DNA from: Haloflavibacter putidus
GTDB lineage: Bacteria; Bacteroidota; Bacteroidia; Flavobacteriales; Flavobacteriaceae
Direction: 5' to 3'
NCBI RefSeq assembly: GCF_006546625.1
Contig: NZ_VIAR01000007.1
Coordinates: 62,001-126,000, forward strand
DNA: 64,000 bases
Positions within the stretch are counted from its first letter, which is position 1. Every line of letters begins with the position of its first letter. The position numbers and the translations under genes are program-made. Of this stretch, positions 1 through 64,000 are shown piece by piece. The notes beneath the pieces are model-generated. The model was not told where the DNA came from, ran no database searches, and worked only from the letters and a program-made list of their open reading frames with translations.

Positions 1-1
1 G

Positions 2-322
2 AAGCAGTCAAAAAATAAAAGAGTAGAGCAGATCACACAAATTATTGTAAGTGTTTTGTTGCTGCTTGCTTTATTTCAAAAGTCTTTAGCGCATAGCTTT
101 AGCCTGCATTTGCTTATTATGTTGGGCTTTCTTGTCTTGGCTTATTTTGCCCTGCTAAAACACAACAAAGCACAATTGCTTTTATTTATCTGTCTAAGCG
201 TACTTTTTTTGCCGTTTAAACAACTAAATCTAAGTCTGCTAAACTGGAAAATTGTGTATGTTTTTACGGTGGGTTATTTGGTGGTTTTACAGGTTTTTCA
301 AAGCAGAATTACCAAAAAGTAG
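2..322 (+). CDS. C-terminal part of an unknown membrane protein (5' end outside window)
   Basis: The reading frame is open from the first bases of the window, so this is the last 106 or so residues of a longer protein; the internal TTG at 56 need not be the start. The visible part is almost entirely hydrophobic, with about three likely membrane spans separated by short basic loops, and it ends in a basic tail (RITKK). I do not recognise the family. It is followed by a tRNA gene on the opposite strand. An inner-membrane location is the only thing the sequence supports. Confidence 0.6.
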   Translation, partial: KQSKNKRVEQITQIIVSVLLLLALFQKSLAHSFSLHLLIMLGFLVLAYFALLKHNKAQLLLFICLSVLFLPFKQLNLSLLNWKIVYVFTVGYLVVLQVFQSRITKK

Positions 323-390
323 AATTAAAAACAATTAAACCTCTAACAATTTCCTAAATACATGAGCAGTTTTCGGGAAGTAAAAAAAAG

Positions 391-474
391 TGCCCAGGAT
401 GGGAGTCGAACCCATACGCTCTAAAGAACACATGGCCCTCAACCATGCCTGTCTACCAGTTCCAGCACCTGGGC
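391..474 (-). tRNA. tRNA-Leu (anticodon GAG)
   Basis: The minus strand folds as an 84-nt class II tRNA. The acceptor arms GCCCAGG/CCTGGGC pair, the anticodon stem CATGG/CCATG holds the loop TTGAGGG with anticodon GAG, there is a long variable arm, and the T-loop GTTCGACTC is present. The discriminator base is A and the CCA end is not encoded. It reads CUC (and probably CUU) leucine codons. Confidence 0.95.
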
Positions 475-508
475 GGTAAGAAATATTAAATTTCTTTCTA
501 TCGCGCTG

Positions 509-516
509 CAAATATA
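509..516 (-). promoter_or_regulatory. Candidate -7 element for tRNA-Leu
   Basis: The minus strand reads TATATTTG, which fits the Bacteroidota -7 consensus TAnnTTTG, 35 nt before the mature tRNA. No good TTG -33 element is seen at the usual distance, so only the -7 half is supported. Confidence 0.4.
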
Positions 517-656
517 AACACTTTAAAAAAATAAGCTTAGCCGCTTAGAATTTATTTTTAAGTTTTATCTCCCCGTTATTGTTCAAGGTCTTCAGTTTCT
601 AAGTACAACAACAATCGCATTATACAGAAACGCAAATCCTCTTTTCCTTACGGAAA

Positions 657-694
657 TTTTATTGCTTTTGTACAACTGTTTAAAAGCAATAAAA
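657..694. repeat. Inverted repeat (13-bp stem) in the aceE leader region
   Basis: The arms TTTTATTGCTTTT (657-669) and AAAAGCAATAAAA (682-694) are perfect complements around a 12-nt loop. The spacer 475-844 holds no gene, and no coding region ends next to this hairpin, so it is not an obvious terminator of a neighbour. It may be an attenuator or a processing signal in the leader of the pyruvate dehydrogenase operon, or a terminator for an unseen transcript. Nothing else is evident in this spacer. Confidence 0.45.
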
Positions 695-844
695 CCAGCT
701 TGTTAAAAACCTTAAGACTTCCGTATAATCTTATGTTAATCCTTTGCGCGCTCCCTAAATAAACTTTAATTTAAACCTAAAAATGCAAGCAACCCCATCT
801 ATTTTTATAGTTGTGTGGTTTCGGATTGTGGTAAAAATCAGGTT

Positions 845-3514
845 ATGGCAAAAGAAAATAAAACTTCCAAGCATGAAAAAGAAAACAAAGAATGGCTAGA
901 GTCTTTTCGGTGGATTCTAGAAAACGAATCGAAAGAACGTGCCGAAACTATTCTAGAACTGCTCCGCGAAGAAGCAGCAAAAAACGCCGCTTTACCCTCA
1001 AAAGATTTTACCACTCCTTATTATAATACTATCCCTTCCGGGGAAGAAAAAGCTTATCCCGGAAATATAGAACTAGAAGAAAAATTAACCGCTTACATTC
1101 GGTGGAATGCTATGGCAATGGTAGCAAAAGCCAACCGGAAAAACGAAGGAATTGGCGGCCACATTTCTACTTATGCTTCTATTGCCAACCTTTGGGAAGT
1201 TGGTTTTAATCATTTTTTTAAAGTTTATGAAGACGGCAGTTCAGACAACATTTATTTTCAAGGCCACGCCTCGCCCGGAGTGTATTCGCGTGCTTTTCTG
1301 GAAGACAGGTTAACCAAAGAAAATCTGGAAAACTTCCGTAGAGACATTTTTTCTCCGCACGCAATTACTTCGTATCCACACCCTAAATTAATGCCCGAAT
1401 TCTGGAATCATCCCACGGTTTCTATGGGGTTGGGTGCTATTATGGCCATTTACCAAGCGCGTTTTAATAAATATATGCAAGACCGCGGACTTATTAAGGA
1501 GAACAAGCAAAAAGTCTGGGCTTTTCTTGGCGATGGCGAAATGGACGAACCGGAAGCTCGTGGCGCAATTAGTATTGCCGCAAGAGATAAATTGGAAAAC
1601 CTGATTTTTGTAATAGATTGCAATCTGCAGCGGTTGGATGGTCCGGTACGCGGCAATCATAAAATTATTCAAGAACTGGAAAGTCTTTTTAAAGGTGCTG
1701 GCTGGAATGTGATTAAAGTTTTATGGGGTAGCGAATGGGACGCGCTTTTTGAAAAAGATAAAAGCAATAAACTGCTTAAACGCTTAACGGAATTACCGGA
1801 CGGACAATTACAAAAATATGCTTTTGAAGATGGCGAGCTGATGAAAGAAGAATTGTTTGGCGACGATGAAGATTTAAAAGAATTAGTCAAAAATATTTCT
1901 CCCGAAGAATTAAAACGCTTTAAAAGGGGAGGCCACGATTTGACTAAAATCTACAATGCTTACCAAGCCGCTGTAGAGCATAAAGGGCAACCAACTATTA
2001 TTTTGGCACAAACTATTAAAGGTTACGGACAAGGAGATGCTGGCGAAGCGAGTAATGTGGCGCACCAAACCAAGAAAATGGACGAAGAAGCCTTAAAACA
2101 CTTTCGCGATTATTTCAAGCTGCCAATTTCAGACGAAGATTTAGAAGAAATACCTTTTTTAAAACCGGAAAAAGACAGCGAAGAACTAAACTACCTATTC
2201 GAAAGAAGAAAAAAATTAGGTGGTTTTCTTCCGACAAGGACAGACAAAACCGAAGCTTTAAAAGAACCCGACGCTTCAATTTTTGAAAGCTTTTTTGAAG
2301 GTTCAGAAGATAAAGAAGCGGCCACAACCGGCGTTATTGTTCAAATTGTAAGTAAACTTTTAAAAGACGATAATTTAAAAAACCTGGTTACGCCGATAAT
2401 TCCGGACGAGTCCCGAACCTTTGGTCTGGAGTCGCTTTTTAGTCAAGCCGGAATTTACGCACCCGAAGGTCAAAATTATGAACCGGTAGATAAGGATACG
2501 CTTTTGTTTTATAAAGAAGAGAAGAAAGGCGCAATCCTGGAAGAAGGCATTACAGAATCCGGTTGTATGAGCGAGTTTATCGCAGCCGGAACGGCCTATT
2601 CTAATCAAGGTGTAAATACTATCCCGTTTTACTTTTTCTACTCTATGTTCGGGTTTCAGCGCGTAGGCGATTTAATTTGGGCCGCTGCAGATGCTGGCGC
2701 AAAAGGATTTTTAATCGGTGGTATTTCGGGGCGTACCAGTATTCCCGGAGAAGGTTTGCAGCACCAAGACGGGCAAAGTCATTTAAACGCTTTAGCTTTT
2801 CCAAGTCTAAAAGCTTACGATCCTGCATTTGCGTATGAGCTTGCCGTTATCGTGCAAAACGGCATAAAAGAAATGTACGCAGAAAAGAAAAACTGCCTTT
2901 ATTATATTACGGTGGTAAATGATACCTACCCAATGCCGGCAATGCCCGAAAATGTAAAAGGCGGCATTTTAAAAGGAATGTATAAATTCAAAACTTCTTC
3001 AAACTCTAACGATAGAAAAGCGCATCTTTTTGGTAGCGGCGCCATTATGAAAGAAGTTTTGGAAGCAGCAGAAATTTTGGAAGAAGAATATGCGGTATCG
3101 GTTGATATTTGGAGCATTACCAGCTATAAAGCCTTATACGACGATGCTATAGATACCGAACATAAAAACAAACAAAAAGCACAGCTCAACCCAGAGAAAA
3201 ACTATATAGAACAAATTTTACAAGACGAGAACGGCGTTTTTGTGGCAGCTTTAGATTATGTTAAAGCGCTGCCACAAGCCGTTGCCAAATGGTTTCCGGC
3301 AAAATTAACGGCTTTGGGAACAGACGGTTTTGGCCGAAGCGATACCCGCGCGCAACTTCGTCATTTTTTTGAAGTAGATGCCAAAAATATCGTGTATGCT
3401 GTCTTGTACGATTTAGCAAGTCAAGACGATTTCCCTACAGAAAAACTTAAAAATGCAATTAAAAAACTAGAAATCAATCCGGATAAAAAGAATCCGCGCA
3501 CATTCGATTTTTAA
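845..3514 (+). CDS. aceE: Pyruvate dehydrogenase E1 component, homodimeric type
   Basis: This is the thiamine-diphosphate enzyme that decarboxylates pyruvate and passes the acetyl group to the lipoyl E2 encoded next. The 889 residues match the length of the single-chain AceE family (887 in E. coli), not the split alpha/beta form. The ThDP motif begins GDGEMDE near residue 230 and continues to the CNLQRLDGPVRGN region. The transketolase-like middle domain (about 540-680) contains ISGRTSIPGEGLQHQDG. I chose the ATG at 845 because it begins MAKENK; an upstream in-frame GTG at 815 adds ten residues of low plausibility. It is the first gene of aceE-aceF-lpd, 11 nt before aceF. No clear TAnnTTTG promoter was found upstream. 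Confidence 0.95.
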   Translation: MAKENKTSKHEKENKEWLESFRWILENESKERAETILELLREEAAKNAALPSKDFTTPYYNTIPSGEEKAYPGNIELEEKLTAYIRWNAMAMVAKANRKNEGIGGHISTYASIANLWEVGFNHFFKVYEDGSSDNIYFQGHASPGVYSRAFLEDRLTKENLENFRRDIFSPHAITSYPHPKLMPEFWNHPTVSMGLGAIMAIYQARFNKYMQDRGLIKENKQKVWAFLGDGEMDEPEARGAISIAARDKLENLIFVIDCNLQRLDGPVRGNHKIIQELESLFKGAGWNVIKVLWGSEWDALFEKDKSNKLLKRLTELPDGQLQKYAFEDGELMKEELFGDDEDLKELVKNISPEELKRFKRGGHDLTKIYNAYQAAVEHKGQPTIILAQTIKGYGQGDAGEASNVAHQTKKMDEEALKHFRDYFKLPISDEDLEEIPFLKPEKDSEELNYLFERRKKLGGFLPTRTDKTEALKEPDASIFESFFEGSEDKEAATTGVIVQIVSKLLKDDNLKNLVTPIIPDESRTFGLESLFSQAGIYAPEGQNYEPVDKDTLLFYKEEKKGAILEEGITESGCMSEFIAAGTAYSNQGVNTIPFYFFYSMFGFQRVGDLIWAAADAGAKGFLIGGISGRTSIPGEGLQHQDGQSHLNALAFPSLKAYDPAFAYELAVIVQNGIKEMYAEKKNCLYYITVVNDTYPMPAMPENVKGGILKGMYKFKTSSNSNDRKAHLFGSGAIMKEVLEAAEILEEEYAVSVDIWSITSYKALYDDAIDTEHKNKQKAQLNPEKNYIEQILQDENGVFVAALDYVKALPQAVAKWFPAKLTALGTDGFGRSDTRAQLRHFFEVDAKNIVYAVLYDLASQDDFPTEKLKNAIKKLEINPDKKNPRTFDF

Positions 3515-3525
3515 AACTTACAATT

Positions 3526-4929
3526 ATGGCAATAGAAGTAAAAATACCACAAGTAGCAGAAGGCGTAGAAAGCGCAACAGTAGCTGAAGTTTTGGTTTCG
3601 GAAGGCGATAAAATTGAAAAAGATCAGTCGCTTATTAGTGTAGAATCCGATAAAACTTCCGTGGAAATTCCTTCTTCGGCAAGCGGAACCGTTGAAGAAA
3701 TAAAAGTAAGTGAAGGCGATGAGGTAAAAGTCGGCGATGTGATTTTAACCTTAACGGAAGAAGATGCCGATGAGGAAGCTGAAAACGAAGATGAATCCAA
3801 TTCTGAAGATAAATCAGACGAAAAAGAAGAAAAAGATAAAGAAAAGAAAAAAGCAGAAAAAGAAGACGACACTGAAGAAGTTGAAGATGAAACTGAAAAG
3901 AAAGAGCAAGAAGAGTCGGAAATTTCAGAAGAAAAAGAATCAGAAGAGACAGGCGAAGATAAAGTAGAAAAGGGGAAAGAAGAAGGGGCGGAAGAAGAAT
4001 CAGAAAAACAAGAAAAATCCGACAAAAAAGAAAGGGAGAAAAATGAAAAAACACCACCGGCAGCTTCGCCTGGCGTAAGAAGATTGGCGCGAGAATTGGG
4101 CGTAGATATAAACAAAATAGAGACAAAAGAAGACCGGATTAGCAAAGAAGACGTAAAAGCTTATGCTAAAGAAGACAAAACCTCAAGTAGCGAAACTTCC
4201 ACAACTTTACCCGATTTCAGTCAGTGGGGAGAAACAGAAGTGAAGGACTTTTCGAGTATTCGCAGTGCTACAGCCAAAAATGTTTCCAAGGCTTGGAAAG
4301 AAATTCCGCATGTTTTCCAGTTCGAAGAAGCAGAAATTAGCGGCATTCAAAAATATATTGAAGAACACCAGGAAAAAGCAGAAGATGCCGGTGGTAAATT
4401 GACGATTACGGCTATCTTAGTTAAAATTTGCGCCACAGCTTTACGCCAGTTTCCAAAGTTTAACGCCAGCGTAGATTTCGAAAACCAACAAATGATTTTG
4501 AAAAAGTATATCAACATCGGCATTGCGGTAGATACCGAAAAAGGCTTGTTGGTGCCTGTTTTAAAAGACGCCGATAAAAAATCTATTCTAGAAATAAGCA
4601 CAGAAATTACAAAGCTAGCTCAAAAAGCAAGAGACGGAGAGTTAAAACCGGAAGAAATGAAAGGCGGTAATTTTAGCATTTCTAACCTTGGCGGCATTGG
4701 TGGCACCAATTTTACGCCCATTGTTTTACCGCCACAAGTAGCAATTTTAGGTGTTTCGCGTGCTCAAAAACGTCCAATTTATAAAAATGATGAGTTAGAA
4801 GCCGGCACAATTTTGCCCTTAAGCCTTTCTTATGATCATCGTCAAATAGATGGTGCAGAAGGCATTCGTTTTCTAAAATGGATAGCGCAAGCCTTAGAAG
4901 ATCCGTATGCTGCGTTGTTAGAAGCTTAA
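3526..4929 (+). CDS. aceF: Dihydrolipoamide acetyltransferase (PDH E2) with a long charged linker
   Basis: E2 carries the acetyl group on a swinging lipoyl arm and transfers it to CoA. There is one lipoyl domain (residues 1-78) with the lipoylated lysine at 43 in the ESDKTS motif. Next comes a linker of about 100 residues made almost only of Glu, Lys, Asp and Ser. A peripheral subunit-binding domain lies at about 179-214 (SPGVRRLARELGVD), and the catalytic domain runs to residue 467 with the active-site motif YDHRQIDGAEG (His438). E2 linkers are usually Ala/Pro-rich, so the composition here is unusual. The next start codon is 20 nt downstream. Confidence 0.94.
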   Translation: MAIEVKIPQVAEGVESATVAEVLVSEGDKIEKDQSLISVESDKTSVEIPSSASGTVEEIKVSEGDEVKVGDVILTLTEEDADEEAENEDESNSEDKSDEKEEKDKEKKKAEKEDDTEEVEDETEKKEQEESEISEEKESEETGEDKVEKGKEEGAEEESEKQEKSDKKEREKNEKTPPAASPGVRRLARELGVDINKIETKEDRISKEDVKAYAKEDKTSSSETSTTLPDFSQWGETEVKDFSSIRSATAKNVSKAWKEIPHVFQFEEAEISGIQKYIEEHQEKAEDAGGKLTITAILVKICATALRQFPKFNASVDFENQQMILKKYINIGIAVDTEKGLLVPVLKDADKKSILEISTEITKLAQKARDGELKPEEMKGGNFSISNLGGIGGTNFTPIVLPPQVAILGVSRAQKRPIYKNDELEAGTILPLSLSYDHRQIDGAEGIRFLKWIAQALEDPYAALLEA

Positions 4930-4949
4930 ATTTTTTAAAATCAACATTT

Positions 4950-6362
4950 ATGTCGAATACAGAAAAGCGAGAACTTATTGTCATTGGTGCCGGACCCGGC
5001 GGTTATGCCGCGGCTTTTAGAGCAGCAGATCTCGGAATAAAAGTCACGTTGATCGATACAGAGCCTAAGCCTGGCGGCGTTTGTCTTTACAGAGGTTGCA
5101 TTCCGTCTAAAGCTTTGCTGCACGTCACAAAAATCAAACAGGAGGCAGAAGAAGCCAAAGCCTGGGGCTTGGAATACGACAACCCAAAAATCGATTTAAA
5201 AAAGCTACGTTCTTTTAAAGACAAAACCATAAAAAAGTTGACCGATGGCTTAGCGCAACTTTCAAAAAGTAAAAATATAGAATATGTTCAAGCTAAAGCG
5301 GAATTTGCTTCGGCAGAAGAACTAAAAATTTATCCGGAAGAAGGCGAGGAGTATAACCTGAAATTTGAAAATTTAATTTTAGCAACCGGTTCTTCCATTA
5401 TAGATTTGCCGGGGATAGAACTGGATCAGAAAGTGGTTATCAACTCTACCGATGCCCTCGAATTACCAAAAATCCCCAAAAAAATGTTGGTGATTGGTGG
5501 CGGCTATATTGGTATGGAAATGGGCAGTGTTTATGCCAATCTCGGCGCCAAAGTTAGCGTTGCCGAAATGACAAAAAATTTATTGCCCAACACCGATCGG
5601 GATTTGGTTAAGGTTTTTGAAAAAGAGCATGCTTTCGCGGAAGTTTTATTGGAGCATAAAATCGAAAAAGTTTCCGTAGAAAACGAAAAAGCAAAAGTTC
5701 TTTTTAAAAACAAAGACAAAGAGGAAACCGAAAAAGAATTCGATTTGGTTTTGGTTGCCATAGGGCGCAAGCCAAACACAGATTCTCTAAAATTGGACAA
5801 GGCTGATATTTCGGTTAACAAGGAAGATTTTATAGAAGTAAATGATAAACTACAAACCAATATAAAAAACATATATGCTATTGGCGATATCACGCCTGGC
5901 CCAATGTTGGCGCATAAAGCTTCGCACCAAGCCAGAATAGCTGCCGAAGTAATTGCAGGAAAACAAAGTGCTGCTTACGATGCGCGCGCTATCCCGGCAA
6001 TTGTATTTACCAATCCGGAAATTGCTTGGTGCGGCCTCACCGAAAACGAAGCAAAAGGAACGAACAAAGAGCATAAAGTTTTAAAATTCCCGTGGTCTGC
6101 TTCAGGACGGGCAAGAGCTATAGGAACAGCAAACGGTCTGACCAAATTATTGATAGAACCGGATACCGGCAGGATTTTGGGCGGCGGCGTGGCAGGCAAA
6201 AATGCAGGCTCGCTTATCGCGGAAATTTCCTTTGCCATAGAAATGGGAGCAACGGCAGAAGATTTGGCCTTAAGTATTCATCCGCATCCAACTTTGTCAG
6301 AAACCATTATGGAGGCCGCCGAAATCTTTATGGGTGGCGCTACGCATATTGGTGAAAAGTAA
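4950..6362 (+). CDS. lpdA: Dihydrolipoyl dehydrogenase (E3)
   Basis: This FAD flavoprotein reoxidises the dihydrolipoyl arm of E2 and reduces NAD. The 470 residues contain the FAD-binding GAGPGGYAAA near residue 13 and the redox disulfide GGVCLYRGCIPSK (Cys45, Cys50). A second dinucleotide fold GGGYIGMEMG is present, and the C-terminal interface has the catalytic HPHPTLSE. The ATG at 4950 starts MSNTEKRELIVIG; an earlier in-frame start at 4878 lies inside aceF and would add meaningless residues. It is the last gene of the operon and is followed by a hairpin. It could also serve other 2-oxoacid dehydrogenases, but its position ties it to PDH. Confidence 0.95.
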   Translation: MSNTEKRELIVIGAGPGGYAAAFRAADLGIKVTLIDTEPKPGGVCLYRGCIPSKALLHVTKIKQEAEEAKAWGLEYDNPKIDLKKLRSFKDKTIKKLTDGLAQLSKSKNIEYVQAKAEFASAEELKIYPEEGEEYNLKFENLILATGSSIIDLPGIELDQKVVINSTDALELPKIPKKMLVIGGGYIGMEMGSVYANLGAKVSVAEMTKNLLPNTDRDLVKVFEKEHAFAEVLLEHKIEKVSVENEKAKVLFKNKDKEETEKEFDLVLVAIGRKPNTDSLKLDKADISVNKEDFIEVNDKLQTNIKNIYAIGDITPGPMLAHKASHQARIAAEVIAGKQSAAYDARAIPAIVFTNPEIAWCGLTENEAKGTNKEHKVLKFPWSASGRARAIGTANGLTKLLIEPDTGRILGGGVAGKNAGSLIAEISFAIEMGATAEDLALSIHPHPTLSETIMEAAEIFMGGATHIGEK

Positions 6363-6385
6363 TTATAAATCGAAGTTTAGCTTGG

Positions 6386-6411
6386 ACTTTTTGCGGGTAT
6401 TCCCAAAAAGT
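6386..6411 (+). terminator. Hairpin after the PDH operon
   Basis: ACTTTTTG-GGG pairs with CCCAAAAAGT around a short loop with one bulged C, 24 nt after the lpd stop codon. The T-tract is weak, so the terminator role is inferred from position. Confidence 0.4.
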
Positions 6412-6599
6412 TGTGGACTGTGATAGCTTCTCGAGGGACTTAAGTTTCACCCGCCCAAACTTTTTCAGAAAAAATTAGAATCCACTTAAGGTTAAAGAAA
6501 CAGGTCTACTTTTTAAGTATAAAATTGCTACTGAAAAGATTTTTTAAAATACAGAGTCTTTTGGCGTTATTTTTTAAAAAACCTTATAAAGAGATGCCT

Positions 6600-6632
6600 C
6601 ATAGATACTTCATAGATACTCCATAGATAGTC
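6600..6632. repeat. Three tandem 11-bp repeats within a gene-free spacer
   Basis: Three consecutive near-identical 11-mers (CATAGATACTT, CATAGATACTC, CATAGATAGTC) are followed by CATT and a further CATAGAAAC. They are flanked by two copies of a degenerate segment containing GCGTTATTTTTT and an AAA-rich stretch ending TATAAA (about 6563 and 6669). The spacer 6363-6826 has no plausible gene. The function is unknown; it could be a simple repeat or a decayed element. Confidence 0.6.
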
Positions 6633-6826
6633 CATTAAAACCTCATAGAAACCAAAAAGGACTTTTAGCGTTATTTTTTTGATTTTTAAAAAATCTATAA
6701 ATGGAGGCTCGTTATAAAAACCTAAGCCGCTTTACTTGGTTTTTTCTATACAGATTAGCTACAATTTTTGCTTAAATACAACAATTATTCTTGACCCCTT
6801 AAGTCTCTTGTCAATTCTAAAAAACT

Positions 6827-6860
6827 AAAAACCCTGCTAATAAAAATTAGCAGGGTTTTA
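6827..6860 (-). terminator. Terminator of the tRNA-Lys pair
   Basis: AAAACCCTGCTAA and TTAGCAGGGTTTT form a perfect 13-bp stem around a six-base loop, read on the minus strand after the second tRNA and followed by a T-rich stretch. This is a good intrinsic terminator. Confidence 0.85.
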
Positions 6861-6869
6861 AATATTTTG

Positions 6870-6942
6870 TGATCTGGCTGGGGCTCGAACCCAGGACCCT
6901 CTCCTTAAAAGGGAGATGCTCTACCAACTGAGCTACCAGATC
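6870..6942 (-). tRNA. tRNA-Lys (anticodon TTT), distal copy
   Basis: The minus strand gives a 73-nt cloverleaf with acceptor GATCTGG/CCAGATC, anticodon loop CTTTTAA and T-loop GTTCGAGCC, with A as discriminator. It appears identical to the copy at 7003-7075. Confidence 0.96.
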
Positions 6943-7002
6943 TAGTGGGAATTTGCTTTAAAAAGCAGACTATTTCTATAATTATTAAAAGAACTTACTT
7001 AG

Positions 7003-7075
7003 TGATCTGGCTGGGGCTCGAACCCAGGACCCTCTCCTTAAAAGGGAGATGCTCTACCAACTGAGCTACCAGATC
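7003..7075 (-). tRNA. tRNA-Lys (anticodon TTT), proximal copy
   Basis: It has the same 73-nt sequence as the downstream copy, 60 nt apart, and both are transcribed leftwards. A small hairpin (CATTCG/CGAATG, 7076-7092) sits directly before the 5' end and may belong to the precursor leader removed by RNase P. Confidence 0.96.
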
Positions 7076-7098
7076 CATTCGTTTTGCGAATGCGGGTG

Positions 7099-7128
7099 CA
7101 AATATAACATCAATTATTAATTTATCAA
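7099..7128 (-). promoter_or_regulatory. Promoter of the tRNA-Lys operon
   Basis: The minus strand reads TTG, 19 bases, TATATTTG, an exact fit to the Bacteroidota housekeeping promoter. It lies 24 nt before the first tRNA-Lys. Confidence 0.75.
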
Positions 7129-7181
7129 GGCAATTTTCCTATAATTTTAATTCGCTTTAAATTTGTAGAAAATCATAGAAA

Positions 7182-7712
7182 ATGAAAATAGTACTTTGCG
7201 GTTATATGGGTAGCGGAAAGACAGCTGCTGCAGGCTTGTTATCCAGTAAATTAGAAATTCCGTTTGTAGATTTAGATCAAGAAATAGAAAAAGAAATTGG
7301 CGAAAATATTTCCGAAATTTTTTCAAAAAAGGGTGAAATTTTTTTCAGAAAAGCCGAAAATAAGGTTTTAAAAAGACTTTTAGAAACCAAAAAAAAGCAA
7401 ATTATAGCTTTGGGCGGTGGCACCCCATGCTATGCAAATAATCTGTCTTTAATTCGGCAGCAGCCAAATACAAAATTGGTGTATTTAAAAGTAAGTATAG
7501 AAGAGTTGACCAATCGTTTGTTTACGGAAATAGAAAAACGACCTTTATTGCACAATCTTGAAACTAAAGAGCAATTAAAAGATTTTATACGAAAGCATTT
7601 ATTTGAACGCACGCATTATTATCAACAAAGCGATGTTGTTGTAGATGCAGATTCAACTGTAGAAAAAGTTGTAGAGAAAATATTGGGTAAACTGGAAAGA
7701 CACTCAGACTAA
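7182..7712 (+). CDS. aroK: Shikimate kinase
   Basis: This P-loop kinase phosphorylates shikimate at O3 in aromatic amino-acid synthesis. The Walker A is GYMGSGKT (residues 7-14), followed by the shikimate-binding VDLDQEI, the FFRKAE segment and GGGTP near residue 80. The length of 176 fits the family. A -7-like TAAATTTG lies at 7158-7165, just before the ATG, implying a very short leader. It is convergent with the next gene, and the two coding regions overlap by 9 nt at their 3' ends. One copy of the recurrent TTTACGGAA word (7521) lies inside, read as Phe-Thr-Glu. Confidence 0.94.
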   Translation: MKIVLCGYMGSGKTAAAGLLSSKLEIPFVDLDQEIEKEIGENISEIFSKKGEIFFRKAENKVLKRLLETKKKQIIALGGGTPCYANNLSLIRQQPNTKLVYLKVSIEELTNRLFTEIEKRPLLHNLETKEQLKDFIRKHLFERTHYYQQSDVVVDADSTVEKVVEKILGKLERHSD

Positions 7713-8201
7713 TACGACTTTTGTTTCTTTTTCAAAACTAACTTTTACCGTTTCGTTTAAAGAAGTAGAAAGAGAAATGCCTTTAAAATCTGCTTTTACC
7801 GGGTATTTTTTATGACTTCGGTCTACCAAAACCGCCGTTTGTAATTTTTTTAAAGGAACTTCTAAAAAGTGCTTGGCACTATAGATTAAAGTAGAACCGG
7901 AGTTTAAAACATCGTCTACCAAAATAACCGAGGTATTGGTGTAGGCTTCTTTTTTCAAAGAGGTTTTAATAGGTAGCAGCGGGTTTTCTTTATCGATTTC
8001 AATTTTACACAAAATTATTTTTAAAGGTGAAATTTCTTGTAAGTGCTCACGCAATTTTTCAGCCAATTGATAGCCTTTTGACGCAATACCAGCTAAAGTT
8101 ATTTTTTCTTCGGTACTGTTGTTTTCATAAATTTGGTATGCAATACGCTTAATTTTATGAAGTATTTGTCTTTCATTTAAAATTAAATTGGGTGTAGCCA
8201 T
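7704..8201 (-). CDS. PyrR-like phosphoribosyltransferase
   Basis: This is a type I phosphoribosyltransferase of 165 residues. The PRPP-binding signature VILVDDVLNSGSTL is clear, and the stretch AVLVDRSHKKYPVKADF-GISLSTS follows the PyrR pattern (uracil phosphoribosyltransferase / pyr attenuation protein). I used the ATG at 8201 (MATPNLIL); an in-frame start at 8228 is possible. It lies 33 nt downstream of the S4 protein gene in the same direction and is probably co-transcribed with it. No pyr attenuator or pyr operon is attached here, so a regulatory role is not supported, and the true substrate is uncertain. Confidence 0.85.
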   Translation of the reverse strand: MATPNLILNERQILHKIKRIAYQIYENNSTEEKITLAGIASKGYQLAEKLREHLQEISPLKIILCKIEIDKENPLLPIKTSLKKEAYTNTSVILVDDVLNSGSTLIYSAKHFLEVPLKKLQTAVLVDRSHKKYPVKADFKGISLSTSLNETVKVSFEKETKVVLV

Positions 8202-8234
8202 TGTTCTGCAATTAAAAGATGCCTTCAAAGATAA

Positions 8235-8618
8235 TTAAATTTCTTCATCCTTGCTTTCTTCCTTAAAGTCTTCTAAATCTCTACGATCTTTTTTTGTAGG
8301 TCGGCCAGTGCCTTTTTTTCTATAGTAGTCTTTAGAGTATTTTAATAAATCTAATTTTTCTAAATTTTCTTTTGGAGTTTTATCTACTAGATAAAGGCTT
8401 ACCAGTTTGGCGCCAACACGTGAAGGCGGAATGTCCAGCACCTCTATTTGGTAATTTACTTGATTTTTACGGACCTCCATTTTATCTGCCGGAAAAATTT
8501 CTCGGGATGGCTTTACAGAGTTCCCATCAATTTTTACATGCCCTTTTTTACAGGCTTTTGTAGCCAAACTTCTTGTTTTGAAATAGCGCACACACCATAA
8601 ATATTTATCGACTCTCAT
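8235..8618 (-). CDS. S4-domain RNA-binding protein, Hsp15 (HslR)-like
   Basis: The 127-residue basic protein starts MRVDKYLWCVRYFKTRS, the typical opening of an S4 RNA-binding domain of the Hsp15 type. This family binds stalled 50S subunits carrying nascent chains. The S4 fold covers about residues 1-60 (KKGHVKIDG and PADKMEV segments), and the C-terminal part is Lys/Arg-rich (KKGTGRPTKKDRR) and then acidic. I chose the ATG at 8618; the longer frame to 8654 lacks family similarity. It is divergent from the FKBP lipoprotein gene. Confidence 0.88.
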   Translation of the reverse strand: MRVDKYLWCVRYFKTRSLATKACKKGHVKIDGNSVKPSREIFPADKMEVRKNQVNYQIEVLDIPPSRVGAKLVSLYLVDKTPKENLEKLDLLKYSKDYYRKKGTGRPTKKDRRDLEDFKEESKDEEI

Positions 8619-8635
8619 TTTTCTAACTATTAAAT

Positions 8636-8643
8636 TAGCTTTG
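8636..8643 (+). promoter_or_regulatory. Candidate -7 element for the FKBP lipoprotein
   Basis: TAGCTTTG fits TAnnTTTG, 56 nt before the ATG at 8700. No TTG is seen at the right spacing, so this is moderate evidence. Confidence 0.4.
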
Positions 8644-8699
8644 CACGATAACAAAACTATTAAGAAAATTGTATCTTGCAGCCCAAAAAAGAAGCAATA

Positions 8700-9641
8700 A
8701 TGAAACTAACAAAAATTTTATTCTTATTTTCCTTAGTCGCGTTAATTTCTTGCGAGGATGATGATGCCCCTCAAGGTCCTGCCTATCGTGACGTAGCGGA
8801 GGTAGCGCAAGAAAACCATGAGCAAATAGTAGAGTATATGGAAACTCACTTTTTTGAATTAGTAAACAACCCGTTAAACCCAAATTACCAACGTGTTGAA
8901 TTTGGTAAGATCGAAGGTCTTAATGTAGATAAGACGCCAATAATGGAGTCTAGTATGTTAGAATCTAAAATCGTAACTAGAGGTGAGGTAGATTATACTT
9001 TATATTATCTTAAAATTCGTGCCGGTGCTCCGGAAGAATACCAGCCCACATTTGCAGATGAGGTAGTTATTACCTATCGTGGCGAATTATTTGACGGTAC
9101 CACTTTTGACGAGACCGTAAACCCTGCTCGTTTTGATCTTCCGGGAACGGGTAATAATGGCTTTATTACTGGTTTTACAGAAGCTATAAACGAATTTAAA
9201 GGAGCTTCTTCTTTTGAAGAAAACGGAGATGGAACCGTTAGCTACTCAGATGATTTTGGAATTGGAGCCGTTTTTATTCCTTCTGGCTTGGCATATTTTG
9301 CAGAACCACCAATAGGAACGCCAATTGGGCAATATGAATCTTTAATATTCGGTTTTCAATTGTATAAAGGTATACAAGCAGATCACGATAACGATGGCAT
9401 TCCATCTTTCATGGAAGATTTAGATGAGGATGGAATTTTAATAGACTTTGATGATGATACCGATGGCGATAGAACTCCTAATTACTTAGACGCAGACGAT
9501 GATGGCGATGGCACACCAACTATAGAAGAAATAGAAGTAGAAGATACTAATGACGACGGAATTATAACCGAAGACGAGATAAACTTTATTGATTCTGATA
9601 ACGATGGTACGCCAGATTATTTAGATCCTAACGTTTTTTAA
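8700..9641 (+). CDS. FKBP-type peptidyl-prolyl isomerase lipoprotein with calcium-binding tail
   Basis: The start MKLTKILFLFSLVALISC gives a lipoprotein signal with Cys18 as the lipidation site, then an Asp-rich stretch. An FKBP fold spans about residues 110-225, with ITYRGELFDGTTFDET and the late strands FIPSGLAYF and LIFGFQLYKG. The last 80 residues are a run of thrombospondin type 3-like repeats (DNDGIP, DTDGDRTP, DDDGDGTP, DTNDDGI, DSDNDGTPDYLDP), which in known proteins bind calcium. The likely role is cell-envelope folding. GldI of gliding flavobacteria is a related FKBP lipoprotein, but the repeat tail argues against a simple GldI assignment. A terminator follows. Confidence 0.85.
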   Translation: MKLTKILFLFSLVALISCEDDDAPQGPAYRDVAEVAQENHEQIVEYMETHFFELVNNPLNPNYQRVEFGKIEGLNVDKTPIMESSMLESKIVTRGEVDYTLYYLKIRAGAPEEYQPTFADEVVITYRGELFDGTTFDETVNPARFDLPGTGNNGFITGFTEAINEFKGASSFEENGDGTVSYSDDFGIGAVFIPSGLAYFAEPPIGTPIGQYESLIFGFQLYKGIQADHDNDGIPSFMEDLDEDGILIDFDDDTDGDRTPNYLDADDDGDGTPTIEEIEVEDTNDDGIITEDEINFIDSDNDGTPDYLDPNVF

Positions 9642-9659
9642 AAAATTATAACCTACTCT

Positions 9660-9693
9660 TAAAAAAGTCTTGTTTCTGGCAGGACTTTTTTAT
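9660..9693 (+). terminator. Terminator after the FKBP gene
   Basis: AAAAAAGTCTTG pairs with CAGGACTTTTTT (one imperfect pair) around a short loop and ends in a T-run, 20 nt after the stop codon. Confidence 0.75.
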
Positions 9694-9763
9694 TTTACTC
9701 AAAAGCTTAGAAAATAAAATAAGACCTTAACCGTTTTATACCCTCAAGCGGCTTTTTGCATTT

Positions 9764-10783
9764 ATGGTAAAAAAATGGAGCTTTTTATGTGTTATTTTGT
9801 GCAGTTATACACTAACAGCGCAAATTGGTGGTCAATCTACTTACCAATTTTTAAACTTGGTAGCTTCTCCCAGACAAGCCGCTCTTGGCGGAAAAAATAT
9901 TACCACCTATGATTTTGATCCAACTTCCGGATTGTATAATCCAGCCAATATAAATTATGAGATGGATAATCAGCTGTCTGTAAATTATGTAAATTATTTT
10001 GCGGACGTTAATTATGGTACTGCCTCTTATGCCTATTTGTTAGACCGTCGTACGCAAGTTTTACATGCCGGGATAACCTATGTAAATTACGGTATTTTTG
10101 ATGGTTATGATGAGTTTGGTGAAGCTACGGGAGATTTTACCGGAGGAGAAGCAGCTTTATCTTTTGGTTATGCTTACAATTTTCCTTATTCCGATTTTTA
10201 TGTTGGTGTAAATGCTAAACTTATTTCTTCCAAATTAGAACAATATTCTTCTTTTGGAGGCGCTTTAGACTTCGGTTTAACCTATTATTACCAAGATTGG
10301 GATTTAATTGTTGCCGGGGTAGTGCGCAACGTTGGGACGCAGTTTACACCTTATGATGAAATTTATGAAAAACTTCCGTTGGAAGTAGATGTGGCTATCT
10401 CACAAGAGTTGCAGGAAGTTCCTATTAGGTGGCACCTTACCTTAGAAAATTTACAAGAATGGAATATTGCTTTTAGAAACACCAATAGAGACGAAACAGA
10501 TTTAGACGGCAATACGGTAAAAGACGATCCAGGTTTTTTAAATAATGCATTGCGACATACCATATTGGGGTTAGAGCTTTTTCCGCAAGGAGGTTTTAAT
10601 TTGCGTTTAGGCTATAGTTTTAGACGCGGAGAAGAATTGCGTATTGTAGATCAGCGATCTTTTGCCGGCTTGAGCGCTGGCTTATCCGTAAAGTTTAATA
10701 AAATAAGGCTTAGTTATTCCTATGCGAGATATAGCAGTGCGGCCAGCTCTAGTTTCTTTGGGCTAAATATAGATTTGCGTTAA
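9764..10783 (+). CDS. porQ: Type IX secretion system protein PorQ
   Basis: The 339-residue protein has a signal peptide (to about LTAQ, residue 19) followed by an outer-membrane beta-barrel rich in aromatic strands. The opening GGQSTYQFLNLVASPRQAAL and the following GLYNPAN segment are characteristic of the PorQ/PorV family. In the type IX secretion system these FadL-like barrels work near the attachment complex that processes C-terminal signals. The gene order porQ-cmk-rpsA is one I remember from other Bacteroidota. Two proteins with T9SS sorting domains occur in this window (21188-22372 and 31810-32700), consistent with a working system. Confidence 0.9.
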   Translation: MVKKWSFLCVILCSYTLTAQIGGQSTYQFLNLVASPRQAALGGKNITTYDFDPTSGLYNPANINYEMDNQLSVNYVNYFADVNYGTASYAYLLDRRTQVLHAGITYVNYGIFDGYDEFGEATGDFTGGEAALSFGYAYNFPYSDFYVGVNAKLISSKLEQYSSFGGALDFGLTYYYQDWDLIVAGVVRNVGTQFTPYDEIYEKLPLEVDVAISQELQEVPIRWHLTLENLQEWNIAFRNTNRDETDLDGNTVKDDPGFLNNALRHTILGLELFPQGGFNLRLGYSFRRGEELRIVDQRSFAGLSAGLSVKFNKIRLSYSYARYSSAASSSFFGLNIDLR

Positions 10784-10844
10784 AAAGTAATTAGGCATCC
10801 CGTAAATAAATTGTAATTTTATCACCACAAACTTTTACTAGCTT

Positions 10845-11534
10845 TTGCGAAAAATAATTATTGCCATAGACGGATATTCTTCTACCGGAAAAAGTACGGT
10901 AGCCAAACAATTAGCCAAAAACTTAGGCTATGTGTATGTAGATACCGGCGCTATGTACCGCGCGGTTACACTTTTTGCGATGCGCCAAAATTTAATTGGG
11001 AACGATATATTTAAAAAAGAAGAATTAATCAAGCAACTAAACGAGATTAATCTTAGTTTTAAATTTAATCACCAAAAAGGCTTTGCGGAAGTTTATTTGA
11101 ATGGCGAAAATGTAGAAGGCGAAATTAGAAGTATGGCAGTCTCGGCTTATGTTAGTCAGATTGCAGCCATTCCCGAAGTGCGCAGAAAACAAGTAGAAGT
11201 GCAAACCCATTTAGGAAAAAACAAAGGCATTGTAATGGATGGCCGCGATATTGGTACAGTAGTCTTTCCCGAAGCCGAATTAAAAATCTTTATGACCGCT
11301 TCCAGTCAAAAAAGAGCGCAAAGAAGATTAGACGAGTTGTTAGAAAAAGGTTTTCAAGTAAATTTTGAAGAAGTACTCGCCAATCTCGAAAAACGTGATC
11401 AAATAGACACCACCCGCAAAGACTCTCCTTTAAAACAAGCAGAAGATGCAGTTTTAATAGACAATACCAATATAACAATGCAAGAGCAATTTGAAAAGCT
11501 TTTGGCCTTAGCGAAGGAGAGAATAGAGAATTAG
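10845..11534 (+). CDS. cmk: (d)CMP kinase, TTG start
   Basis: It converts CMP and dCMP to diphosphates. The Walker A is GYSSTGKST (residues 10-18); VDTGAMYRA and the late MDGRDIGTVVFP motif identify the family, and 229 residues is the usual length. The first possible start is TTG at 10845, because an in-frame TAG at 10839 closes the frame upstream and no ATG precedes the conserved beta strand, so a non-ATG start is well supported. It lies 61 nt after porQ. Confidence 0.93.
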   Translation: MRKIIIAIDGYSSTGKSTVAKQLAKNLGYVYVDTGAMYRAVTLFAMRQNLIGNDIFKKEELIKQLNEINLSFKFNHQKGFAEVYLNGENVEGEIRSMAVSAYVSQIAAIPEVRRKQVEVQTHLGKNKGIVMDGRDIGTVVFPEAELKIFMTASSQKRAQRRLDELLEKGFQVNFEEVLANLEKRDQIDTTRKDSPLKQAEDAVLIDNTNITMQEQFEKLLALAKERIEN

Positions 11535-11700
11535 AGATTAGAAAAAATAAAGTAGCTATGACTTCCGCTTTAAGCGGAATTAAAAATTCCTGGTGTGATG
11601 CTACGTTGAGGTTTTTCAATTTACGAATTAACTGGTTTGCCATTTAACTGTTTATCCAATTAACCAATTCACCGCTCAACCAATAATCAACTCCAAACTT

Positions 11701-11730
11701 TTGATTATCAAAAAATAAATCGTATTTTTG
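11701..11730 (+). promoter_or_regulatory. rpsA promoter with long leader
   Basis: TTG (11701), 19 bases, TATTTTTG (11723-11730) is an exact consensus promoter. The implied leader of about 115 nt holds TTCAGAAA (11749) and its complement TTTCTGAA (11813), plus ACAGC/GCTGT, which cross rather than nest. The leader may therefore fold into alternative structures or a pseudoknot, as expected if S1 controls its own translation (inference). The rest of 11535-11700 shows nothing recognisable. Confidence 0.8.
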
Positions 11731-11850
11731 CACCCCTTTTTACAGCAATTCAGAAAGAAAAAGGGAGATAAAAATTTATATTTATAAACACTTCTATGTT
11801 TAGCTGTTTAATTTTCTGAAGAAATATAGGATACAAATAATAGATCAGCA

Positions 11851-13680
11851 ATGGCTGAAGATAAAAAAGAAAAAGATTTAGAAGTTCAGGATGTAGCAGG
11901 ATTGTCTGCCAATTCTCAACCAGAGCCGGAAACGCAACAACAAAACCCTGAAAAATTCTTAGAAGAATTCAACTGGCACAATTATGAAGAAGGTATAGAC
12001 CCGATTGATGATCAGAAGTTGGACGAATTTGAGAAATTGGTAGAAGAAAACTTTGTAGACACTTTAGATGATGAAGTTGTAGAAGGAACAGTAATTAATA
12101 TTACAGATCGTGATGCAATTATAGACATCAATGCAAAAAGTGAAGGCGTTGTTTCGTTAAACGAATTTCGTTACAACCCAGACCTTAAAGAAGGCGATAA
12201 AGTAGAAGTGCTTATAGATGTGCGTGAAGACGCTACCGGTCAATTAGTACTTTCTCACCGTAAAGCACGTGTGATTAATGCTTGGGATCGTGTAAACAAA
12301 GCGCACGACGAAGGTACCATCGTAAACGGTTATGTAAAATGCCGTACCAAAGGTGGTATGATTGTAGACGTATTTGGTATAGAAGCTTTCTTACCTGGCT
12401 CGCAAATAGATGTGAAGCCAATTAGAGACTACGATGCCTACGTTGGTAAAACAATGGAGTTTAAAGTTGTGAAAATTAATCACGAATTTAAAAACGTTGT
12501 TGTTTCGCATAAAGCACTTATCGAAGCAGATATTGAAGAGCAGAAAAAAGAAATTATTGGTCAGTTAGAAAAAGGTCAAGTATTAGAAGGTACTGTTAAG
12601 AATATTACTTCTTACGGTGTGTTTGTAGACCTTGGTGGCGTTGACGGATTGGTACACATTACAGACCTTTCTTGGTCTAGAATTAACCATCCTAACGAGA
12701 TTGTAGAATTAGACCAAAAATTAAATGTGGTAATTTTAGACTTCGACGAAGCTAAAACAAGAATCCAGTTAGGTTTAAAACAATTAAGCAAACATCCTTG
12801 GGAAGCTTTAGACGAAGACTTAAAAGTTGGCGATAAAGTAAAAGGTAAAGTAGTTGTAATTGCAGATTACGGTGCATTTATTGAAGTTGCAGAAGGAGTA
12901 GAAGGTTTAATCCACGTTTCTGAAATGTCTTGGTCTACGCACTTGCGTTCTGCACAAGACTTTGTAAATGTAGGAGATGAGGTAGAAGCGCAAATCTTAA
13001 CTTTAGACAGAGAAGAGCGTAAAATGTCTCTTGGTATTAAGCAATTAACACCAGACCCTTGGACAGATATTACTACTAAATATCCTGTAGGTTCTAAGCA
13101 TACCGGTATTGTAAGAAACTTTACCAACTTTGGTGTGTTTGTAGAATTGGAAGAAGGTATAGACGGACTTATTTATATTTCTGACTTATCTTGGACCAAG
13201 AAAATCAAGCATCCATCAGAGTTTTGTAATGTAGGAGATAAGCTAGAAGTTGTTGTTCTAGAATTAGACGTAGAAGGACGTAAACTTAGCTTAGGCCACA
13301 AACAAACAGAAGCTAACCCTTGGGATAAATACCAAAAAGAGTTTGCAGTTGGAACAAAACATACCGCAGAAATTTCTGAAATTGTAGACAAAGGTGCTAC
13401 TATAGAATTTAATGAAGATATTACTGCATTTGTACCTACACGTCACTTAGAAAAAGAAGACGGTAGCAAACTTCAAAAAGGAGAAGAAGCAGAATTTGTA
13501 ATCATTGAATTCAATAAAGAATTTAAGCGCGTAGTAGCTTCGCATATGTCAATTCATAAAGAAGAAGAAGCTAAAATTGTAAAACAAGCGGCTAAGAAAT
13601 CTAAACAAGAAGACAAGCCAACACTTGGAGATGCAAACGCAGACTTACAAGCTTTAAAAGATAGAATGGAAGGTAAATAA
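11851..13680 (+). CDS. rpsA: 30S ribosomal protein S1
   Basis: The 609-residue protein has six S1/OB domains. The clearest are domains 3 to 5, with motifs SYGVFVDLGGVDGLVHITD, DYGAFIEVAEGVEGLIHVSE and NFGVFVELEEGIDGLIYISD; the first two and the last are more divergent, as in other S1 proteins. The N-terminus is a long acidic extension of about 70 residues. S1 brings mRNA to the 30S subunit; in Bacteroidota, where Shine-Dalgarno pairing is little used, it is thought to matter for start selection. Codon choice is even and the gene has its own promoter and terminator. Confidence 0.96.
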   Translation: MAEDKKEKDLEVQDVAGLSANSQPEPETQQQNPEKFLEEFNWHNYEEGIDPIDDQKLDEFEKLVEENFVDTLDDEVVEGTVINITDRDAIIDINAKSEGVVSLNEFRYNPDLKEGDKVEVLIDVREDATGQLVLSHRKARVINAWDRVNKAHDEGTIVNGYVKCRTKGGMIVDVFGIEAFLPGSQIDVKPIRDYDAYVGKTMEFKVVKINHEFKNVVVSHKALIEADIEEQKKEIIGQLEKGQVLEGTVKNITSYGVFVDLGGVDGLVHITDLSWSRINHPNEIVELDQKLNVVILDFDEAKTRIQLGLKQLSKHPWEALDEDLKVGDKVKGKVVVIADYGAFIEVAEGVEGLIHVSEMSWSTHLRSAQDFVNVGDEVEAQILTLDREERKMSLGIKQLTPDPWTDITTKYPVGSKHTGIVRNFTNFGVFVELEEGIDGLIYISDLSWTKKIKHPSEFCNVGDKLEVVVLELDVEGRKLSLGHKQTEANPWDKYQKEFAVGTKHTAEISEIVDKGATIEFNEDITAFVPTRHLEKEDGSKLQKGEEAEFVIIEFNKEFKRVVASHMSIHKEEEAKIVKQAAKKSKQEDKPTLGDANADLQALKDRMEGK

Positions 13681-13704
13681 ACCACCACTTTAATCTATAC
13701 TTAT

Positions 13705-13740
13705 AAAAGCCTTTTCTGGAAACTGAAAAGGCTTTTTTTT
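13705..13740 (+). terminator. rpsA terminator
   Basis: AAAAGCCTTTTC and GAAAAGGCTTTT form a perfect 12-bp stem with an 8-nt loop and a T-run, 24 nt after the rpsA stop. Confidence 0.92.
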
Positions 13741-13773
13741 ATAAAATTAAATAGTATTTTTCTCTTTTTTATT

Positions 13774-13792
13774 TTCGTTTACACGGAAAAGA
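13774..13792. repeat. 19-bp sequence repeated in inverted orientation at 43271-43289
   Basis: The 19-mer beginning TTCGTTTACACGG is found exactly, inverted, in the ccoI upstream spacer. Both copies are intergenic. It resembles the recurrent CTTTACGGAAA word with two extra bases (AC). Downstream, the dinB leader (13793-13952) holds two overlapping -7-like boxes (TAAATTTG 13891, TAATTTTG 13911) and no clear -33 element. Confidence 0.6.
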
Positions 13793-13952
13793 TTTTTGCT
13801 TTCTAAAATTAGTTTTTTTACCAAACATTAATATTTCTCCTAAAAAATTTTCACGAATTATTGACATAACATTTAACAGTCAGACTACATTAAATTTGTT
13901 GGTAATTTTATAATTTTGGAATAATTCCGTTTTAAAGGAAATAATCCAATTT

Positions 13953-15170
13953 ATGAAAGCAAAATCTATATTACATTTAGATTTAGATACCTTTTTTGTT
14001 TCGGTAGAGCGTTTACTGAATACAGAACTGCAAAATAAACCCTTACTGGTAGGCGGTTTGGGAGATAGAGGCGTGGTAGCCGCTTGCAGTTACGAAACCA
14101 GGAAATTTGGTGTGCACAGTGGCATGTCTATGAAAGTTGCCCGTAATTTATGTCCGCAAGCCACCGTAATAAAAGGCAATGCTTCTACCTATACCAAGCA
14201 CTCACATGTGGTTACCCAAATTATAAAAAACGAAGTACCAACTTTCGAGAAAGCCAGCGTAGATGAATTTTATGCAGATTTAACCGGAATGGATCGTTTT
14301 TTCGGGATACAAAAATTTGCCGGAGAGTTGCGACAAAAAATTATAAAAGAAAGTGGTTTGCCTATTTCATTTGGTTTATCGCAAAATAAAATTGTTTCAA
14401 AAATAGCTACAGGAGAAGCCAAACCCAACAACCACCGCATTATAGAAACCGGCACCGAAAAAGACTTTTTAGCGCCACTTTCCGTAAGGAAAATTCCGCA
14501 GGTGGGAAGTGCGACTTATCAAAAATTAATAAATCTGGGCATTCAGCATATTCATACGGTACAAAAAATGCCGGTAGAAATGCTGGAAAGCGTTTTAGGA
14601 AAAAACGGAAAAACCATTTGGCTACGCGCACAAGGCATAGACAATACGCCAATTATTCCATTTCACGAGCGCAAATCTATTTCTATGGAGCGTACTTTTA
14701 ATAAAGATACCATAGATGTAATGCGGTTAACGGCTACCATAAAAGCAATGACAGAAAGTTTGTCTTACCAACTGCGCAGTGCCAATAAATTGACCGCCAA
14801 CATTAGCATAAAAATCAAATATTCTGATTATAAGACCTATACCAAGCAACAGAAAATTCCGTACACCAGTGCAGATCACATTTTACAGCCTTTGGCTTTA
14901 GAGTTGTTTCATAAATTGTACAACCGCAGAATGTTAATTAGGTTAATAGGCGTGAAACTCTCTAATATTGTTGGTGGCAATTACCAAATAAACCTTTTTG
15001 ACGATTCGCAAAAAATGCTGCATTTGTACCAATCTTTAGATAAAATTAAAAATAAATATGGCGAACACAGCGTGTTACGGGCTTCAACCTTAGGAACACG
15101 CACTATTGGCGGAGGGCAAAATCCGTTTAACGGCGAACCTCCGGTTGTGTTAGCGCATAGAAATCAGTAA
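13953..15170 (+). CDS. dinB: Y-family DNA polymerase (Pol IV / DinB type)
   Basis: It is an error-prone translesion polymerase of 405 residues. The palm carries HLDLDTFF (Asp10) and SVDEFYADLTG (Asp104, Glu105), the three metal ligands. A helix-hairpin-helix segment lies around residue 185, and the little-finger domain follows. Near residue 350 the segment QINLFDD fits the beta-clamp-binding motif QxxLF, so it should act at the replication clamp. It sits 6 nt before dnaE and is surely co-transcribed with it, which suggests that the two act together. Two -7-like boxes lie upstream; no LexA-type operator could be recognised. Confidence 0.92.
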   Translation: MKAKSILHLDLDTFFVSVERLLNTELQNKPLLVGGLGDRGVVAACSYETRKFGVHSGMSMKVARNLCPQATVIKGNASTYTKHSHVVTQIIKNEVPTFEKASVDEFYADLTGMDRFFGIQKFAGELRQKIIKESGLPISFGLSQNKIVSKIATGEAKPNNHRIIETGTEKDFLAPLSVRKIPQVGSATYQKLINLGIQHIHTVQKMPVEMLESVLGKNGKTIWLRAQGIDNTPIIPFHERKSISMERTFNKDTIDVMRLTATIKAMTESLSYQLRSANKLTANISIKIKYSDYKTYTKQQKIPYTSADHILQPLALELFHKLYNRRMLIRLIGVKLSNIVGGNYQINLFDDSQKMLHLYQSLDKIKNKYGEHSVLRASTLGTRTIGGGQNPFNGEPPVVLAHRNQ

Positions 15171-15176
15171 TAAAAA

Positions 15177-18100
15177 ATGTACCTTAATTGTCATTCTAGA
15201 TATTCGTTGCGTTATGGTGTTCTTTTGGAAGAAGAGCTTTGTGCTTTGGCCAAAAAGAACCACTTTAAACAACTTGCTTTAACAGATGTCAATTCTACTT
15301 CTGGATGTTTGCAATTTATTAAACACGCGCAAAAGCAAAATATTCAGCCGGTAGTGGGTATTGATTTTAGAAATAATGCTCAACAAAAATTTGTAGGTTT
15401 AGCAAAAAACAATACAGGTTTTAGAAATTTAAACCAATTTTTGTCGGAGTATTTACACGATAAAAAAGACTTTGATCTTCGCGCGCCCAAATTAGACGAT
15501 TGTTTTATTATTTATCCGTTTGCTTCTTTTACAGCCGAGAAAAATCAGTACCCAAAAATAAATCCGAAAAGTTTAACTGCTAACGAGTTTATTGGGGTTT
15601 CTTTAAAAGAGCTTAACGCTTATCAATTTTCTGCTTTAAAAGCATATAAGCATAAAATAGTTTTGTTGCAGCCTGTAAGTTTTTTAAGCAAAAAACATTT
15701 TAACACGCACCGGTTGTTGCGCGCCATAGATAATAATTGTTTGTTAAGCAAGTTGCCAGAAAATCAGCAAGGCGCGATAGAAGACACTTTTCATACAAAA
15801 ACCGAATTGTTTACGCGTTTAAAAGACTGTAAATATATTATAGAAAACACACAACAACTTTTAGAAAAATGCAAGATAGATTTTTCTTTTGATACCCGGC
15901 AAAATGTTAATTTACAAAGATTTGGTGCTTCCGAAAAAGAAGATATTGCTTCTTTAAAACAACTTTGTTACAAAAATTTAAACAAGCGTTATCCCAATGC
16001 TTCTTCAAAAGTGCACCAGCGGCTTGAAAAAGAATTGCAGGCTATTATAAAAATGCGTTTTGTTTCTTATTTTTTAATTAATCTGGATATTGTAGAATAT
16101 GCCAAACGTATGGATTTTCCTTTTATTGGTAGAGGTAGCGGCGCAAATTCTATCGTAGCTTATATCTTAGGAATTACCAATGTAGATCCTATAGAATTAG
16201 ACTTGTATTTTGAGCGTTTTATAAACTCCAATCGCAGCTCTCCACCAGATTTTGATATAGATTTTTCTTGGAAAGACAGAGAGCAAGTAACCCGGTATAT
16301 TTTTGAAAAATACGAAAACACGGCTTTAATGGGAACTTACGTAACCTTTAAACGCAAAGCCGTGATGCGTGAAATAGGTAAAGTTTTTGGTTTACCGAAA
16401 GAAAATATAGATAAATTAAGTGCCGGCTATTACACTTATCAGAATTTAGATAAGCTGGAAAAATTAGTAGTTAAATACGGAAAATACATAGAAGGTTTGC
16501 CCAATTATGTGAGTGTACACTCTGGCGGAATTTTAATTTTAAATGCTTCGGTTTATAATTTTGCCGCTACTTTTTTGCCTCCTAAAGGTTTTGCCACTAT
16601 ACAAATTGATATGAATATTAGCGAGGAAGTTGGTATTCATAAATTTGATATTTTAGCACAACGCGGACTCTCAAAAATTAAAGATACCGTGGCTTTGGTA
16701 AAAGAAAATCAGCCAGAAGCGGTTGTGAAAAACTTAGAAGAAGTGAAGGTTTTTAAAGAAGATCCGGCTATAAATCAACTTTTAAAAACCGGCGATTGTA
16801 TGGGGGTTTTTTATATAGAATCTCCCGCAATGCGCGGCTTGCTTATCAAGTTGCAAACAGATAATTATTTAAATCTGGTAGCGGCAAGTTCTATAATTAG
16901 ACCAGGCGTTTCTAGCGCAGGTATGAAAGAAGAGTTTATCAAGCGGCATCGATTTCCGCGAAAGCGAAAAGAAGCGCATCCGGTATTGTATAAAATTATG
17001 CCAGATACGTATGGGGTAATGGTTTACCAAGAAGACGTAATGAAAGTGGCGCATCATTTTGCAGGTTTAGATTTGGAAGATGCAGACGTGTTGCGACGCG
17101 GGATGAGTGGTAAAAAAACCTCTAAAGAAAAAATGCAAAGCATAGAAACCAAGTTTAAAGAAAACTGCAAACAAAGAAAACACGATTCGGCTTTGGTAGA
17201 AGAAATCTGGACGCAAATTTCTTCTTTTGCCGGGTATGCTTTTCCTAAAGGACACTCTGCTTCTTATGCGGTAGAAAGTTACCAGAGTTTGTATTTAAAA
17301 TGCTATTTTCCTTTAGAGTTTATGGTGGCGGCCATTAATAACGGCGGGGGTTTTTATAGAGTAGAAACCTATTTGCGCGAAATAGAAAACCAAGGCGGCG
17401 AGTTGCATTTGCCTTGTGTAAACAAAAGCGATCATCCTACGGCTATTTATGGTAAAAAAGTGTATTTAGGTTTTGGATATTTAAAAGAATTAGAACAAAA
17501 AACCATTCGGGATATATTAGAAAACCGGCAGTTTTATGGCGATTTTCTTTCGTTGGAAAATTTTCTGGAACGGGTTTCCATTTCGATAGAGCAGCTTAGT
17601 ATTTTAATAAAGATAGAAGCCTTTCGTTTTACGGAAAAAAACAAATACGAGTTGTTATGGCAAGCACATTTTATTCAGAATAAAAATAAAATTAAAACGA
17701 ACCAAGAAAAACTGTTTCGTAGTAAAATGCAAGCCTATACGTTGCCTTCTTTTAAAGCTTCTTTTTTGGCGCAGTCTTATGACCAAATAAATTTGTTGGG
17801 TTTTAGTTTAGGGCATCCCTTTAAATTATTGCAACATAAAATAGACAGCAAGTTAACCGCGGCTAATTTGTTGAGATACAAAGATAAACCGGTAGTTATG
17901 TATGGTTATTTAATCACGATAAAAACCACCAAAACAAGCAAAGGAGAATATATGTATTTTGGTACCTTCTACGATTATAAATTTCAGGTTTTTGATACGG
18001 TGCATTTTCCAAAAATTGCGCAGCAATATCCGGTACGAGCCAAGGGTATTTACCGCTGCGTAGGTTTGGTAAAAGAAGAAATGGGTTATGTAAATTTGCA

Positions 18101-18179
18101 AATAACAAAAATAACACATATGCCCATTATGCCGGACGAGCGTTATACAGGTATTGCAAATTATAAACGTATAGCGTAG
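15177..18179 (+). CDS. Short DNA polymerase III alpha-like protein (DnaE2/ImuC-like)
   Basis: This C-family polymerase of 1000 residues is clearly shorter than the roughly 1,150-1,450 of replicative DnaE proteins. The N-terminal PHP domain is present, but the first metal-site histidine of the usual HxxxHS pattern is Tyr (YLNCHSRYS). The polymerase core has GRGSGANS (about residue 318) and PPDFDIDF with the catalytic Asp358 and Asp360. The PKGHSASYAVESYQ segment, helix-hairpin-helix region and an OB-fold (about 895-985) follow. Pairing with dinB is the arrangement of damage-inducible mutagenesis cassettes; no imuA-like gene is attached. I infer a translesion role rather than chromosomal replication. 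Confidence 0.85.
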   Translation: MYLNCHSRYSLRYGVLLEEELCALAKKNHFKQLALTDVNSTSGCLQFIKHAQKQNIQPVVGIDFRNNAQQKFVGLAKNNTGFRNLNQFLSEYLHDKKDFDLRAPKLDDCFIIYPFASFTAEKNQYPKINPKSLTANEFIGVSLKELNAYQFSALKAYKHKIVLLQPVSFLSKKHFNTHRLLRAIDNNCLLSKLPENQQGAIEDTFHTKTELFTRLKDCKYIIENTQQLLEKCKIDFSFDTRQNVNLQRFGASEKEDIASLKQLCYKNLNKRYPNASSKVHQRLEKELQAIIKMRFVSYFLINLDIVEYAKRMDFPFIGRGSGANSIVAYILGITNVDPIELDLYFERFINSNRSSPPDFDIDFSWKDREQVTRYIFEKYENTALMGTYVTFKRKAVMREIGKVFGLPKENIDKLSAGYYTYQNLDKLEKLVVKYGKYIEGLPNYVSVHSGGILILNASVYNFAATFLPPKGFATIQIDMNISEEVGIHKFDILAQRGLSKIKDTVALVKENQPEAVVKNLEEVKVFKEDPAINQLLKTGDCMGVFYIESPAMRGLLIKLQTDNYLNLVAASSIIRPGVSSAGMKEEFIKRHRFPRKRKEAHPVLYKIMPDTYGVMVYQEDVMKVAHHFAGLDLEDADVLRRGMSGKKTSKEKMQSIETKFKENCKQRKHDSALVEEIWTQISSFAGYAFPKGHSASYAVESYQSLYLKCYFPLEFMVAAINNGGGFYRVETYLREIENQGGELHLPCVNKSDHPTAIYGKKVYLGFGYLKELEQKTIRDILENRQFYGDFLSLENFLERVSISIEQLSILIKIEAFRFTEKNKYELLWQAHFIQNKNKIKTNQEKLFRSKMQAYTLPSFKASFLAQSYDQINLLGFSLGHPFKLLQHKIDSKLTAANLLRYKDKPVVMYGYLITIKTTKTSKGEYMYFGTFYDYKFQVFDTVHFPKIAQQYPVRAKGIYRCVGLVKEEMGYVNLQITKITHMPIMPDERYTGIANYKRIA

Positions 18180-18188
18180 AAACCTTTG

Positions 18189-18515
18189 CTAATTACTCAC
18201 CACTTTAAGCCCAACAATAGAAGCAATTAAGGTGAACATAAAAAACAAACGCCAAAACTCTGCCGGTTCTTTAAAAAACACAATTCCCATTGCTACGCTA
18301 CCCACGGCACCAATTCCGGTCCATACGGCATAGGCAGTACCAATGGGTAAATTTTGCGAAGCTTTTACCAAAAAAGTCATGCTAATTGCCAAAGAAAGTA
18401 CAAAACCGCCATACCATAATAAAGCGGTATTGCCTGTGGCGCCTTTTGCTTTTCCTAAACAAAACGCAAAGCCAACTTCAAAAAGTCCTCCAATAATCAA
18501 TAAAATCCAATTCAT
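18189..18515 (-). CDS. Small multidrug resistance family exporter, SugE/Gdx-like
   Basis: The 108 residues form four membrane spans with the conserved Glu13 in the first (GLFEVGFA) that binds substrate and protons. The segment LPIGTAYAVWTGIGAVGS is the SugE/Gdx hallmark; characterised members export guanidinium. The N-terminal motif differs from the common LEVxWA, so substrate remains open. It is convergent with dnaE, with 9 nt between stops. A -7-like TACATTTG lies at 18536-18543 on the minus strand. I looked for a guanidine riboswitch upstream and saw none. Confidence 0.85.
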   Translation of the reverse strand: MNWILLIIGGLFEVGFAFCLGKAKGATGNTALLWYGGFVLSLAISMTFLVKASQNLPIGTAYAVWTGIGAVGSVAMGIVFFKEPAEFWRLFFMFTLIASIVGLKVVSN

Positions 18516-18554
18516 TCTTACAGATTAACTACTTTCAAATGTATTAATTTTTAG

Positions 18555-18604
18555 ATTCCGTAGTGGTCAAAAATAAATTTTAGGAGGATTTCTCTTTACG
18601 GAAT
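18555..18604. repeat. Inverted pair ATTCCGTA / TACGGAAT
   Basis: A perfect 8-bp inverted repeat separated by 34 bp, the right arm being part of a CTTTACGGAA copy at 18594-18603. It lies in the 425-bp spacer between the exporter and gdhA. Confidence 0.5.
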
Positions 18605-18710
18605 GTCTTTTTAGAGAAATACCTTCTCAAGGTTATAAAGTTCTTATAAAATCTCTTTAAAATAACGAAAAAATATAAGTGAAATTAAATCTATTTGCAG
18701 GAGAAACAGA

Positions 18711-18775
18711 CTGATAAAAGTCATAAATAATTATTGGCTTTAATTAGTTAATACCTAGAATAATACTTACTTTTG
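18711..18775 (+). promoter_or_regulatory. Possible FNR-like site and -7 element upstream of gdhA
   Basis: CTGATAAAAGTCAT (18711-18724) differs in one base from the site before ccoS. A -7 element TACTTTTG follows at 18768-18775; the centre-to-G distance is 57.5 bp, 21 bp more than in the five fixed-spacing promoters, which would place it near -63 (class I position). The leader to the ATG would be about 160 nt, so the link to gdhA is tentative. Confidence 0.4.
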
Positions 18776-18940
18776 ATAAAGTGAGAAAATGCCATCTTTA
18801 CTATATTAGTAGAAAGGGGGTCTTTCTTATGTTTATTTTTAAAAGCTGAAAGTAAAAACCATAAAATTATAAAGTGATTTGAAGCCATTAGATAAGCTAA
18901 TGGTATAATAAAAAATTATTGGAAAAATTAGTTGGAAAAT

Positions 18941-20221
18941 ATGAGTAAAACAGAAACTATGAAGGCTAAAACCATGTACGATAACGTAATGGACCAGTTT
19001 AATCAGGTTGCAGACCGTATGGATCTGAATAAAAACATTCGAAAAATTTTAGGGATAACCAATAATGAGATTATTGTGCATTTTCCTGTCAAAATGGATA
19101 ACGGAGAGGTAGAAATTTTTACCGGCTATCGTGTACAACACAATAACGCTTTAGGACCTTATAAAGGAGGTTTACGTTACCACCCAAGTATAGATGTGAA
19201 TGATGCTAAAGCTTTAGCTATGTGGATGACCTGGAAAACTTCTCTTGTAGGTTTACCATTTGGTGGCGCTAAAGGAGGAGTGCAATTGGATCCTAGAGAT
19301 TATTCATTAGCAGAATTGGAGCGTATTACACGACGATTCACTTATTCGTTAGGTGAAAATATTGGACCAGAACAAGACATTCCTGCTCCAGACGTTAATA
19401 CCAATGCACAAACCATGGCTTGGATTTTAGATACGTATATGTCTACCAAACCATCTTCTGCCAGATCGCAAAATCAACACGTAGTTACCGGAAAACCAGT
19501 AGGTGCAGCAGGTTTGGAAGGTAGAGATAGAGCTACCGGCTTTGGAGTTTATTTAAATATAAAATTGTATGTAGAGGGTCAAGGCGAAACTTTAGCAGGA
19601 AAAACTTTTGCCGTACAAGGTTTTGGTAATGTTGGCCAATGGGCCTCTCATTTCCTAACACGTGATGGCGCAAAACTTGTAGCTGTACAAGATGCACACG
19701 ATACAATTTACGATGATAAAGGTATAGATGTAGCCGCTTTGCAAGAACATTGCAAACCACGTAAAGGTTCTATTCAAGGTTATGAACAAGCCGAAAGTAT
19801 AGACCCGTCTAAATTTTTTGGTTTAGAAGTAGATATTTTGATTCCTGCTGCTTTGGGTAACCAAATTACAGATCAAAATGCTAATGATGTAAAAGCTAAA
19901 GTGATTGCAGAAGGTGCAAACGGCCCAACTACCAACGATGCCGAAAAAATATTACTGAAAAACGGCGTGGTAATCATTCCAGATATTTTGTGCAACTCTG
20001 GTGGAGTTATAGGAAGTTATTTTGAGTGGTTACAAAACCGCAGTGGTGAGTTATGGCAGTTAGACGAAGTAATGCAACGTATTGAGAAAAAACTTACCGA
20101 GTCTTTCAAAAAAGTAGAAAAAGCAGTAAAAGAAGAACAAACCGATTGGAGAACAGCGGCTTATATTATTGCTATTTCTAGAATTGAACAAGCTTACGTG
20201 CAAAGAGGGATTTTCCCATAA
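18941..20221 (+). CDS. gdhA: Glutamate dehydrogenase (Glu/Leu/Phe/Val dehydrogenase family)
   Basis: It interconverts glutamate and 2-oxoglutarate with ammonium. The 426 residues contain the glutamate-binding GPYKGGLRYHP, the catalytic-lysine motif PFGGAKGG and the nucleotide fold GFGNVGQWA; the end (ISRIEQAYVQRG) is typical. The ATG at 18941 is preferred over a TTG at 18932. Cofactor choice (NAD or NADP) cannot be read with confidence. The 425-bp upstream spacer carries a possible FNR-like site and a -7 element. Confidence 0.92.
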   Translation: MSKTETMKAKTMYDNVMDQFNQVADRMDLNKNIRKILGITNNEIIVHFPVKMDNGEVEIFTGYRVQHNNALGPYKGGLRYHPSIDVNDAKALAMWMTWKTSLVGLPFGGAKGGVQLDPRDYSLAELERITRRFTYSLGENIGPEQDIPAPDVNTNAQTMAWILDTYMSTKPSSARSQNQHVVTGKPVGAAGLEGRDRATGFGVYLNIKLYVEGQGETLAGKTFAVQGFGNVGQWASHFLTRDGAKLVAVQDAHDTIYDDKGIDVAALQEHCKPRKGSIQGYEQAESIDPSKFFGLEVDILIPAALGNQITDQNANDVKAKVIAEGANGPTTNDAEKILLKNGVVIIPDILCNSGGVIGSYFEWLQNRSGELWQLDEVMQRIEKKLTESFKKVEKAVKEEQTDWRTAAYIIAISRIEQAYVQRGIFP

Positions 20222-20333
20222 ATCGTAAAGATTTTATTGATTTAGCATATTATTTGCTATAAAATTTAAATAAGCCATAATTGCTTTTTGGTTATTTTGA
20301 AAGCAATTATGGCAATTTTAATATCATGCAATT

Positions 20334-20747
20334 ATGAAATACAAAACTTTAATATTAGAAAAGCGTGAACATGAAAGATTAAAGCGCATTATGGCTATGG
20401 GCCATTATCTAAACGACAAAACTTATAGAGCATCCATTTCTAAGCTACACGAAGAATTGGAGCACGCAAAGGTTGTAAAGGGAGACAAAATGCCTGACGA
20501 TGTGATTCGGTTTGACTCTATGGTAACCATAGAAACACCTTTTGGCCCGGCCAAAACATACCAATTGGTTACACCGGAAAAAAGCGATATAAAACAAAAT
20601 AAAATTTCTATCTTAGCGCCAATGGGGTCTGCTCTAATTGGTTATGCCAAAGGTGATGAAGTAGATTGGCATTTTCCTTCGGGTCCCAATGTGATTAAAA
20701 TTGTAGACGTTGTACAACCCAAAAAAGAACTAAGTGATGAGCGATGA
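20334..20747 (+). CDS. GreA/GreB C-terminal domain protein, Rnk-like
   Basis: The 137-residue protein has a short N-terminal helical region and a C-terminal FKBP-like domain of the GreA/GreB type (ISILAPMGSALIGYAKGDEV and the following WHFP-GP-VIKIVDV). Proteins of this shape (Rnk, regulator of nucleoside diphosphate kinase) bind RNA polymerase near the secondary channel; a function in transcript elongation control is inferred. It overlaps the next gene by 11 nt, so the two are translationally coupled. Confidence 0.8.
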   Translation: MKYKTLILEKREHERLKRIMAMGHYLNDKTYRASISKLHEELEHAKVVKGDKMPDDVIRFDSMVTIETPFGPAKTYQLVTPEKSDIKQNKISILAPMGSALIGYAKGDEVDWHFPSGPNVIKIVDVVQPKKELSDER

Positions 20748-21132
20748 AATTAGAAACCATTATGACCAAGATGATATTCAGAAATTAAATCTGGATAAAG
20801 ACATTAAATCTTGGCAGAATGAAATAACCTTTATCAACACCGAATTAGATTTTTTTAAAAAGAACATTCAATTTCTATTAGTAGATGCGCAAGAGGTTCA
20901 AAACGAGCTTTTAGAAAAAATAAAAAACCTACGTGAACGTAATAATTATTACAGTTTGCAGCTGGTAGATTATTACAAAGATTCTGAAGGTATCATAGAA
21001 TGCGAAGATGTGCATTGCGAGACTTTTTACCTTAACGAGCATCAAAGTTTCAAAAATGAACTTACCCAACACGTTCAAAGGGTAAGAAAACTTAAACGTG
21101 AAGTGTTTGAGCAGTTATTAAAAAAAATGTAA
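20737..21132 (+). CDS. Unknown coiled-coil protein coupled to the Rnk-like gene
   Basis: The 131-residue protein is strongly charged and predicted helical for most of its length, with heptad-like Leu/Ile spacing (for example from IKSWQNEITFI to LLEKIKNLRERN). It has two cysteines and a histidine in one segment (ECEDVHCET). I recognise no family. The ATG at 20737 overlaps the 3' end of the preceding gene; a GTG at 20734 also exists. It may be a partner of the upstream factor, by context only. A strong terminator follows. Confidence 0.7.
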   Translation: MSDEIRNHYDQDDIQKLNLDKDIKSWQNEITFINTELDFFKKNIQFLLVDAQEVQNELLEKIKNLRERNNYYSLQLVDYYKDSEGIIECEDVHCETFYLNEHQSFKNELTQHVQRVRKLKREVFEQLLKKM

Positions 21133-21150
21133 AAATGCCTTATTTTATTT

Positions 21151-21187
21151 AAAAAGTCGTTTGGAAACAATCCCCAAACGACTTTTT
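21151..21187. terminator. Bidirectional terminator
   Basis: AAAAAGTCGTTTGG and CCAAACGACTTTTT form a perfect 14-bp stem with a 9-nt loop, A-rich before and T-rich after, between two convergent genes. Confidence 0.93.
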
Positions 21188-22372
21188 TTATTGTACAATT
21201 ATTTTATGGTAATATTGGTTATGTTTGCTTTGCAAGCGGGCAAAATAAACTCCCGGTTTTAACTGCTCTAATTGTAGACTTATTCTTTCCTGACCTGGCA
21301 ATATATTTTTAGTAATTAACTTTTTGGCGTTTACGGTAAAAATTTCTAAAGTAGCCGGTTCATTGAACTCAGGTAAATAAAATTGGGTTTTATTTTGTAC
21401 GGGATTGGGACTGTTGTAAAAACTTTTAGAAGTTTGCGTTACTTCAGATACATCTAAATTAGCATCTGCCAAGAGTAAACCCACCGGTCTGTGGTCTGAA
21501 ACTACTTGGTTGTATTCTGTCCACCCGTTTTCTAAATAATCTTCTAGTTTTAAAGTTTCCGTAAAGGAATCTTCATTCTCATAAGCAGCAAATAATGGCT
21601 GTGTAATTAATATATGATCCAGATGTGACGGCCACGACGGGTAAGACCAATTATTTGGCATAGAAGTAGCCAATTCATAATCTGTAAATAAATAGGAATA
21701 CGGCTCATTTAAAAAACCTACAAATACATTGTTGGGGTCGGCGTCTGTCAATTCGTCATTAAAATCTCCCACAACAATTACGTTTTCTCCCTGAAAAAAA
21801 TACTCCATATACGTTTTTAGGTAGGTTATAGCACTAAAACGTCTAGTTTCTTGGTCGTAAGCATCGTCCAAATCTAAAATGCCGTCTCCGCAGCATTTTA
21901 AATGGTTGTTAATTAGAACGTAATTTTTATCTTTATAAGAAAATTCCATCACAAATGGCGCCCGCGGAAATGGCTGCCAATAGTTTGCTTCTTCATAAAT
22001 TTCATAAGAAGTGTTAAGGCTAATACTTTCGGGTTTGTAAAGATACTGTAAACTGCTGCCGGAAATGGCCGCTGCGTATTGCGGTAAATTATCAGCTAAC
22101 TGTAAAAAAAAATTTAGGTTATCAATTTCTTGGAAAGCAATAATATCTGCATCCAGATAATTTATAAACTGGGTAACATAAGAAAGTGTTTGCCCACCGT
22201 TTGCCGGAAACCATTCTAGATTCCACGTAACAATTTCAAGGCTAGTATCGGTGCCAAAATCAAAACTATCTACATTTTGGGCAGCACTTTTAGAAGAATA
22301 AAATAAAACCGAGAAGCTTACTAAAATTAATAATAACGCTTTACGCGGAAGTGGGAGAGGAGCTTTAATCAT
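21188..22372 (-). CDS. Secreted endonuclease/exonuclease/phosphatase family protein with T9SS sorting domain
   Basis: A signal peptide (to about SKSAAQ) precedes an EEP-fold domain: TWNLEWF, AFQEIDN, NNHLKCC, VGDFNDE, SHLDHI and SDHRPVG are the metal and catalytic motifs shared with DNase I-like nucleases. The last 75 residues (from SFYNSPNPVQN to YYHKIIVQ, with LKPGVYFARL) are a type A C-terminal sorting domain of type IX secretion. The protein should thus be exported to the cell surface or medium. The substrate (DNA, RNA or phosphoester) is not known. One TTTACGGAA word lies inside (21557). Confidence 0.88.
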   Translation of the reverse strand: MIKAPLPLPRKALLLILVSFSVLFYSSKSAAQNVDSFDFGTDTSLEIVTWNLEWFPANGGQTLSYVTQFINYLDADIIAFQEIDNLNFFLQLADNLPQYAAAISGSSLQYLYKPESISLNTSYEIYEEANYWQPFPRAPFVMEFSYKDKNYVLINNHLKCCGDGILDLDDAYDQETRRFSAITYLKTYMEYFFQGENVIVVGDFNDELTDADPNNVFVGFLNEPYSYLFTDYELATSMPNNWSYPSWPSHLDHILITQPLFAAYENEDSFTETLKLEDYLENGWTEYNQVVSDHRPVGLLLADANLDVSEVTQTSKSFYNSPNPVQNKTQFYLPEFNEPATLEIFTVNAKKLITKNILPGQERISLQLEQLKPGVYFARLQSKHNQYYHKIIVQ

Positions 22373-22460
22373 TAGTTAGATAACTGAAGTTTATGTATGT
22401 TATTTTTCGAAAAATAGTATGAAAAAATGAAATAGAAGAACCGGTTAAGTTTACCGATTA

Positions 22461-22742
22461 TTATTTTTTAGAATCTACAATATATTTGTTTACCAAATCT
22501 ATATACTTTTGTTTGGCTTCTGCCTGGGTTAAGTTTTGCACTTGAAAAAGCGCATTCATTTTAAAAGCGCTAATAAGTTTTTCTTGATTTAAATTATCCA
22601 CTTTGTGCTCTCTGTTTTGTCCGGAAGCCCTTTTGTAATAAGCATAAAAATAAAGCATAAGATCTGGAGGAAAGCGTAGATTGGTATTATTTGCAATTTC
22701 TACTGCTTCTTCAAAAGCTTGATCTAAATCTTTTTTTTTCAT
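22461..22742 (-). CDS. Acyl-CoA-binding protein
   Basis: The 93 residues match the four-helix ACBP fold: LDQAFEEAVEIAN, then LMLYFYAYYKRASG with the conserved Tyr/Lys ligands, and a final helix (AKQKYIDLVNKYI). ACBP buffers long-chain acyl-CoA esters in the cytoplasm. It follows psd by 4 nt at the end of a phospholipid-synthesis cluster, fitting a role in lipid metabolism. The usual Lys-Trp pair of the third helix is not conserved here. Confidence 0.87.
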   Translation of the reverse strand: MKKKDLDQAFEEAVEIANNTNLRFPPDLMLYFYAYYKRASGQNREHKVDNLNQEKLISAFKMNALFQVQNLTQAEAKQKYIDLVNKYIVDSKK

Positions 22743-22746
22743 AGCA

Positions 22747-23397
22747 TTAAACTTTGGCCAATATGCTAAGGCCTCCCTTAACCTTTTGATTAAGTTTTAC
22801 ATCTACTTTGGTTCCTATAGGAAGTAAAACATCTACACGAGAACCAAATTTAATAAAGCCGCTATCGCTACCTTGTACTACTTCTTGTCCTTCTTCGGCA
22901 TAGTTTACGATACGTTTTGCCATTGCACCGGCAATTTGACGGTATAAAATTTTACCGGCAATTTTATTATCTACCACCACAGTGGTGCGTTCGTTTTCTT
23001 CTGAAGATTTTGGATGCCAAGCTACCAAATATTTACCGGGATGGTATTTACTGTATGCAACTTTTCCGCTCACTGGATGCCGGGTAACGTGCACGTTTAT
23101 AGGCGACATAAAAATAGAAACCTGCAGGCGTTTATCTTTAAAATATTCTTTTTCAAAAACTTCTTCGATAACCACTACTTTGCCGTCTACCGGTGCCACA
23201 ACTTGATTGTCGTTTGTAACAACAGCTCGTTTAGGATTACGAAAAAATTGCAAAACGAGAATAGCTAAAATAATACTCACAGCAAGAATTGCTTGCTGTA
23301 TCCAAAGCGTATCTATAAAATAATAAGATAGCAGGTTAATAACCACAAATAACAAGATGGTTATACCAATAATTTTATGGCCTTCTTTATGAAACAT
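22747..23397 (-). CDS. psd: Phosphatidylserine decarboxylase
   Basis: It makes phosphatidylethanolamine. Two N-terminal membrane spans are followed by the decarboxylase domain (VAPVDGKVV, SPINVHVTRHPVSG). The self-cleavage site is FGS (Gly185-Ser186), where Ser186 becomes the pyruvoyl group. The 216 residues match the short archaeal/Bacteroidota class. The start overlaps the cdsA end by 11 nt, so the two lipid enzymes are coupled. Confidence 0.93.
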   Translation of the reverse strand: MFHKEGHKIIGITILLFVVINLLSYYFIDTLWIQQAILAVSIILAILVLQFFRNPKRAVVTNDNQVVAPVDGKVVVIEEVFEKEYFKDKRLQVSIFMSPINVHVTRHPVSGKVAYSKYHPGKYLVAWHPKSSEENERTTVVVDNKIAGKILYRQIAGAMAKRIVNYAEEGQEVVQGSDSGFIKFGSRVDVLLPIGTKVDVKLNQKVKGGLSILAKV

Positions 23398-24190
23398 ATT
23401 GTATAATTAATAAATACCCGTATACAAAAGTACTTGTAAATAAAATACTATCCAACCGGTCTAGCAAACCGCCGTGTCCCGGCATTAGTGTCCCGCTGTC
23501 TTTTACTTGTGCTTGCCGTTTTAATTTAGATTGTATCAAATCTCCGTAAGTGCCAAAAACACTAACTAGCAAGCCTATTCCTAACCAAATAAGATAGGTG
23601 AAATCTTTGGTGATATAATGTGCTAATAAACTTAGAAGCAAACTAAAAATTAAACCACCCATAAAGCCTTCTATGGTTTTTTTTGGTGAGATACGTTCAA
23701 AAAGCTTTCGTTTACCAAAATTTTTACCTATAAGATATGCAAAGGTATCATTAGTCCACATTAAAGCAAAGATACTCAATAAAACTTCGGGATGGTAATC
23801 TTGGTTATAATATGGTATTAAGGTAATAAATATAACCGATGCGATGAGATAAAATATAATTAAAATATATTTTTTGCCTTCAAAAAGCGGAATTTTATTA
23901 AAGGTCATCAAATCTTTAATGAGTAAGATTTTTACTAAGAAAGTAACTATCCATAACAACCATTGCGCATAAACATTCCATTTAAAAACGCTAAAGGCCA
24001 AAAAGAAAACCACTAACAGAACGTAAGATAAATAGCTCTCAAGCTTTAAAAGCCGCTGTAACTCGTGTATGCAGATTAAACCGAATATAAATATTAATCC
24101 TAAAAAAACATATTCGTTTAAAAAGATAGATAGTATCAATAAAAAGGCATAGAGCGCTCCGGATAATCCACGGGTTACAACTTCTTTCAT
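23387..24190 (-). CDS. cdsA: Phosphatidate cytidylyltransferase
   Basis: It makes CDP-diacylglycerol from phosphatidate and CTP in the inner membrane. The 267 residues hold about seven hydrophobic spans. The family signature near the C-terminus is complete: DLIQSKLKRQ, then DSGTLMPGHGGLLDRLDS. It lies 1 nt after the LUD gene and overlaps psd. An earlier conserved block (FAYLIGKNFGKRKLFERISP) is also visible. Confidence 0.94.
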   Translation of the reverse strand: MKEVVTRGLSGALYAFLLILSIFLNEYVFLGLIFIFGLICIHELQRLLKLESYLSYVLLVVFFLAFSVFKWNVYAQWLLWIVTFLVKILLIKDLMTFNKIPLFEGKKYILIIFYLIASVIFITLIPYYNQDYHPEVLLSIFALMWTNDTFAYLIGKNFGKRKLFERISPKKTIEGFMGGLIFSLLLSLLAHYITKDFTYLIWLGIGLLVSVFGTYGDLIQSKLKRQAQVKDSGTLMPGHGGLLDRLDSILFTSTFVYGYLLIIQYVS

Positions 24191-24191
24191 A

Positions 24192-24800
24192 TTATAAATC
24201 TTCCAAGAGCAGCAAATATAAGTTTTTTGATGTACTTCCGTAACTCATAAAGTCACCTTCTTGTTTATCTTTAAAAGTTTTTATGGTGGTAATATTAGAA
24301 GGAATTTTATTTTTATGGTGGTATTTTATACCACGCAGACCTTCGCCAATGGTGTCAATAAGCTGACTGGTAGAGGCAAAGACTACAAAGTTAGAAGGCA
24401 ATTCGTGCAATTTGGTTTCTTTAATTTGATTAGAAGAAACCAATAATGCGCCGGTTTTGGCAATTAAATATTCGCAAGTGGTTAAAAAAATATCGGCTTT
24501 TGGACTTTTGGAATAGTTTACTTTAAAGTTTTTAAAAGTGGTTTGCAAATCTGGGTTAAAACAACATATCTCTTTTTCATTCCAATTATTTTCATCTAAT
24601 ATTTGCTGAAAAGTAGTTAAGACTTCTTCTAGGTTTTCGCAGTATAGAAATTTACCCCCATTTTCCTTAAAGTTTACCATAAAATTCTCATCGGTAGGAA
24701 TTTCAGGTTCTGGCATAAATTTACCCCGCTCTTCTTCATTAGGTTTTTTTTCTTTACCTAATTTATCTTTGTACTGAAAGAATTTCTTAAATAAGTTCAT
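24192..24800 (-). CDS. LUD-domain protein (LutC/YkgG-like)
   Basis: The 202-residue protein has a charged N-terminal helix and a LUD domain (CEYLIAKTGALLVSS and TIGEGLRGIKYH segments), the fold of LutC, a subunit of the lactate-utilisation complex. No LutA or LutB gene is near, and the gene is embedded between ftsH and cdsA, so a lactate role is not supported here. A -7-like TATATTTG (24838-24845, minus) lies upstream and overlaps the foot of the ftsH terminator. Confidence 0.8.
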   Translation of the reverse strand: MNLFKKFFQYKDKLGKEKKPNEEERGKFMPEPEIPTDENFMVNFKENGGKFLYCENLEEVLTTFQQILDENNWNEKEICCFNPDLQTTFKNFKVNYSKSPKADIFLTTCEYLIAKTGALLVSSNQIKETKLHELPSNFVVFASTSQLIDTIGEGLRGIKYHHKNKIPSNITTIKTFKDKQEGDFMSYGSTSKNLYLLLLEDL

Positions 24801-24837
24801 AGAAACTTGGGGTAATTGTGTCTATTTACAATTCTAT

Positions 24838-24886
24838 CAAATATAAAAAAACTTGATTTAACAACGTGCTAAATCAAGCTTTTTTA
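24838..24886 (-). terminator. ftsH terminator overlapping a -7 element for the LUD gene
   Basis: The arms around ACTTGATTTA and TAAATCAAGC pair over about 15 bp with a 9-nt loop and a T-run on the minus strand. The -7 box TATATTTG begins inside the T-run, with a TTG 16 bp upstream within the hairpin, so ending one transcript and starting the next may share the same bases. Confidence 0.7.
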
Positions 24887-24900
24887 AGGGTTTGTTTGTA

Positions 24901-26931
24901 TTAATTGTCAGATGTACTCTCCGGATTCTTGTTTTCGTCTGAACTTTCTACATTTTGCGAATAAGTTTCTTGTCGTTTTTCTTCCTTAAGCTTTACTTGA
25001 TCTGCTTCTGGTTTTGCAAATGGTCTATCGCCAAAAATACGTTGCAAATCGTCTTTAAAAATCACTTCTTTTTCTAATAAGATTTCGGCTAATTGCGTTA
25101 ATTTATCCTTATGTTTAGAAAGCAGGGCAATTGCTCGCTGGTATTGCGATTCTATAATGTTAGAAATCTCTTTATCTATTAACTCAGAGGTCTTTTCGCT
25201 ATAAGGTTTTGTAAAATTGTAATCGCCTTGTCCCGAAGAATCATAGTAGGTTAAGTTACCCAATTTTTCATTAAGACCATAAATAGTAACCATAGCTTTG
25301 GCTTGTTTGGTCACTTTTTCCAAATCGCTTAAAGCGCCGGTAGAAATCTTATCAAAAATAACTTTCTCTGCAGCTCTTCCGCCCATAGCGGCACACATTT
25401 CGTCAAGCATTTGCTCTGTACGAACAATTAGTCGTTCTTCTGGCAAATACCAAGCAGCACCTAAAGATTGTCCTCTTGGTACAATGGTAACTTTTACCAA
25501 AGGAGCGGCGTGTTCTAGCATCCAGCTTACGGTAGCGTGACCTGCTTCGTGAAACGCTATGGTTTTCTTTTCTTCTTTGGTTATTATTTTGTTTTTCTTC
25601 TCTAAACCGCCAACAATTCTGTCTACAGCATCTAAGAAATCTTGTTTGCCAACGTGGGTATTGCCTTTTCTGGCTGCAATTAAAGCGGCTTCGTTACAAA
25701 CATTAGCAATATCTGCACCCGAGAATCCCGGGGTTTGTTTTGCTAAAAAGTCTGTATCTAAACTTCCTTCTTCTACTTTAAGCGGACGTAAATGCACTTC
25801 AAAAATTTCTTTTCTTTCGCGCACATCCGGCAAGTCTACATAAATTTGTCGGTCAAAACGTCCGGCACGCATTAGCGCTTTATCTAAAACATCTGCTCGG
25901 TTGGTTGCTGCCAATACAATAACATTGGTATTAGTGCCAAAACCGTCCATTTCTGTAAGCAATTGGTTTAAGGTGTTTTCGCGCTCATCGTTAGAGCCGC
26001 CAAAATTACCTTTTCCACGAGATCTACCAATAGCATCAATTTCATCTATAAAAATAATAGCGGGAGATTTTTCTTTAGCTTGTTTAAACAAATCTCTAAC
26101 ACGAGAAGCACCAACCCCTACAAACATTTCTACAAAATCTGAACCCGAAAGCGAGAAAAATGGCACTTTAGCTTCTCCTGCCATTGCTTTGGCTAATAGG
26201 GTTTTACCGGTTCCCGGAGGGCCAACCAATAAAGCGCCTTTAGGAATTTTACCACCAAGGCTTGTATATTTGTCCGGTTGCTTTAAAAAATCTACAATTT
26301 CTTGTACTTCTTCTTTGGCGCCTTCTAAACCAGCAACGTCTTTAAAAGAAGTTTTTACATCTGTATTTTGGTCAAAAAGTTTAGCTTTAGATTTACCAAT
26401 GTTAAAAATCTGTCCACCTGCGCCGCCTCCTGAGCCACCGCTCATTCTACGCATAATAAATATCCAAATACCTATTATAAGCACAAACGGAATAAGGGTG
26501 ATTAAAATATCTCCCCAAACGTTGCTATGGGTTTCGTAGGTACGAATCGTGTTTAAATTATTTTCGGCTTTTATTTGGTCAAAACTGTTTTCAAAATTCT
26601 GTAAATCACCTAATTCAAAAGAATAATCGGGAGAATTGGAGCCGGGCAAAAAATCTTCGCCCTCTGCTTGTTTATGAATATCTTTTTGTTGGGCTTCTTC
26701 GGTAAGGTAAACATTGGCGGTTTGTTTATTAATAACAACCACTTTTTTTACATCGCCATTTCTTAGAAATTGCTGAAATTCTGCTAAGTTGGTTTTGGCA
26801 GGTTCGTTAAAACCGCTTCCCCCAAAAAACTGAAGTCCTAAAAATATTAATATAATACCCGCATAAATCCAATACGAATTGAATTTAGGTCGTTTGTTTT
26901 CCGGTTTTTTATTTTTTTGCTCTTTGGCCAT
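24901..26931 (-). CDS. ftsH: ATP-dependent zinc metalloprotease FtsH
   Basis: It is a membrane-anchored AAA protease. Two membrane spans flank a periplasmic domain (about residues 20-155). The Walker A GPPGTGKT lies near residue 237, Walker [10 protein letters not shown] follows, then the arginine-finger region, and the zinc site HEAGH is near residue 460. The 676-residue length fits, with an acidic, low-complexity C-terminus. It lies 21 nt after rsfS in the same direction, a neighbourhood common in Bacteroidota. Confidence 0.96.
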
Positions 26932-26952
26932 TTCTTGCTTGTACTAAATAAT

Positions 26953-27324
26953 TTAATAATTGGTTTCTATAGTGGTAACCTGTGCATCTCCCCACAAGCC
27001 CTCTATATCATAAAACTCTCTAATGTGTTTTTGGAAAACGTGTACTACCACATTTACGTAATCTATCAAGACCCATTCGGCGTTTTCTTCTCCTTCTACA
27101 TGCCAAGGTTTGTCTTTTAAAGTTTTGCTAACGTTTTTTTGAACCGTACTAACAATGGCGTTTACTTGTGTATTGGAGGTACCACTGCAGATTACAAAAT
27201 AATCACAAACCGTGTTTTCTATATCCCGTAAATCTAAAATTTTAATCTCCTGCCCCTTTACGTCTTCAATCGCTTTTATGATTTGCGTTATAAGTTGGTC
27301 TGCGTTATTAATCTTGTTTGTCAT
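26953..27324 (-). CDS. rsfS: Ribosomal silencing factor RsfS
   Basis: The 123-residue protein of the Iojap/RsfS family binds uL14 and keeps ribosomal subunits apart under starvation. Family motifs CDYFVICSGTSNTQVNAI, WVLIDYVNVVVHVF and the end REFYDIEGLWGD are all present. It leads the ftsH cluster and is divergent from birA. A -7-like TAACTTTG on the minus strand (27344-27351) probably drives it. Confidence 0.93.
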   Translation of the reverse strand: MTNKINNADQLITQIIKAIEDVKGQEIKILDLRDIENTVCDYFVICSGTSNTQVNAIVSTVQKNVSKTLKDKPWHVEGEENAEWVLIDYVNVVVHVFQKHIREFYDIEGLWGDAQVTTIETNY

Positions 27325-27419
27325 TAAAATAAAAAATTTTGTGCAAAGTTATTATTTTTTAGTGTTTTTTGCAGTTATAAAGATAACATTCTTTAAAGTC
27401 GTTTTTAAACTATATTAGC

Positions 27420-28151
27420 ATGCGTAGTATCAAAGTCCTTGCCACCAATTCTACCAACGTTTTTTTGCGAGAGAAATTACAAGAAAATCCCTTTACGGAA
27501 AATTGTTGTGTTCAGGCTATAACACAAACCCGGGGCAAAGGACAACGCGGTGCTGGCTGGGAAGCAGAGCCAGGTAAAAACCTTACTTTTAGTGTTTTGC
27601 TTACGCAATTAGACATTCCAGTAGAAGAGCAGTTTAAAATTAGTGCTATTACAGCAATGGCGGTTTTGAAAGTTTTAAAGAAATTAAATATTGCTAATTT
27701 GCAATTAAAATGGCCAAACGACATATTGGCAGATAAAAAAAAGATAGCCGGAATTTTAATTGAAAACAGGTTAGAAGGTAAAAATATCAAAAATGCTATT
27801 ATAGGAATTGGTTTAAATGTAAACCAAGAAAATTTTATTTGGGCGCCCAGAGCAACTTCCGTAAAGCTATTAAAAAAGTCAAATTACAACTGTGATGTGC
27901 TGTTACAAAAATTGGTTGAGCAACTGGAAAAAGATATATACAAATTAAAAAACCAGCCTATAGAAGAAATTCTTGCCGCCTACAAAAAGCATTTATTTAA
28001 ATTTGACACGCCTTGCACTTTTGAAACCAATCGGGGAGAACAAAAAACCGGGATCATAAAAAACGTCTCCAAACAAGGAAAATTAAGTATCTTGTTTGAA
28101 GACGGTATTTTGCAAGAATTTGCGCTAAAAGAAGTTAAAATGCTTTATTAG
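27420..28151 (+). CDS. birA: Biotin-[acetyl-CoA-carboxylase] ligase
   Basis: It activates biotin and attaches it to carboxyl-carrier proteins. The 243 residues begin directly with the catalytic domain, so the DNA-binding repressor half of E. coli BirA is absent. Motifs TRGKGQRGAGW (biotinyl-AMP loop), LKWPNDI and KIAGILIEN are clear, and the C-terminal SH3-like domain follows. The 3' end overlaps the next, opposite gene by 4 nt. Two TTTACGGAA words, in opposite orientation, occur within (27492, 27857). Confidence 0.93.
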   Translation: MRSIKVLATNSTNVFLREKLQENPFTENCCVQAITQTRGKGQRGAGWEAEPGKNLTFSVLLTQLDIPVEEQFKISAITAMAVLKVLKKLNIANLQLKWPNDILADKKKIAGILIENRLEGKNIKNAIIGIGLNVNQENFIWAPRATSVKLLKKSNYNCDVLLQKLVEQLEKDIYKLKNQPIEEILAAYKKHLFKFDTPCTFETNRGEQKTGIIKNVSKQGKLSILFEDGILQEFALKEVKMLY

Positions 28152-28540
28152 AGCTTGCCTAGATTATCGCTAAGTGCGTTTATAAATTTTTGTAGGGGAG
28201 ATTTAACCATCATAGCCATCATGCTGTTAAACTCACCTTCAAAAATAAGTTGTACCTCGCTTTTTTGCTCTTCTAAAGCTTCTATTTCTGCTTTTAAAGT
28301 AAAATCTAATTTACTGCTCAAAGCTCCTAAAACTACTTTATGGTCAGGAAATTTTTCTTGAATTTTTAGTTTTATTTCTGGCATGCCTTTTAACTGAAAC
28401 GCAAATTTATCTTCTTCTAAGATTTCAAATTTCACGATGCTTTCCGGCATTATTTTTTCGTAATTTTCTACATGGGTCAAAAATTCAAATACTTCTTTCT
28501 GACTTTTATTAACGGTGTTTTTGTTGCTTTCTAAATGCAT
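28148..28540 (-). CDS. SRPBCC-fold protein, unknown ligand
   Basis: The 130 residues have the START/SRPBCC pattern: an N-terminal strand, a helix at VFEFLTHVENYEKIMP, alternating strands and a long amphipathic C-terminal helix (SPLQKFINALSDNLG). Such proteins bind hydrophobic ligands or act as coenzyme Q-binding-like helpers. Nothing in the sequence fixes the ligand. It lies 12 nt after pyrE in the same direction. Confidence 0.75.
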   Translation of the reverse strand: MHLESNKNTVNKSQKEVFEFLTHVENYEKIMPESIVKFEILEEDKFAFQLKGMPEIKLKIQEKFPDHKVVLGALSSKLDFTLKAEIEALEEQKSEVQLIFEGEFNSMMAMMVKSPLQKFINALSDNLGKL

Positions 28541-28552
28541 TATATTTTATTT

Positions 28553-29191
28553 TTAAGACCAGTTTTCTGGGTTTAAACGCCACGCACGTAGCGCATTACT
28601 CTCTTCTTTATTTAAATAATTTGTACGGTAAGCTTGATCTATCAGATGCTCATAATCGCTTAAAACGTGTACTTCTAAATGTTCTTTTTCAAAATTTTGC
28701 TTGGCAGTTTCAAAGCCATAAGAAAAAATAGCCATCATTCCTTTTACATTTGCGCCGGCTTCTTTTAAAGCTTTTACAGCATTCATACTGCTTTTGCCGG
28801 TACTTATTAAATCTTCTATAACCACTACATTTTGTCCGGTTTCTAACTTGCCTTCTATCTGGTTTTTTCTGCCGTGTTTTTTGGGTTCTGGTCGCACATA
28901 AATAAAAGGAGCTCCAAGATATTCTGCCACCAACATACCAATACCAATTGCCCCGGTGGCTACCCCGGCAACAACATCTGGTTTTACATAAGTTTGTTCT
29001 ATTTGCTTGGCAATATTCTCGCGAATATAATTACGTATGGCCGGGTAAGATAAAATTACACGATTATCGCAATAAATTGGAGACTTCCAACCGCTTGCCC
29101 AAGTAAAAGGTTCTTGCGCATTTAATTTAATTGCTTTAATTTGCAACAGTAATTCTGCTGTTTTAGATGCAGTTTCTTTATTTAAAATCAT
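28553..29191 (-). CDS. pyrE: Orotate phosphoribosyltransferase
   Basis: It makes orotidine monophosphate. The 212 residues hold SGWKSPIYCDNR, VAGVATGAIGIG and the PRPP-binding VVVIEDLISTGKSS. I start at the ATG 29191 (MILNKETASK); a GTG two codons upstream at 29197 is possible. Only 8 bp separate this ATG from that of the divergent NUDIX gene, so each promoter must lie inside the neighbour's coding sequence; a minus-strand TACATTTG ends five bases before the ATG. Confidence 0.93.
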   Translation of the reverse strand: MILNKETASKTAELLLQIKAIKLNAQEPFTWASGWKSPIYCDNRVILSYPAIRNYIRENIAKQIEQTYVKPDVVAGVATGAIGIGMLVAEYLGAPFIYVRPEPKKHGRKNQIEGKLETGQNVVVIEDLISTGKSSMNAVKALKEAGANVKGMMAIFSYGFETAKQNFEKEHLEVHVLSDYEHLIDQAYRTNYLNKEESNALRAWRLNPENWS

Positions 29192-29199
29192 AGCCACAA

Positions 29200-29796
29200 A
29201 TGTATAAAGTTTTTGTTAATGACGTACCAATTATTCTTTCTACGGAAAAAAATATGGGAGACGAATATAAATCTTTTCCTATAAAAGAAGTAAAGATAAA
29301 ACGTCTAATTAAAAAAGTGGCCAAAGGAGAGCTTTTAAAAGTTAATCTGTACCATAAAAAAGAGGAAAAGCTTCTTAAGCACCTTAAAAAGAAACTAAAA
29401 ACCATAGTTGCAGGTGGCGGATTGGTGAAAAACCAAAATGATGAAATCTTATTTATTTACCGTAATAAACGTTGGGATTTACCAAAAGGCAAGGCAGAAA
29501 AAAACGAAAGTATAGAAGAAACCGCTTTGCGCGAAGTAGAAGAAGAGACCGGCGTACAAGGTTTAGAAATAACTAATTTTCTACAAAAAACTTATCATAT
29601 TTTAAAACGCAACGGAAAATACAAGCTAAAGGAGACCTTTTGGTTTTCAATGAAAACCGACTTTACCGGAGAATTATTGCCGCAAGAGGACGAAGGCATT
29701 ACCAAAGTAAAGTGGAAAAACTCGGAAAAAACGCAGAAAGCACTGCAAAAATCCTATGCAAATATAAGAATGCTATTTCCTGTAGTTAGTGAGTAG
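29200..29796 (+). CDS. NUDIX hydrolase
   Basis: The 198-residue protein has a NUDIX box from about residue 98: G-x5-E-x7-REVEEETG, with all catalytic glutamates present. An N-terminal part of about 65 residues, Lys-rich and unassigned, precedes the NUDIX fold. These enzymes hydrolyse nucleoside diphosphates linked to another group; the substrate cannot be told. It is divergent from pyrE with 8 bp between start codons. Confidence 0.87.
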   Translation: MYKVFVNDVPIILSTEKNMGDEYKSFPIKEVKIKRLIKKVAKGELLKVNLYHKKEEKLLKHLKKKLKTIVAGGGLVKNQNDEILFIYRNKRWDLPKGKAEKNESIEETALREVEEETGVQGLEITNFLQKTYHILKRNGKYKLKETFWFSMKTDFTGELLPQEDEGITKVKWKNSEKTQKALQKSYANIRMLFPVVSE

Positions 29797-29798
29797 AG

Positions 29799-29886
29799 GA
29801 GTTTGTGAGTTTTTGAGTTTGTGAGGAAAAAAATAGAATTTTACCATCGTTAGCACTCGTTGCAAACGAACTATGGTAATTTTTTT
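29799..29886 (+). terminator. Direct repeat and terminator after the NUDIX gene
   Basis: GAGTTTGTGAG occurs twice (29799 and 29815). Downstream, TTACCATCGTT pairs with AACG and TATGGTAA across a bulged stem (29841-29879) and ends in a T-run. The hairpin probably ends the NUDIX transcript; the repeat has no known role. Confidence 0.6.
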
Positions 29887-29945
29887 ATCTCTTTTGCTTT
29901 TTTCCTTTTTTACCTGGTTAACTCTTTCACTTTTTTATCTCTTTT

Positions 29946-31697
29946 TCACCTCTCCAACAACCTATAAACAGGATAGCGTAAATGTGCTTTCTCGTAGTGT
30001 TTAGATTGTTTGTGCAGCCAAGCCAATTGCGCGTACCAATTATTTTCAAAATCGGAGTTTTCTTTTTTCTTTTTCTCAAATTGCTTTTTTAAAGCTTTAT
30101 TTTCTTTTAATAGCTGTTTGGCAGTATCTTCAAAAACATAGGGCGAAAAATGCTCTTTTTGCTGCAAAACACTATCAAAAAAATTCCAATTAAAAAAAGA
30201 ATCGGGGGTTTGTGGTTCTAAAACAGTCAAAATATATTGCATTCCCGGTTGGGCTGTACTTATTTTGAAATCGCCTTCAGTAAACATCATTTGCTTTTTA
30301 CGTTTTTCTACTTGGGTATCGTAATGCAAATAATGGCCTTCATAAGCGTTTTTCCTGGTTTTAAAATCGCTAATGCGGTATTGTTCTACTTGTATTACAG
30401 TATCTTTTTCTAAAGCAGTCATTTTTATGCCATTGGCTTTTAATCTATTAACAACTTCCCACCAAGCTTGCGGTAGTATATAATAATCGGGTATTTTTAC
30501 AGAATCTTGCGCTTTATAAGTATTATAATAGTTTATATACTTTTCGGAAGTTTCTCCTCTGTTGTATCGTAAGCGATTTGCTTCGGTAACTGTACTTTTG
30601 ATGGTATCTGCTTGATAAGCTTTAAATGCTATTTCCTCATGTTGGGTGCTGTCTACTTTATAATTGTATTTATAATATCCACTTTTTAAAAGAGCTTGTC
30701 GGTCTTTGTTCTTTGCTTTACGGAAATGCTTCTGACTTTGATGCACTATCGGAATTAATTCTTCCATAAAGGCATAAGTAGCTTCTACCCGTTGCGCATA
30801 GGGTTTTAGCATATGTGTTTCTAACATCATTCCCGGGGTTTGAAACAAAGCCGTATAACCAGTAGAATAACGCGGAAAATCCATAAATTGCGCAAAACCA
30901 ACTTCTGGTGGCTTGTTAAAAACGTTTACATACGGTATTATTTCCCAATTTTGTTGTTGTAAACTGTCTTCTAATTGCGGCCGAACTTTATTTTCTAAAA
31001 CAGCACCCAGATTTTCCCCCAATTTATTGTGTTGGGTAAAAAGATGGGTTAGGGTGTACGGATAGTCGGCGCCATTGCTTACGTGGTTATCCAAAAAATA
31101 GTCTGGTTGTAGCTTATGAAATATCTCATAAAAAGCAAAGGTGTTTTTGGTGTCTGCTTTTATAAAGTCGCGGTTAAGGTCAAAGTTACGTGCATTTCCC
31201 CTAAATCCATATTCTTTTGGTCCGTTCTGGTTGGTGCGAGAAAAACTGTTACGGTTTAAAGCGCCGCCAATATTATAAACCGGAATGCTTGCCAGAATTA
31301 CATTTTCAGGTAGTTGTATAGAATCTTGCGCTAAATCTCTAAAAAGTAACATACTGGCATCTATGCCATCACTTTCACCGGGATGAATACCGTTATTTAT
31401 AAGAATCAGCGTTTTGTTGGCATCTCTTTTTTCTACGTCAAAATCTTCTTTCTTATTATATATTACCAAATGCAAAGGTTTACCACTATCTGTTTTTCCG
31501 TATTCTTGCAAGTGTATGCTGCCAAAAGCATCTTCTAAATCATTATAAAATTGTATTACTTCTGCATAAGTAGCCGTTTCTTTTCCTTTGGTTTTTTCAT
31601 AACGGGTTTCAAAATCATAATCTTTTACTAGACGATATTTAGAAAAATCGCAAGCGCTTAACACCAGAAATGCCAATAGTACAGATAGTTTTCTCAT
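29946..31697 (-). CDS. M14-family zinc carboxypeptidase, lipoprotein
   Basis: The start MRKLSVLLAFLVLSAC gives a lipoprotein signal (Cys16). The peptidase domain has the zinc motif NNGIHPGESDG (HxxE), the distant zinc histidine in FLDNHVSNGADYPY and a catalytic glutamate in MMLETHMLKPYAQR. At 583 residues it has a C-terminal domain of some 250 residues beyond the usual catalytic unit. It should sit in the cell envelope and trim peptides. It is divergent from the next gene. Confidence 0.87.
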   Translation of the reverse strand: MRKLSVLLAFLVLSACDFSKYRLVKDYDFETRYEKTKGKETATYAEVIQFYNDLEDAFGSIHLQEYGKTDSGKPLHLVIYNKKEDFDVEKRDANKTLILINNGIHPGESDGIDASMLLFRDLAQDSIQLPENVILASIPVYNIGGALNRNSFSRTNQNGPKEYGFRGNARNFDLNRDFIKADTKNTFAFYEIFHKLQPDYFLDNHVSNGADYPYTLTHLFTQHNKLGENLGAVLENKVRPQLEDSLQQQNWEIIPYVNVFNKPPEVGFAQFMDFPRYSTGYTALFQTPGMMLETHMLKPYAQRVEATYAFMEELIPIVHQSQKHFRKAKNKDRQALLKSGYYKYNYKVDSTQHEEIAFKAYQADTIKSTVTEANRLRYNRGETSEKYINYYNTYKAQDSVKIPDYYILPQAWWEVVNRLKANGIKMTALEKDTVIQVEQYRISDFKTRKNAYEGHYLHYDTQVEKRKKQMMFTEGDFKISTAQPGMQYILTVLEPQTPDSFFNWNFFDSVLQQKEHFSPYVFEDTAKQLLKENKALKKQFEKKKKENSDFENNWYAQLAWLHKQSKHYEKAHLRYPVYRLLER

Positions 31698-31767
31698 AGT
31701 TTGCTAAATTAATGTACCTAACGATAAAAATAAAAAGATTTCTGTTTTAAAATAGGAATAATTTTAG

Positions 31768-31775
31768 TATGTTTG
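31768..31775 (+). promoter_or_regulatory. -7 element of the T9SS cargo gene
   Basis: TATGTTTG fits TAnnTTTG, 34 nt before the ATG at 31810. The -33 region is weak. Confidence 0.5.
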
Positions 31776-31809
31776 AAATTATCAATTAAACAAATTAAAC
31801 TTTAACCTT

Positions 31810-32700
31810 ATGAAAAAAATTACTTTATTGGCATTTGCATTTTTGGCAAGTGTGGCTTTACAAGCACAAGATGTGTTAACACATTCAACAGATAATTCGT
31901 ATATGGATTATGGTTCTGTAGCATGTGCTGCTGATCCTGATGATACTAGCGGAACTGGTGATGAGAGTTCAAGTGATAATGTTTATTACAGAGCTTATAC
32001 ACCATCCAACTTTGGATATTCAGGAGATTTTCGTGTTTTAGGATCGCAATTTTTTATTTCCTTTGTAGATGGTGGTGGCACCAATCCAACGCATACGGTA
32101 ACGGTTAATTTTAGTTTATCAACAGGTAGCTTTCCTGCGGGAAGTTTAGTTCCATTAGCTTCCAAAACTGTAGATCTTACTGTAGCTGATCATAATACAT
32201 TGGTAGAAGTATTGTTAGATAATCCTTTAGATTTAAACGCTACAGACGAAATTGTAGTTTCTCTTGATATTCCGGATGCACCAGACGCTCCAAATAATTA
32301 TGATATTAGAATTGGTATAAATGAGGCAGGAGAAGATGCACCTAGTTATTTATCTTCAGAAGCTTGTGGTATTACAACTCCATCTACAACTGCTAGCATT
32401 GGCTTTCCAGACAACGCTATCTTATTAGACCTAATTGGTACAGATAACTTAGCAGTAGATAGCGAAGAGTTAGAAAATAACATCTCTTTATATCCTAACC
32501 CGGTAAACGAAAGACTTAATGTAGAAGTTTCTAATTCTATACAAGTTACTTCTGCTACTATGTTTGACGTTTTAGGAAAATCTAATCCTGTACAATTAAA
32601 CAATGGTGTAATTAATACTTCTAGCTTAGCTGCAGGGGTTTATATCTTACAATTAGAAACAAACCAAGGTACATTGACTAAAAAGATTGTTAAGAAGTAA
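31810..32700 (+). CDS. Secreted protein with T9SS C-terminal sorting domain, function unknown
   Basis: The 296 residues begin with a signal peptide (to about LQAQ, residue 20). The central part is Asp/Thr/Ser-rich, predicted beta, and contains two cysteines (ACAAD and EACGI) that could pair. The last 75 residues, from NNISLYPNPVN through LAAGVYILQLETNQG to KKIVKK, are a type A sorting domain for type IX secretion. I recognise no family in the central part. It has its own promoter and a strong terminator. Confidence 0.85.
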   Translation: MKKITLLAFAFLASVALQAQDVLTHSTDNSYMDYGSVACAADPDDTSGTGDESSSDNVYYRAYTPSNFGYSGDFRVLGSQFFISFVDGGGTNPTHTVTVNFSLSTGSFPAGSLVPLASKTVDLTVADHNTLVEVLLDNPLDLNATDEIVVSLDIPDAPDAPNNYDIRIGINEAGEDAPSYLSSEACGITTPSTTASIGFPDNAILLDLIGTDNLAVDSEELENNISLYPNPVNERLNVEVSNSIQVTSATMFDVLGKSNPVQLNNGVINTSSLAAGVYILQLETNQGTLTKKIVKK

Positions 32701-32725
32701 TTTCAAAAACTTCTTTAAAAATTAT

Positions 32726-32760
32726 AAAAGCTGCCTCTTAATTAGAGGCAGCTTTTTTTA
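32726..32760 (+). terminator. Terminator of the T9SS cargo gene
   Basis: AAAAGCTGCCTCT and AGAGGCAGCTTTT form a 13-bp stem around a 5-nt loop and end in a T-run. Confidence 0.92.
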
Positions 32761-32841
32761 TTGTTAGACTTTTGTTAAGCTTTAATAAAGAGTTTATTCC
32801 CTTTACGGAAAATGTCTTATTTTAAACTAAATTTTAATAGT

Positions 32842-34152
32842 ATGAAAACTTTTCTACAACTTACCTTTTTTAGTATAGCTTCTTTACTCTTCTTTTCCTG
32901 TAAAGAAAAAGTCAATAAAAATCAATCGCAAGCCGCGGTTACAGAGCAAAAAGCAACAAAAGAAACCAAGCAAGATTCCGGATTTACTACAGTAGAAACA
33001 GCCATTGGTGAGTTGCGTTTGCCCCCGCCTTACCATACCCAACCCAGTACAAAAATAAGTCAGATTGTAAATTGGGAAGAAAACGAAAAACCAAAAGCTC
33101 CGACTGGTTTTACCGTAATGCGTTTTGCAGATAATTTAAAACATCCCAGAAGAACTTATGTATCCGAAAACGGCGATTATTTTGTAGCCGAAAGCGATGA
33201 TGCAAAAAACAGTGCCAACCAAATCAGGTTGTTGCGCGATACCAATGCAGATGGGATGCCGGATGAAAATCACGTCTTTTTAGAAAATTTAAATCAGCCC
33301 TACGGCATGCTAATTTTAGACGATTATTTTTATGTTGCCAATGTAGATGCCGTAGTAAGGTTTCCTTATAAAGAAGGACAAACTAAAATTACCGCCAAAC
33401 CCGAAAAGATTTTAGACTTGCCTTCCGGCGGATATAACCATCACTGGACGAGGAATTTAATTGCAAACCAAGACCAAACAAAAATTTATGTAAGCGTTGG
33501 GTCTTCCAGCAACGTTGGCGAACACGGAATGGACAAAGAAAAACGCCGCGCCAATATCTTAGAAATTAATCCCGATGGTAGTGGCGAAAAAATATACGCT
33601 GCCGGACTTCGCAATCCGGTGGGAATGGATTGGAATCCGGTTACCGGAGAATTATGGACCGCCGTAAACGAGCGAGATGCTTTAGGCGATAAATTAGTGC
33701 CAGATTATGCCACTAGCGTCAAAGAAGGTGCTTGGTATGGTTGGCCATATTCTTATTTTGGGCAAATTAAAGATCCGCGTTGGAAAGACAAACCGCATTT
33801 AGATAAGGTAGAAAAAGCCATAATTCCGGATGTTTCCTTAGGATCACATACCGCGTCTTTGGGTTTTCAATTTTATACTGCAGAGCAATTTGCGCAAAAG
33901 TATAAAAACGGTGCCTTTGTTGGTCAACATGGTTCTTGGAACCGTTCTAATTTTGCTGGTTATAAAGTAGTTTTTATTCCGTTTACAAACGGAAAACCAC
34001 AAAAACCAGAAGATTTTCTTACCGGCTTTATTAAAGATAAAGAAGAATCTTTGGTGCACGGTCGGCCGGTTGGCGTAGCCCAAGCCACAGATGGCTCTCT
34101 TTTGGTAAACGACGACGATGCCGGTATTATTTGGCGAGTTACAAAAAAATAA
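32842..34152 (+). CDS. PQQ-dependent sugar/sorbosone dehydrogenase-like lipoprotein
   Basis: The ATG at 32842 gives a lipoprotein signal ending FFSC (Cys18); an upstream start at 32812 lacks a proper signal. The domain is a six-bladed propeller of the glucose/sorbosone dehydrogenase family, with FADNLKHPRRTYV, YGMLILDDYFYVAN, AGLRNPVGMDWNP and ASLGFQFY. Members use PQQ or are orphan propellers; PQQ binding is not proven here. A CTTTACGGAA word sits 31 bp before this start. The TonB receptor follows after 9 nt, so the pair probably handles one substrate in the envelope. Confidence 0.83.
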   Translation: MKTFLQLTFFSIASLLFFSCKEKVNKNQSQAAVTEQKATKETKQDSGFTTVETAIGELRLPPPYHTQPSTKISQIVNWEENEKPKAPTGFTVMRFADNLKHPRRTYVSENGDYFVAESDDAKNSANQIRLLRDTNADGMPDENHVFLENLNQPYGMLILDDYFYVANVDAVVRFPYKEGQTKITAKPEKILDLPSGGYNHHWTRNLIANQDQTKIYVSVGSSSNVGEHGMDKEKRRANILEINPDGSGEKIYAAGLRNPVGMDWNPVTGELWTAVNERDALGDKLVPDYATSVKEGAWYGWPYSYFGQIKDPRWKDKPHLDKVEKAIIPDVSLGSHTASLGFQFYTAEQFAQKYKNGAFVGQHGSWNRSNFAGYKVVFIPFTNGKPQKPEDFLTGFIKDKEESLVHGRPVGVAQATDGSLLVNDDDAGIIWRVTKK

Positions 34153-34161
34153 TTGGCAAAT

Positions 34162-36240
34162 ATGCTAAATAAGTTTTTGGCTGCACTTTCTTTATGTGTT
34201 TTGATTACCGCAAAATTTCATGCACAAGAAAGAGATAAAGTGGCAGACAGTACGGTTTTAGAAACTATACTTTTAAAAAGTTCTGCGCTAGAAAATACGG
34301 CTTTGCAAACTCCGGCGGCAGTAAACGTAATAGAAGAAACAAGTTTAAAAAGCGGCAATACCCAACTTCTAACCGAAAAATTTAATACTTATCCCGGTAT
34401 TTTTGTGCAAACTGGCGCTTTAAACACTAGTAAAATTAGTATTCGTGGTATAGGTTCTCGCGCGCAATACGGCACTAATCGTATAAAAGTTTATTTTAAC
34501 GAAATTCCAATTACAACGGCAGATGGCCAAAGTGTTTTAAACGATTTTGACTTGAATGCTATACAAAAAGTAGAAATTGTAAAAGGCCCCAACGCCAGTT
34601 TATATGGCGCAGGTCTTGGCGGGTTGGTGCAATTGCAATCTAAAATTCCTACAGCTAACTTTACGGAAGTAAAAACAGCAATTGGTAGTTTTGGAATGCG
34701 TAAAAACATTGTGCAAGCTGGCTTTACGGAAGAGAATAAAAACGGAATTATAGCTTATACTAACTTGGATAACGACGGCTTTAGAGAAAATTCAGAATAC
34801 AACCGAAGCAGTTTTTTTGCTAATTTAAATGTGCTGACTAAAAACAAAAATAAACTTTCTTTTGTAGGAAACTTTACGCATTTAAAAGCATTTATACCAA
34901 GCTCTCTTTCCAGAGCTGCTTTAGAAGAAAACCCAAAACAAGCTGCTTATACCTGGAAAAAAGCAAAAGGATATGAAGCTTACGACAGATTTTTAATGGG
35001 CGTTTCCTATACGCATCATTTTTCAGAAAAAATTAAAAATACAAGCAGCATTTTTACCAATTGGCGCGATGCTTACGAGCCGAGACCTTTTGATATTTTA
35101 AAGGAAAAACGCTGGGGTCTTGGCGCAAGAACCCGGTTTAATTATAAAGATAGTTTTGCCAGGCTTCCTACCAAAATAAGTTTGGGCGCAGAAGCTTTAT
35201 ATGAGGATTACGACCAGGAAAACTTTGAGAATTTGTACGAAGATTTCCCCGACGTGGGAAGCGTTCGTGGTGGCTTGATTAACAATCTTAATCAAGAAAG
35301 AGCGTATTGGAATCTTTTTGGCCAAGCAGAAATCCGCTTAAGCGAAAAGTGGAAACTTAGTGCCGGTTTAAATTTTAACAGCACCCAATACCAACTCTCC
35401 GATTTTTATAACCAAGACGAAAACAACCAAAATGGTTCGTATGCTTTTAAAAATATCTGGTCGCCCAGAGTAGCGGCAGCCTATTTTATAACACCTCAAA
35501 AAACTTTGTATACTAATATAAGCAAAGGTTTTTCTGTTCCTACATTTTCAGAATCTTTAACGCCGGAAGGCAAAATTAATACCAGTTTAAAACCCGAAAT
35601 AGGATGGAATTACGAAATAGGATTTAAAGGCACGTGGTTTTCCAAACTCTACACAGAAATTAATTTATACAGTATACAAGTAAGTAATTTATTGGTAGCA
35701 CAACGCGTGGCAGAAGACAGATATGTAGGCGTTAACGCCGGAAAGACAGAGCACACCGGTTTAGAATGGATTTTTAGTTACACATGGAATTTTGGTGAAA
35801 ATCTAAAACTAAAACCAATATTTACGGGTAACTTTAACCATTACCGCTTTGCGGAATTTGTAAATAAAGACCAAAATTACGACGGTAATAAACTGACCGG
35901 CGTACCAAAACTAAAATGGAATTTAGGCGCCAGTTTAAGTTGGAAAAAATTAAGGTTGCACGCCAATTATCTAGCGGTTTCTAAAATTCCGGTTAACGAT
36001 GCCAACAGCGTTTACACCAACGCTTATGAGGTGTTAGATCTAAAAGCAAATTATCTTTTGCCAATTTTTCAAAATTTTGAAATGCAACTTAGCGCCGGAA
36101 TAGATAATTTATTAGACACTAATTATTCTTCTAGTTTTGTGTCTAACGCAGTAGGTTTTGGCAACAGCGAACCGCGGTATTTTTACCCAGGAATGCCAAG
36201 AAATTTTTATGCTGGTATAAATTTAAAATATCTTTGGTAA
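34162..36240 (+). CDS. TonB-dependent receptor (FecA-like)
   Basis: The 692-residue outer-membrane receptor has a signal peptide (to about FHAQ), a plug domain (about 35-160, with ISIRGIGSRAQYG and GPNASLYGAGLGG) and a 22-strand barrel ending in aromatic LKYLW. There is no SusC-type carboxypeptidase-like N-terminal domain and no SusD partner. The ATG at 34162 is better than the TTG at 34153. Coupling with the sugar dehydrogenase suggests a sugar- or metal-complex substrate, which is inference. Two TTTACGGAA words lie 63 bp apart inside (34660, 34723). Confidence 0.9.
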   Translation: MLNKFLAALSLCVLITAKFHAQERDKVADSTVLETILLKSSALENTALQTPAAVNVIEETSLKSGNTQLLTEKFNTYPGIFVQTGALNTSKISIRGIGSRAQYGTNRIKVYFNEIPITTADGQSVLNDFDLNAIQKVEIVKGPNASLYGAGLGGLVQLQSKIPTANFTEVKTAIGSFGMRKNIVQAGFTEENKNGIIAYTNLDNDGFRENSEYNRSSFFANLNVLTKNKNKLSFVGNFTHLKAFIPSSLSRAALEENPKQAAYTWKKAKGYEAYDRFLMGVSYTHHFSEKIKNTSSIFTNWRDAYEPRPFDILKEKRWGLGARTRFNYKDSFARLPTKISLGAEALYEDYDQENFENLYEDFPDVGSVRGGLINNLNQERAYWNLFGQAEIRLSEKWKLSAGLNFNSTQYQLSDFYNQDENNQNGSYAFKNIWSPRVAAAYFITPQKTLYTNISKGFSVPTFSESLTPEGKINTSLKPEIGWNYEIGFKGTWFSKLYTEINLYSIQVSNLLVAQRVAEDRYVGVNAGKTEHTGLEWIFSYTWNFGENLKLKPIFTGNFNHYRFAEFVNKDQNYDGNKLTGVPKLKWNLGASLSWKKLRLHANYLAVSKIPVNDANSVYTNAYEVLDLKANYLLPIFQNFEMQLSAGIDNLLDTNYSSSFVSNAVGFGNSEPRYFYPGMPRNFYAGINLKYLW

Positions 36241-36242
36241 CT

Positions 36243-36701
36243 TTATTCTTCTACCCGAACGGCATCTGGCACCAAACCGGTATAATCACCGTCGTTGCGG
36301 ATAACATCGCGCACAATAGAAGAAGAAATATAGCTTTTGCCGCTGGAAGTAAGCAAAAATATGGTTTCTATACTGGATAATTTACGATTGGTATGAGCAA
36401 TGGCTTTTTCAAACTCAAAATCTCCCGGATTGCGTAATCCGCGTAAAATAAATTTAGCTTTTTTCTGTTTACAAAAATCTACCGTTAAGCCTTTATAAGT
36501 TTCTATTTTTACTTTTGGCTCGTTGGCAAAGGTTTTCTCTAAAAAAGCTTTACGTTGTTCTAAAGAGAACATATATTTTTTATCTGCATTTACGCCAATT
36601 GCCAAGATAACTTCGTCAAACAAAGTTAAGCCGCGTTTAATAATATCGTAATGTCCTAAAGTTATGGGATCAAAAGATCCGGGAAAAACAGCCCTTTTCA
36701 T
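36243..36701 (-). CDS. coaD: Pantetheine-phosphate adenylyltransferase
   Basis: It makes dephospho-CoA from 4'-phosphopantetheine and ATP. The 152 residues begin MKRAVFPGSFDPITLGHYD, which includes the nucleotidyltransferase GH motif. The late ISSSIVRDVIRNDGD helix follows the ISS-R pattern. The ATG at 36701 starts the fold; a longer frame to 36749 would run into ddl. It follows ddl by 37 nt in the same direction. It also converges with the TonB receptor gene, whose stop codon is only 2 nt away. Confidence 0.94.
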   Translation of the reverse strand: MKRAVFPGSFDPITLGHYDIIKRGLTLFDEVILAIGVNADKKYMFSLEQRKAFLEKTFANEPKVKIETYKGLTVDFCKQKKAKFILRGLRNPGDFEFEKAIAHTNRKLSSIETIFLLTSSGKSYISSSIVRDVIRNDGDYTGLVPDAVRVEE

Positions 36702-36738
36702 AGTTAATTGTTTTTGGGGAAAGCTACGTTTTTTTGTA

Positions 36739-37713
36739 CTAATTATCAACCGCTTCTATCAAATTACTAAAAAGTTCTTTTAAACTTATTCCTGCTGCTT
36801 TGGCTTGTTGCGGTAAAATACTGGCTTCACTTAATCCCGGGGTAGTGTTAATTTCTATAAAGTGCGGCTCGTTATTATGAAAAATAAATTCGGCTCGCGT
36901 TAGGCCTTTTAATTTTAAAATTTTAAAAATACGTTTTGCTTGTTCTTGCACTTTTTTTCTGTCGGTTTCGCTAATGTTTGCCGGGGTTATTTCTTGCGAT
37001 TTTCCCAAGTATTTTGCTTCGTAATCAAAAAACTCGTTTTCCGGAATTATTTCCGTAACCGGTAAAGCCTTTATTTCTCCTTGATAATTTATAACTCCCA
37101 CAGAAACTTCTACGCCATCTAAAAAAGATTCTATAATAACTTCTTCATCTTCTTTAAAAGAAAACTCGATAGCGGTTTTTAAATCTTCTTCTTTTTTTAC
37201 TTTGGAAATACCAAAGCTACTGCCAGCCTTATTGGCTTTTACAAAACAAGGTAAACCAACACGTTCTACAATTTCTTTTGTATTTATAGCATCTCCCTTA
37301 TTTAAAAAATAGTTGGTAGCTGTTTTTATACCAAAAGCTTTTAAAATACTTATGCAATCGCGTTTATTAAAAGTTAAGGCAGCTTGGTAATAATTAGATG
37401 CCGTTTGCGGAATGCCCAAAATTTCTAAATAAGCCTGAAACAAACCATCTTCTCCCGGCGTCCCGTGAATTATATTAAAAACTGCATCAAACTGAATGTT
37501 TAACTTATTAATTTCAGTAGAAAAATTGGCTTTATTAATTGGGTGTTTTACTTCTTGCTCGTCTAAAACATACCAAGCATCTTCCGTAATAAAAGCACGA
37601 TACACCTCATATTTCTCTTTGTCTATATGCTGGTAAACTAAGTTTCCGCTATTTACAGAAATTTCATATTCACTGGAATAGCCGCCCATGGCGATGGCAA
37701 TTTTCTTTTTCAT
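36739..37713 (-). CDS. ddl: D-alanine--D-alanine ligase
   Basis: This ATP-grasp ligase for peptidoglycan precursors has 324 residues. Motifs include GGYSSEYEISVNSG at the N-terminus, IHGTPGEDGLFQA, CFVKANKAGSSFGISKV (ATP loop) and HFIEINTTPGLSEASI. The gene is divergent from the PASTA protein gene, and the set ddl-coaD-PASTA-rluD is a cluster I recall from other flavobacteria. Confidence 0.95.
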   Translation of the reverse strand: MKKKIAIAMGGYSSEYEISVNSGNLVYQHIDKEKYEVYRAFITEDAWYVLDEQEVKHPINKANFSTEINKLNIQFDAVFNIIHGTPGEDGLFQAYLEILGIPQTASNYYQAALTFNKRDCISILKAFGIKTATNYFLNKGDAINTKEIVERVGLPCFVKANKAGSSFGISKVKKEEDLKTAIEFSFKEDEEVIIESFLDGVEVSVGVINYQGEIKALPVTEIIPENEFFDYEAKYLGKSQEITPANISETDRKKVQEQAKRIFKILKLKGLTRAEFIFHNNEPHFIEINTTPGLSEASILPQQAKAAGISLKELFSNLIEAVDN

Positions 37714-37788
37714 AAGCTAATATTTTCTATAAACTTTCGTTTTACTGTAGAGAGCAAAATATTTTCCGCAAAAATACGTGTGTTTTTA

Positions 37789-37796
37789 TATCTTTG
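37789..37796 (+). promoter_or_regulatory. -7 element for PASTA-rluD
   Basis: TATCTTTG fits TAnnTTTG, 21 nt before the ATG at 37818. There is no convincing -33 TTG. Confidence 0.45.
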
Positions 37797-37817
37797 CGCA
37801 ATAATCGAAAAGAATAA

Positions 37818-38387
37818 ATGGGTTTTTTTAAATTTTTGTTCAGTAAAGCTTTTTTAATGCAGCTGCTAATAGCTGTAATTTTACTTATAAGCTTGGCTTT
37901 TGCTACTTTGTATTGGTTGGATTATACCACCAATCACGACCAACGCCTTAAAGTACCAGATTTATCTAAACTGTCTTTAGATGTTGTAGATAAGAAATTG
38001 GACGAAATGAATTTACGCAGAGAGATTTTAGACAGCGCGAATTACAATCCTAATTATCCTAAATATTCGGTTATTGAGCAAACGCCAAAGGCCGGTAAAT
38101 ACGTTAAGGAAAACAGGAAGATTTATTTAAACCTGAACCCTTCCGGTTACCGGAAAATAGAAATCCCGAACCTTTTACGGAATACAAAGCGCCAAGCAAT
38201 ACCTACTTTAAAATCTTTAGGTTTTGAAATTGGCGATATTACTTACCGTCCGGATATTGCAAAAGATGCTGTTTTAGAACTTCGGTATAAAGGCAAAAAA
38301 ATAGAACCCGGTGATAAATTGATGAAAACTGCCGTAATAGATTTGGTTTTAGGCAATGGCCAGCGTAACTACAATAGTGTAGAATAA
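37818..38387 (+). CDS. PASTA-domain membrane protein
   Basis: The 189 residues have one N-terminal membrane span (about 13-34) and an extracytoplasmic part with two or three PASTA repeats (VPDLSKLSLDVVDKKL, IPNLLRNTKRQAIPTLKSL). PASTA modules are known from peptidoglycan-linked kinases and penicillin-binding proteins; here there is no kinase domain. The neighbour ddl supports a cell-wall role. rluD follows after 5 nt. One TTTACGGAA word (38174) is read as Leu-Arg-Asn. Confidence 0.85.
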   Translation: MGFFKFLFSKAFLMQLLIAVILLISLAFATLYWLDYTTNHDQRLKVPDLSKLSLDVVDKKLDEMNLRREILDSANYNPNYPKYSVIEQTPKAGKYVKENRKIYLNLNPSGYRKIEIPNLLRNTKRQAIPTLKSLGFEIGDITYRPDIAKDAVLELRYKGKKIEPGDKLMKTAVIDLVLGNGQRNYNSVE

Positions 38388-38392
38388 AATAT

Positions 38393-39439
38393 ATGCAAGA
38401 AAAAGAAGAGCAATCTCAGGATAACAATAACGACGACCTTTACGAACATTATAGTTTTGTTGCCGCAAAAGGGCAGGAGCCGCTGCGTGTAGATAAATTT
38501 TTAATGAATTTTATTGAAAATGCTACCCGTAATAAAGTGCAACAAGCAGCAAAAAACGGAAACGTTTATGTAAACGATAAGACCGTAAAACCTAATTATA
38601 AGGTAAAAGCAGGAGATGAGGTAAAGGTTTTGTTAGAGCATCCGCCACACGAATATTTATTAACGCCAGAAGATATTCCGTTAGATATTGTGTATGAAGA
38701 TGAGGTTTTGTTGTTGGTAAATAAACCGGCAGGAATGGTGGTGCATCCCGGCCACGGAAATTATTCCGGCACTTTGATAAATGCCTTAATTTATCATTTT
38801 GAAAATTTGCCGCAAAACAGCAGCGAAAGACCGGGTTTGGTACATCGTATAGATAAAGATACCAGCGGGTTGCTGGTAGTAGCAAAAACCGAGCAGGCTA
38901 TGACGCATTTGGCGAGTCAGTTTTTTCATAAAACCAGCGAACGCAAATATATTGCTTTAGTTTGGGGAAATGTAGAAGATGACAAAGGCCGTATTGAAGG
39001 TAATATTGGCAGACATCCTAAAAACCGTTTGCAAAATATGGTTTTTGAAGGAGAAGATGCAGAACGCGGCAAACCAGCCGTTACCAACTATAGAGTTTTA
39101 GAACGTTTTGGTTATGTAACCTTGGTAGAATGTAGTTTAGAAACCGGAAGAACGCACCAGATACGCGTGCATATGAAGCACATTGGGCACACGCTTTTTA
39201 ATGACGAACGCTATGGTGGCGATAGGATTTTAAAAGGTACTTCTTTCACTAAATACAAACAATTTGTAGAGAATTGTTTTAAACTTCTACCCAGACAAGC
39301 CTTGCATGCTCAAACCTTGGGCTTTGAGCATCCGGTTACTAAAAAGCGCTTGTCTTTTTCTTCTGAAACCCCACAAGATATGCAAGACTGTTTGGAGAAA
39401 TGGCGTAATTATGCTAAAAACCAAAAAGATTTTTTATAA
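38393..39439 (+). CDS. rluD: RluA-family pseudouridine synthase (RluD-like)
   Basis: It modifies uridines in 23S rRNA. The 348 residues hold an N-terminal S4 domain (about 30-85, LRVDKFLMNFI) and the catalytic domain with GLVHRIDKDTSGLLVVAK, whose Asp is the nucleophile. HQIRVHMKHIGH near the C-terminus is also conserved. The exact target site (1911/1915/1917 in E. coli numbering) is inferred from similarity. It is translated just after the PASTA gene. Confidence 0.93.
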   Translation: MQEKEEQSQDNNNDDLYEHYSFVAAKGQEPLRVDKFLMNFIENATRNKVQQAAKNGNVYVNDKTVKPNYKVKAGDEVKVLLEHPPHEYLLTPEDIPLDIVYEDEVLLLVNKPAGMVVHPGHGNYSGTLINALIYHFENLPQNSSERPGLVHRIDKDTSGLLVVAKTEQAMTHLASQFFHKTSERKYIALVWGNVEDDKGRIEGNIGRHPKNRLQNMVFEGEDAERGKPAVTNYRVLERFGYVTLVECSLETGRTHQIRVHMKHIGHTLFNDERYGGDRILKGTSFTKYKQFVENCFKLLPRQALHAQTLGFEHPVTKKRLSFSSETPQDMQDCLEKWRNYAKNQKDFL

Positions 39440-39667
39440 ATTATTTTGGTAAATAACTTTACGGAAAATAAAACCGCTAATTTTTTACATAGATATGTAA
39501 AAAACACTTAACATACTATATGTAAGTTTCTTACTTTAAAATTCTACCTTATACAATTTGGTAGTTATATTTTTCATCGTTATTCTATTGGTTACTTAAA
39601 AAGCTATTGTCAGAGATTCGCAATTAATCAGTTACAGCTTTTAATCCTCAAAAACTATATACTTTTT

Positions 39668-39697
39668 TTGACAAGAAAGTAGAGAAAATTACTTTTG
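39668..39697 (+). promoter_or_regulatory. Promoter of the second TonB receptor
   Basis: TTG (39668), 19 bases, TACTTTTG (39690-39697) is an exact consensus promoter 24 nt before the ATG. The rest of the spacer 39440-39667 holds one CTTTACGGAA word (39457) and two near-palindromic ACATA/TATGT stretches; no riboswitch was recognised. Confidence 0.82.
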
Positions 39698-39721
39698 TGG
39701 GCGTAAACCAATTTATTTTTA

Positions 39722-41707
39722 ATGAAAATAAAACTTATCCCCACGACTTTAATTTCCGTAAAGAAATTATTAACTTTTATGTTATTGATTTCTTTAGTTT
39801 TAGGTAATCTCACTACCCTAAACGCTCAAGAAACACAAACAGAAAAAGATACCGTAGGCTTACAAGAAGTGGTTTTGCAAATGGGCAGGTTGCAGCCAAT
39901 GCAAGACGAGGGTAAGATTGTTACCCAAATTACCGCTGCAGAAATACAGCAAATACCGGTAAATTCTATAAGCGAAATTTTAGATTTTGAACCTGGCTTA
40001 GATATACGGCAACGTGGCGCAGCAGATATACAAGCAGATATAAGTATTCGTGGTGGCACATTTGACCAAAATATGATTTTGCTTAACGGAATAAATGTGA
40101 GCAATCCGCAAACGGGACACAATACCTTGAATTTGCCAATAGATTTGTCTGCCGTAGATAAAATAGAAATCATAAAAGGAGCCGGCGCAAAGTTGTATGG
40201 TTTTAATGCATTTTCGGGCGCGGTAAATTTTATAAGCGGAAAACAAAGATATCCTTTAAAAGTACACCTCACAGGTGGCGATTTTGGATATTTAAAAACT
40301 TCTGCCCAAAGCCAATTTAAAACCGGAAAGTTATTCCAGCATTCGGTAACTACTTCGTATGCTAAAGGTGACGGCGATTATGACAACACTGATTTTAAAA
40401 CCGGCAATGTATTTTATCATGGGAAATTCAACCTGCAAAAAGCTAAAATAGAGCTAATGGCCGGCTATGCCGATAAAGCTTTTGGTGCCAATAGTTTTTT
40501 CACGCCAAAGTTTCCCAATCAATTTGAAGAAACTTCAACCCAATTGGGCGCGCTTAAGTTTCAGCAGCAATTTAAAAATCTTAACCTACAAGCCAACGCT
40601 TATGCTTATCGCTCTAACGATAGGTTTGAGTTGTTTCGTGATAATGCACCAGATTGGTACGCTCAACATAATTATCATCAAACAGATGTGTTAGCGGGAC
40701 AGGTAAAAGCAAATTATTACCACGCTTATGGTAAAACCAGTCTTTATACTGAGATACGCCAAGAAAGCATAAAAAGCAACGTACTTGGCGAGGCAACGAA
40801 AGACACAATTAGCGATCGTAATTGGTTATATACGCCAACCAAAGATGGTTTTTTTACCAAAAAATACAAACGCAATATTGGCGATATAAGCCTGGGGCAC
40901 CAATTACGTTTTAAAGATTTTGTACTCAATGCTACCCTTAAAACTTTGTTTTTTGAAAATAGTGCAAAATTGTATCCGGGAGCAGATTTGGCGTATAGTT
41001 TTAATCGTTCGCAAGAACTGGTGTTTTCGGTAAATTCTTCTATGCGTTTACCTACTTTTACCGATTTATTTTATGAGGGACCAACCCAAAAAAGTAACCC
41101 GAATTTAAAGGCAGAAGAAGCCGTAACTTACGATTTGAGCTATCAATTTAAAAATCCTACAATTGGTTTTTATACCAGTGTTTTTTATAGAGATGCAACA
41201 AATTTAATAGATTGGGCTTTAGCCGAAGACGAAGAGATTTACCGCTCCAAAAATATTGCATCGCTTTCCAGTTATGGCTTAGAAGTTAGTGCCAGAGTTA
41301 ATTTAACCAAATGGAGTAGTGGTGTTTTACAAGATTTAAGAATAGGGTATAGCTTTTTGGAAAATAGACAACCCAATAACAATACGGTTTCCAGTTATAT
41401 AAACGATTATTTAAAGCATAAAGTAAATGCCAATTTGATGTTAGCGCCAATCTCAGGTTTTACAATGAGTTTGGGCGGCGTTTTTCAAAAGAGAAATGGT
41501 AAATTTGAACGCTATATAAATACGGTTTCGCAGGGTTTGCAAGCCTACAAAAGTTTTGTAAATTTAAAAGCCAACGCCAGTTACCGTGTAGATAAGTTTA
41601 CAATTTTTGCAAACCTCTATAATATTTTAGATACAGAAGTGTACGATTATGGTAACATACCTTTACCCGGTAGATGGTTAAAAATTGGTGTAGAATATAG
41701 TATCTAG
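39722..41707 (+). CDS. TonB-dependent receptor (BtuB/iron-type)
   Basis: The 661 residues carry a long signal peptide (cleavage near LNAQ, about 36), a TonB box-like LQEVVLQ segment and a plug domain with DISIRGGTFDQNMILLNG and GAGAKLYGFNAFSG. A barrel follows, ending YSI. The substrate is unknown: vitamin, siderophore and haem all remain possible. No partner gene is attached; yaaA follows 117 nt later. Confidence 0.9.
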   Translation: MKIKLIPTTLISVKKLLTFMLLISLVLGNLTTLNAQETQTEKDTVGLQEVVLQMGRLQPMQDEGKIVTQITAAEIQQIPVNSISEILDFEPGLDIRQRGAADIQADISIRGGTFDQNMILLNGINVSNPQTGHNTLNLPIDLSAVDKIEIIKGAGAKLYGFNAFSGAVNFISGKQRYPLKVHLTGGDFGYLKTSAQSQFKTGKLFQHSVTTSYAKGDGDYDNTDFKTGNVFYHGKFNLQKAKIELMAGYADKAFGANSFFTPKFPNQFEETSTQLGALKFQQQFKNLNLQANAYAYRSNDRFELFRDNAPDWYAQHNYHQTDVLAGQVKANYYHAYGKTSLYTEIRQESIKSNVLGEATKDTISDRNWLYTPTKDGFFTKKYKRNIGDISLGHQLRFKDFVLNATLKTLFFENSAKLYPGADLAYSFNRSQELVFSVNSSMRLPTFTDLFYEGPTQKSNPNLKAEEAVTYDLSYQFKNPTIGFYTSVFYRDATNLIDWALAEDEEIYRSKNIASLSSYGLEVSARVNLTKWSSGVLQDLRIGYSFLENRQPNNNTVSSYINDYLKHKVNANLMLAPISGFTMSLGGVFQKRNGKFERYINTVSQGLQAYKSFVNLKANASYRVDKFTIFANLYNILDTEVYDYGNIPLPGRWLKIGVEYSI

Positions 41708-41824
41708 GTTTTTTTATCCATTTTAAAGTAAGCAAGCACAGACGCTATTAAAATTGCTGTTAAAGCAAGCTACAAAGTCGTATGATTTCCAAAAAAGTCT
41801 TATTTTCAACTAAAATTTAAAATA

Positions 41825-42586
41825 ATGAAAATAGTAGTTTCTCCGGCAAAATCTTTAGACCAAGAAAGTAAATTACCGGTTAACAGAGGTACGCAACCTA
41901 AATTTGTAGAAGAAGCGGCGCAAATAAACAGAAAGTTGGCGCGAATGAGCAAACAAGAAATTGCTGATTTGATGAGCATAAGCGACAAGCTGGCCGACTT
42001 AAATTATACGCGTTTTCAAGATTTTGAAGAAAAACACACCAAATCTAACGCAAGACCCGCAGTTTATATGTTTGATGGCGATGTATACACAGGCTTAGAT
42101 GCATATACTATTGCCGAAGATAAAATTGATTATATGCAGAATAGCTTGCGTATTTTATCTGGTATGTACGGCATTTTAAAACCTTTAGATTTAATACAAG
42201 CTTACCGCTTAGAAATGGGAACAAAATTATCGGTAGAAAGTGATAATAATTTGTATGAATTTTGGCAAAAAAAAATTACGCAGAGTTTAAATAAAGAACT
42301 AAAAAAAGATGAGTTGTTTGTAAATCTTGCCAGTAAAGAATACTTTAAAGCAATAAACCCCAAAGAACTCAAAACGCCCGTTATATCGCCGGTTTTCAAA
42401 GATTTTAAAAATGGAAAGCTTAAAATTATAGCCTTTTATGCTAAAAAAGCCCGTGGCGTAATGGCCCGATTTTTAATAGAAAATAAAGCTGAAACGCAAG
42501 ATGCTTTAAAGGCTTTCGAAGGAATGGACTATCGCTATAGCGAAGAATATACAACCAAAGAAAACGAACCTGTTTTTGTTAGATAG
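41825..42586 (+). CDS. yaaA: YaaA family peroxide-stress protein
   Basis: The 253 residues begin [12 protein letters not shown], and continue with [33 protein letters not shown] and [13 protein letters not shown], the family hallmarks. In E. coli YaaA lowers free iron during peroxide stress; the biochemical activity (a DNA-binding HhH-like fold) is only partly known. It is convergent with the next gene. Confidence 0.92.
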
Positions 42587-42631
42587 CTGACTGTAAAATA
42601 AAAACTGCTATTTATTGCTTTCAAACAAAAC

Positions 42632-43219
42632 CTACTTTTTTATAATCTCAAAATTTATAAGACCAATATCTATTACTGCTTTTTCCAGAATTCCATTTTT
42701 GTAAAAATAGGTATTTACTTTGCCTTTACTATTTGTTTTTTCGTAAGTATGCCGGCGTATTTTTTTTAATTCATGAAATTCGCCGTGTTCTTCTGCATAA
42801 ACCTTTTCTATATGTAAGGGTTCTTCAAAAAGTAGATTTACAGTGCTATACGCAATGTTTTCTGTAATGCTGCGTTGTTGTTTTCCGTTTTCGTAAAAAA
42901 TATAGTCTTGCGCATTTTTTTCCGTAAAGGTATTGGTGCGTGTGTTACCGTTAAGCCGTATTTTTGCAGCAGCTTTTATAAGTTGATCTTTGTTGTATAC
43001 CACTGTATATTGATAGTCTACTTCTATATTAGCAAATAAAATGCGCGTACTAATTGCTGTGTGGTTATAATAATGTACGTTGTCTCCTATCGGTTTTTTC
43101 TTGGCAGTTAAGGTGCCAATGGTGTTATTTTTATGTATAATATTAAAAAGTAAATCGGTTTCTTGGGCTTGTAATTGGAATGCCAAAAATATAAAAAATA
43201 TAAAATAAGAAAGCCGCAT
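42632..43219 (-). CDS. Exported protein of unknown function (DUF6134-like)
   Basis: The 195 residues start with a signal peptide (to about LQAQ, residue 18), then strands typical of a periplasmic beta-sandwich (GTLTAKKKPIGDN, STRILFANIEVDYQY, KAAAKIRLNGN). I associate this pattern with the DUF6134 family from memory; no function is known. One TTTACGGAA word lies in the gene (42920, Phe-Thr-Glu) and another just before the start (43245). Confidence 0.65.
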   Translation of the reverse strand: MRLSYFIFFIFLAFQLQAQETDLLFNIIHKNNTIGTLTAKKKPIGDNVHYYNHTAISTRILFANIEVDYQYTVVYNKDQLIKAAAKIRLNGNTRTNTFTEKNAQDYIFYENGKQQRSITENIAYSTVNLLFEEPLHIEKVYAEEHGEFHELKKIRRHTYEKTNSKGKVNTYFYKNGILEKAVIDIGLINFEIIKK

Positions 43220-43270
43220 TGCTGTTAATTAAGAAATTTAAGACTTTACGGAAAGAAATCTTCTTTTTAT

Positions 43271-43289
43271 TCTTTTCCGTGTAAACGAA
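43271..43289. repeat. Inverted copy of the 19-bp intergenic repeat at 13774
   Basis: The reverse complement of these 19 bases is identical to 13774-13792. The spacer 43220-43453 also holds the FNR-like box of the ccoI promoter and a CTTTACGGAA word at 43244. Confidence 0.6.
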
Positions 43290-43389
43290 TATAATAAAAA
43301 GCGTTTAATAATTAAGTTTAGGTAAAATAAAGTTAACGCAACTCGTTAAAATCAAAAGAAATAGACGAATGTTAAATGCCTGGAAAAGT

Positions 43390-43433
43390 ATGATAATTGT
43401 CATAATCTATCTATCTTTACTTGTCGAAATTTG
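43390..43433 (+). promoter_or_regulatory. FNR-like box and -7 element of ccoI
   Basis: ATGATAATTGTCAT (43390-43403) is a near-palindrome; the -7 box GAAATTTG (43426-43433) differs from TAnnTTTG in one base. Centre to last G is 36.5 bp, about -42 from the expected start. The leader to the ATG at 43454 would be about 14 nt. Confidence 0.72.
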
Positions 43434-43453
43434 CTTTGTTATTTGCTACAAAA

Positions 43454-45847
43454 ATGAATAAAACTTGTTTTCACTGCGGAAATGATTGCGATAAAACAGC
43501 TATCGTCTTTGAAGAAAAAGACTTTTGTTGTCGAGGTTGTAAAACGGTTTTCGAAATATTTTCTAGTAACGACCTTACTTGTTATTACGATATGCAGGCG
43601 GCGCCGGGTGCAATTCCCGAAGAGATAAAGGGAAAGTACGATTACCTAGAAAACCAAAGTATAGTAGAAAAGCTGGTAGAGTTTGACGATGGTAACCTGC
43701 AAATTGTAAACCTCTACATACCGCATATGCATTGTAGTTCGTGTATTTGGATTTTAGAAAACTTGCACAAATTACAACCGCATATAAAATCTGCACAAGT
43801 AAATTTTCCTCAAAAAACGGTACGTATAACTTATAAAACCAACGAGTTTTCTTTAAAAGACACAGTGGTTTTACTCAATAGTATTGGGTATGAGCCCTAC
43901 ATTAGTTTGAACGATGTAGATAAAGGAAAAAAAGAAGTAGATCGCAGTCTTATTTATAAACTAGGCGTGGCCGGATTTGCATTTGGAAACGTGATGTTTT
44001 TGTCTTTCCCAGAATATTTTGAAGTTTCAGAATTTTGGCTAGAGCAATATAAATATCTGTTTCGTTGGTTAATGTTTGCTTTTTCTTTGCCGGTAGTTTT
44101 TTATAGCGGACAAGAATTTTTTATATCGGCTTACAAAGGTTTGCGTTCTAAAATGCTTAATATAGATGTGCCTATTGCTTTAGGAATATTGGTGTTGTTT
44201 TTACGTAGCACCACCGAAATCATTTTAGATATAGGAACCGGCTTTTTCGATAGTTTGACCGGCCTGGTCTTTTTCTTGCTTTTAGGAAGGTTTTTTCAAC
44301 AAAAAACCTATTCGTTTTTATCGTTTGAAAGAGATTATAAATCTTATTTCCCTATTGCGGTAACGCGTATTTCTAAAAATAGAAACCAAGCAAAAGAAGA
44401 GAATATACAAGTTTATGAAATTAAAGAAGGCGACCGGCTTTTAATAAGAAACGCCGAGTTGCTGCCCGTAGATGCTATTTTAATCAACGGAAAAGCACAA
44501 ATAGATTATAGCTTTGTTACCGGGGAAAGCGAGCCGGTTACCAAAACATCTGGAGAAAAACTTTTTGCCGGCGGCAAACAAATGGCTGGTGGTATAGAGG
44601 TAGAAGCTTTAAAATCTGTAGAACAAAGTTACCTTACCCAACTGTGGAGCAACGATGTTTTTAGCAAAGATAAATCTGATTCTTTTGTTAATCTTACCAA
44701 CAAAATAAGCAGGTATTTTACCATTGTTATTTTGCTTATTGCGGTAGTTGCTACTGCTTTTTGGTTGGTAACAGATGCAAGTATGGCCATAAATGTATTT
44801 ACGGCAGTTTTGATTATTGCTTGTCCGTGTGCGTTGGCACTTTCTACACCTTTTGCCTTAGGAAATATGTTGCGTATTTTTGGCAGGGCAAAATTCTATT
44901 TAAAAAATGCTCACATTATCGAGAAATTAGCCCAAACAGATACGATTATTTTCGATAAAACGGGTACAATTACAACCAATCAAAAATCTACCATTGCTTA
45001 TGAAGGTATGACGCTTGACGCGGAAGAAGAAGCGTTGCTCAAAAATACTTTGCGTTCTTCTAATCATCCGTTAAGTCGGGCTTTATACGATTTTTTAGCA
45101 GAACAAGACATTCACACTTTAGACGATTTTGAAGAAGTTACCGGTAAAGGAATGCGTGCCAAACTGAACAAAAATGCTATGCAAGTGGGGTCTGCTAGCT
45201 TTGTTGGCAATCCTGCCGAGCAAAAACAACTAGATACTAGCGTTCACGTAAAATCTAATAATGAGTATAAGGGGAAATATGTTTTTAGAAACCAGTATCG
45301 AGATGGCGTAGATCAACTTTTCAAAAACTTGTCTGCTACCCATAAAATAATGATTCTTTCTGGTGATAATGAAGGTGAACGGCAATACTTGCAAGAGTTT
45401 TTACCGCAAGGAACAGATTTACTTTTTAACCAAAAACCAGAAGATAAACTCAATTATATAAAGACCCTTCAAAAGGAAGGTAAGAAAATAATTATGGTTG
45501 GCGATGGTTTAAATGATGCAGGAGCGTTGGCGCAAAGTGATGTTGGAATTGCTATTGCAGAAAATGTTAACGTTTTTTCCCCGGCTTGCGATGCTATTTT
45601 GAAAGCTTCTAAATTACAAGATTTTTTCAAATTTATGAAAGCCTCAAAAAAGACTATTAGCATTATTAAATGGAGTTTTGTATTATCGTTCTTTTATAAT
45701 GTAATAGGCTTGTACTTTGCGGTTACAGGACAATTAATGCCAGTGGTAGCTGCTATTTTAATGCCGTTAAGTTCAATATCTGTATTAGGATTTGTAACGC
45801 TAATGACGAATATTGTTAGTAAACGATTACATTTGCAGAAAACTTGA
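43454..45847 (+). CDS. ccoI: Copper-translocating P1B-type ATPase for cbb3 oxidase assembly
   Basis: The 797-residue ATPase has an N-terminal Cys-rich metal-site region (CFHCGNDC, CCRGC). Next come a heavy-metal-associated domain with HCSSC, eight membrane spans with the CPC motif (ACPCALALS) and the phosphorylation site DKTGTIT; GDGLNDAG closes the ATP domain. The combination of double N-terminal Cys motifs and position next to ccoS-NOQP marks it as FixI/CcoI, which supplies copper to the oxidase, rather than a resistance pump. The ATG at 43454 is chosen because the promoter above predicts a start of transcription near 43440. Confidence 0.92.
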   Translation: MNKTCFHCGNDCDKTAIVFEEKDFCCRGCKTVFEIFSSNDLTCYYDMQAAPGAIPEEIKGKYDYLENQSIVEKLVEFDDGNLQIVNLYIPHMHCSSCIWILENLHKLQPHIKSAQVNFPQKTVRITYKTNEFSLKDTVVLLNSIGYEPYISLNDVDKGKKEVDRSLIYKLGVAGFAFGNVMFLSFPEYFEVSEFWLEQYKYLFRWLMFAFSLPVVFYSGQEFFISAYKGLRSKMLNIDVPIALGILVLFLRSTTEIILDIGTGFFDSLTGLVFFLLLGRFFQQKTYSFLSFERDYKSYFPIAVTRISKNRNQAKEENIQVYEIKEGDRLLIRNAELLPVDAILINGKAQIDYSFVTGESEPVTKTSGEKLFAGGKQMAGGIEVEALKSVEQSYLTQLWSNDVFSKDKSDSFVNLTNKISRYFTIVILLIAVVATAFWLVTDASMAINVFTAVLIIACPCALALSTPFALGNMLRIFGRAKFYLKNAHIIEKLAQTDTIIFDKTGTITTNQKSTIAYEGMTLDAEEEALLKNTLRSSNHPLSRALYDFLAEQDIHTLDDFEEVTGKGMRAKLNKNAMQVGSASFVGNPAEQKQLDTSVHVKSNNEYKGKYVFRNQYRDGVDQLFKNLSATHKIMILSGDNEGERQYLQEFLPQGTDLLFNQKPEDKLNYIKTLQKEGKKIIMVGDGLNDAGALAQSDVGIAIAENVNVFSPACDAILKASKLQDFFKFMKASKKTISIIKWSFVLSFFYNVIGLYFAVTGQLMPVVAAILMPLSSISVLGFVTLMTNIVSKRLHLQKT

Positions 45848-45887
45848 TAAAAGTCATTTTTTAAGATTACGTTCACAATTATTTTTG
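45844..45887 (+). promoter_or_regulatory. FNR-like box and -7 element of ccoS-NOQP
   Basis: TTGATAAAAGTCAT (45844-45857) overlaps the ccoI stop codon region. The perfect -7 box TATTTTTG is at 45880-45887, centre to last G 36.5 bp. The start of transcription would fall about 11 nt before the ccoS ATG. Confidence 0.82.
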
Positions 45888-45904
45888 AATTCTAAATAAA
45901 ACCT

Positions 45905-46096
45905 ATGAGTGTTATTTATCTTTTATTAGCAATAAGTGTGGTAGTTGCCATAGTCTTTTTTGTTGTCTTTTTATTTTCCGTAAAGAGAGGACAATATGAC
46001 GATGTTTACACACCATCTGTACGCATGCTTTTTGATGATGAGTTAGTAGATAAAGACGCTAAAAAAACTTCAGTAACCAAAGACAAACACAATTAA
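45905..46096 (+). CDS. ccoS: cbb3 oxidase assembly protein CcoS
   Basis: This short membrane protein of 63 residues has one span and then FSVKRGQYDDVYTPSVRML, close to the CcoS pattern (K-GQYDD-E-P--R-L-D). It is needed to insert cofactors into the oxidase. It lies 1 nt before ccoNO. A TTTACGGAA word (45976) is read as Ser-Val-Lys in the opposite sense. Confidence 0.92.
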   Translation: MSVIYLLLAISVVVAIVFFVVFLFSVKRGQYDDVYTPSVRMLFDDELVDKDAKKTSVTKDKHN

Positions 46097-46097
46097 T

Positions 46098-48299
46098 ATG
46101 GAAATGGATAAGTTTTATTACGATAATAAGATCGTAAAAAAATTCTTGTATGCTACAATTTTTTGGGGAATTGTAGGGATGTCCGTAGGACTTCTACTGG
46201 CCTTTATGTTTATATTCCCAAATATAACCGATGGTATTTCTTGGTTGAGTTTTGGGCGTTTACGTCCGCTACATACCAACGCCGTTATTTTCGCCTTTGT
46301 GGGTAATGCTATTTTTGCTGGGGTTTATTACTCTTTGCAACGTCTTTTAAAAGCAAGAATGGCTAGCGATGCATTGAGTAATATTAACTTTTGGGGATGG
46401 CAATTAATTATTGTCGCAGCAGCCATAACCCTGCCTTTAGGGTATACTACAACCAAAGAGTATGCAGAGCTAGAATGGCCAATAGATATTGCAATTGCTG
46501 TAGTTTGGGTTGTTTTTGGTTGGAATATGATTGCAACAATTTTAAAAAGAAGACAGCGCCATTTGTACGTTGCTATCTGGTTTTATTTGGCAACTTTTGT
46601 AACGGTTGCTGTTTTGCATATTTTTAATAGTTTGGCATTGCCGGTGAATCTTTTAAAAAGTTACTCTGCTTACGCAGGAGTACAAGATGCTTTGGTGCAA
46701 TGGTGGTATGGTCATAACGCGGTAGCCTTTTTCTTGACTACACCGTTTTTAGGTTTAATGTATTATTTCGTGCCAAAAGCCGCAAACAGACCGGTATACT
46801 CTTACCGTCTTTCTATTGTTCACTTTTGGTCGCTAATCTTTATTTATATTTGGGCTGGACCTCACCACTTGTTATATTCTTCGTTGCCGGAATGGGCACA
46901 AAACCTTGGGGTTGCATTCTCAGTAATGCTAATTGCTCCCTCTTGGGGAGGTATGATTAACGGGTTATTAACCTTGAGGGGTGCTTGGGATAAAGTTCGT
47001 ACAGATCCCGTTCTAAAGTTCTTTGTAGTTGCGATAACCGGATACGGGATGGCTACTTTTGAGGGGCCAATGCTTTCTTTAAAAAACATTAATGCCATTG
47101 CTCACTTTAGCGACTGGATTATTGCACACGTACACGTTGGTGCTTTGGCCTGGAATGGTTTCCTTGCTTTTGGTATGATTTATTGGCTAGTACCGCGTTT
47201 AGTTAAAAAAGACTTATATTCTATAAAATTAGCCAATGTTCATTTTTGGGTAGGAACTTTAGGGGTTATTATGTATGCTTTACCATTATACGTAGCAGGA
47301 TTTACACAAGCTGCTATGTGGAAACAATTTAATCCGGATGGTTCTTTGGTTTACGGTAACTTTTTAGAAACCGTACAAGAGATTATGCCTATGTACGCTA
47401 TGCGTGCCGTAGGAGGTAGTTTATATATCTTAGGGATGTTTATATTGTTGTATAACATAGTAAAAACCATAAAAGCCGGGAGTGCGGTAACAGATGAGTT
47501 GGCAGAGGCAGCACCGTTACCACGTGTTACTGCCAAGCGTGTAAAAGGAGAAGCTTATCACACCTGGTTAGAGAGAAGACCGGTAAAACTTACTATTTTT
47601 GCTACCATCGCCATTTTAATTGGTGGGGTGGTGCAAATTGTACCAACTATTATGGTAGAGTCTAATATTCCTACAATTGCCAGCGTAAAACCATATACGC
47701 CCTTAGAGTTAGAAGGTCGTGATCTTTATATTAGAGAAAGTTGTGTTTCTTGTCACTCCCAAATGGTAAGGCCATTCCGTAGTGAAGTAGAACGCTATGG
47801 CGAATATTCTAAAGCCGGAGAATTTGTATACGACAGACCATTTTTATGGGGAAGTAAACGTACCGGGCCAGATTTACATCGTATTGGTGGTAAATACTCG
47901 GACAGCTGGCACTTTAACCACTTTTATGATCCACAAACCACTTCGGCGGGCTCTATTATGCCAAGTTACAGATGGTTAATAGAAAACGAATTAGACAAAT
48001 CTGATACCGAAGATAAATTGCGTACAATGGTTGCTTTAGGAGTTCCGTATACGGAAGAAGATATCGAAAATGCACAAGAATGGATGGACTCGCAAGCAGC
48101 AGCTATAGAACAAAGCTTATATTCAGATCCTGACTTTGCTAAAAGTTATGAGGCAGATAAGAAATATGCCGAAGAAAACGGACTGGAATTTATAGAGATG
48201 AAAGATCGCGAAGTAGTTGCTTTAATTGCCTACCTACAACGTTTAGGTACAGATATTAAAGTAGAAAACCAGAGCGGGGACGAAGTAAGTTCTAACTAA
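46098..48299 (+). CDS. ccoNO: Fused cbb3-type cytochrome c oxidase subunits I and II
   Basis: Residues 1 to about 470 are CcoN: 12 or more membrane spans with haem-copper histidines (FGRLRPLHTNAVIF, WWYGHNAVAFF, WAGPHHLLYSS, IAHVHVGALAWNG). From about residue 495 it is CcoO, anchored by one span, with a c-haem site CVSCH near residue 549 and the MVRPFRSEVERYGEYS signature. Fusion of the two subunits is the usual Bacteroidota form. It is the catalytic core of the high-affinity terminal oxidase. A perfect 14-bp palindrome (TTCCGTATACGGAA, 48043) lies inside. Confidence 0.95.
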   Translation: MEMDKFYYDNKIVKKFLYATIFWGIVGMSVGLLLAFMFIFPNITDGISWLSFGRLRPLHTNAVIFAFVGNAIFAGVYYSLQRLLKARMASDALSNINFWGWQLIIVAAAITLPLGYTTTKEYAELEWPIDIAIAVVWVVFGWNMIATILKRRQRHLYVAIWFYLATFVTVAVLHIFNSLALPVNLLKSYSAYAGVQDALVQWWYGHNAVAFFLTTPFLGLMYYFVPKAANRPVYSYRLSIVHFWSLIFIYIWAGPHHLLYSSLPEWAQNLGVAFSVMLIAPSWGGMINGLLTLRGAWDKVRTDPVLKFFVVAITGYGMATFEGPMLSLKNINAIAHFSDWIIAHVHVGALAWNGFLAFGMIYWLVPRLVKKDLYSIKLANVHFWVGTLGVIMYALPLYVAGFTQAAMWKQFNPDGSLVYGNFLETVQEIMPMYAMRAVGGSLYILGMFILLYNIVKTIKAGSAVTDELAEAAPLPRVTAKRVKGEAYHTWLERRPVKLTIFATIAILIGGVVQIVPTIMVESNIPTIASVKPYTPLELEGRDLYIRESCVSCHSQMVRPFRSEVERYGEYSKAGEFVYDRPFLWGSKRTGPDLHRIGGKYSDSWHFNHFYDPQTTSAGSIMPSYRWLIENELDKSDTEDKLRTMVALGVPYTEEDIENAQEWMDSQAAAIEQSLYSDPDFAKSYEADKKYAEENGLEFIEMKDREVVALIAYLQRLGTDIKVENQSGDEVSSN

Positions 48300-48311
48300 A
48301 AGACAACAATT

Positions 48312-48497
48312 ATGCTAAAATTTATTAAAGGACATATGGAAACCATTAACGGGGTAGAAATTTACCCCATGGTTTCTCTCCTAATCTTTTTTATCTTTTT
48401 TGTAATTCTTTTTTGGTGGGTTTTTACTAGCAAAAAAGATTACATTAACGAAGTAAGTAGTATTCCATTAGAAAACGATAAAGACGCCAACCAATGA
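48312..48497 (+). CDS. ccoQ: cbb3 oxidase small subunit CcoQ
   Basis: The 61-residue single-span protein (hydrophobic core MVSLLIFFIFFVILFWWVF) lies between ccoNO and ccoP, overlapping ccoP by 4 nt (ATGA). CcoQ stabilises the oxidase. Similarity is by size, topology and place rather than by sequence motif. Confidence 0.85.
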   Translation: MLKFIKGHMETINGVEIYPMVSLLIFFIFFVILFWWVFTSKKDYINEVSSIPLENDKDANQ

Positions 48498-49450
48498 AAA
48501 AACTAGCACCTTATTTACGAGTAATTGCTCTTATGCTAATTGCTTTTTTACTAATAGAGTATACCGTAGAGGTAGACAAAGGCTCTGTATTTACAGAATA
48601 TCCAATAGCTTGGTTAGTTTTGGGAGTGGCCTTTTTAGCGGTTGTTGCTATAGAAGTAAGTGTCGCAGCATTAAATAATGTAATGTATAAATCTTTAGAC
48701 GAAAAAGCTAAAGAACGCTACCATGCACAGGAAGTAAAAGCCGAAAAAGAAAACTGGTTAAGCAAAACCTACAATAAACTTGTAGACCGTAAACCTTTAG
48801 AACGTGAAGACGAAATAGTTTTAGACCACAACTATGACGGTATTAGAGAGCTAGATAACAATTTGCCACCTTGGTGGGTTTACGGATTTTATGCCAGTAT
48901 TATCTTTGCGGTAATATATATGCTTCGTTATCATGTCTTCCAAGGAGAAACCCAGATAGAAGAATTTCAGGCAGAAGTAGCCGAAGCTAAAATTGCTATT
49001 GAAGAATACAAAAAAACTGCCACAGATCTTATAGATGTAAATACCGTAGAGTTTTTAGATAGCGAAGATGATTTAACTGCAGGTAAAAACGTTTTTAACG
49101 CCAATTGTGTAGCTTGCCATAAAGCAGACGGCGGCGGCGGTATAGGTCCTAACCTAACAGATGAATATTGGATTTTGGGCGGGGGCATTAAAAATATTTT
49201 TAAGACCGTTGCAGAAGGTGGACGTTCCGGAAAAGGAATGGTTGCCTGGAACCAAACTTTAAAGCCATTAGAAATGGCGCAAGTATCCAGTTATGTTTGG
49301 TCCTTACAAGATACCAATCCAGATGGGGCTAAAGAGCCACAAGGGGAAATTTGGGAAGGTAGTGACAAACCCCAACAAAACGCTAACCAAGATAACAGAG
49401 CAGATAATACAACATCGGCAGATACAATTAATATCTCAGACAATATTTAA
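48494..49450 (+). CDS. ccoP: cbb3 oxidase subunit III, monohaem c-type cytochrome
   Basis: The 318 residues have two N-terminal spans, a cytoplasmic loop with NNLPPWWVYGFYASIIFA (the CcoP signature) and a further span. One c-type haem domain follows (CVACHKADGGGGIGPNL, about residue 204). Proteobacterial CcoP carries two haems; only one CxxCH is seen here. The C-terminal 40 residues are polar and low in complexity. An apparent element remnant follows before ccoG. Confidence 0.93.
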   Translation: MKKLAPYLRVIALMLIAFLLIEYTVEVDKGSVFTEYPIAWLVLGVAFLAVVAIEVSVAALNNVMYKSLDEKAKERYHAQEVKAEKENWLSKTYNKLVDRKPLEREDEIVLDHNYDGIRELDNNLPPWWVYGFYASIIFAVIYMLRYHVFQGETQIEEFQAEVAEAKIAIEEYKKTATDLIDVNTVEFLDSEDDLTAGKNVFNANCVACHKADGGGGIGPNLTDEYWILGGGIKNIFKTVAEGGRSGKGMVAWNQTLKPLEMAQVSSYVWSLQDTNPDGAKEPQGEIWEGSDKPQQNANQDNRADNTTSADTINISDNI

Positions 49451-49453
49451 AGA

Positions 49454-49572
49454 AGTTGTCTCAAAAACAAGCTAACTGTCATTTATTGCAGAGCCAAGAA
49501 GTCTAATTTTTGCAGTAGACATCTGCCACTAAGTGAAAAATGATTGTATAACCAAAAAGTTTTTGAGACAGC
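49454..49572. mobile_element. Possible 119-bp element remnant (MITE-like) between ccoP and ccoG
   Basis: GTTGTCTCAAAAAC (49454-49467) and GTTTTTGAGACAGC (49559-49572) are inverted copies with 13 of 14 pairs matching, framing a non-coding 119-bp segment. TGTCTCAAAAA ends of this kind are familiar from insertion sequences. No clear target duplication is visible, and no other copy occurs in the window, so element status is not proven; a terminator-like long hairpin is the alternative. Confidence 0.5.
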
Positions 49573-49618
49573 TGCTTTCTTCTTAGATATTCTAATTACT
49601 GCTGTAAAAAAATCAACA

Positions 49619-51046
49619 TTGGAAACACCCGATAACGAAACATTTAGAGACTCAATTGGAACTATTAACGAAGAAGGTAAGCGCTCTTGGGTCTACCCGA
49701 AAAAACCAGACGGGAAGTACTACGATTATCGCAAAATCGTAAGCTATGTGTTGCTTATTTTTCTAATATCAGCACCTTTTATAAAAATTAATGGAAACCA
49801 ATTTCTAATGTTTAATGTGCTTGAGCGGCGCTTTAATATATTCGGTTTTCCTTTTTGGCCACAAGATTTTCATCTATTTGTACTCTCTATGATAATAGGG
49901 GTGGTTTTTATTCTCTTTTTTACCGTAGCATTTGGCCGTATTTTTTGCGGATGGATTTGTCCGCAAACCATCTTTATGGAGATGGTTTTTAGACGGGTAG
50001 AGTACTGGATAGAAGGGGACCGCGGTAAGCAAATGCGGTTAGATAAACAAAAATGGGATGCCCAGAAAATTAGAAAGAAAGTTAGCAAATGGTTTATCTT
50101 TTTTTTGATTAGTTTTTTAATTGCAAATGTTTTTCTAGCTTATCTTATTGGTAGCGATCAACTTATGCGCTATGTTATAGAAGGACCAGGTGCCAACTTA
50201 AATACCTTTATTTCTTTACTCATTTTTACCGGTGTTTTCTACTTCGTTTTTGCGTGGTTTAGAGAACAAGTATGCGTTATTGCATGTCCTTACGGAAGAT
50301 TACAAGGCGTACTCTTAGATAAAAAATCTATTGTAGTTGCCTATGATTATAAACGTGGAGAAAAGGAAAAAGGAAGGGCAAAATTTAAAAAGAACGAAGA
50401 CAGAGAGGCTTCCGGAAAGGGAGATTGTATAGATTGTTTTCAATGCGTGCAAGTTTGCCCTACCGGTATAGACATTAGAAACGGTACGCAATTAGAATGT
50501 GTAAACTGTACCGCTTGTATGGATGCTTGTGACCATATGATGGAGAAAGTTGGTCTACCAAAAGGATTGATTAGATATGCAAGCGAAGAAAATATTGCTG
50601 AGAAAAAACCGTTTAAGTTTAATGCAAGGTTAAAAGGTTATTCTGCCGTATTATTTATACTAATTGGCGTGCTTGTTGGTATGTTATTTTTACGAAACGA
50701 TGTAGAAGCAAGAATTTTAAGGTTACCCGGACAATTATATGAGCGTAAAGACAATAATATTATAAGTAATGTATACACCTATAAATTGGTAAATAAAACC
50801 ACCAGAAATATAGAAGATATACACTTTAAATTATTATCGCACGATGGGACAATAGAATTGGTATCTGTAAAAGATTTAGATGTACCAAAACAAGAATTAA
50901 GCGAAGGCACATTATTTATTGAATTGAACGAAGGAGCCTTGAAAAGTGATCACGAAAGACTTAAGATTGGAATTTACAGTGGCGATCAATTAATCGAAAC
51001 TACAAAAACCTCCTTTTTAGGTCCGCGTAGCTTTTCGGGCAGGTAA
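49619..51046 (+). CDS. ccoG: cbb3 oxidase accessory ferredoxin CcoG (RdxA/FixG), TTG start
   Basis: A membrane ferredoxin that acts as a cupric reductase in oxidase assembly. The conserved start TPDNETFRDSIGTINEEG has no ATG upstream, so I chose TTG at 49619 (475 residues). The longer frame to 49544 also begins with TTG and would be translated from the element remnant. Spans lie at about 45-65, 95-115 and 160-180, with GRIFCGWICPQTIF. The two 4Fe-4S clusters are CIDCFQCVQVCP and CVNCTACMDAC, and an Ig-like C-terminal domain follows. Confidence 0.93.
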   Translation: METPDNETFRDSIGTINEEGKRSWVYPKKPDGKYYDYRKIVSYVLLIFLISAPFIKINGNQFLMFNVLERRFNIFGFPFWPQDFHLFVLSMIIGVVFILFFTVAFGRIFCGWICPQTIFMEMVFRRVEYWIEGDRGKQMRLDKQKWDAQKIRKKVSKWFIFFLISFLIANVFLAYLIGSDQLMRYVIEGPGANLNTFISLLIFTGVFYFVFAWFREQVCVIACPYGRLQGVLLDKKSIVVAYDYKRGEKEKGRAKFKKNEDREASGKGDCIDCFQCVQVCPTGIDIRNGTQLECVNCTACMDACDHMMEKVGLPKGLIRYASEENIAEKKPFKFNARLKGYSAVLFILIGVLVGMLFLRNDVEARILRLPGQLYERKDNNIISNVYTYKLVNKTTRNIEDIHFKLLSHDGTIELVSVKDLDVPKQELSEGTLFIELNEGALKSDHERLKIGIYSGDQLIETTKTSFLGPRSFSGR

Positions 51047-51058
51047 AAAATTAAAAAG

Positions 51059-51511
51059 ATGAAATTTAAAGTTAATTGGGGAGTAGGTATTGTTATCGCC
51101 TTTGTTGCTTTTATCGGGTTTATCCTGGTTTTAGTTATAAGAATGAGTACAGAAGATAGGTTTTCTCACGACTTGGTAGTAGAAGAGTATTATAAACAAG
51201 AATTGGGTTTTCAAGACGAGATAAACGCACAGAAAAATGCAAATGATATGACCCAGCATATTAAGTTACAAGATAACGCCAAAGGTCTTGAGATTATTTT
51301 TCCGCCTAAGTTGGAAACTAAAAATATCACTGGCAGCGTTTATATGTATCGCCCCGCTAATAAAGTATTAGATTTTGAGTTACCCTTGCAATTAGAAAAA
51401 AATAAAATGCTAATTCCAAAGGACAAATTGCTAAATGGCAAATGGAAATTCTCTATGAAATGGAAGATAGACGGAGAAAATTTTATGTATAAAGAAGATC
51501 TTCGCTTTTAA
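51059..51511 (+). CDS. ccoH: CcoH/FixH family protein
   Basis: The 150-residue protein has one N-terminal span (about 8-30, WGVGIVIAFVAFIGFILVL) and an extracytoplasmic domain with DLVVEEYYKQELGFQDEINA, a typical FixH segment. It is required for cbb3 assembly. It lies 12 nt after ccoG and 15 nt before the SafE-like gene. Confidence 0.9.
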   Translation: MKFKVNWGVGIVIAFVAFIGFILVLVIRMSTEDRFSHDLVVEEYYKQELGFQDEINAQKNANDMTQHIKLQDNAKGLEIIFPPKLETKNITGSVYMYRPANKVLDFELPLQLEKNKMLIPKDKLLNGKWKFSMKWKIDGENFMYKEDLRF

Positions 51512-51526
51512 ATAAAGCTTGCATCT

Positions 51527-52237
51527 ATGGTACTTTCTGCTTTTTTACTAGGGTTGTTAGGAAGTTTTCATTGCGTAGGTATGTGCGGACCAATAGCTTT
51601 TATGTTGCCTTTAGACCGAAAATCTAAAGCCAAAAAACTATTGCAGTTAAGTTTATATCATTTAGGCAGGATTTTCACCTACAGTTTTATCGGTTTATTG
51701 TTTGGTCTCTTAGGAAAAGGAATTTACTTATTTGGCATGCAGCAAAAAATATCTATAGCAATGGGCGTGCTAATGATATTGATTATCTTAATTCCGCAAA
51801 GACAATTCAATAAATTTAATTTCTCTAAACCCATCTATAAACTTATAGGAAAAGTAAAAAATGCTTTAGGAAAAGAATTAAAAAAGAAAAGTCCAGATAC
51901 ATTTTTTAGCATTGGTTTTTTAAATGGTTTTTTACCCTGCGGACTCCTATATATGGCCATTTTTGGCTCGCTTGCTTTTGAGGGTATTGGCACTTCTGCC
52001 TTATATATGGTTTTATTTGGTCTAGGAACCGTACCATTGATGACAGCTGTAGTTTTTGCGGGTAATTTTTTTGGACCTAGTTTCCGTAAAAAAATCCAAA
52101 AAGCCATTCCGGTATTTGTTGTTTTAATAGGTTGTTTATTTATTCTACGCGGTATGGGGCTTGGCATTCCGTATGTTTCGCCAAAAGAAGTTCCGGTGCA
52201 GACCGCCAACTCTAATTACAATTGTGACGCTCCTTAA
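51527..52237 (+). CDS. SafE/TauE-like membrane protein at the end of the cco cluster
   Basis: The 236-residue protein has six membrane spans. GSFHCVGMCGP near the N-terminus and FLPCGLLYMA in the second half are the paired motifs of the sulfite exporter TauE/SafE or DsbD-type (UreH-like) family; both hold a Cys with neighbouring His or Met that could bind copper. In Bacteroidota this gene commonly follows ccoGH, so a role in metal supply to the oxidase is likely but unproven. A TTTACGGAA word (52082) is read as Phe-Arg-Lys. Confidence 0.85.
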   Translation: MVLSAFLLGLLGSFHCVGMCGPIAFMLPLDRKSKAKKLLQLSLYHLGRIFTYSFIGLLFGLLGKGIYLFGMQQKISIAMGVLMILIILIPQRQFNKFNFSKPIYKLIGKVKNALGKELKKKSPDTFFSIGFLNGFLPCGLLYMAIFGSLAFEGIGTSALYMVLFGLGTVPLMTAVVFAGNFFGPSFRKKIQKAIPVFVVLIGCLFILRGMGLGIPYVSPKEVPVQTANSNYNCDAP

Positions 52238-52240
52238 AGT

Positions 52241-52284
52241 CTGCTATTTGTCATAGTTTATCCTTTTCCATACTTTTATCTTTG
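52241..52284 (+). promoter_or_regulatory. FNR-like box and -7 element of the CoA-transferase gene
   Basis: CTGCTATTTGTCAT (52241-52254) is the weakest of the boxes; the -7 box TATCTTTG (52277-52284) is perfect. Centre to last G is again 36.5 bp. Expected leader about 18 nt. Confidence 0.6.
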
Positions 52285-52308
52285 TTACACTTAAAAAAAG
52301 ATAAAATT

Positions 52309-53580
52309 ATGCAAAAGTATATTTCAGGTACACAAGCTGTAAAACTTGTAAACTCCGGCGATAGGGTTTTTTTTCAAGGAGCCGCCATGACACCCGTTTC
52401 CCTTATAAAAGATTTATGCCAACGGTATAAAGAACTGCAAAATGTAGAAATCTTACAATTGCATACAGAAGGCGAAGCACTTTACACCCAAGAGCCTTAC
52501 AGCGATGCTTTTAATGTAAATAGCTGTTTTGTAGGTAGTAATGTCCGTAAAGCGGTAAACAAACCCAGCGGCGATTATATTCCTATTTTTTTGAGTGAAG
52601 TTCACCAACTTTTTAGAAGAAATATACTTCCTATAGATGTTGCTTTTATACAAGTATCGCCACCAGACAAACACGGGTATTGCTCCTTAGGAACTTCTGT
52701 AGATGTAACATTACCGGCAATAGAATGCGCTAAGAAAGTGGTAGCACAAGTAAACCACAAGGTTCCTAGAACGCATGGAGATGGTATTATACACGTAAAC
52801 CAATTGGATGCAATGGTAGAAGCAAACGAGCCGATTTATGCTACATCTATTAAAGAGCCTTCAGAAATTGAGAAAAAAATAGGTAAACACGTTGCTAACT
52901 TAATAGAAGACGGCGCAACTTTGCAAATGGGTATTGGCGGTATTCCTAACGTAGTATTAAATAATTTGACCAACCATAAAAATCTTGGTATACATACTGA
53001 AATGTTTTCTGATGGTATTTTACCTTTAATTGAAAAAGGCGTTATAAACGGAAGAGAAAAGGCAGTTAAAAACGGCAAGATTGTTACTTGTTTTGCCATT
53101 GGGTCACAAAAGTTATACGATTTTATAGACGATAATCCTATAGTGCATTTTAAAGAAGCTGCTTACACCAACGATACTTCCTTAATTCGAAGAAACCCAA
53201 AAGTTACCGCAATAAATAGCGCCATAGAAATAGATGTTACCGGGCAAGTTTGCGCAGATACCATTGGTAAATTTCAATACTCTGGTGTTGGCGGTCAAAT
53301 GGATTTTATAAGAGGAGCTTCTCTTTCGGAAGGTGGAAAAGCCATTCTTGCTATGCCATCTATAACTTCTAAAGGAATTTCTAAAATTGTACCTTTCTTA
53401 AAAGAAGGGGCGGGAGTTACCACAACTCGTGCCCACGTGCATTACATAGCTACAGAAAATGGGGTGGTAGATTTGTTTGGTAAAAGTTTACAACAACGCG
53501 CTAAAGCTTTAATCTCTATCGCGCATCCAGATCATCAAGAAGAGCTGGAAAAAGCAAGCTATGAGCGTTTCAAAAGCTAA
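52309..53580 (+). CDS. Acetyl-CoA hydrolase / CoA-transferase family protein
   Basis: The 423 residues contain the family motifs VSPPDKHGYCSLGTS, MGIGGIPNVVL and NSAIEIDVTGQVCAD, where a Glu forms the CoA thioester, and AILAMPSITSKGISKIVP near the end. Members transfer CoA between acetate and succinate, 4-hydroxybutyrate or others, which would save energy at low oxygen; the substrate is not determined. The ATG at 52309 fits the promoter; an upstream in-frame TTG lies inside the -7 box. The haemoglobin gene follows after 34 nt. Confidence 0.86.
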   Translation: MQKYISGTQAVKLVNSGDRVFFQGAAMTPVSLIKDLCQRYKELQNVEILQLHTEGEALYTQEPYSDAFNVNSCFVGSNVRKAVNKPSGDYIPIFLSEVHQLFRRNILPIDVAFIQVSPPDKHGYCSLGTSVDVTLPAIECAKKVVAQVNHKVPRTHGDGIIHVNQLDAMVEANEPIYATSIKEPSEIEKKIGKHVANLIEDGATLQMGIGGIPNVVLNNLTNHKNLGIHTEMFSDGILPLIEKGVINGREKAVKNGKIVTCFAIGSQKLYDFIDDNPIVHFKEAAYTNDTSLIRRNPKVTAINSAIEIDVTGQVCADTIGKFQYSGVGGQMDFIRGASLSEGGKAILAMPSITSKGISKIVPFLKEGAGVTTTRAHVHYIATENGVVDLFGKSLQQRAKALISIAHPDHQEELEKASYERFKS

Positions 53581-53614
53581 GCAAATTGCCTATCTTTATA
53601 AAAAATAAAGACAG

Positions 53615-53998
53615 ATGCAAAAAGAGATAGAAAATAGAGAAGATGTAGAGAAATTAGTACATTCTTTTTATGTCAAAGTTAGAGCCAATCGTGAGATTGG
53701 CTTTTTCTTTAATGAAACTATAGAAGACTGGGATGAACATTTAGATAAACTTACAGACTTTTGGGAGAGCAATTTATTGCAGGTAAATAAATTTAGAGGT
53801 CGTCCTGGTCGCGCACATATTATGGTAGATCAAAAATTTAATAACAGTATAGAAGCTAAACATTTTGGTGTATGGCTAAATATGTGGGTAGAAACTGTAG
53901 ACGAGCTATTTACGGGCACGTTAGCAGAAAGAGCCAAAAGCTACGCGCGTAAATTAGGAAGTAATTTTCATTTAAAAATTTTTATGGCAAGAAGTTAA
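53615..53998 (+). CDS. Group III truncated haemoglobin
   Basis: The 127-residue globin begins with the helix EIENREDVEKLVHSFYVKVR and contains DWDEHLDKLTDFWESNLLQ and FRGRPGRAHIMV. KHFGVWLNMWVETVDELF holds the probable haem-ligating His. It resembles the group III globins found with respiratory genes in other bacteria. Position downstream of the CoA-transferase under an FNR-like promoter suggests expression at low oxygen, with possible roles in oxygen delivery or NO handling. Confidence 0.88.
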   Translation: MQKEIENREDVEKLVHSFYVKVRANREIGFFFNETIEDWDEHLDKLTDFWESNLLQVNKFRGRPGRAHIMVDQKFNNSIEAKHFGVWLNMWVETVDELFTGTLAERAKSYARKLGSNFHLKIFMARS

Positions 53999-54000
53999 GC

Positions 54001-54078
54001 TTTACGGATTATTATAAGGCCGTAAAACAAAAAAAGATGCAAAATATAAGCTTATATTTTGCATCTTTTTTTGTTTTA
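54001..54078. terminator. 56-bp perfect palindrome plus a small hairpin
   Basis: From 54023 to 54078 each of 28 base pairs around the 54050/54051 centre matches with no loop, A-rich on the left and T-rich on the right. It separates two convergent genes and should end transcription in both directions. Just upstream, TTTACGG (54001) and CCGTAAA (54020) form a second 7-bp stem overlapping the palindrome. Confidence 0.85.
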
Positions 54079-54096
54079 ATCTCAAAAATCAAAATC

Positions 54097-55458
54097 TTAA
54101 ATCGTCATAGAAAACAATTGCGTTTCTGGTTTTTTCCGCTGTAAGCGTAAATCAAATGCCATACATACGTTTCTAACAAAAGCACGACCTTTTTCTGTAA
54201 TCTCTATGGCGTCGTTATGTTTTACAACCAAACCATCACTTTCCATTTCCTCTAATTGGTTTAAACTATGTGGTAAACCGGAAAAAAATAAAGATTCTGT
54301 TTTCCAATTGGTATTTAGTTGGCACATTAAGTTTAAAATATGGCGGCGTATAATTAAATCTTCTTCGTTTAAAATATGACCTTTAAAAACCGGAATTTCG
54401 CCTTCTTCAACACGAGCTTTATAAGCTTCTATAGTTTTTTCATTCTGGGCAAAACCATACCAACTGTCGCTAATGGCAGATACGCCCAAACCAATCATTA
54501 ACTGGGTTTTAGAGGCAGTATAACCCATAAAATTACGATGTAGGTTATTCTCACGCATAGATTTGTGCAAAGAATCTGTTTTTAAAGCAAAATGATCCAT
54601 ACCAATTTCGGTATAGCCTATTTCTTCAAACATTCTTTTACCCATTTCGTACTGCTCGCGTTTTTGTTCGCCAGAAGGCAAATCTTCCTCTTTAAATCCG
54701 CGTTGCCCGTTACCTTTTATCCACGGCACGTGCGCATAGCTGTAAAAAGCAATACGGTCTGGCATTAAAGCTTTGGTTTTTAAAATGGTTTCTTCTACTG
54801 CTTCTTTGGTTTGAAAAGGCAAACCGAAAATTATATCATGACTTACAGAAGTGTAACCTACTTCGCGAGCTTCTTCTGTAGCGCGTTTTACATTTTCAAA
54901 AGGTTGTATACGGTGTATGGCAATTTGCACCTTCATTGTATAATCTTGTACGCCATAACTTACCCGTCTAAAACCCACATCATATAAAGCTTGTAAATGT
55001 TCTCTAGTTGTATTGTTGGGGTGGCCTTCAAAACTAAATTCGTGATTTTCTGCTCTGTTGGCAGTTTCAAAAATAGAATTTATTAGGTACTGAAGGTTTT
55101 CTGGACTAAAAAACGTGGGCGTGCCACCACCTAAGTGAATTTCTTTGATAAGGGGTTTTTCAGGAAGTTTGTCGCAATACATACGCCATTCTTTTAGAAC
55201 AGATTCCATATACGGAGTTTCTACCTCGTGGCGTTTAGTAATGCGTTTGTTACAACCGCAAAAAGTGCAAAGGCTCTCGCAAAACGGTAAATGAATATAA
55301 AGGCTTATACCTTCGCTAGCGTTACTTTCTATAAATGCTTTTTGAAAAGATTTTTCCCATTTTTTCGGGGTAAAACTTTTATCTTCCCAATAAGGAACGG
55401 TTGGATAACTGGTGTAACGCGGTCCGGGAATATTATATTTTTGAACTAATGAACTCAT
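54097..55458 (-). CDS. hemN: Oxygen-independent coproporphyrinogen III dehydrogenase
   Basis: This radical SAM enzyme of haem synthesis works without oxygen. The 453 residues have CESLCTFCGC (Cys60, Cys64, Cys67 bind the cluster; Cys69 is also typical of HemN), the conserved start of HemN (YNIPGPRYTSYPTVPYW), EIHLGGGTPTF, and GMDHFALKTD. It lies 13 nt after the universal stress gene and probably shares the FNR-like promoter upstream of that gene. Confidence 0.95.
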   Translation of the reverse strand: MSSLVQKYNIPGPRYTSYPTVPYWEDKSFTPKKWEKSFQKAFIESNASEGISLYIHLPFCESLCTFCGCNKRITKRHEVETPYMESVLKEWRMYCDKLPEKPLIKEIHLGGGTPTFFSPENLQYLINSIFETANRAENHEFSFEGHPNNTTREHLQALYDVGFRRVSYGVQDYTMKVQIAIHRIQPFENVKRATEEAREVGYTSVSHDIIFGLPFQTKEAVEETILKTKALMPDRIAFYSYAHVPWIKGNGQRGFKEEDLPSGEQKREQYEMGKRMFEEIGYTEIGMDHFALKTDSLHKSMRENNLHRNFMGYTASKTQLMIGLGVSAISDSWYGFAQNEKTIEAYKARVEEGEIPVFKGHILNEEDLIIRRHILNLMCQLNTNWKTESLFFSGLPHSLNQLEEMESDGLVVKHNDAIEITEKGRAFVRNVCMAFDLRLQRKKPETQLFSMTI

Positions 55459-55471
55459 GTTTTCTTTGATT

Positions 55472-56302
55472 TTATTCGTGAAGAACCAAAAAAGGCAATC
55501 TTTCCGGATAACTTATTTTCTCCAATTCCGGATGAAATAATAAATGTTGAAAGAGGTTAATATTTTTTGCAGACATAGCAATAATAGAAATGTTATGACT
55601 TTCTAAAAATACCTGTAAGGCTTCTTCTAATGTACTATTCACTGTAAAGTGAAAATTATGCGGTAAATATTTTAAATAAGCGCGTATGGCGCGCTTGTGT
55701 TTTTTTTGTTGAAGACTAAGCTCTTCGTTTTTTTTAGAAACGTATAAAACGCTAAGCTCAGCTTTATTCAGTAATAAAATGTGCGATAGGGTTCGTAAGA
55801 CTTTAGATTGATAAATACTATTAAAATCTGTAGGAAAGACAACAGATTTTGGCGGTTGGTAAGTTGCCTTCTCGGGAATAACAAAAACCGGACATTTTAC
55901 CCTGGTTATTACATCTGTGGTATGACTACCAACGGTAGATTGTTTTAAAGCCGATGCGCCTTTGGTGCCCATAGCAATAAAATCTATAGAAAGTGTTTCT
56001 ACTTTTTCACGTATAACGTCAATAAATTTTTTCTGCTCAAAATGCAAACTGATTTTGCTAGGAACTGCCAATTTTTTCTTAATCAACAATTCTTTTAAAC
56101 GTTCTAATTTATTTGTTGCTGTGTTGTTTTCTACAGTTATGCTGGCGGCGGTAGAAGTGTCTTCTAAAAACGGCGCTTGTTCTAAGTTGTTTTCTACGTG
56201 AAGAATATGAAATTGGGCATCTACATTACCAAAAAAAGAAAGGGCGTAACAAACGGCATTTCTTGCATTCTTCGAAAAATCTGTAGTTATTAAAACATTC
56301 AT
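55472..56302 (-). CDS. Tandem universal stress protein
   Basis: The 276 residues contain two Usp domains: the first (1 to about 145) has ITTDFSKNARNAV and the ATP-loop-like GTKGASALKQSTVGSHTTDV, the second begins SVVFPTDFNSI and lacks a clear ATP loop. The ATG at 56302 is chosen, since the -7 box of the promoter covers the longer start. It is followed by hemN. Usp proteins of this kind are often part of low-oxygen regulons. Confidence 0.9.
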   Translation of the reverse strand: MNVLITTDFSKNARNAVCYALSFFGNVDAQFHILHVENNLEQAPFLEDTSTAASITVENNTATNKLERLKELLIKKKLAVPSKISLHFEQKKFIDVIREKVETLSIDFIAMGTKGASALKQSTVGSHTTDVITRVKCPVFVIPEKATYQPPKSVVFPTDFNSIYQSKVLRTLSHILLLNKAELSVLYVSKKNEELSLQQKKHKRAIRAYLKYLPHNFHFTVNSTLEEALQVFLESHNISIIAMSAKNINLFQHLLFHPELEKISYPERLPFLVLHE

Positions 56303-56323
56303 TCTTAAAACTTTATTACGTAG

Positions 56324-56367
56324 CAAATGTAATTTGATGTACCTATGTAAAGAATGATATTAATCAG
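56324..56367 (-). promoter_or_regulatory. FNR-like box and -7 element of uspA-hemN
   Basis: On the minus strand CTGATTAATATCAT (56367-56354) is followed by a perfect -7 box TACATTTG (56331-56324), centre to last G 36.5 bp. The expected start lies about 16 nt before the ATG. The remaining spacer to 56519 shows nothing else. Confidence 0.8.
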
Positions 56368-56519
56368 TTTTGTTTAAAACTATTCTTATCTTTTTGCTTA
56401 AGAGGGTCTTGCAGTCCTCAAACCTTAGATTTTATACTTTTTTATAGTTTAATTAATAACAGAAACTTTATTGATAAATAGTCTGTCTTTGTTTCAAAAT
56501 TTAGAAATTTTTATAGAAA

Positions 56520-57569
56520 TTAGTTAACCAACGCCAAACCTTCTGCGTCCAAAACTTTTATGGTTCGTCCTTCTATCTCTATTAAATCTTCTTTTTTGAA
56601 ATTAGAAAGGGTTCTAATCAAGCTTTCTGTGGCAATGCCGGCTACACTGGCCAAATCACTCCGGGTTATTTTTATGGGTTCTCCGGGTTTTTGATTCATA
56701 ACGTCTACAAATTGTAAAATGGTTTGTGCCGTTTTCTTCCGTACAGAACTGTAAGCCATTTGCAATAATTGGTTTTTTATATCGGATAGATTATCGGTTA
56801 GAATGTTCATTAATTCTAAGGATAAACTACGGTTTTGCTCTAAAATATCTTTTAATTCCTTTTTAGATACTCCGGCTAGTTCTACCGCCTCTACGGCCGT
56901 TGCAGACTCGTGATAAGGTATATTATCTATAAAAGAAGTGAAGCCTAAAAAATCGTCCGGTTTGTATAAAGTGGTTATTAATTCTTTTCCGTTTTCGTCT
57001 ATACTATGTGTTTTTACCACTCCGCGCAAGATGAGGTAAATCATATTTGAGTGTTCTCCTTTTTTGTAGATGACCTCTCCTTTTTTAAATTTAAAAAGCT
57101 TGCCATAATCATCAAAAAAGTTTTTCAATTCGTTAAGGTTGCGTAAGTCATCTTCTTCTTTAGCTGTTGCTTTTTGGGTAACACGACTTTTTTTTAAAAT
57201 AGTAGATTTTGCCAACCTGCTTTCTATGGCATTCAATAAATCTTCTTCGTCATAAGGTTTGGTCAAATAATCGTCTGCCCCAAGGTTCATGCCTTTACGT
57301 ACTTCTTTTGGTTCTGTTTTAGCAGATAGAAAAACAAAGGGTATATATTTTGTTTCTTCCTTTTGGCTTAGGTTGTGCAGCACTGCATAACCGTCCATTT
57401 CTGGCATCATTATATCGCAGATTATAATATCGGGTATTTCTGTTTTGGCTTTTTCAATACCAATTTTACCATTTGGCGCGGTATTCACTTTATAGTCAGA
57501 TAACTCTAATAATTCTGCTGTATTTTCACGTAATGCGGTGTCGTCTTCGATCAAAAGAATAGTTTTCAT
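56520..57569 (-). CDS. Response regulator fused to a Crp/Fnr-type DNA-binding protein
   Basis: The 349 residues have three parts. A receiver domain (1 to about 120) has acidic pocket Asp9/Asp10, phosphoacceptor Asp52 (ICDIMMPEMDG) and LTKPYD. A cyclic-nucleotide-binding-like beta-barrel spans about 140-255. A Crp helix-turn-helix domain follows, with recognition helix ATESLIRTL (Glu315, Arg319). Those two residues align with the DNA-contacting Glu and Arg of Crp and Fnr, so half-sites containing TGA are expected. The only cysteine is in the receiver, so there is no Fnr-type iron-sulfur cluster; the signal should come through phosphorylation. The kinase gene lies 4 nt upstream. Confidence 0.93.
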   Translation of the reverse strand: MKTILLIEDDTALRENTAELLELSDYKVNTAPNGKIGIEKAKTEIPDIIICDIMMPEMDGYAVLHNLSQKEETKYIPFVFLSAKTEPKEVRKGMNLGADDYLTKPYDEEDLLNAIESRLAKSTILKKSRVTQKATAKEEDDLRNLNELKNFFDDYGKLFKFKKGEVIYKKGEHSNMIYLILRGVVKTHSIDENGKELITTLYKPDDFLGFTSFIDNIPYHESATAVEAVELAGVSKKELKDILEQNRSLSLELMNILTDNLSDIKNQLLQMAYSSVRKKTAQTILQFVDVMNQKPGEPIKITRSDLASVAGIATESLIRTLSNFKKEDLIEIEGRTIKVLDAEGLALVN

Positions 57570-57573
57570 ATAC

Positions 57574-58815
57574 TTATTGTTCTTCTTGGGGTTGTTGTTT
57601 TGGTATTTCTATGCTAAAAGTACTGCCTTTTCCCAGTTGACTTTCAAACTTTAATTTTGCGTTTAAGTTCTCTAAATGGTTCTTGATAATATTTAGCCCA
57701 ATGCCGGTCCCTTCTTGTAAAACAGCATTTTCTGCTCTAAAATAGCGTCTAAAAATATGCTTTTTTTCTTGCTCGGGTATTCCAATGCCTTCATCTGTTA
57801 TATGCAAAATAAAATTGTTTTCACGGTTGTTGGCGGTAATACTTATTTCTTTCCCTTCCGGGGAATATTTTATAGAGTTGTTTAATAGGTTGGTTAATGA
57901 TAATTGCAAGATCTTTTCGTCAAAATACAATTCTATTTCATCAATATTATCTGGATAGTTTATTTTTTGTCCGTCTTTTAACAACATATTAGCTTCATAC
58001 ACCACGGTGTTTATCACTCTGCTTAACGGAAATTTGGTAAACTTATAATCTACTTTCCCGGTTTCCATCCGCTCTAGCGATAAAAAATCACTCAAGATGC
58101 TATTAAGGTATTTCACCTTTGCTTTTATGGTTTTTAGGTGGTTTTCGCGTTTGGGTTGTTGCTCTTCTTTGGGGTATTTGCCCGCCAAAGTAGCCGAAGT
58201 TAAAATGCCGCTTAAAGGCGTTTTAAATTCGTGCGAGACCATAGATAAAAATTTTGTTTTTAAATTATTGAGTTCCCGTTCTTTTTCTAAAGAAGCTTTA
58301 ATTTTACTTTCTGCTTTATGTCTGCGGTTTATTTCTTCTTTAAGGTCTAAAACTGTACTGCGCAACTCGTTGGTGCGTTGCTCTATTTTTCTTTCTAACG
58401 CATTGTTGAGGTCTAAGATTTGTTTTTGGTGTTCTTTACGTACACTTATATCTATAACCATGGCCATAACATACTTATCACCATCAATTTCAAACGGATT
58501 TAAACCAATTTCTACCGGAAATTTAGTATTATCTTTCCGTAAACCATATAAATCTCTGCCGTGTCCCATTTGTCTGCTATCGCCATATTTTACAAAATGA
58601 CCAGCATAATTTTCGTGTGGCGTGTTAGACGTTTTAGGAACCAGAACATTAAGGTGCTGGCCTTTTAATTCGCCAGGTTTGTACCTAAACAATTTATTTG
58701 CAGAAGCGTTGCTGGCAACAATTATTTGCTTTTTGTTTACCACAATAATGCCTTCTGCCACAGACTCGAACAGGACGCCAAAAATATCTTTATTTTTCTC
58801 TTCAAAGGTTTTCAT
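57574..58815 (-). CDS. PAS sensor histidine kinase, FixL-like
   Basis: The 413-residue soluble kinase has no membrane span. A PAS domain (about 12-127) is followed by a coiled coil (130-180), HisKA with His195 (SMVSHEFKTP) and HATPase (LTNLLNNSIKYS, DEGIGIP, GTGIGLNI). In the PAS domain His67 and Arg87 are 20 residues apart. From memory the haem-ligand His200 and Arg220 of Bradyrhizobium FixL have the same separation, and the flanking residues (HENYAGHF, GHGRDLYGLRKD) resemble it. Haem binding is thus possible, but this histidine occurs in many PAS domains. Its gene immediately precedes the receiver-Crp gene. A minus-strand TATTTTTG (58821-58828) ends 5 nt before the ATG, suggesting a near-leaderless mRNA. 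Confidence 0.93.
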   Translation of the reverse strand: MKTFEEKNKDIFGVLFESVAEGIIVVNKKQIIVASNASANKLFRYKPGELKGQHLNVLVPKTSNTPHENYAGHFVKYGDSRQMGHGRDLYGLRKDNTKFPVEIGLNPFEIDGDKYVMAMVIDISVRKEHQKQILDLNNALERKIEQRTNELRSTVLDLKEEINRRHKAESKIKASLEKERELNNLKTKFLSMVSHEFKTPLSGILTSATLAGKYPKEEQQPKRENHLKTIKAKVKYLNSILSDFLSLERMETGKVDYKFTKFPLSRVINTVVYEANMLLKDGQKINYPDNIDEIELYFDEKILQLSLTNLLNNSIKYSPEGKEISITANNRENNFILHITDEGIGIPEQEKKHIFRRYFRAENAVLQEGTGIGLNIIKNHLENLNAKLKFESQLGKGSTFSIEIPKQQPQEEQ

Positions 58816-58853
58816 CGTTGCAAAAATACATAAATTTAGTTATTGTGTAGTTT

Positions 58854-58897
58854 CTGAGAATTATCATAACTTAGAGGGCTGTATTATTTTAAATTTG
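58854..58897 (+). promoter_or_regulatory. FNR-like box and -7 element of trxA-deoC-deoD
   Basis: CTGAGAATTATCAT (58854-58867) and the perfect -7 box TAAATTTG (58890-58897) again show 36.5 bp from centre to last G. The box lies between this operon and the divergent kinase gene, whose own -7 box is 39.5 bp away on the other strand, so it may also act on the regulator genes. Confidence 0.7.
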
Positions 58898-58916
58898 AAC
58901 GTCCAAAAAACAACTA

Positions 58917-59216
58917 ATGAAAAATAATTTTAAAACCATAATAGCCGGAGATGTTCCGGTTTTAGTAGATTTTTATGCAGACTGGTGCGGACCTTGCAAG
59001 ATGCTATCGCCTATTTTAAAGGAAGTAAAAAGCGCAATGGCAGACAATCTTAAAATTATAAAAATAGATGTAGACAAAAATCAAGCTTTGGCCTCCAAAT
59101 TTCAGGTTAGGGGAGTGCCTACTATGATTTTATTTAAAAACGGCAATCCGGTTTGGCGCCAATCTGGCGTATTGCAAAAAGACGAGATAGTAACGATAAT
59201 AAATCAACACAGATAA
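58917..59216 (+). CDS. trxA: Thioredoxin
   Basis: The 99-residue protein has the active site DWCGPCK (Cys24, Cys27), the buried Asp18 of LVDFYAD, and the cis-proline loop RGVPTMILF. It is a general cytoplasmic disulfide reductase. It starts 20 nt after a good -7 box and its stop codon overlaps the deoC start (TAATG). Confidence 0.94.
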   Translation: MKNNFKTIIAGDVPVLVDFYADWCGPCKMLSPILKEVKSAMADNLKIIKIDVDKNQALASKFQVRGVPTMILFKNGNPVWRQSGVLQKDEIVTIINQHR

Positions 59217-59863
59217 TGGAGTTAAAAGAATATATAGATCACACGCAACTAAAACCAACTGCTACCCCACAAATGATAGAAGATTTGTGTAAAGAGGCAG
59301 CAACCAACAATTTTTATGCAGTTTGCGTAAATGGTTGCCATGTAACAGCGGCAAAAAAACATTTAAAAAATACCTCTGTAAAAATAGCAGCCGTTGTTGG
59401 TTTTCCTTTAGGAGCAATGAGCACAGAAGCGAAAATAGCCGAAGCTAAAATTTGCATAGAAAATGGTGCAGACGAGGTAGATATGGTTATAAATATTGGC
59501 TGGCTAAAAGCCAAAGAATATGATGCCGTAGAAAACGATATACAACAAATAAAAGAAGCTATTGGCAACAAGGTTTTAAAGGTAATTATAGAAACCTGCT
59601 ATTTAACCGATGACGAAAAGCGCATTGCCTGCCAATTAGCATTAAATGCAAAAGCAGATTTTGTAAAAACTTCTACCGGCTTTGGTAGTGGCGGCGCAAC
59701 TTTACACGATGTAGGCTTAATGAAAGAAGTTGTAGAAGATAAAGCAAAAATAAAAGCCTCTGGAGGCATAAGAGATTACGCCACCGCCATACAATATATA
59801 GAAAAAGGAGTTTCCCGTATTGGTACATCGTCGGGAATAGCAATTGTTAATTCTAAAAAATAA
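59216..59863 (+). CDS. deoC: Deoxyribose-phosphate aldolase
   Basis: It cleaves 2-deoxyribose 5-phosphate to glyceraldehyde 3-phosphate and acetaldehyde. The 215 residues hold the start [11 protein letters not shown], the Schiff-base lysine motif VIIETCYL and the catalytic lysine in FVKTSTGFG, with KASGGIRDY near the end. The ATG shares one base with the trxA stop codon; deoD follows after 8 nt. Confidence 0.94.
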
Positions 59864-59871
59864 ATAGCAGA

Positions 59872-60570
59872 ATGAGTGTACATTTAGAAGCCAAAGAAAA
59901 CGAAATAGCAGAAACAGTTTTACTTCCGGGAGATCCGTTACGAGCAAAATGGATAGCAGAAACATTTTTAGAAGATGCAGTATGTTATAACGAAGTTCGC
60001 GGTATGTTAGGGTTTACAGGAACTTATAAAGGTAAAAGAATATCTGTGCAAGGCACGGGAATGGGAATACCATCTGCGTTGATATACTGCCACGAATTAA
60101 TTACAGATTACGGCGTAAAAAATTTAATTAGAGTTGGCTCTGCCGGTTCTTATCAAGAAAATGTAGAATTACGCGATATTGTAATTGCTATGTCTGCCTC
60201 TACAACCTCTGCAATGAACAATGCACGTTTTAATATGGCGACTTATGCGCCTACCGCTAGTAGCGAATTGTTTCTAAAAGCGGTACAAATAGCTAAAGAA
60301 AATAAAATTGCAGTAAAAGCCGGTAACGTGCTATCTGCAGATGTTTTTTATGATGATAACCCTGAATATTATAAAAAATGGGCAGATTTTGGCGTTTTAT
60401 GCGTAGAGATGGAAACCGCAGGATTGTATACTATAGCCGCGCAACATAAAGTAAATGCCTTATCTGTTTTGACTATTTCAGATTCTTTGGTTACCAAGCA
60501 AGAGAGTAGTCACCAAGAAAGACAAAGCAGCTTTAATCAAATGATAGAAATTGCTTTGGATCTAGCATAA
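59872..60570 (+). CDS. deoD: Purine nucleoside phosphorylase, DeoD type
   Basis: It phosphorolyses purine (deoxy)nucleosides. The 232 residues contain [41 protein letters not shown] and [12 protein letters not shown], the hexameric trimer-of-dimers class. It gives deoC its substrate through deoxyribose 1-phosphate; a phosphopentomutase is not in the window. Confidence 0.94.
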
Positions 60571-60576
60571 GCAATA

Positions 60577-60640
60577 ATCTTCCCGAGAACTAAAGTAGAT
60601 TTATCCCATCTTTGTTTTCGGGAAGATGATTTATTTTTTT
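60577..60640 (+). terminator. Terminator of trxA-deoC-deoD
   Basis: ATCTTCCCGAGAAC and GTTTTCGGGAAGAT pair over 14 bp with one G-U-type mismatch around a 23-nt loop, followed by a T-run. Confidence 0.8.
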
Positions 60641-60726
60641 ACTGAATAATTCCGTAAAGGAAAAATTTACTTACAATACAAAACACACAACTACAACCAC
60701 CAACTTTAACCAACACTAGCTTTCTT

Positions 60727-61260
60727 ATGAGAAAACTGCAAAAATTACTTTTAATTTTATTGCTCTTCGGCGGATTTCAGCTCTCTGCGCAAATAATAAA
60801 TCAAGAAGAGCCCACTAACCGGACTTACGATTTTTGGAGTCACGTACGCTACGGCGGAAATTTTGGATTAAGTTGGTCTGATAGCGGCTTTAGCGGTACG
60901 ATAATACCAAGTGCTATTTACGAATTTAATCGTCACGTGGCCACGGGCGTAGGTCTTAATTTTACTTATATGAACGGCGATAATTATAATGCATTTGTAT
61001 ACGGAGGTAGTTTACTGGCAATGGTTAATCCTGTTTTAGACCTACAAATTTCGGCAGAATTGGAGCAACTGCGGGTAAATCGAGAATTTAATTATGTTGG
61101 AGAAAATTTTGAAGATAACTTCTGGAATACCGGCTTATACTTAGGTTTAGGATATATAATAGATAATTTTAGTATTGGCGTGCGTTATAATGTGTTGTAT
61201 GATGATGATAAAAGTATTTATGCCTCACCTCTTTCTCCGTTTGTTCGCGCTTATTTTTAA
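60727..61260 (+). CDS. Small outer-membrane beta-barrel-like protein
   Basis: The 177 residues begin with a signal peptide (to about LSAQ, residue 21) and continue with alternating aromatic strands (SHVRYGGNFGLSWSD, HVATGVGLNFTYMNGD, FWNTGLYLGLGYIIDN), ending RAYF, as in eight-stranded outer-membrane barrels. Close relatives are sometimes annotated as alpha-ketoglutarate decarboxylase in flavobacteria, but nothing here supports an enzyme. A TTCCGTAAAG word (60650) lies upstream. Confidence 0.7.
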   Translation: MRKLQKLLLILLLFGGFQLSAQIINQEEPTNRTYDFWSHVRYGGNFGLSWSDSGFSGTIIPSAIYEFNRHVATGVGLNFTYMNGDNYNAFVYGGSLLAMVNPVLDLQISAELEQLRVNREFNYVGENFEDNFWNTGLYLGLGYIIDNFSIGVRYNVLYDDDKSIYASPLSPFVRAYF

Positions 61261-61400
61261 AACTAGCTAGCTGTTATAATTAATTGAGAATAGTAAATAT
61301 TTTAAGAAATTTGATTAATTTTAGGAGCACAATAAACAAGTCTCGTACTTTTAAAACCTGACCGTACTTAAATTATTCTCTTTTCTGCAAAATTATACAG

Positions 61401-62924
61401 ATGACTAAAACAAAAGAATTTATAGACCATATAAACAAGGGTTACCAAGCAAAAGGTGAGACAATTTATATGGGAGCAGCTATGTTAGATGGTGTGCCAG
61501 AAGCCGAAACCAAAGTGCAAATACCATTAAAAACCATGAATAGGCACGGACTTATTGCCGGGGCCACAGGAACAGGTAAAACCAAAACCTTGCAAATTTT
61601 GGCAGAAAATTTAAGTGCTAAAGGAGTTCCGGTTTTATTAATGGATATAAAAGGAGATTTAAGCGGCTTAGCAAAAGCTTCGCCAATTGCAGATAAATTG
61701 GCAGACAGACACAAACAAATTGGTTATGCGTTTCAAGCAAAAGCTTCTCCCGTAGAGATTCTTAGCCTTTCTAAACAAAATGGTGTTAAATTGCGCGCTA
61801 CCGTAACAGAATTTGGACCTGTATTGCTATCTAGAATTCTAAACCTAAGCGATACCCAAACCGGAATTTTAGGCATTATTTTTAAATATTGCGATGATAA
61901 TAAAATGCCTTTATTAGATTTAGAAGATCTTAAAGGATTGCTGCGATACATTACAGAAGAGGGAGAAGAGAAGTTTGAACGAGAATATGGCGGAGTTTCT
62001 AAAGCATCTACCGGAGCTATTTTAAGAAAAATAGTGAATTTAGAACAACAAGGTGGCGATTTATTTTTTGGAGAACCCAGCTTTGAAGTACAAGATTTAT
62101 TACGAAAAAAAGATACCGGAGAAGCCTATGTAAATGTTATTAGATTAACTGATATACAAGATAAACCAAAACTTTTTTCTACGTTTATGCTAAGCTTATT
62201 GGCAGAAATTTATTCTACTTTTCCCGAGCAAGGCGATAGTGATAAGCCAAAGTTGGTATTGTTTATAGATGAAGCGCATTTGGTATTTAAAGAAGCATCT
62301 GACGCCTTGATGGATCAAATTGAAAGTATTGTAAAATTAATACGCAGTAAAGGTGTTGGTTTGTATTTTGTAACACAAAACCCAACAGATGTTCCAAAAG
62401 AAATTTTAAGTCAGTTAGGTTTAAAAGTACAACATGCTTTACGCGCATTTACTGCAAACGATAGAAAAGCCATAAAATTAGCAGCGCAAAATTATCCTCT
62501 ATCCAAATTTTACGACACAAAAGAAGAATTAACGGCTTTAGGAACCGGTGAGGCTTTTATTTCTGCTTTAGACGAAAAAGGAAGACCTACGCCGCTTGCT
62601 GCGACAATGCTGCGCGCTCCAATGAGTCAGATGGAGGTTTTAACGCCTACGGAATTAGAAGTTGTTATTGCAAATTCTGCTTTGGTACCTAAATATAATC
62701 TATCTATAAATAGAGAAAGTGCTTACGAAATGCTTGCCGAAAAAATAGAAATTGCAGAAAAAGAAGCTAATCAAGTAAAAGCAAAAGCAGAACGGCAAAA
62801 AATAGAAAAAGCATCTTCTAGAAAGTCAGGTTCTAGTGATGCTAAAAAATCTATTGTAAAGGTTTTAACCAGTGCTGCCTTTATAAGAGGAGTAATGAGT
62901 ATTTTAAATAAAGCGTTTAAATAA
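61401..62924 (+). CDS. HerA-like ATPase, DUF853 (YjgR) family
   Basis: The 507 residues hold a Walker A near the start (AGATGTGKTKT, about residue 54), a Walker B LVLFIDEAH near 290 and the late YFVTQNPTDVP segment. The C-terminal 70 residues are Lys-rich and helical. The family resembles HerA/FtsK motor ATPases, but its cellular role is not established. It stands alone, with 140 nt upstream in which no clear promoter was found. Confidence 0.87.
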   Translation: MTKTKEFIDHINKGYQAKGETIYMGAAMLDGVPEAETKVQIPLKTMNRHGLIAGATGTGKTKTLQILAENLSAKGVPVLLMDIKGDLSGLAKASPIADKLADRHKQIGYAFQAKASPVEILSLSKQNGVKLRATVTEFGPVLLSRILNLSDTQTGILGIIFKYCDDNKMPLLDLEDLKGLLRYITEEGEEKFEREYGGVSKASTGAILRKIVNLEQQGGDLFFGEPSFEVQDLLRKKDTGEAYVNVIRLTDIQDKPKLFSTFMLSLLAEIYSTFPEQGDSDKPKLVLFIDEAHLVFKEASDALMDQIESIVKLIRSKGVGLYFVTQNPTDVPKEILSQLGLKVQHALRAFTANDRKAIKLAAQNYPLSKFYDTKEELTALGTGEAFISALDEKGRPTPLAATMLRAPMSQMEVLTPTELEVVIANSALVPKYNLSINRESAYEMLAEKIEIAEKEANQVKAKAERQKIEKASSRKSGSSDAKKSIVKVLTSAAFIRGVMSILNKAFK

Positions 62925-63004
62925 AAAAGTTTTATTACTTGAATAATTCAAAACCGAAATAATTCCGATACATCGAAAAACAACGTATTAATATATAAAA
63001 ATAA

Positions 63005-63029
63005 ATTGGGAGGCTTTAAACCTCCCAAT
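63005..63029 (-). terminator. Terminator of the PLP enzyme gene
   Basis: ATTGGGAGG and CCTCCCAAT form a 9-bp stem with a 7-nt loop; on the minus strand a T-rich stretch follows, 10 nt after the stop codon. Confidence 0.85.
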
Positions 63030-63038
63030 AATTTATGG

Positions 63039-64000
63039 CTAAGTGCTTCTTACAAATTTTTTGAAAACCTCTTTGTGCCGCTCTAAATTTACATTTGGCG
63101 CCACAGAAACGCGAACAATATAATCTTTATCTCCCTCTTTTGTAGTGCCTTGGGTTGAGGTTGCGGGAACAGTCCAATAAACGCCTTTTAACTGTCCGTA
63201 ACTTACACAAAACTTACTCTCTTTAGGAATCTCGGTAATCATCAAATTGATTAATTTTAGGTTTAGAGCTCTTTTATAGGCTTCTTTTTCCTCACTACTA
63301 TTTCCTTTGGTAGGCAAGTCTAACGAAAATACCGAGGGCGTAAAATCATGTTCTGCCAAGTCTTCTGTAACAAAATTGATTTTTGCACCTGGTAAAACTT
63401 CTTGAATAAAGTTTACAAATTTTCGGGTGTTTTTATAAGCATCTTGTATTCTTTGCGTCATAGAAGGCATTTGTTTTGCCAATATTTCATATTGCAAAGC
63501 TGTAGCTTCATTATCGCAGAGGTGTAAATGCTTTTCTATTTTATCTATAAGAGCTTGTGTTTTATTGTTCCCAACGCAATAGCCGGCTGTACATTTCCCG
63601 CCGCTGGGAAATTTAGATCCGCTTACGTAAGAAAGAGCTTTAACGTTTGCAAGTATGTTATTTTTACTTTCAGCAGAAGCATTTTCGCTTAAAAACTGCA
63701 CATTAGGACAAAAAGTTTGGTCTAAGATAAAAACAGGAGCAATGGCTGTTTCGCCAGTTTTGGTTTGGCGTTTAGTGCTTAGAACTTTCTTTAATTCTGT
63801 TAAGTTTGGCACTTCTACACGTGGGTTAGTAGGAATTTCTGCAATAATATACGGCACGGCATCTTTTTTGGCAATTCGGTCTAAAATCGTATCAATGCTT
63901 TTAACCATATCGTTATCGCCATCTACCGGCAAGTCTACCACTTCTACATTTTCTATACTGGCGGCTACACGTCTTGCTTGATCGTTGGTGCCACCGTAAC
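63039..64000 (-). CDS. PLP-dependent Cys/Met-metabolism-like enzyme (5' part outside window)
   Basis: The reading frame stays open to the window edge (upstream residues YGGTNDQARRVAAS), so about 320 C-terminal residues are seen. YIIAEIPTNPRVEVPNL resembles the substrate loop of cystathionine gamma-synthase-type enzymes, and SGSKFPSGGKCTAGY contains a Ser-x-Ser-Lys that would bind PLP. It is longer and more divergent than MetB or MetC. I infer a transsulfuration-type enzyme but not the reaction. Earlier start codons inside the window are not real starts. Confidence 0.75.
   Translation of the reverse strand, partial: YGGTNDQARRVAASIENVEVVDLPVDGDNDMVKSIDTILDRIAKKDAVPYIIAEIPTNPRVEVPNLTELKKVLSTKRQTKTGETAIAPVFILDQTFCPNVQFLSENASAESKNNILANVKALSYVSGSKFPSGGKCTAGYCVGNNKTQALIDKIEKHLHLCDNEATALQYEILAKQMPSMTQRIQDAYKNTRKFVNFIQEVLPGAKINFVTEDLAEHDFTPSVFSLDLPTKGNSSEEKEAYKRALNLKLINLMITEIPKESKFCVSYGQLKGVYWTVPATSTQGTTKEGDKDYIVRVSVAPNVNLERHKEVFKKFVRST

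Follow-up and report, generated by a model that had tools for sequence, protein, structure and literature searches.

In rhizobia, signal receipt and Crp-type DNA binding are divided between two separate proteins, FixJ and FixK. Here, we address whether a gene pair of Haloflavibacter putidus, in which a PAS kinase adjoins a receiver fused to a Crp-type DNA-binding protein (REC-CRP), could do with a single regulator what this relay does with two, and whether it acts on the cbb3 oxidase genes (cco) and hemN close by. The pair is located in a stretch of 64,000 nucleotides (the window), for which a first-pass annotation had proposed that a FixL-like kinase signals to a single REC-CRP acting directly on cco and hemN. 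Low-oxygen sensing in Bacteroidota is poorly described. We conclude that the pair quite probably forms a two-step low-oxygen switch, in which a FixL-like kinase controls REC-CRP, and REC-CRP in turn controls the operators of cco, hemN, and other genes. More generally, many Bacteroidota appear to switch on low-oxygen respiration genes via a probable haem kinase and a single receiver/DNA-binding regulator. The module is a widely conserved candidate for which the kinase, phosphorylation site, operator, promoter position, and target list are all directly testable. We found no earlier account of a FixL/REC-CRP module in the open-access literature; subscription journals may hold one.

The kinase gene (57574..58815, minus strand) ends 4 nt upstream of the REC-CRP gene (56520..57569, minus strand), and the ORF coordinates and Pfam agree with the first-pass annotation on this arrangement. 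Based on Pfam and alignments, the kinase consists of a PAS domain (residues about 15-125), a coiled coil, a HisKA domain with H195, and a HATPase_c domain; no transmembrane-like stretch was found in it (highest 19-residue hydropathy 1.16), as expected for a soluble sensor histidine kinase, and H195 is invariant among aligned relatives. REC-CRP comprises a receiver (Response_reg, residues 4-116), a cNMP fold (cNMP_binding, 160-246), and a helix-turn-helix domain (HTH_Crp_2, 281-346). Among 24 aligned relatives, the receiver residues D9, D10, D52, S82, and K104 are invariant. E315 and R319 of the helix-turn-helix domain are also invariant. The only cysteine of the regulator is C51; therefore, it lacks the Fnr cysteine cluster, as had been claimed, and neither the N-terminal nor the central cysteines that hold the [4Fe-4S] cluster of Fnr were found in the window's REC-CRP. 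Aligned without gaps to Mycobacterium CRP, REC-CRP has Phe and Tyr where the Glu and Arg that contact cAMP would be. Because REC-CRP has one cysteine only and is missing the cAMP-contacting residues, we consider an Fnr cluster or cAMP unlikely as its input. The predicted model of the regulator (pTM 0.40) is too uncertain to show by what means the receiver controls the Crp part.

The genes named by the first-pass annotation were found near the module. Downstream of REC-CRP lie usp, which encodes a universal stress protein (55472..56326, minus strand, likely start ATG at 56302), and, 13 nt further on, hemN (54097..55458, minus strand), which by sequence resemblance encodes an oxygen-independent coproporphyrinogen III oxidase. 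These are followed, on the other strand, by a globin-like gene, an acetyl-CoA hydrolase gene (52282-53580, plus strand, likely start 52309), and the cco cluster (43421-52237). The cluster consists of ccoI for a FixI-type P-type ATPase (43421..45847, plus strand, likely start ATG at 43454), ccoS, fused ccoNO, ccoQ, and ccoP for the cbb3 oxidase (45905..49450, plus strand), and ccoG, ccoH, and a gene for a DsbD_2-family assembly protein (49544..52237, plus strand). On the other side of the kinase gene lies trx (58917-59216, plus strand). The globin-like gene, between the hydrolase gene and hemN (53615-53998), encodes a 127-residue protein that resembles truncated haemoglobins by eye; a Pfam search with this protein gave no match.

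The nearest public relative of the module is that of a Mesonia, with 93% identity and the same gene order. In our close set, i.e., the best 80 relatives in the genome collection, nearly all labelled Flavobacteriaceae, usp follows the regulator throughout, with the kinase gene also present in the group in 79 of the 80. A PAS kinase also directly adjoins REC-CRP in 33 of 40 further, class-wide loci, which come mostly from other families and have 35-48% identity. The pairing in 79/80 close and 33/40 distant relatives means that this arrangement is not due to chance. Full-length REC-CRP is encoded in 86 of 199 genomes in an even sample of the family Flavobacteriaceae (complete matches plus one at a contig edge) and in 56 of 395 genomes in an even sample of the phylum Bacteroidota. 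By these counts, the kinase/REC-CRP pair is an old and widespread module. The linkage to cco and hemN recurs class-wide, with cco in 17 and hemN in 12 of the 40 loci within ~9 kb of REC-CRP, and relatives of hemN adjoin the module in distant genomes; however, the linkage is rare among close relatives, in which cco and hemN are each near the module in only 8/80. Most close-relative loci instead continue into usp arrays, and genes recognised as Hsp20-like, DnaJ-like, and dehydrogenase-like are also nearby. In these arrays downstream of the module (L009-L088), many genes have an operator of their own, with 193 sites upstream of usp genes.

The operator emerged when the intergenic DNA of the 80 close-relative loci was searched without bias for palindromes with a spacer: TGAT-N4-ATCA was found 251 times, in 71 loci, compared with 4.8 expected; the variant TGAC-N4-GTCA came out of the same search. 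TGAY-N4-RTCA occurs at a density of 2.9 per intergenic kb versus 0.115 per coding kb in these loci, i.e., 25 times as often, and they crowd around the REC-CRP gene, with 45 of them upstream of its kinase gene. According to PMC9723704, the Bacteroidota -7 box TAnnTTTG spans -12 to -5. Of 481 sites, 96 have an exact TAnnTTTG that starts 29 nt past the centre of the operator, compared with 0.17 per other offset, and over all 481 sites the specified letters T, A, T, T, and T of this box have frequencies of 0.81, 0.85, 0.91, 0.91, and 0.69. Because the -7 box starts 29 nt on and ends at -5, the operator centre is placed at -41.5. Crp and Fnr bind at this distance when they act as class II activators, and TGAY-N4-RTCA is predicted to be an Fnr/FixK-type operator at that position. 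The predicted operator has the core TGAT-N4-ATCA, as does the FixK box, and its first base is usually A. The classical box TTGAT-N4-ATCAA is not in excess in the window (66 found versus 63 expected); the form of the operator emerged only by between-genome comparison. These operators are support from the DNA side that goes beyond the first-pass annotation. The offset of 29 also tops the class-wide loci (36 cases), in which a second peak at 51 is caused by tandem operators 22 bp apart (17 pairs). Outside Flavobacteriaceae (L167-L206), operators are often paired with exactly this spacing (e.g., L174:2157/2179, L181:4844/4866, and L195:8730/8752), and the predicted positions of such pairs are -41.5 and -63.5; none of the spacings seen in the 80 flavobacterial loci is 22 bp.

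In a whole-genome count, TGAY-N4-RTCA without the promoter box is not in excess over a reversed control, and the full layout of operator and -7 box is mostly noise at two mismatches; calls were kept to at most one mismatch. At this threshold, the genome of the window has 18 places with the layout, of which some of those with one mismatch will be chance matches. Five are in the window, compared with about 0.4 expected by its length, and they fall inside 15.5 kb. The predicted usp-hemN promoter (56324..56366, minus strand) matches the layout exactly, with the operator TGATTAATATCA at 56355-56366 and the -7 box TACATTTG at 56324-56331. The predicted ccoSNOQP promoter (45845..45887, plus strand; operator TGATAAAAGTCA, -7 box TATTTTTG) is also an exact match, while that of ccoI (43391..43433, plus strand; operator TGATAATTGTCA, -7 box GAAATTTG) has one mismatch. 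The two remaining predicted promoters, each with one mismatch, belong to the acetyl-CoA hydrolase gene (52242..52284, plus strand; operator TGCTATTTGTCA, -7 box TATCTTTG) and to trx (58855..58897, plus strand; operator TGAGAATTATCA, -7 box TAAATTTG), the latter in the gap common to trx and the divergent kinase gene. At the window's own kinase gene, no correctly spaced promoter of this layout was found. Elsewhere in the genome, sites precede genes that, as named from their sequences, resemble those for copper nitrite reductase (nirK), cytochrome c, a CBS-domain protein, phosphofructokinase, and another universal stress protein. The predicted class II operators before ccoI, ccoSNOQP, and usp-hemN, together with the class-wide association with cco and hemN, support the direct action on these genes that the first-pass annotation had proposed. 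In Flavobacterium psychrophilum, cbb3 and haem genes are induced at low oxygen, as measured in PMC9723704; the portion of that report on which we draw names no regulator.

The input to the switch depends on the PAS domain. Compared with solved structures (E≤1), the window's PAS domain matches the haem sensors FixL and DosP at 1.5e-13 to 1.6e-10; its other matches are one multi-sensor kinase with no cofactor assigned, at 2.4e-6, and weak LOV matches. The strong matches are therefore to haem oxygen sensors only. As a control, a second PAS domain from the kinase of a relative gave no haem-sensor match among solved structures (best 0.006). The alignment agrees with the initial placement of H67 and R87 as in the haem domain of FixL: with 30 of 120 residues identical (25%), the two residues fall gaplessly on the proximal haem histidine and the distal arginine of Bradyrhizobium FixL. 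Of the 109 kinases adjoining REC-CRP, 105 retain the histidine; those without it are three flavobacterial kinases and one class-wide kinase. The arginine (R220 of Bradyrhizobium FixL) is kept in 53 and replaced in about half; the window's kinase has both residues, but the arginine is not general. Of the class-wide adjacent kinases, 33 have a scorable PAS domain; 13 of these domains are closer by score to FixL than to the PAS of the window, and one of the 13 is identical to Bradyrhizobium FixL at 54 of 122 residues (E 1.4e-31), with REC-CRP adjoining and cco and hemN nearby. The predicted structure of the kinase (mean pLDDT 74, part of the PAS domain <50) and a fold search, in which matches to the kinase core dominate, are uninformative on haem. 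A survey of PAS domains gives the histidine at the haem position as the primary determinant of haem binding in this PAS cluster (PMC10468136). Because of this survey, the FixL/DosP matches, the conservation of the histidine, and the FixL-like kinases in relatives, haem binding by the window's kinase is likely. Many related kinases (L020, L022, L034, L065, and others) are ~500 or 630 residues long, with one or two further PAS domains inserted after the haem-type PAS and ahead of the kinase core.

With the same regulator and the same targets, the PAS domain could instead respond to NO, to the redox state, or to some non-haem ligand, or in some relatives work through an iron-sulphur centre, and the pair would then serve a broader response to respiratory or nitrosative stress. 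We regard this as unlikely, but it has several observations on its side: about half of the adjacent kinases have another residue in place of the arginine that tunes FixL to oxygen, four have lost the histidine, usp arrays take the place of cco at most flavobacterial loci, one predicted site belongs to a nirK-like gene, and some members of the PAS cluster bind an Fe-S cluster instead of haem (PMC10468136). However, the window's kinase keeps both H67 and R87, and canonical FixL-type kinases recur together with cco and hemN in other families, both of which argue against this reading.

Which protein reads the operator was analyzed by counting sites in genomes with and without REC-CRP. The difference was initially only two-fold; therefore, we searched for other readers and found that all ten site-rich genomes without REC-CRP encode an Fnr-like protein (Cys-Fnr) that has N-terminal cysteines and a recognition helix, TATES.IR, resembling IATESLIR of REC-CRP. 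For a cleaner comparison, the 199 family genomes were sorted by three candidate readers, i.e., REC-CRP, Cys-Fnr, and a Crp protein of the type of L005, a second Crp-type regulator of the window's genome (G000:C49:44623-45216). Among the genomes of at least 2.3 Mb with no reader, nine of ten have 0-1 promoters of the layout, and the tenth, which is 82% complete, has 9. By comparison, genomes with REC-CRP only have 2-24 (n=22; P=1e-4 versus no reader, in a statistic that ignores shared ancestry), and where an L005-type Crp is the only reader, the sites are few, at 1-5 per genome (n=4). Operator number thus tracks the presence of a reader. On this evidence, REC-CRP is not the sole reader of the predicted operator, which is common to Cys-Fnr, and further Crp proteins perhaps read it as well. 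The window's genome encodes REC-CRP and one L005-type Crp with a similar recognition helix. The L005 gene lies upstream of globin-like, DUF488-like, and hemerythrin-like genes, with one operator-like palindrome just downstream of it. In eight genomes (G134, G159, G110, G061, G071, G121, G153, and G173), a Cys-Fnr gene is located ~1-2 kb from the REC-CRP gene, suggesting two inputs onto the same operators.

A plurality of readers raises the question whether the pair serves general stress and a different Crp/Fnr protein acting on the same operator, the L005-type Crp here and Cys-Fnr elsewhere, is what mainly drives the promoters of cco, hemN, and usp. The near-identical helix of Cys-Fnr in site-rich genomes without REC-CRP and the globin-like gene beside this genome's L005-type Crp fit such a division of labor. 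On the other hand, Cys-Fnr has no match in the window's genome, genomes with an L005-type Crp alone have 1-5 sites compared with 2-24 for REC-CRP alone, and the sites cluster around the REC-CRP gene, including the 45 upstream of its kinase gene; we therefore consider this explanation very unlikely. That the link to cco and hemN is fortuitous, and the pair an ordinary two-component system with no role in oxygen control, is scarcely credible, for although cco is nearby in only 8/80 close relatives, it lies within ~9 kb in 17/40 class-wide loci versus roughly 1% expected from genome sizes (an estimate; if 2% is assumed, P is about 1e-18), and the cco promoters themselves have predicted operators.

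We favor the low-oxygen switch, which would operate as follows. The kinase PAS domain would hold haem b on H67 and, by analogy to FixL, loss of oxygen from the haem would lead to autophosphorylation on H195. Based on the operon and the invariant residues, the phosphoryl group would then be transferred to D52 of REC-CRP. Phosphorylated REC-CRP would bind TGAY-N4-RTCA, positioned by sequence at -41.5, and may activate sigma-A promoters as a class II activator. The targets would be ccoI, ccoSNOQP, usp-hemN, trx, and the acetyl-CoA hydrolase gene in the window and, elsewhere in the genome, the genes for the nirK-like protein, cytochrome c, the CBS-domain protein, phosphofructokinase, and the other universal stress protein. 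One protein would thereby do the jobs of FixJ and FixK, and the PAS matches and the FixL-like kinases of relatives support this core of the original proposal. The first-pass description of REC-CRP as FixJ and FixK merged is apt for the work done but not for descent: the receiver is closer to the CseB/PhoB type than to FixJ in a model comparison, and the recognition helix resembles that of Bacteroidota Cys-Fnr proteins, which makes descent from FixK doubtful. We also rejected REC-CRP as a FixJ itself, because a LuxR/GerE-type DNA-binding domain was not found in the regulator, whose output by Pfam is cNMP_binding and HTH_Crp_2, and the FixJ model gave 64 bits against a cut-off of 255.

Like the FixL-FixJ-FixK system of rhizobia, the module combines a haem-type PAS kinase, a receiver, and a Crp-type protein without an Fe-S cluster with, as predicted here, a TGAT-N4-ATCA-type box and cbb3 oxidase and haem-synthesis targets. 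It differs in that the receiver and Crp parts are in one chain, rather than FixK being made on demand by FixJ; because REC-CRP is one protein, no transcription step separates the two parts, and the fusion would reach the outcome of a known relay with one step fewer. Further differences are the CseB/PhoB-like receiver, the operator, which usually starts ATGAY and not TTGAT, and the promoters of the Bacteroidota -7 type. Caulobacter also has FixLJ-FixK (PMC4999443), and hFixL-FxkR-FixK of Rhizobium is a variant of the same relay with a response regulator other than FixJ, but FxkR still induces a separate fixK gene (PMC7888657). One-component regulators of the Cys-Fnr/FnrN type, including those of Flavobacteriaceae, share the operator type; however, they have cysteines, from which an iron-sulphur cluster is expected, whereas REC-CRP, with its single cysteine, includes a receiver and has a kinase as its partner. 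NmpRSTU of Myxococcus is likewise a haem-dependent kinase relay over cbb3, hemN, usp, and CBS genes, as we infer for the module, but it uses a globin sensor, an NtrC-type regulator, and a multi-component phosphorelay (PMC11841059).

At a larger scale, we see an even chance that FixL/REC-CRP is a major micro-oxic control of Bacteroidota, put together independently out of a haem PAS kinase and an Fnr-like DNA-binding domain of local origin, sharing operators with Cys-Fnr, replacing it in some lineages, and having tandem operators spaced by 22 bp in non-flavobacterial branches. REC-CRP genes also occur without an adjacent kinase (L186, L190, L192, L193, L195, and L202), and in three of these loci (L190, L192, and L195) the REC-CRP gene is divergent from ccoI.
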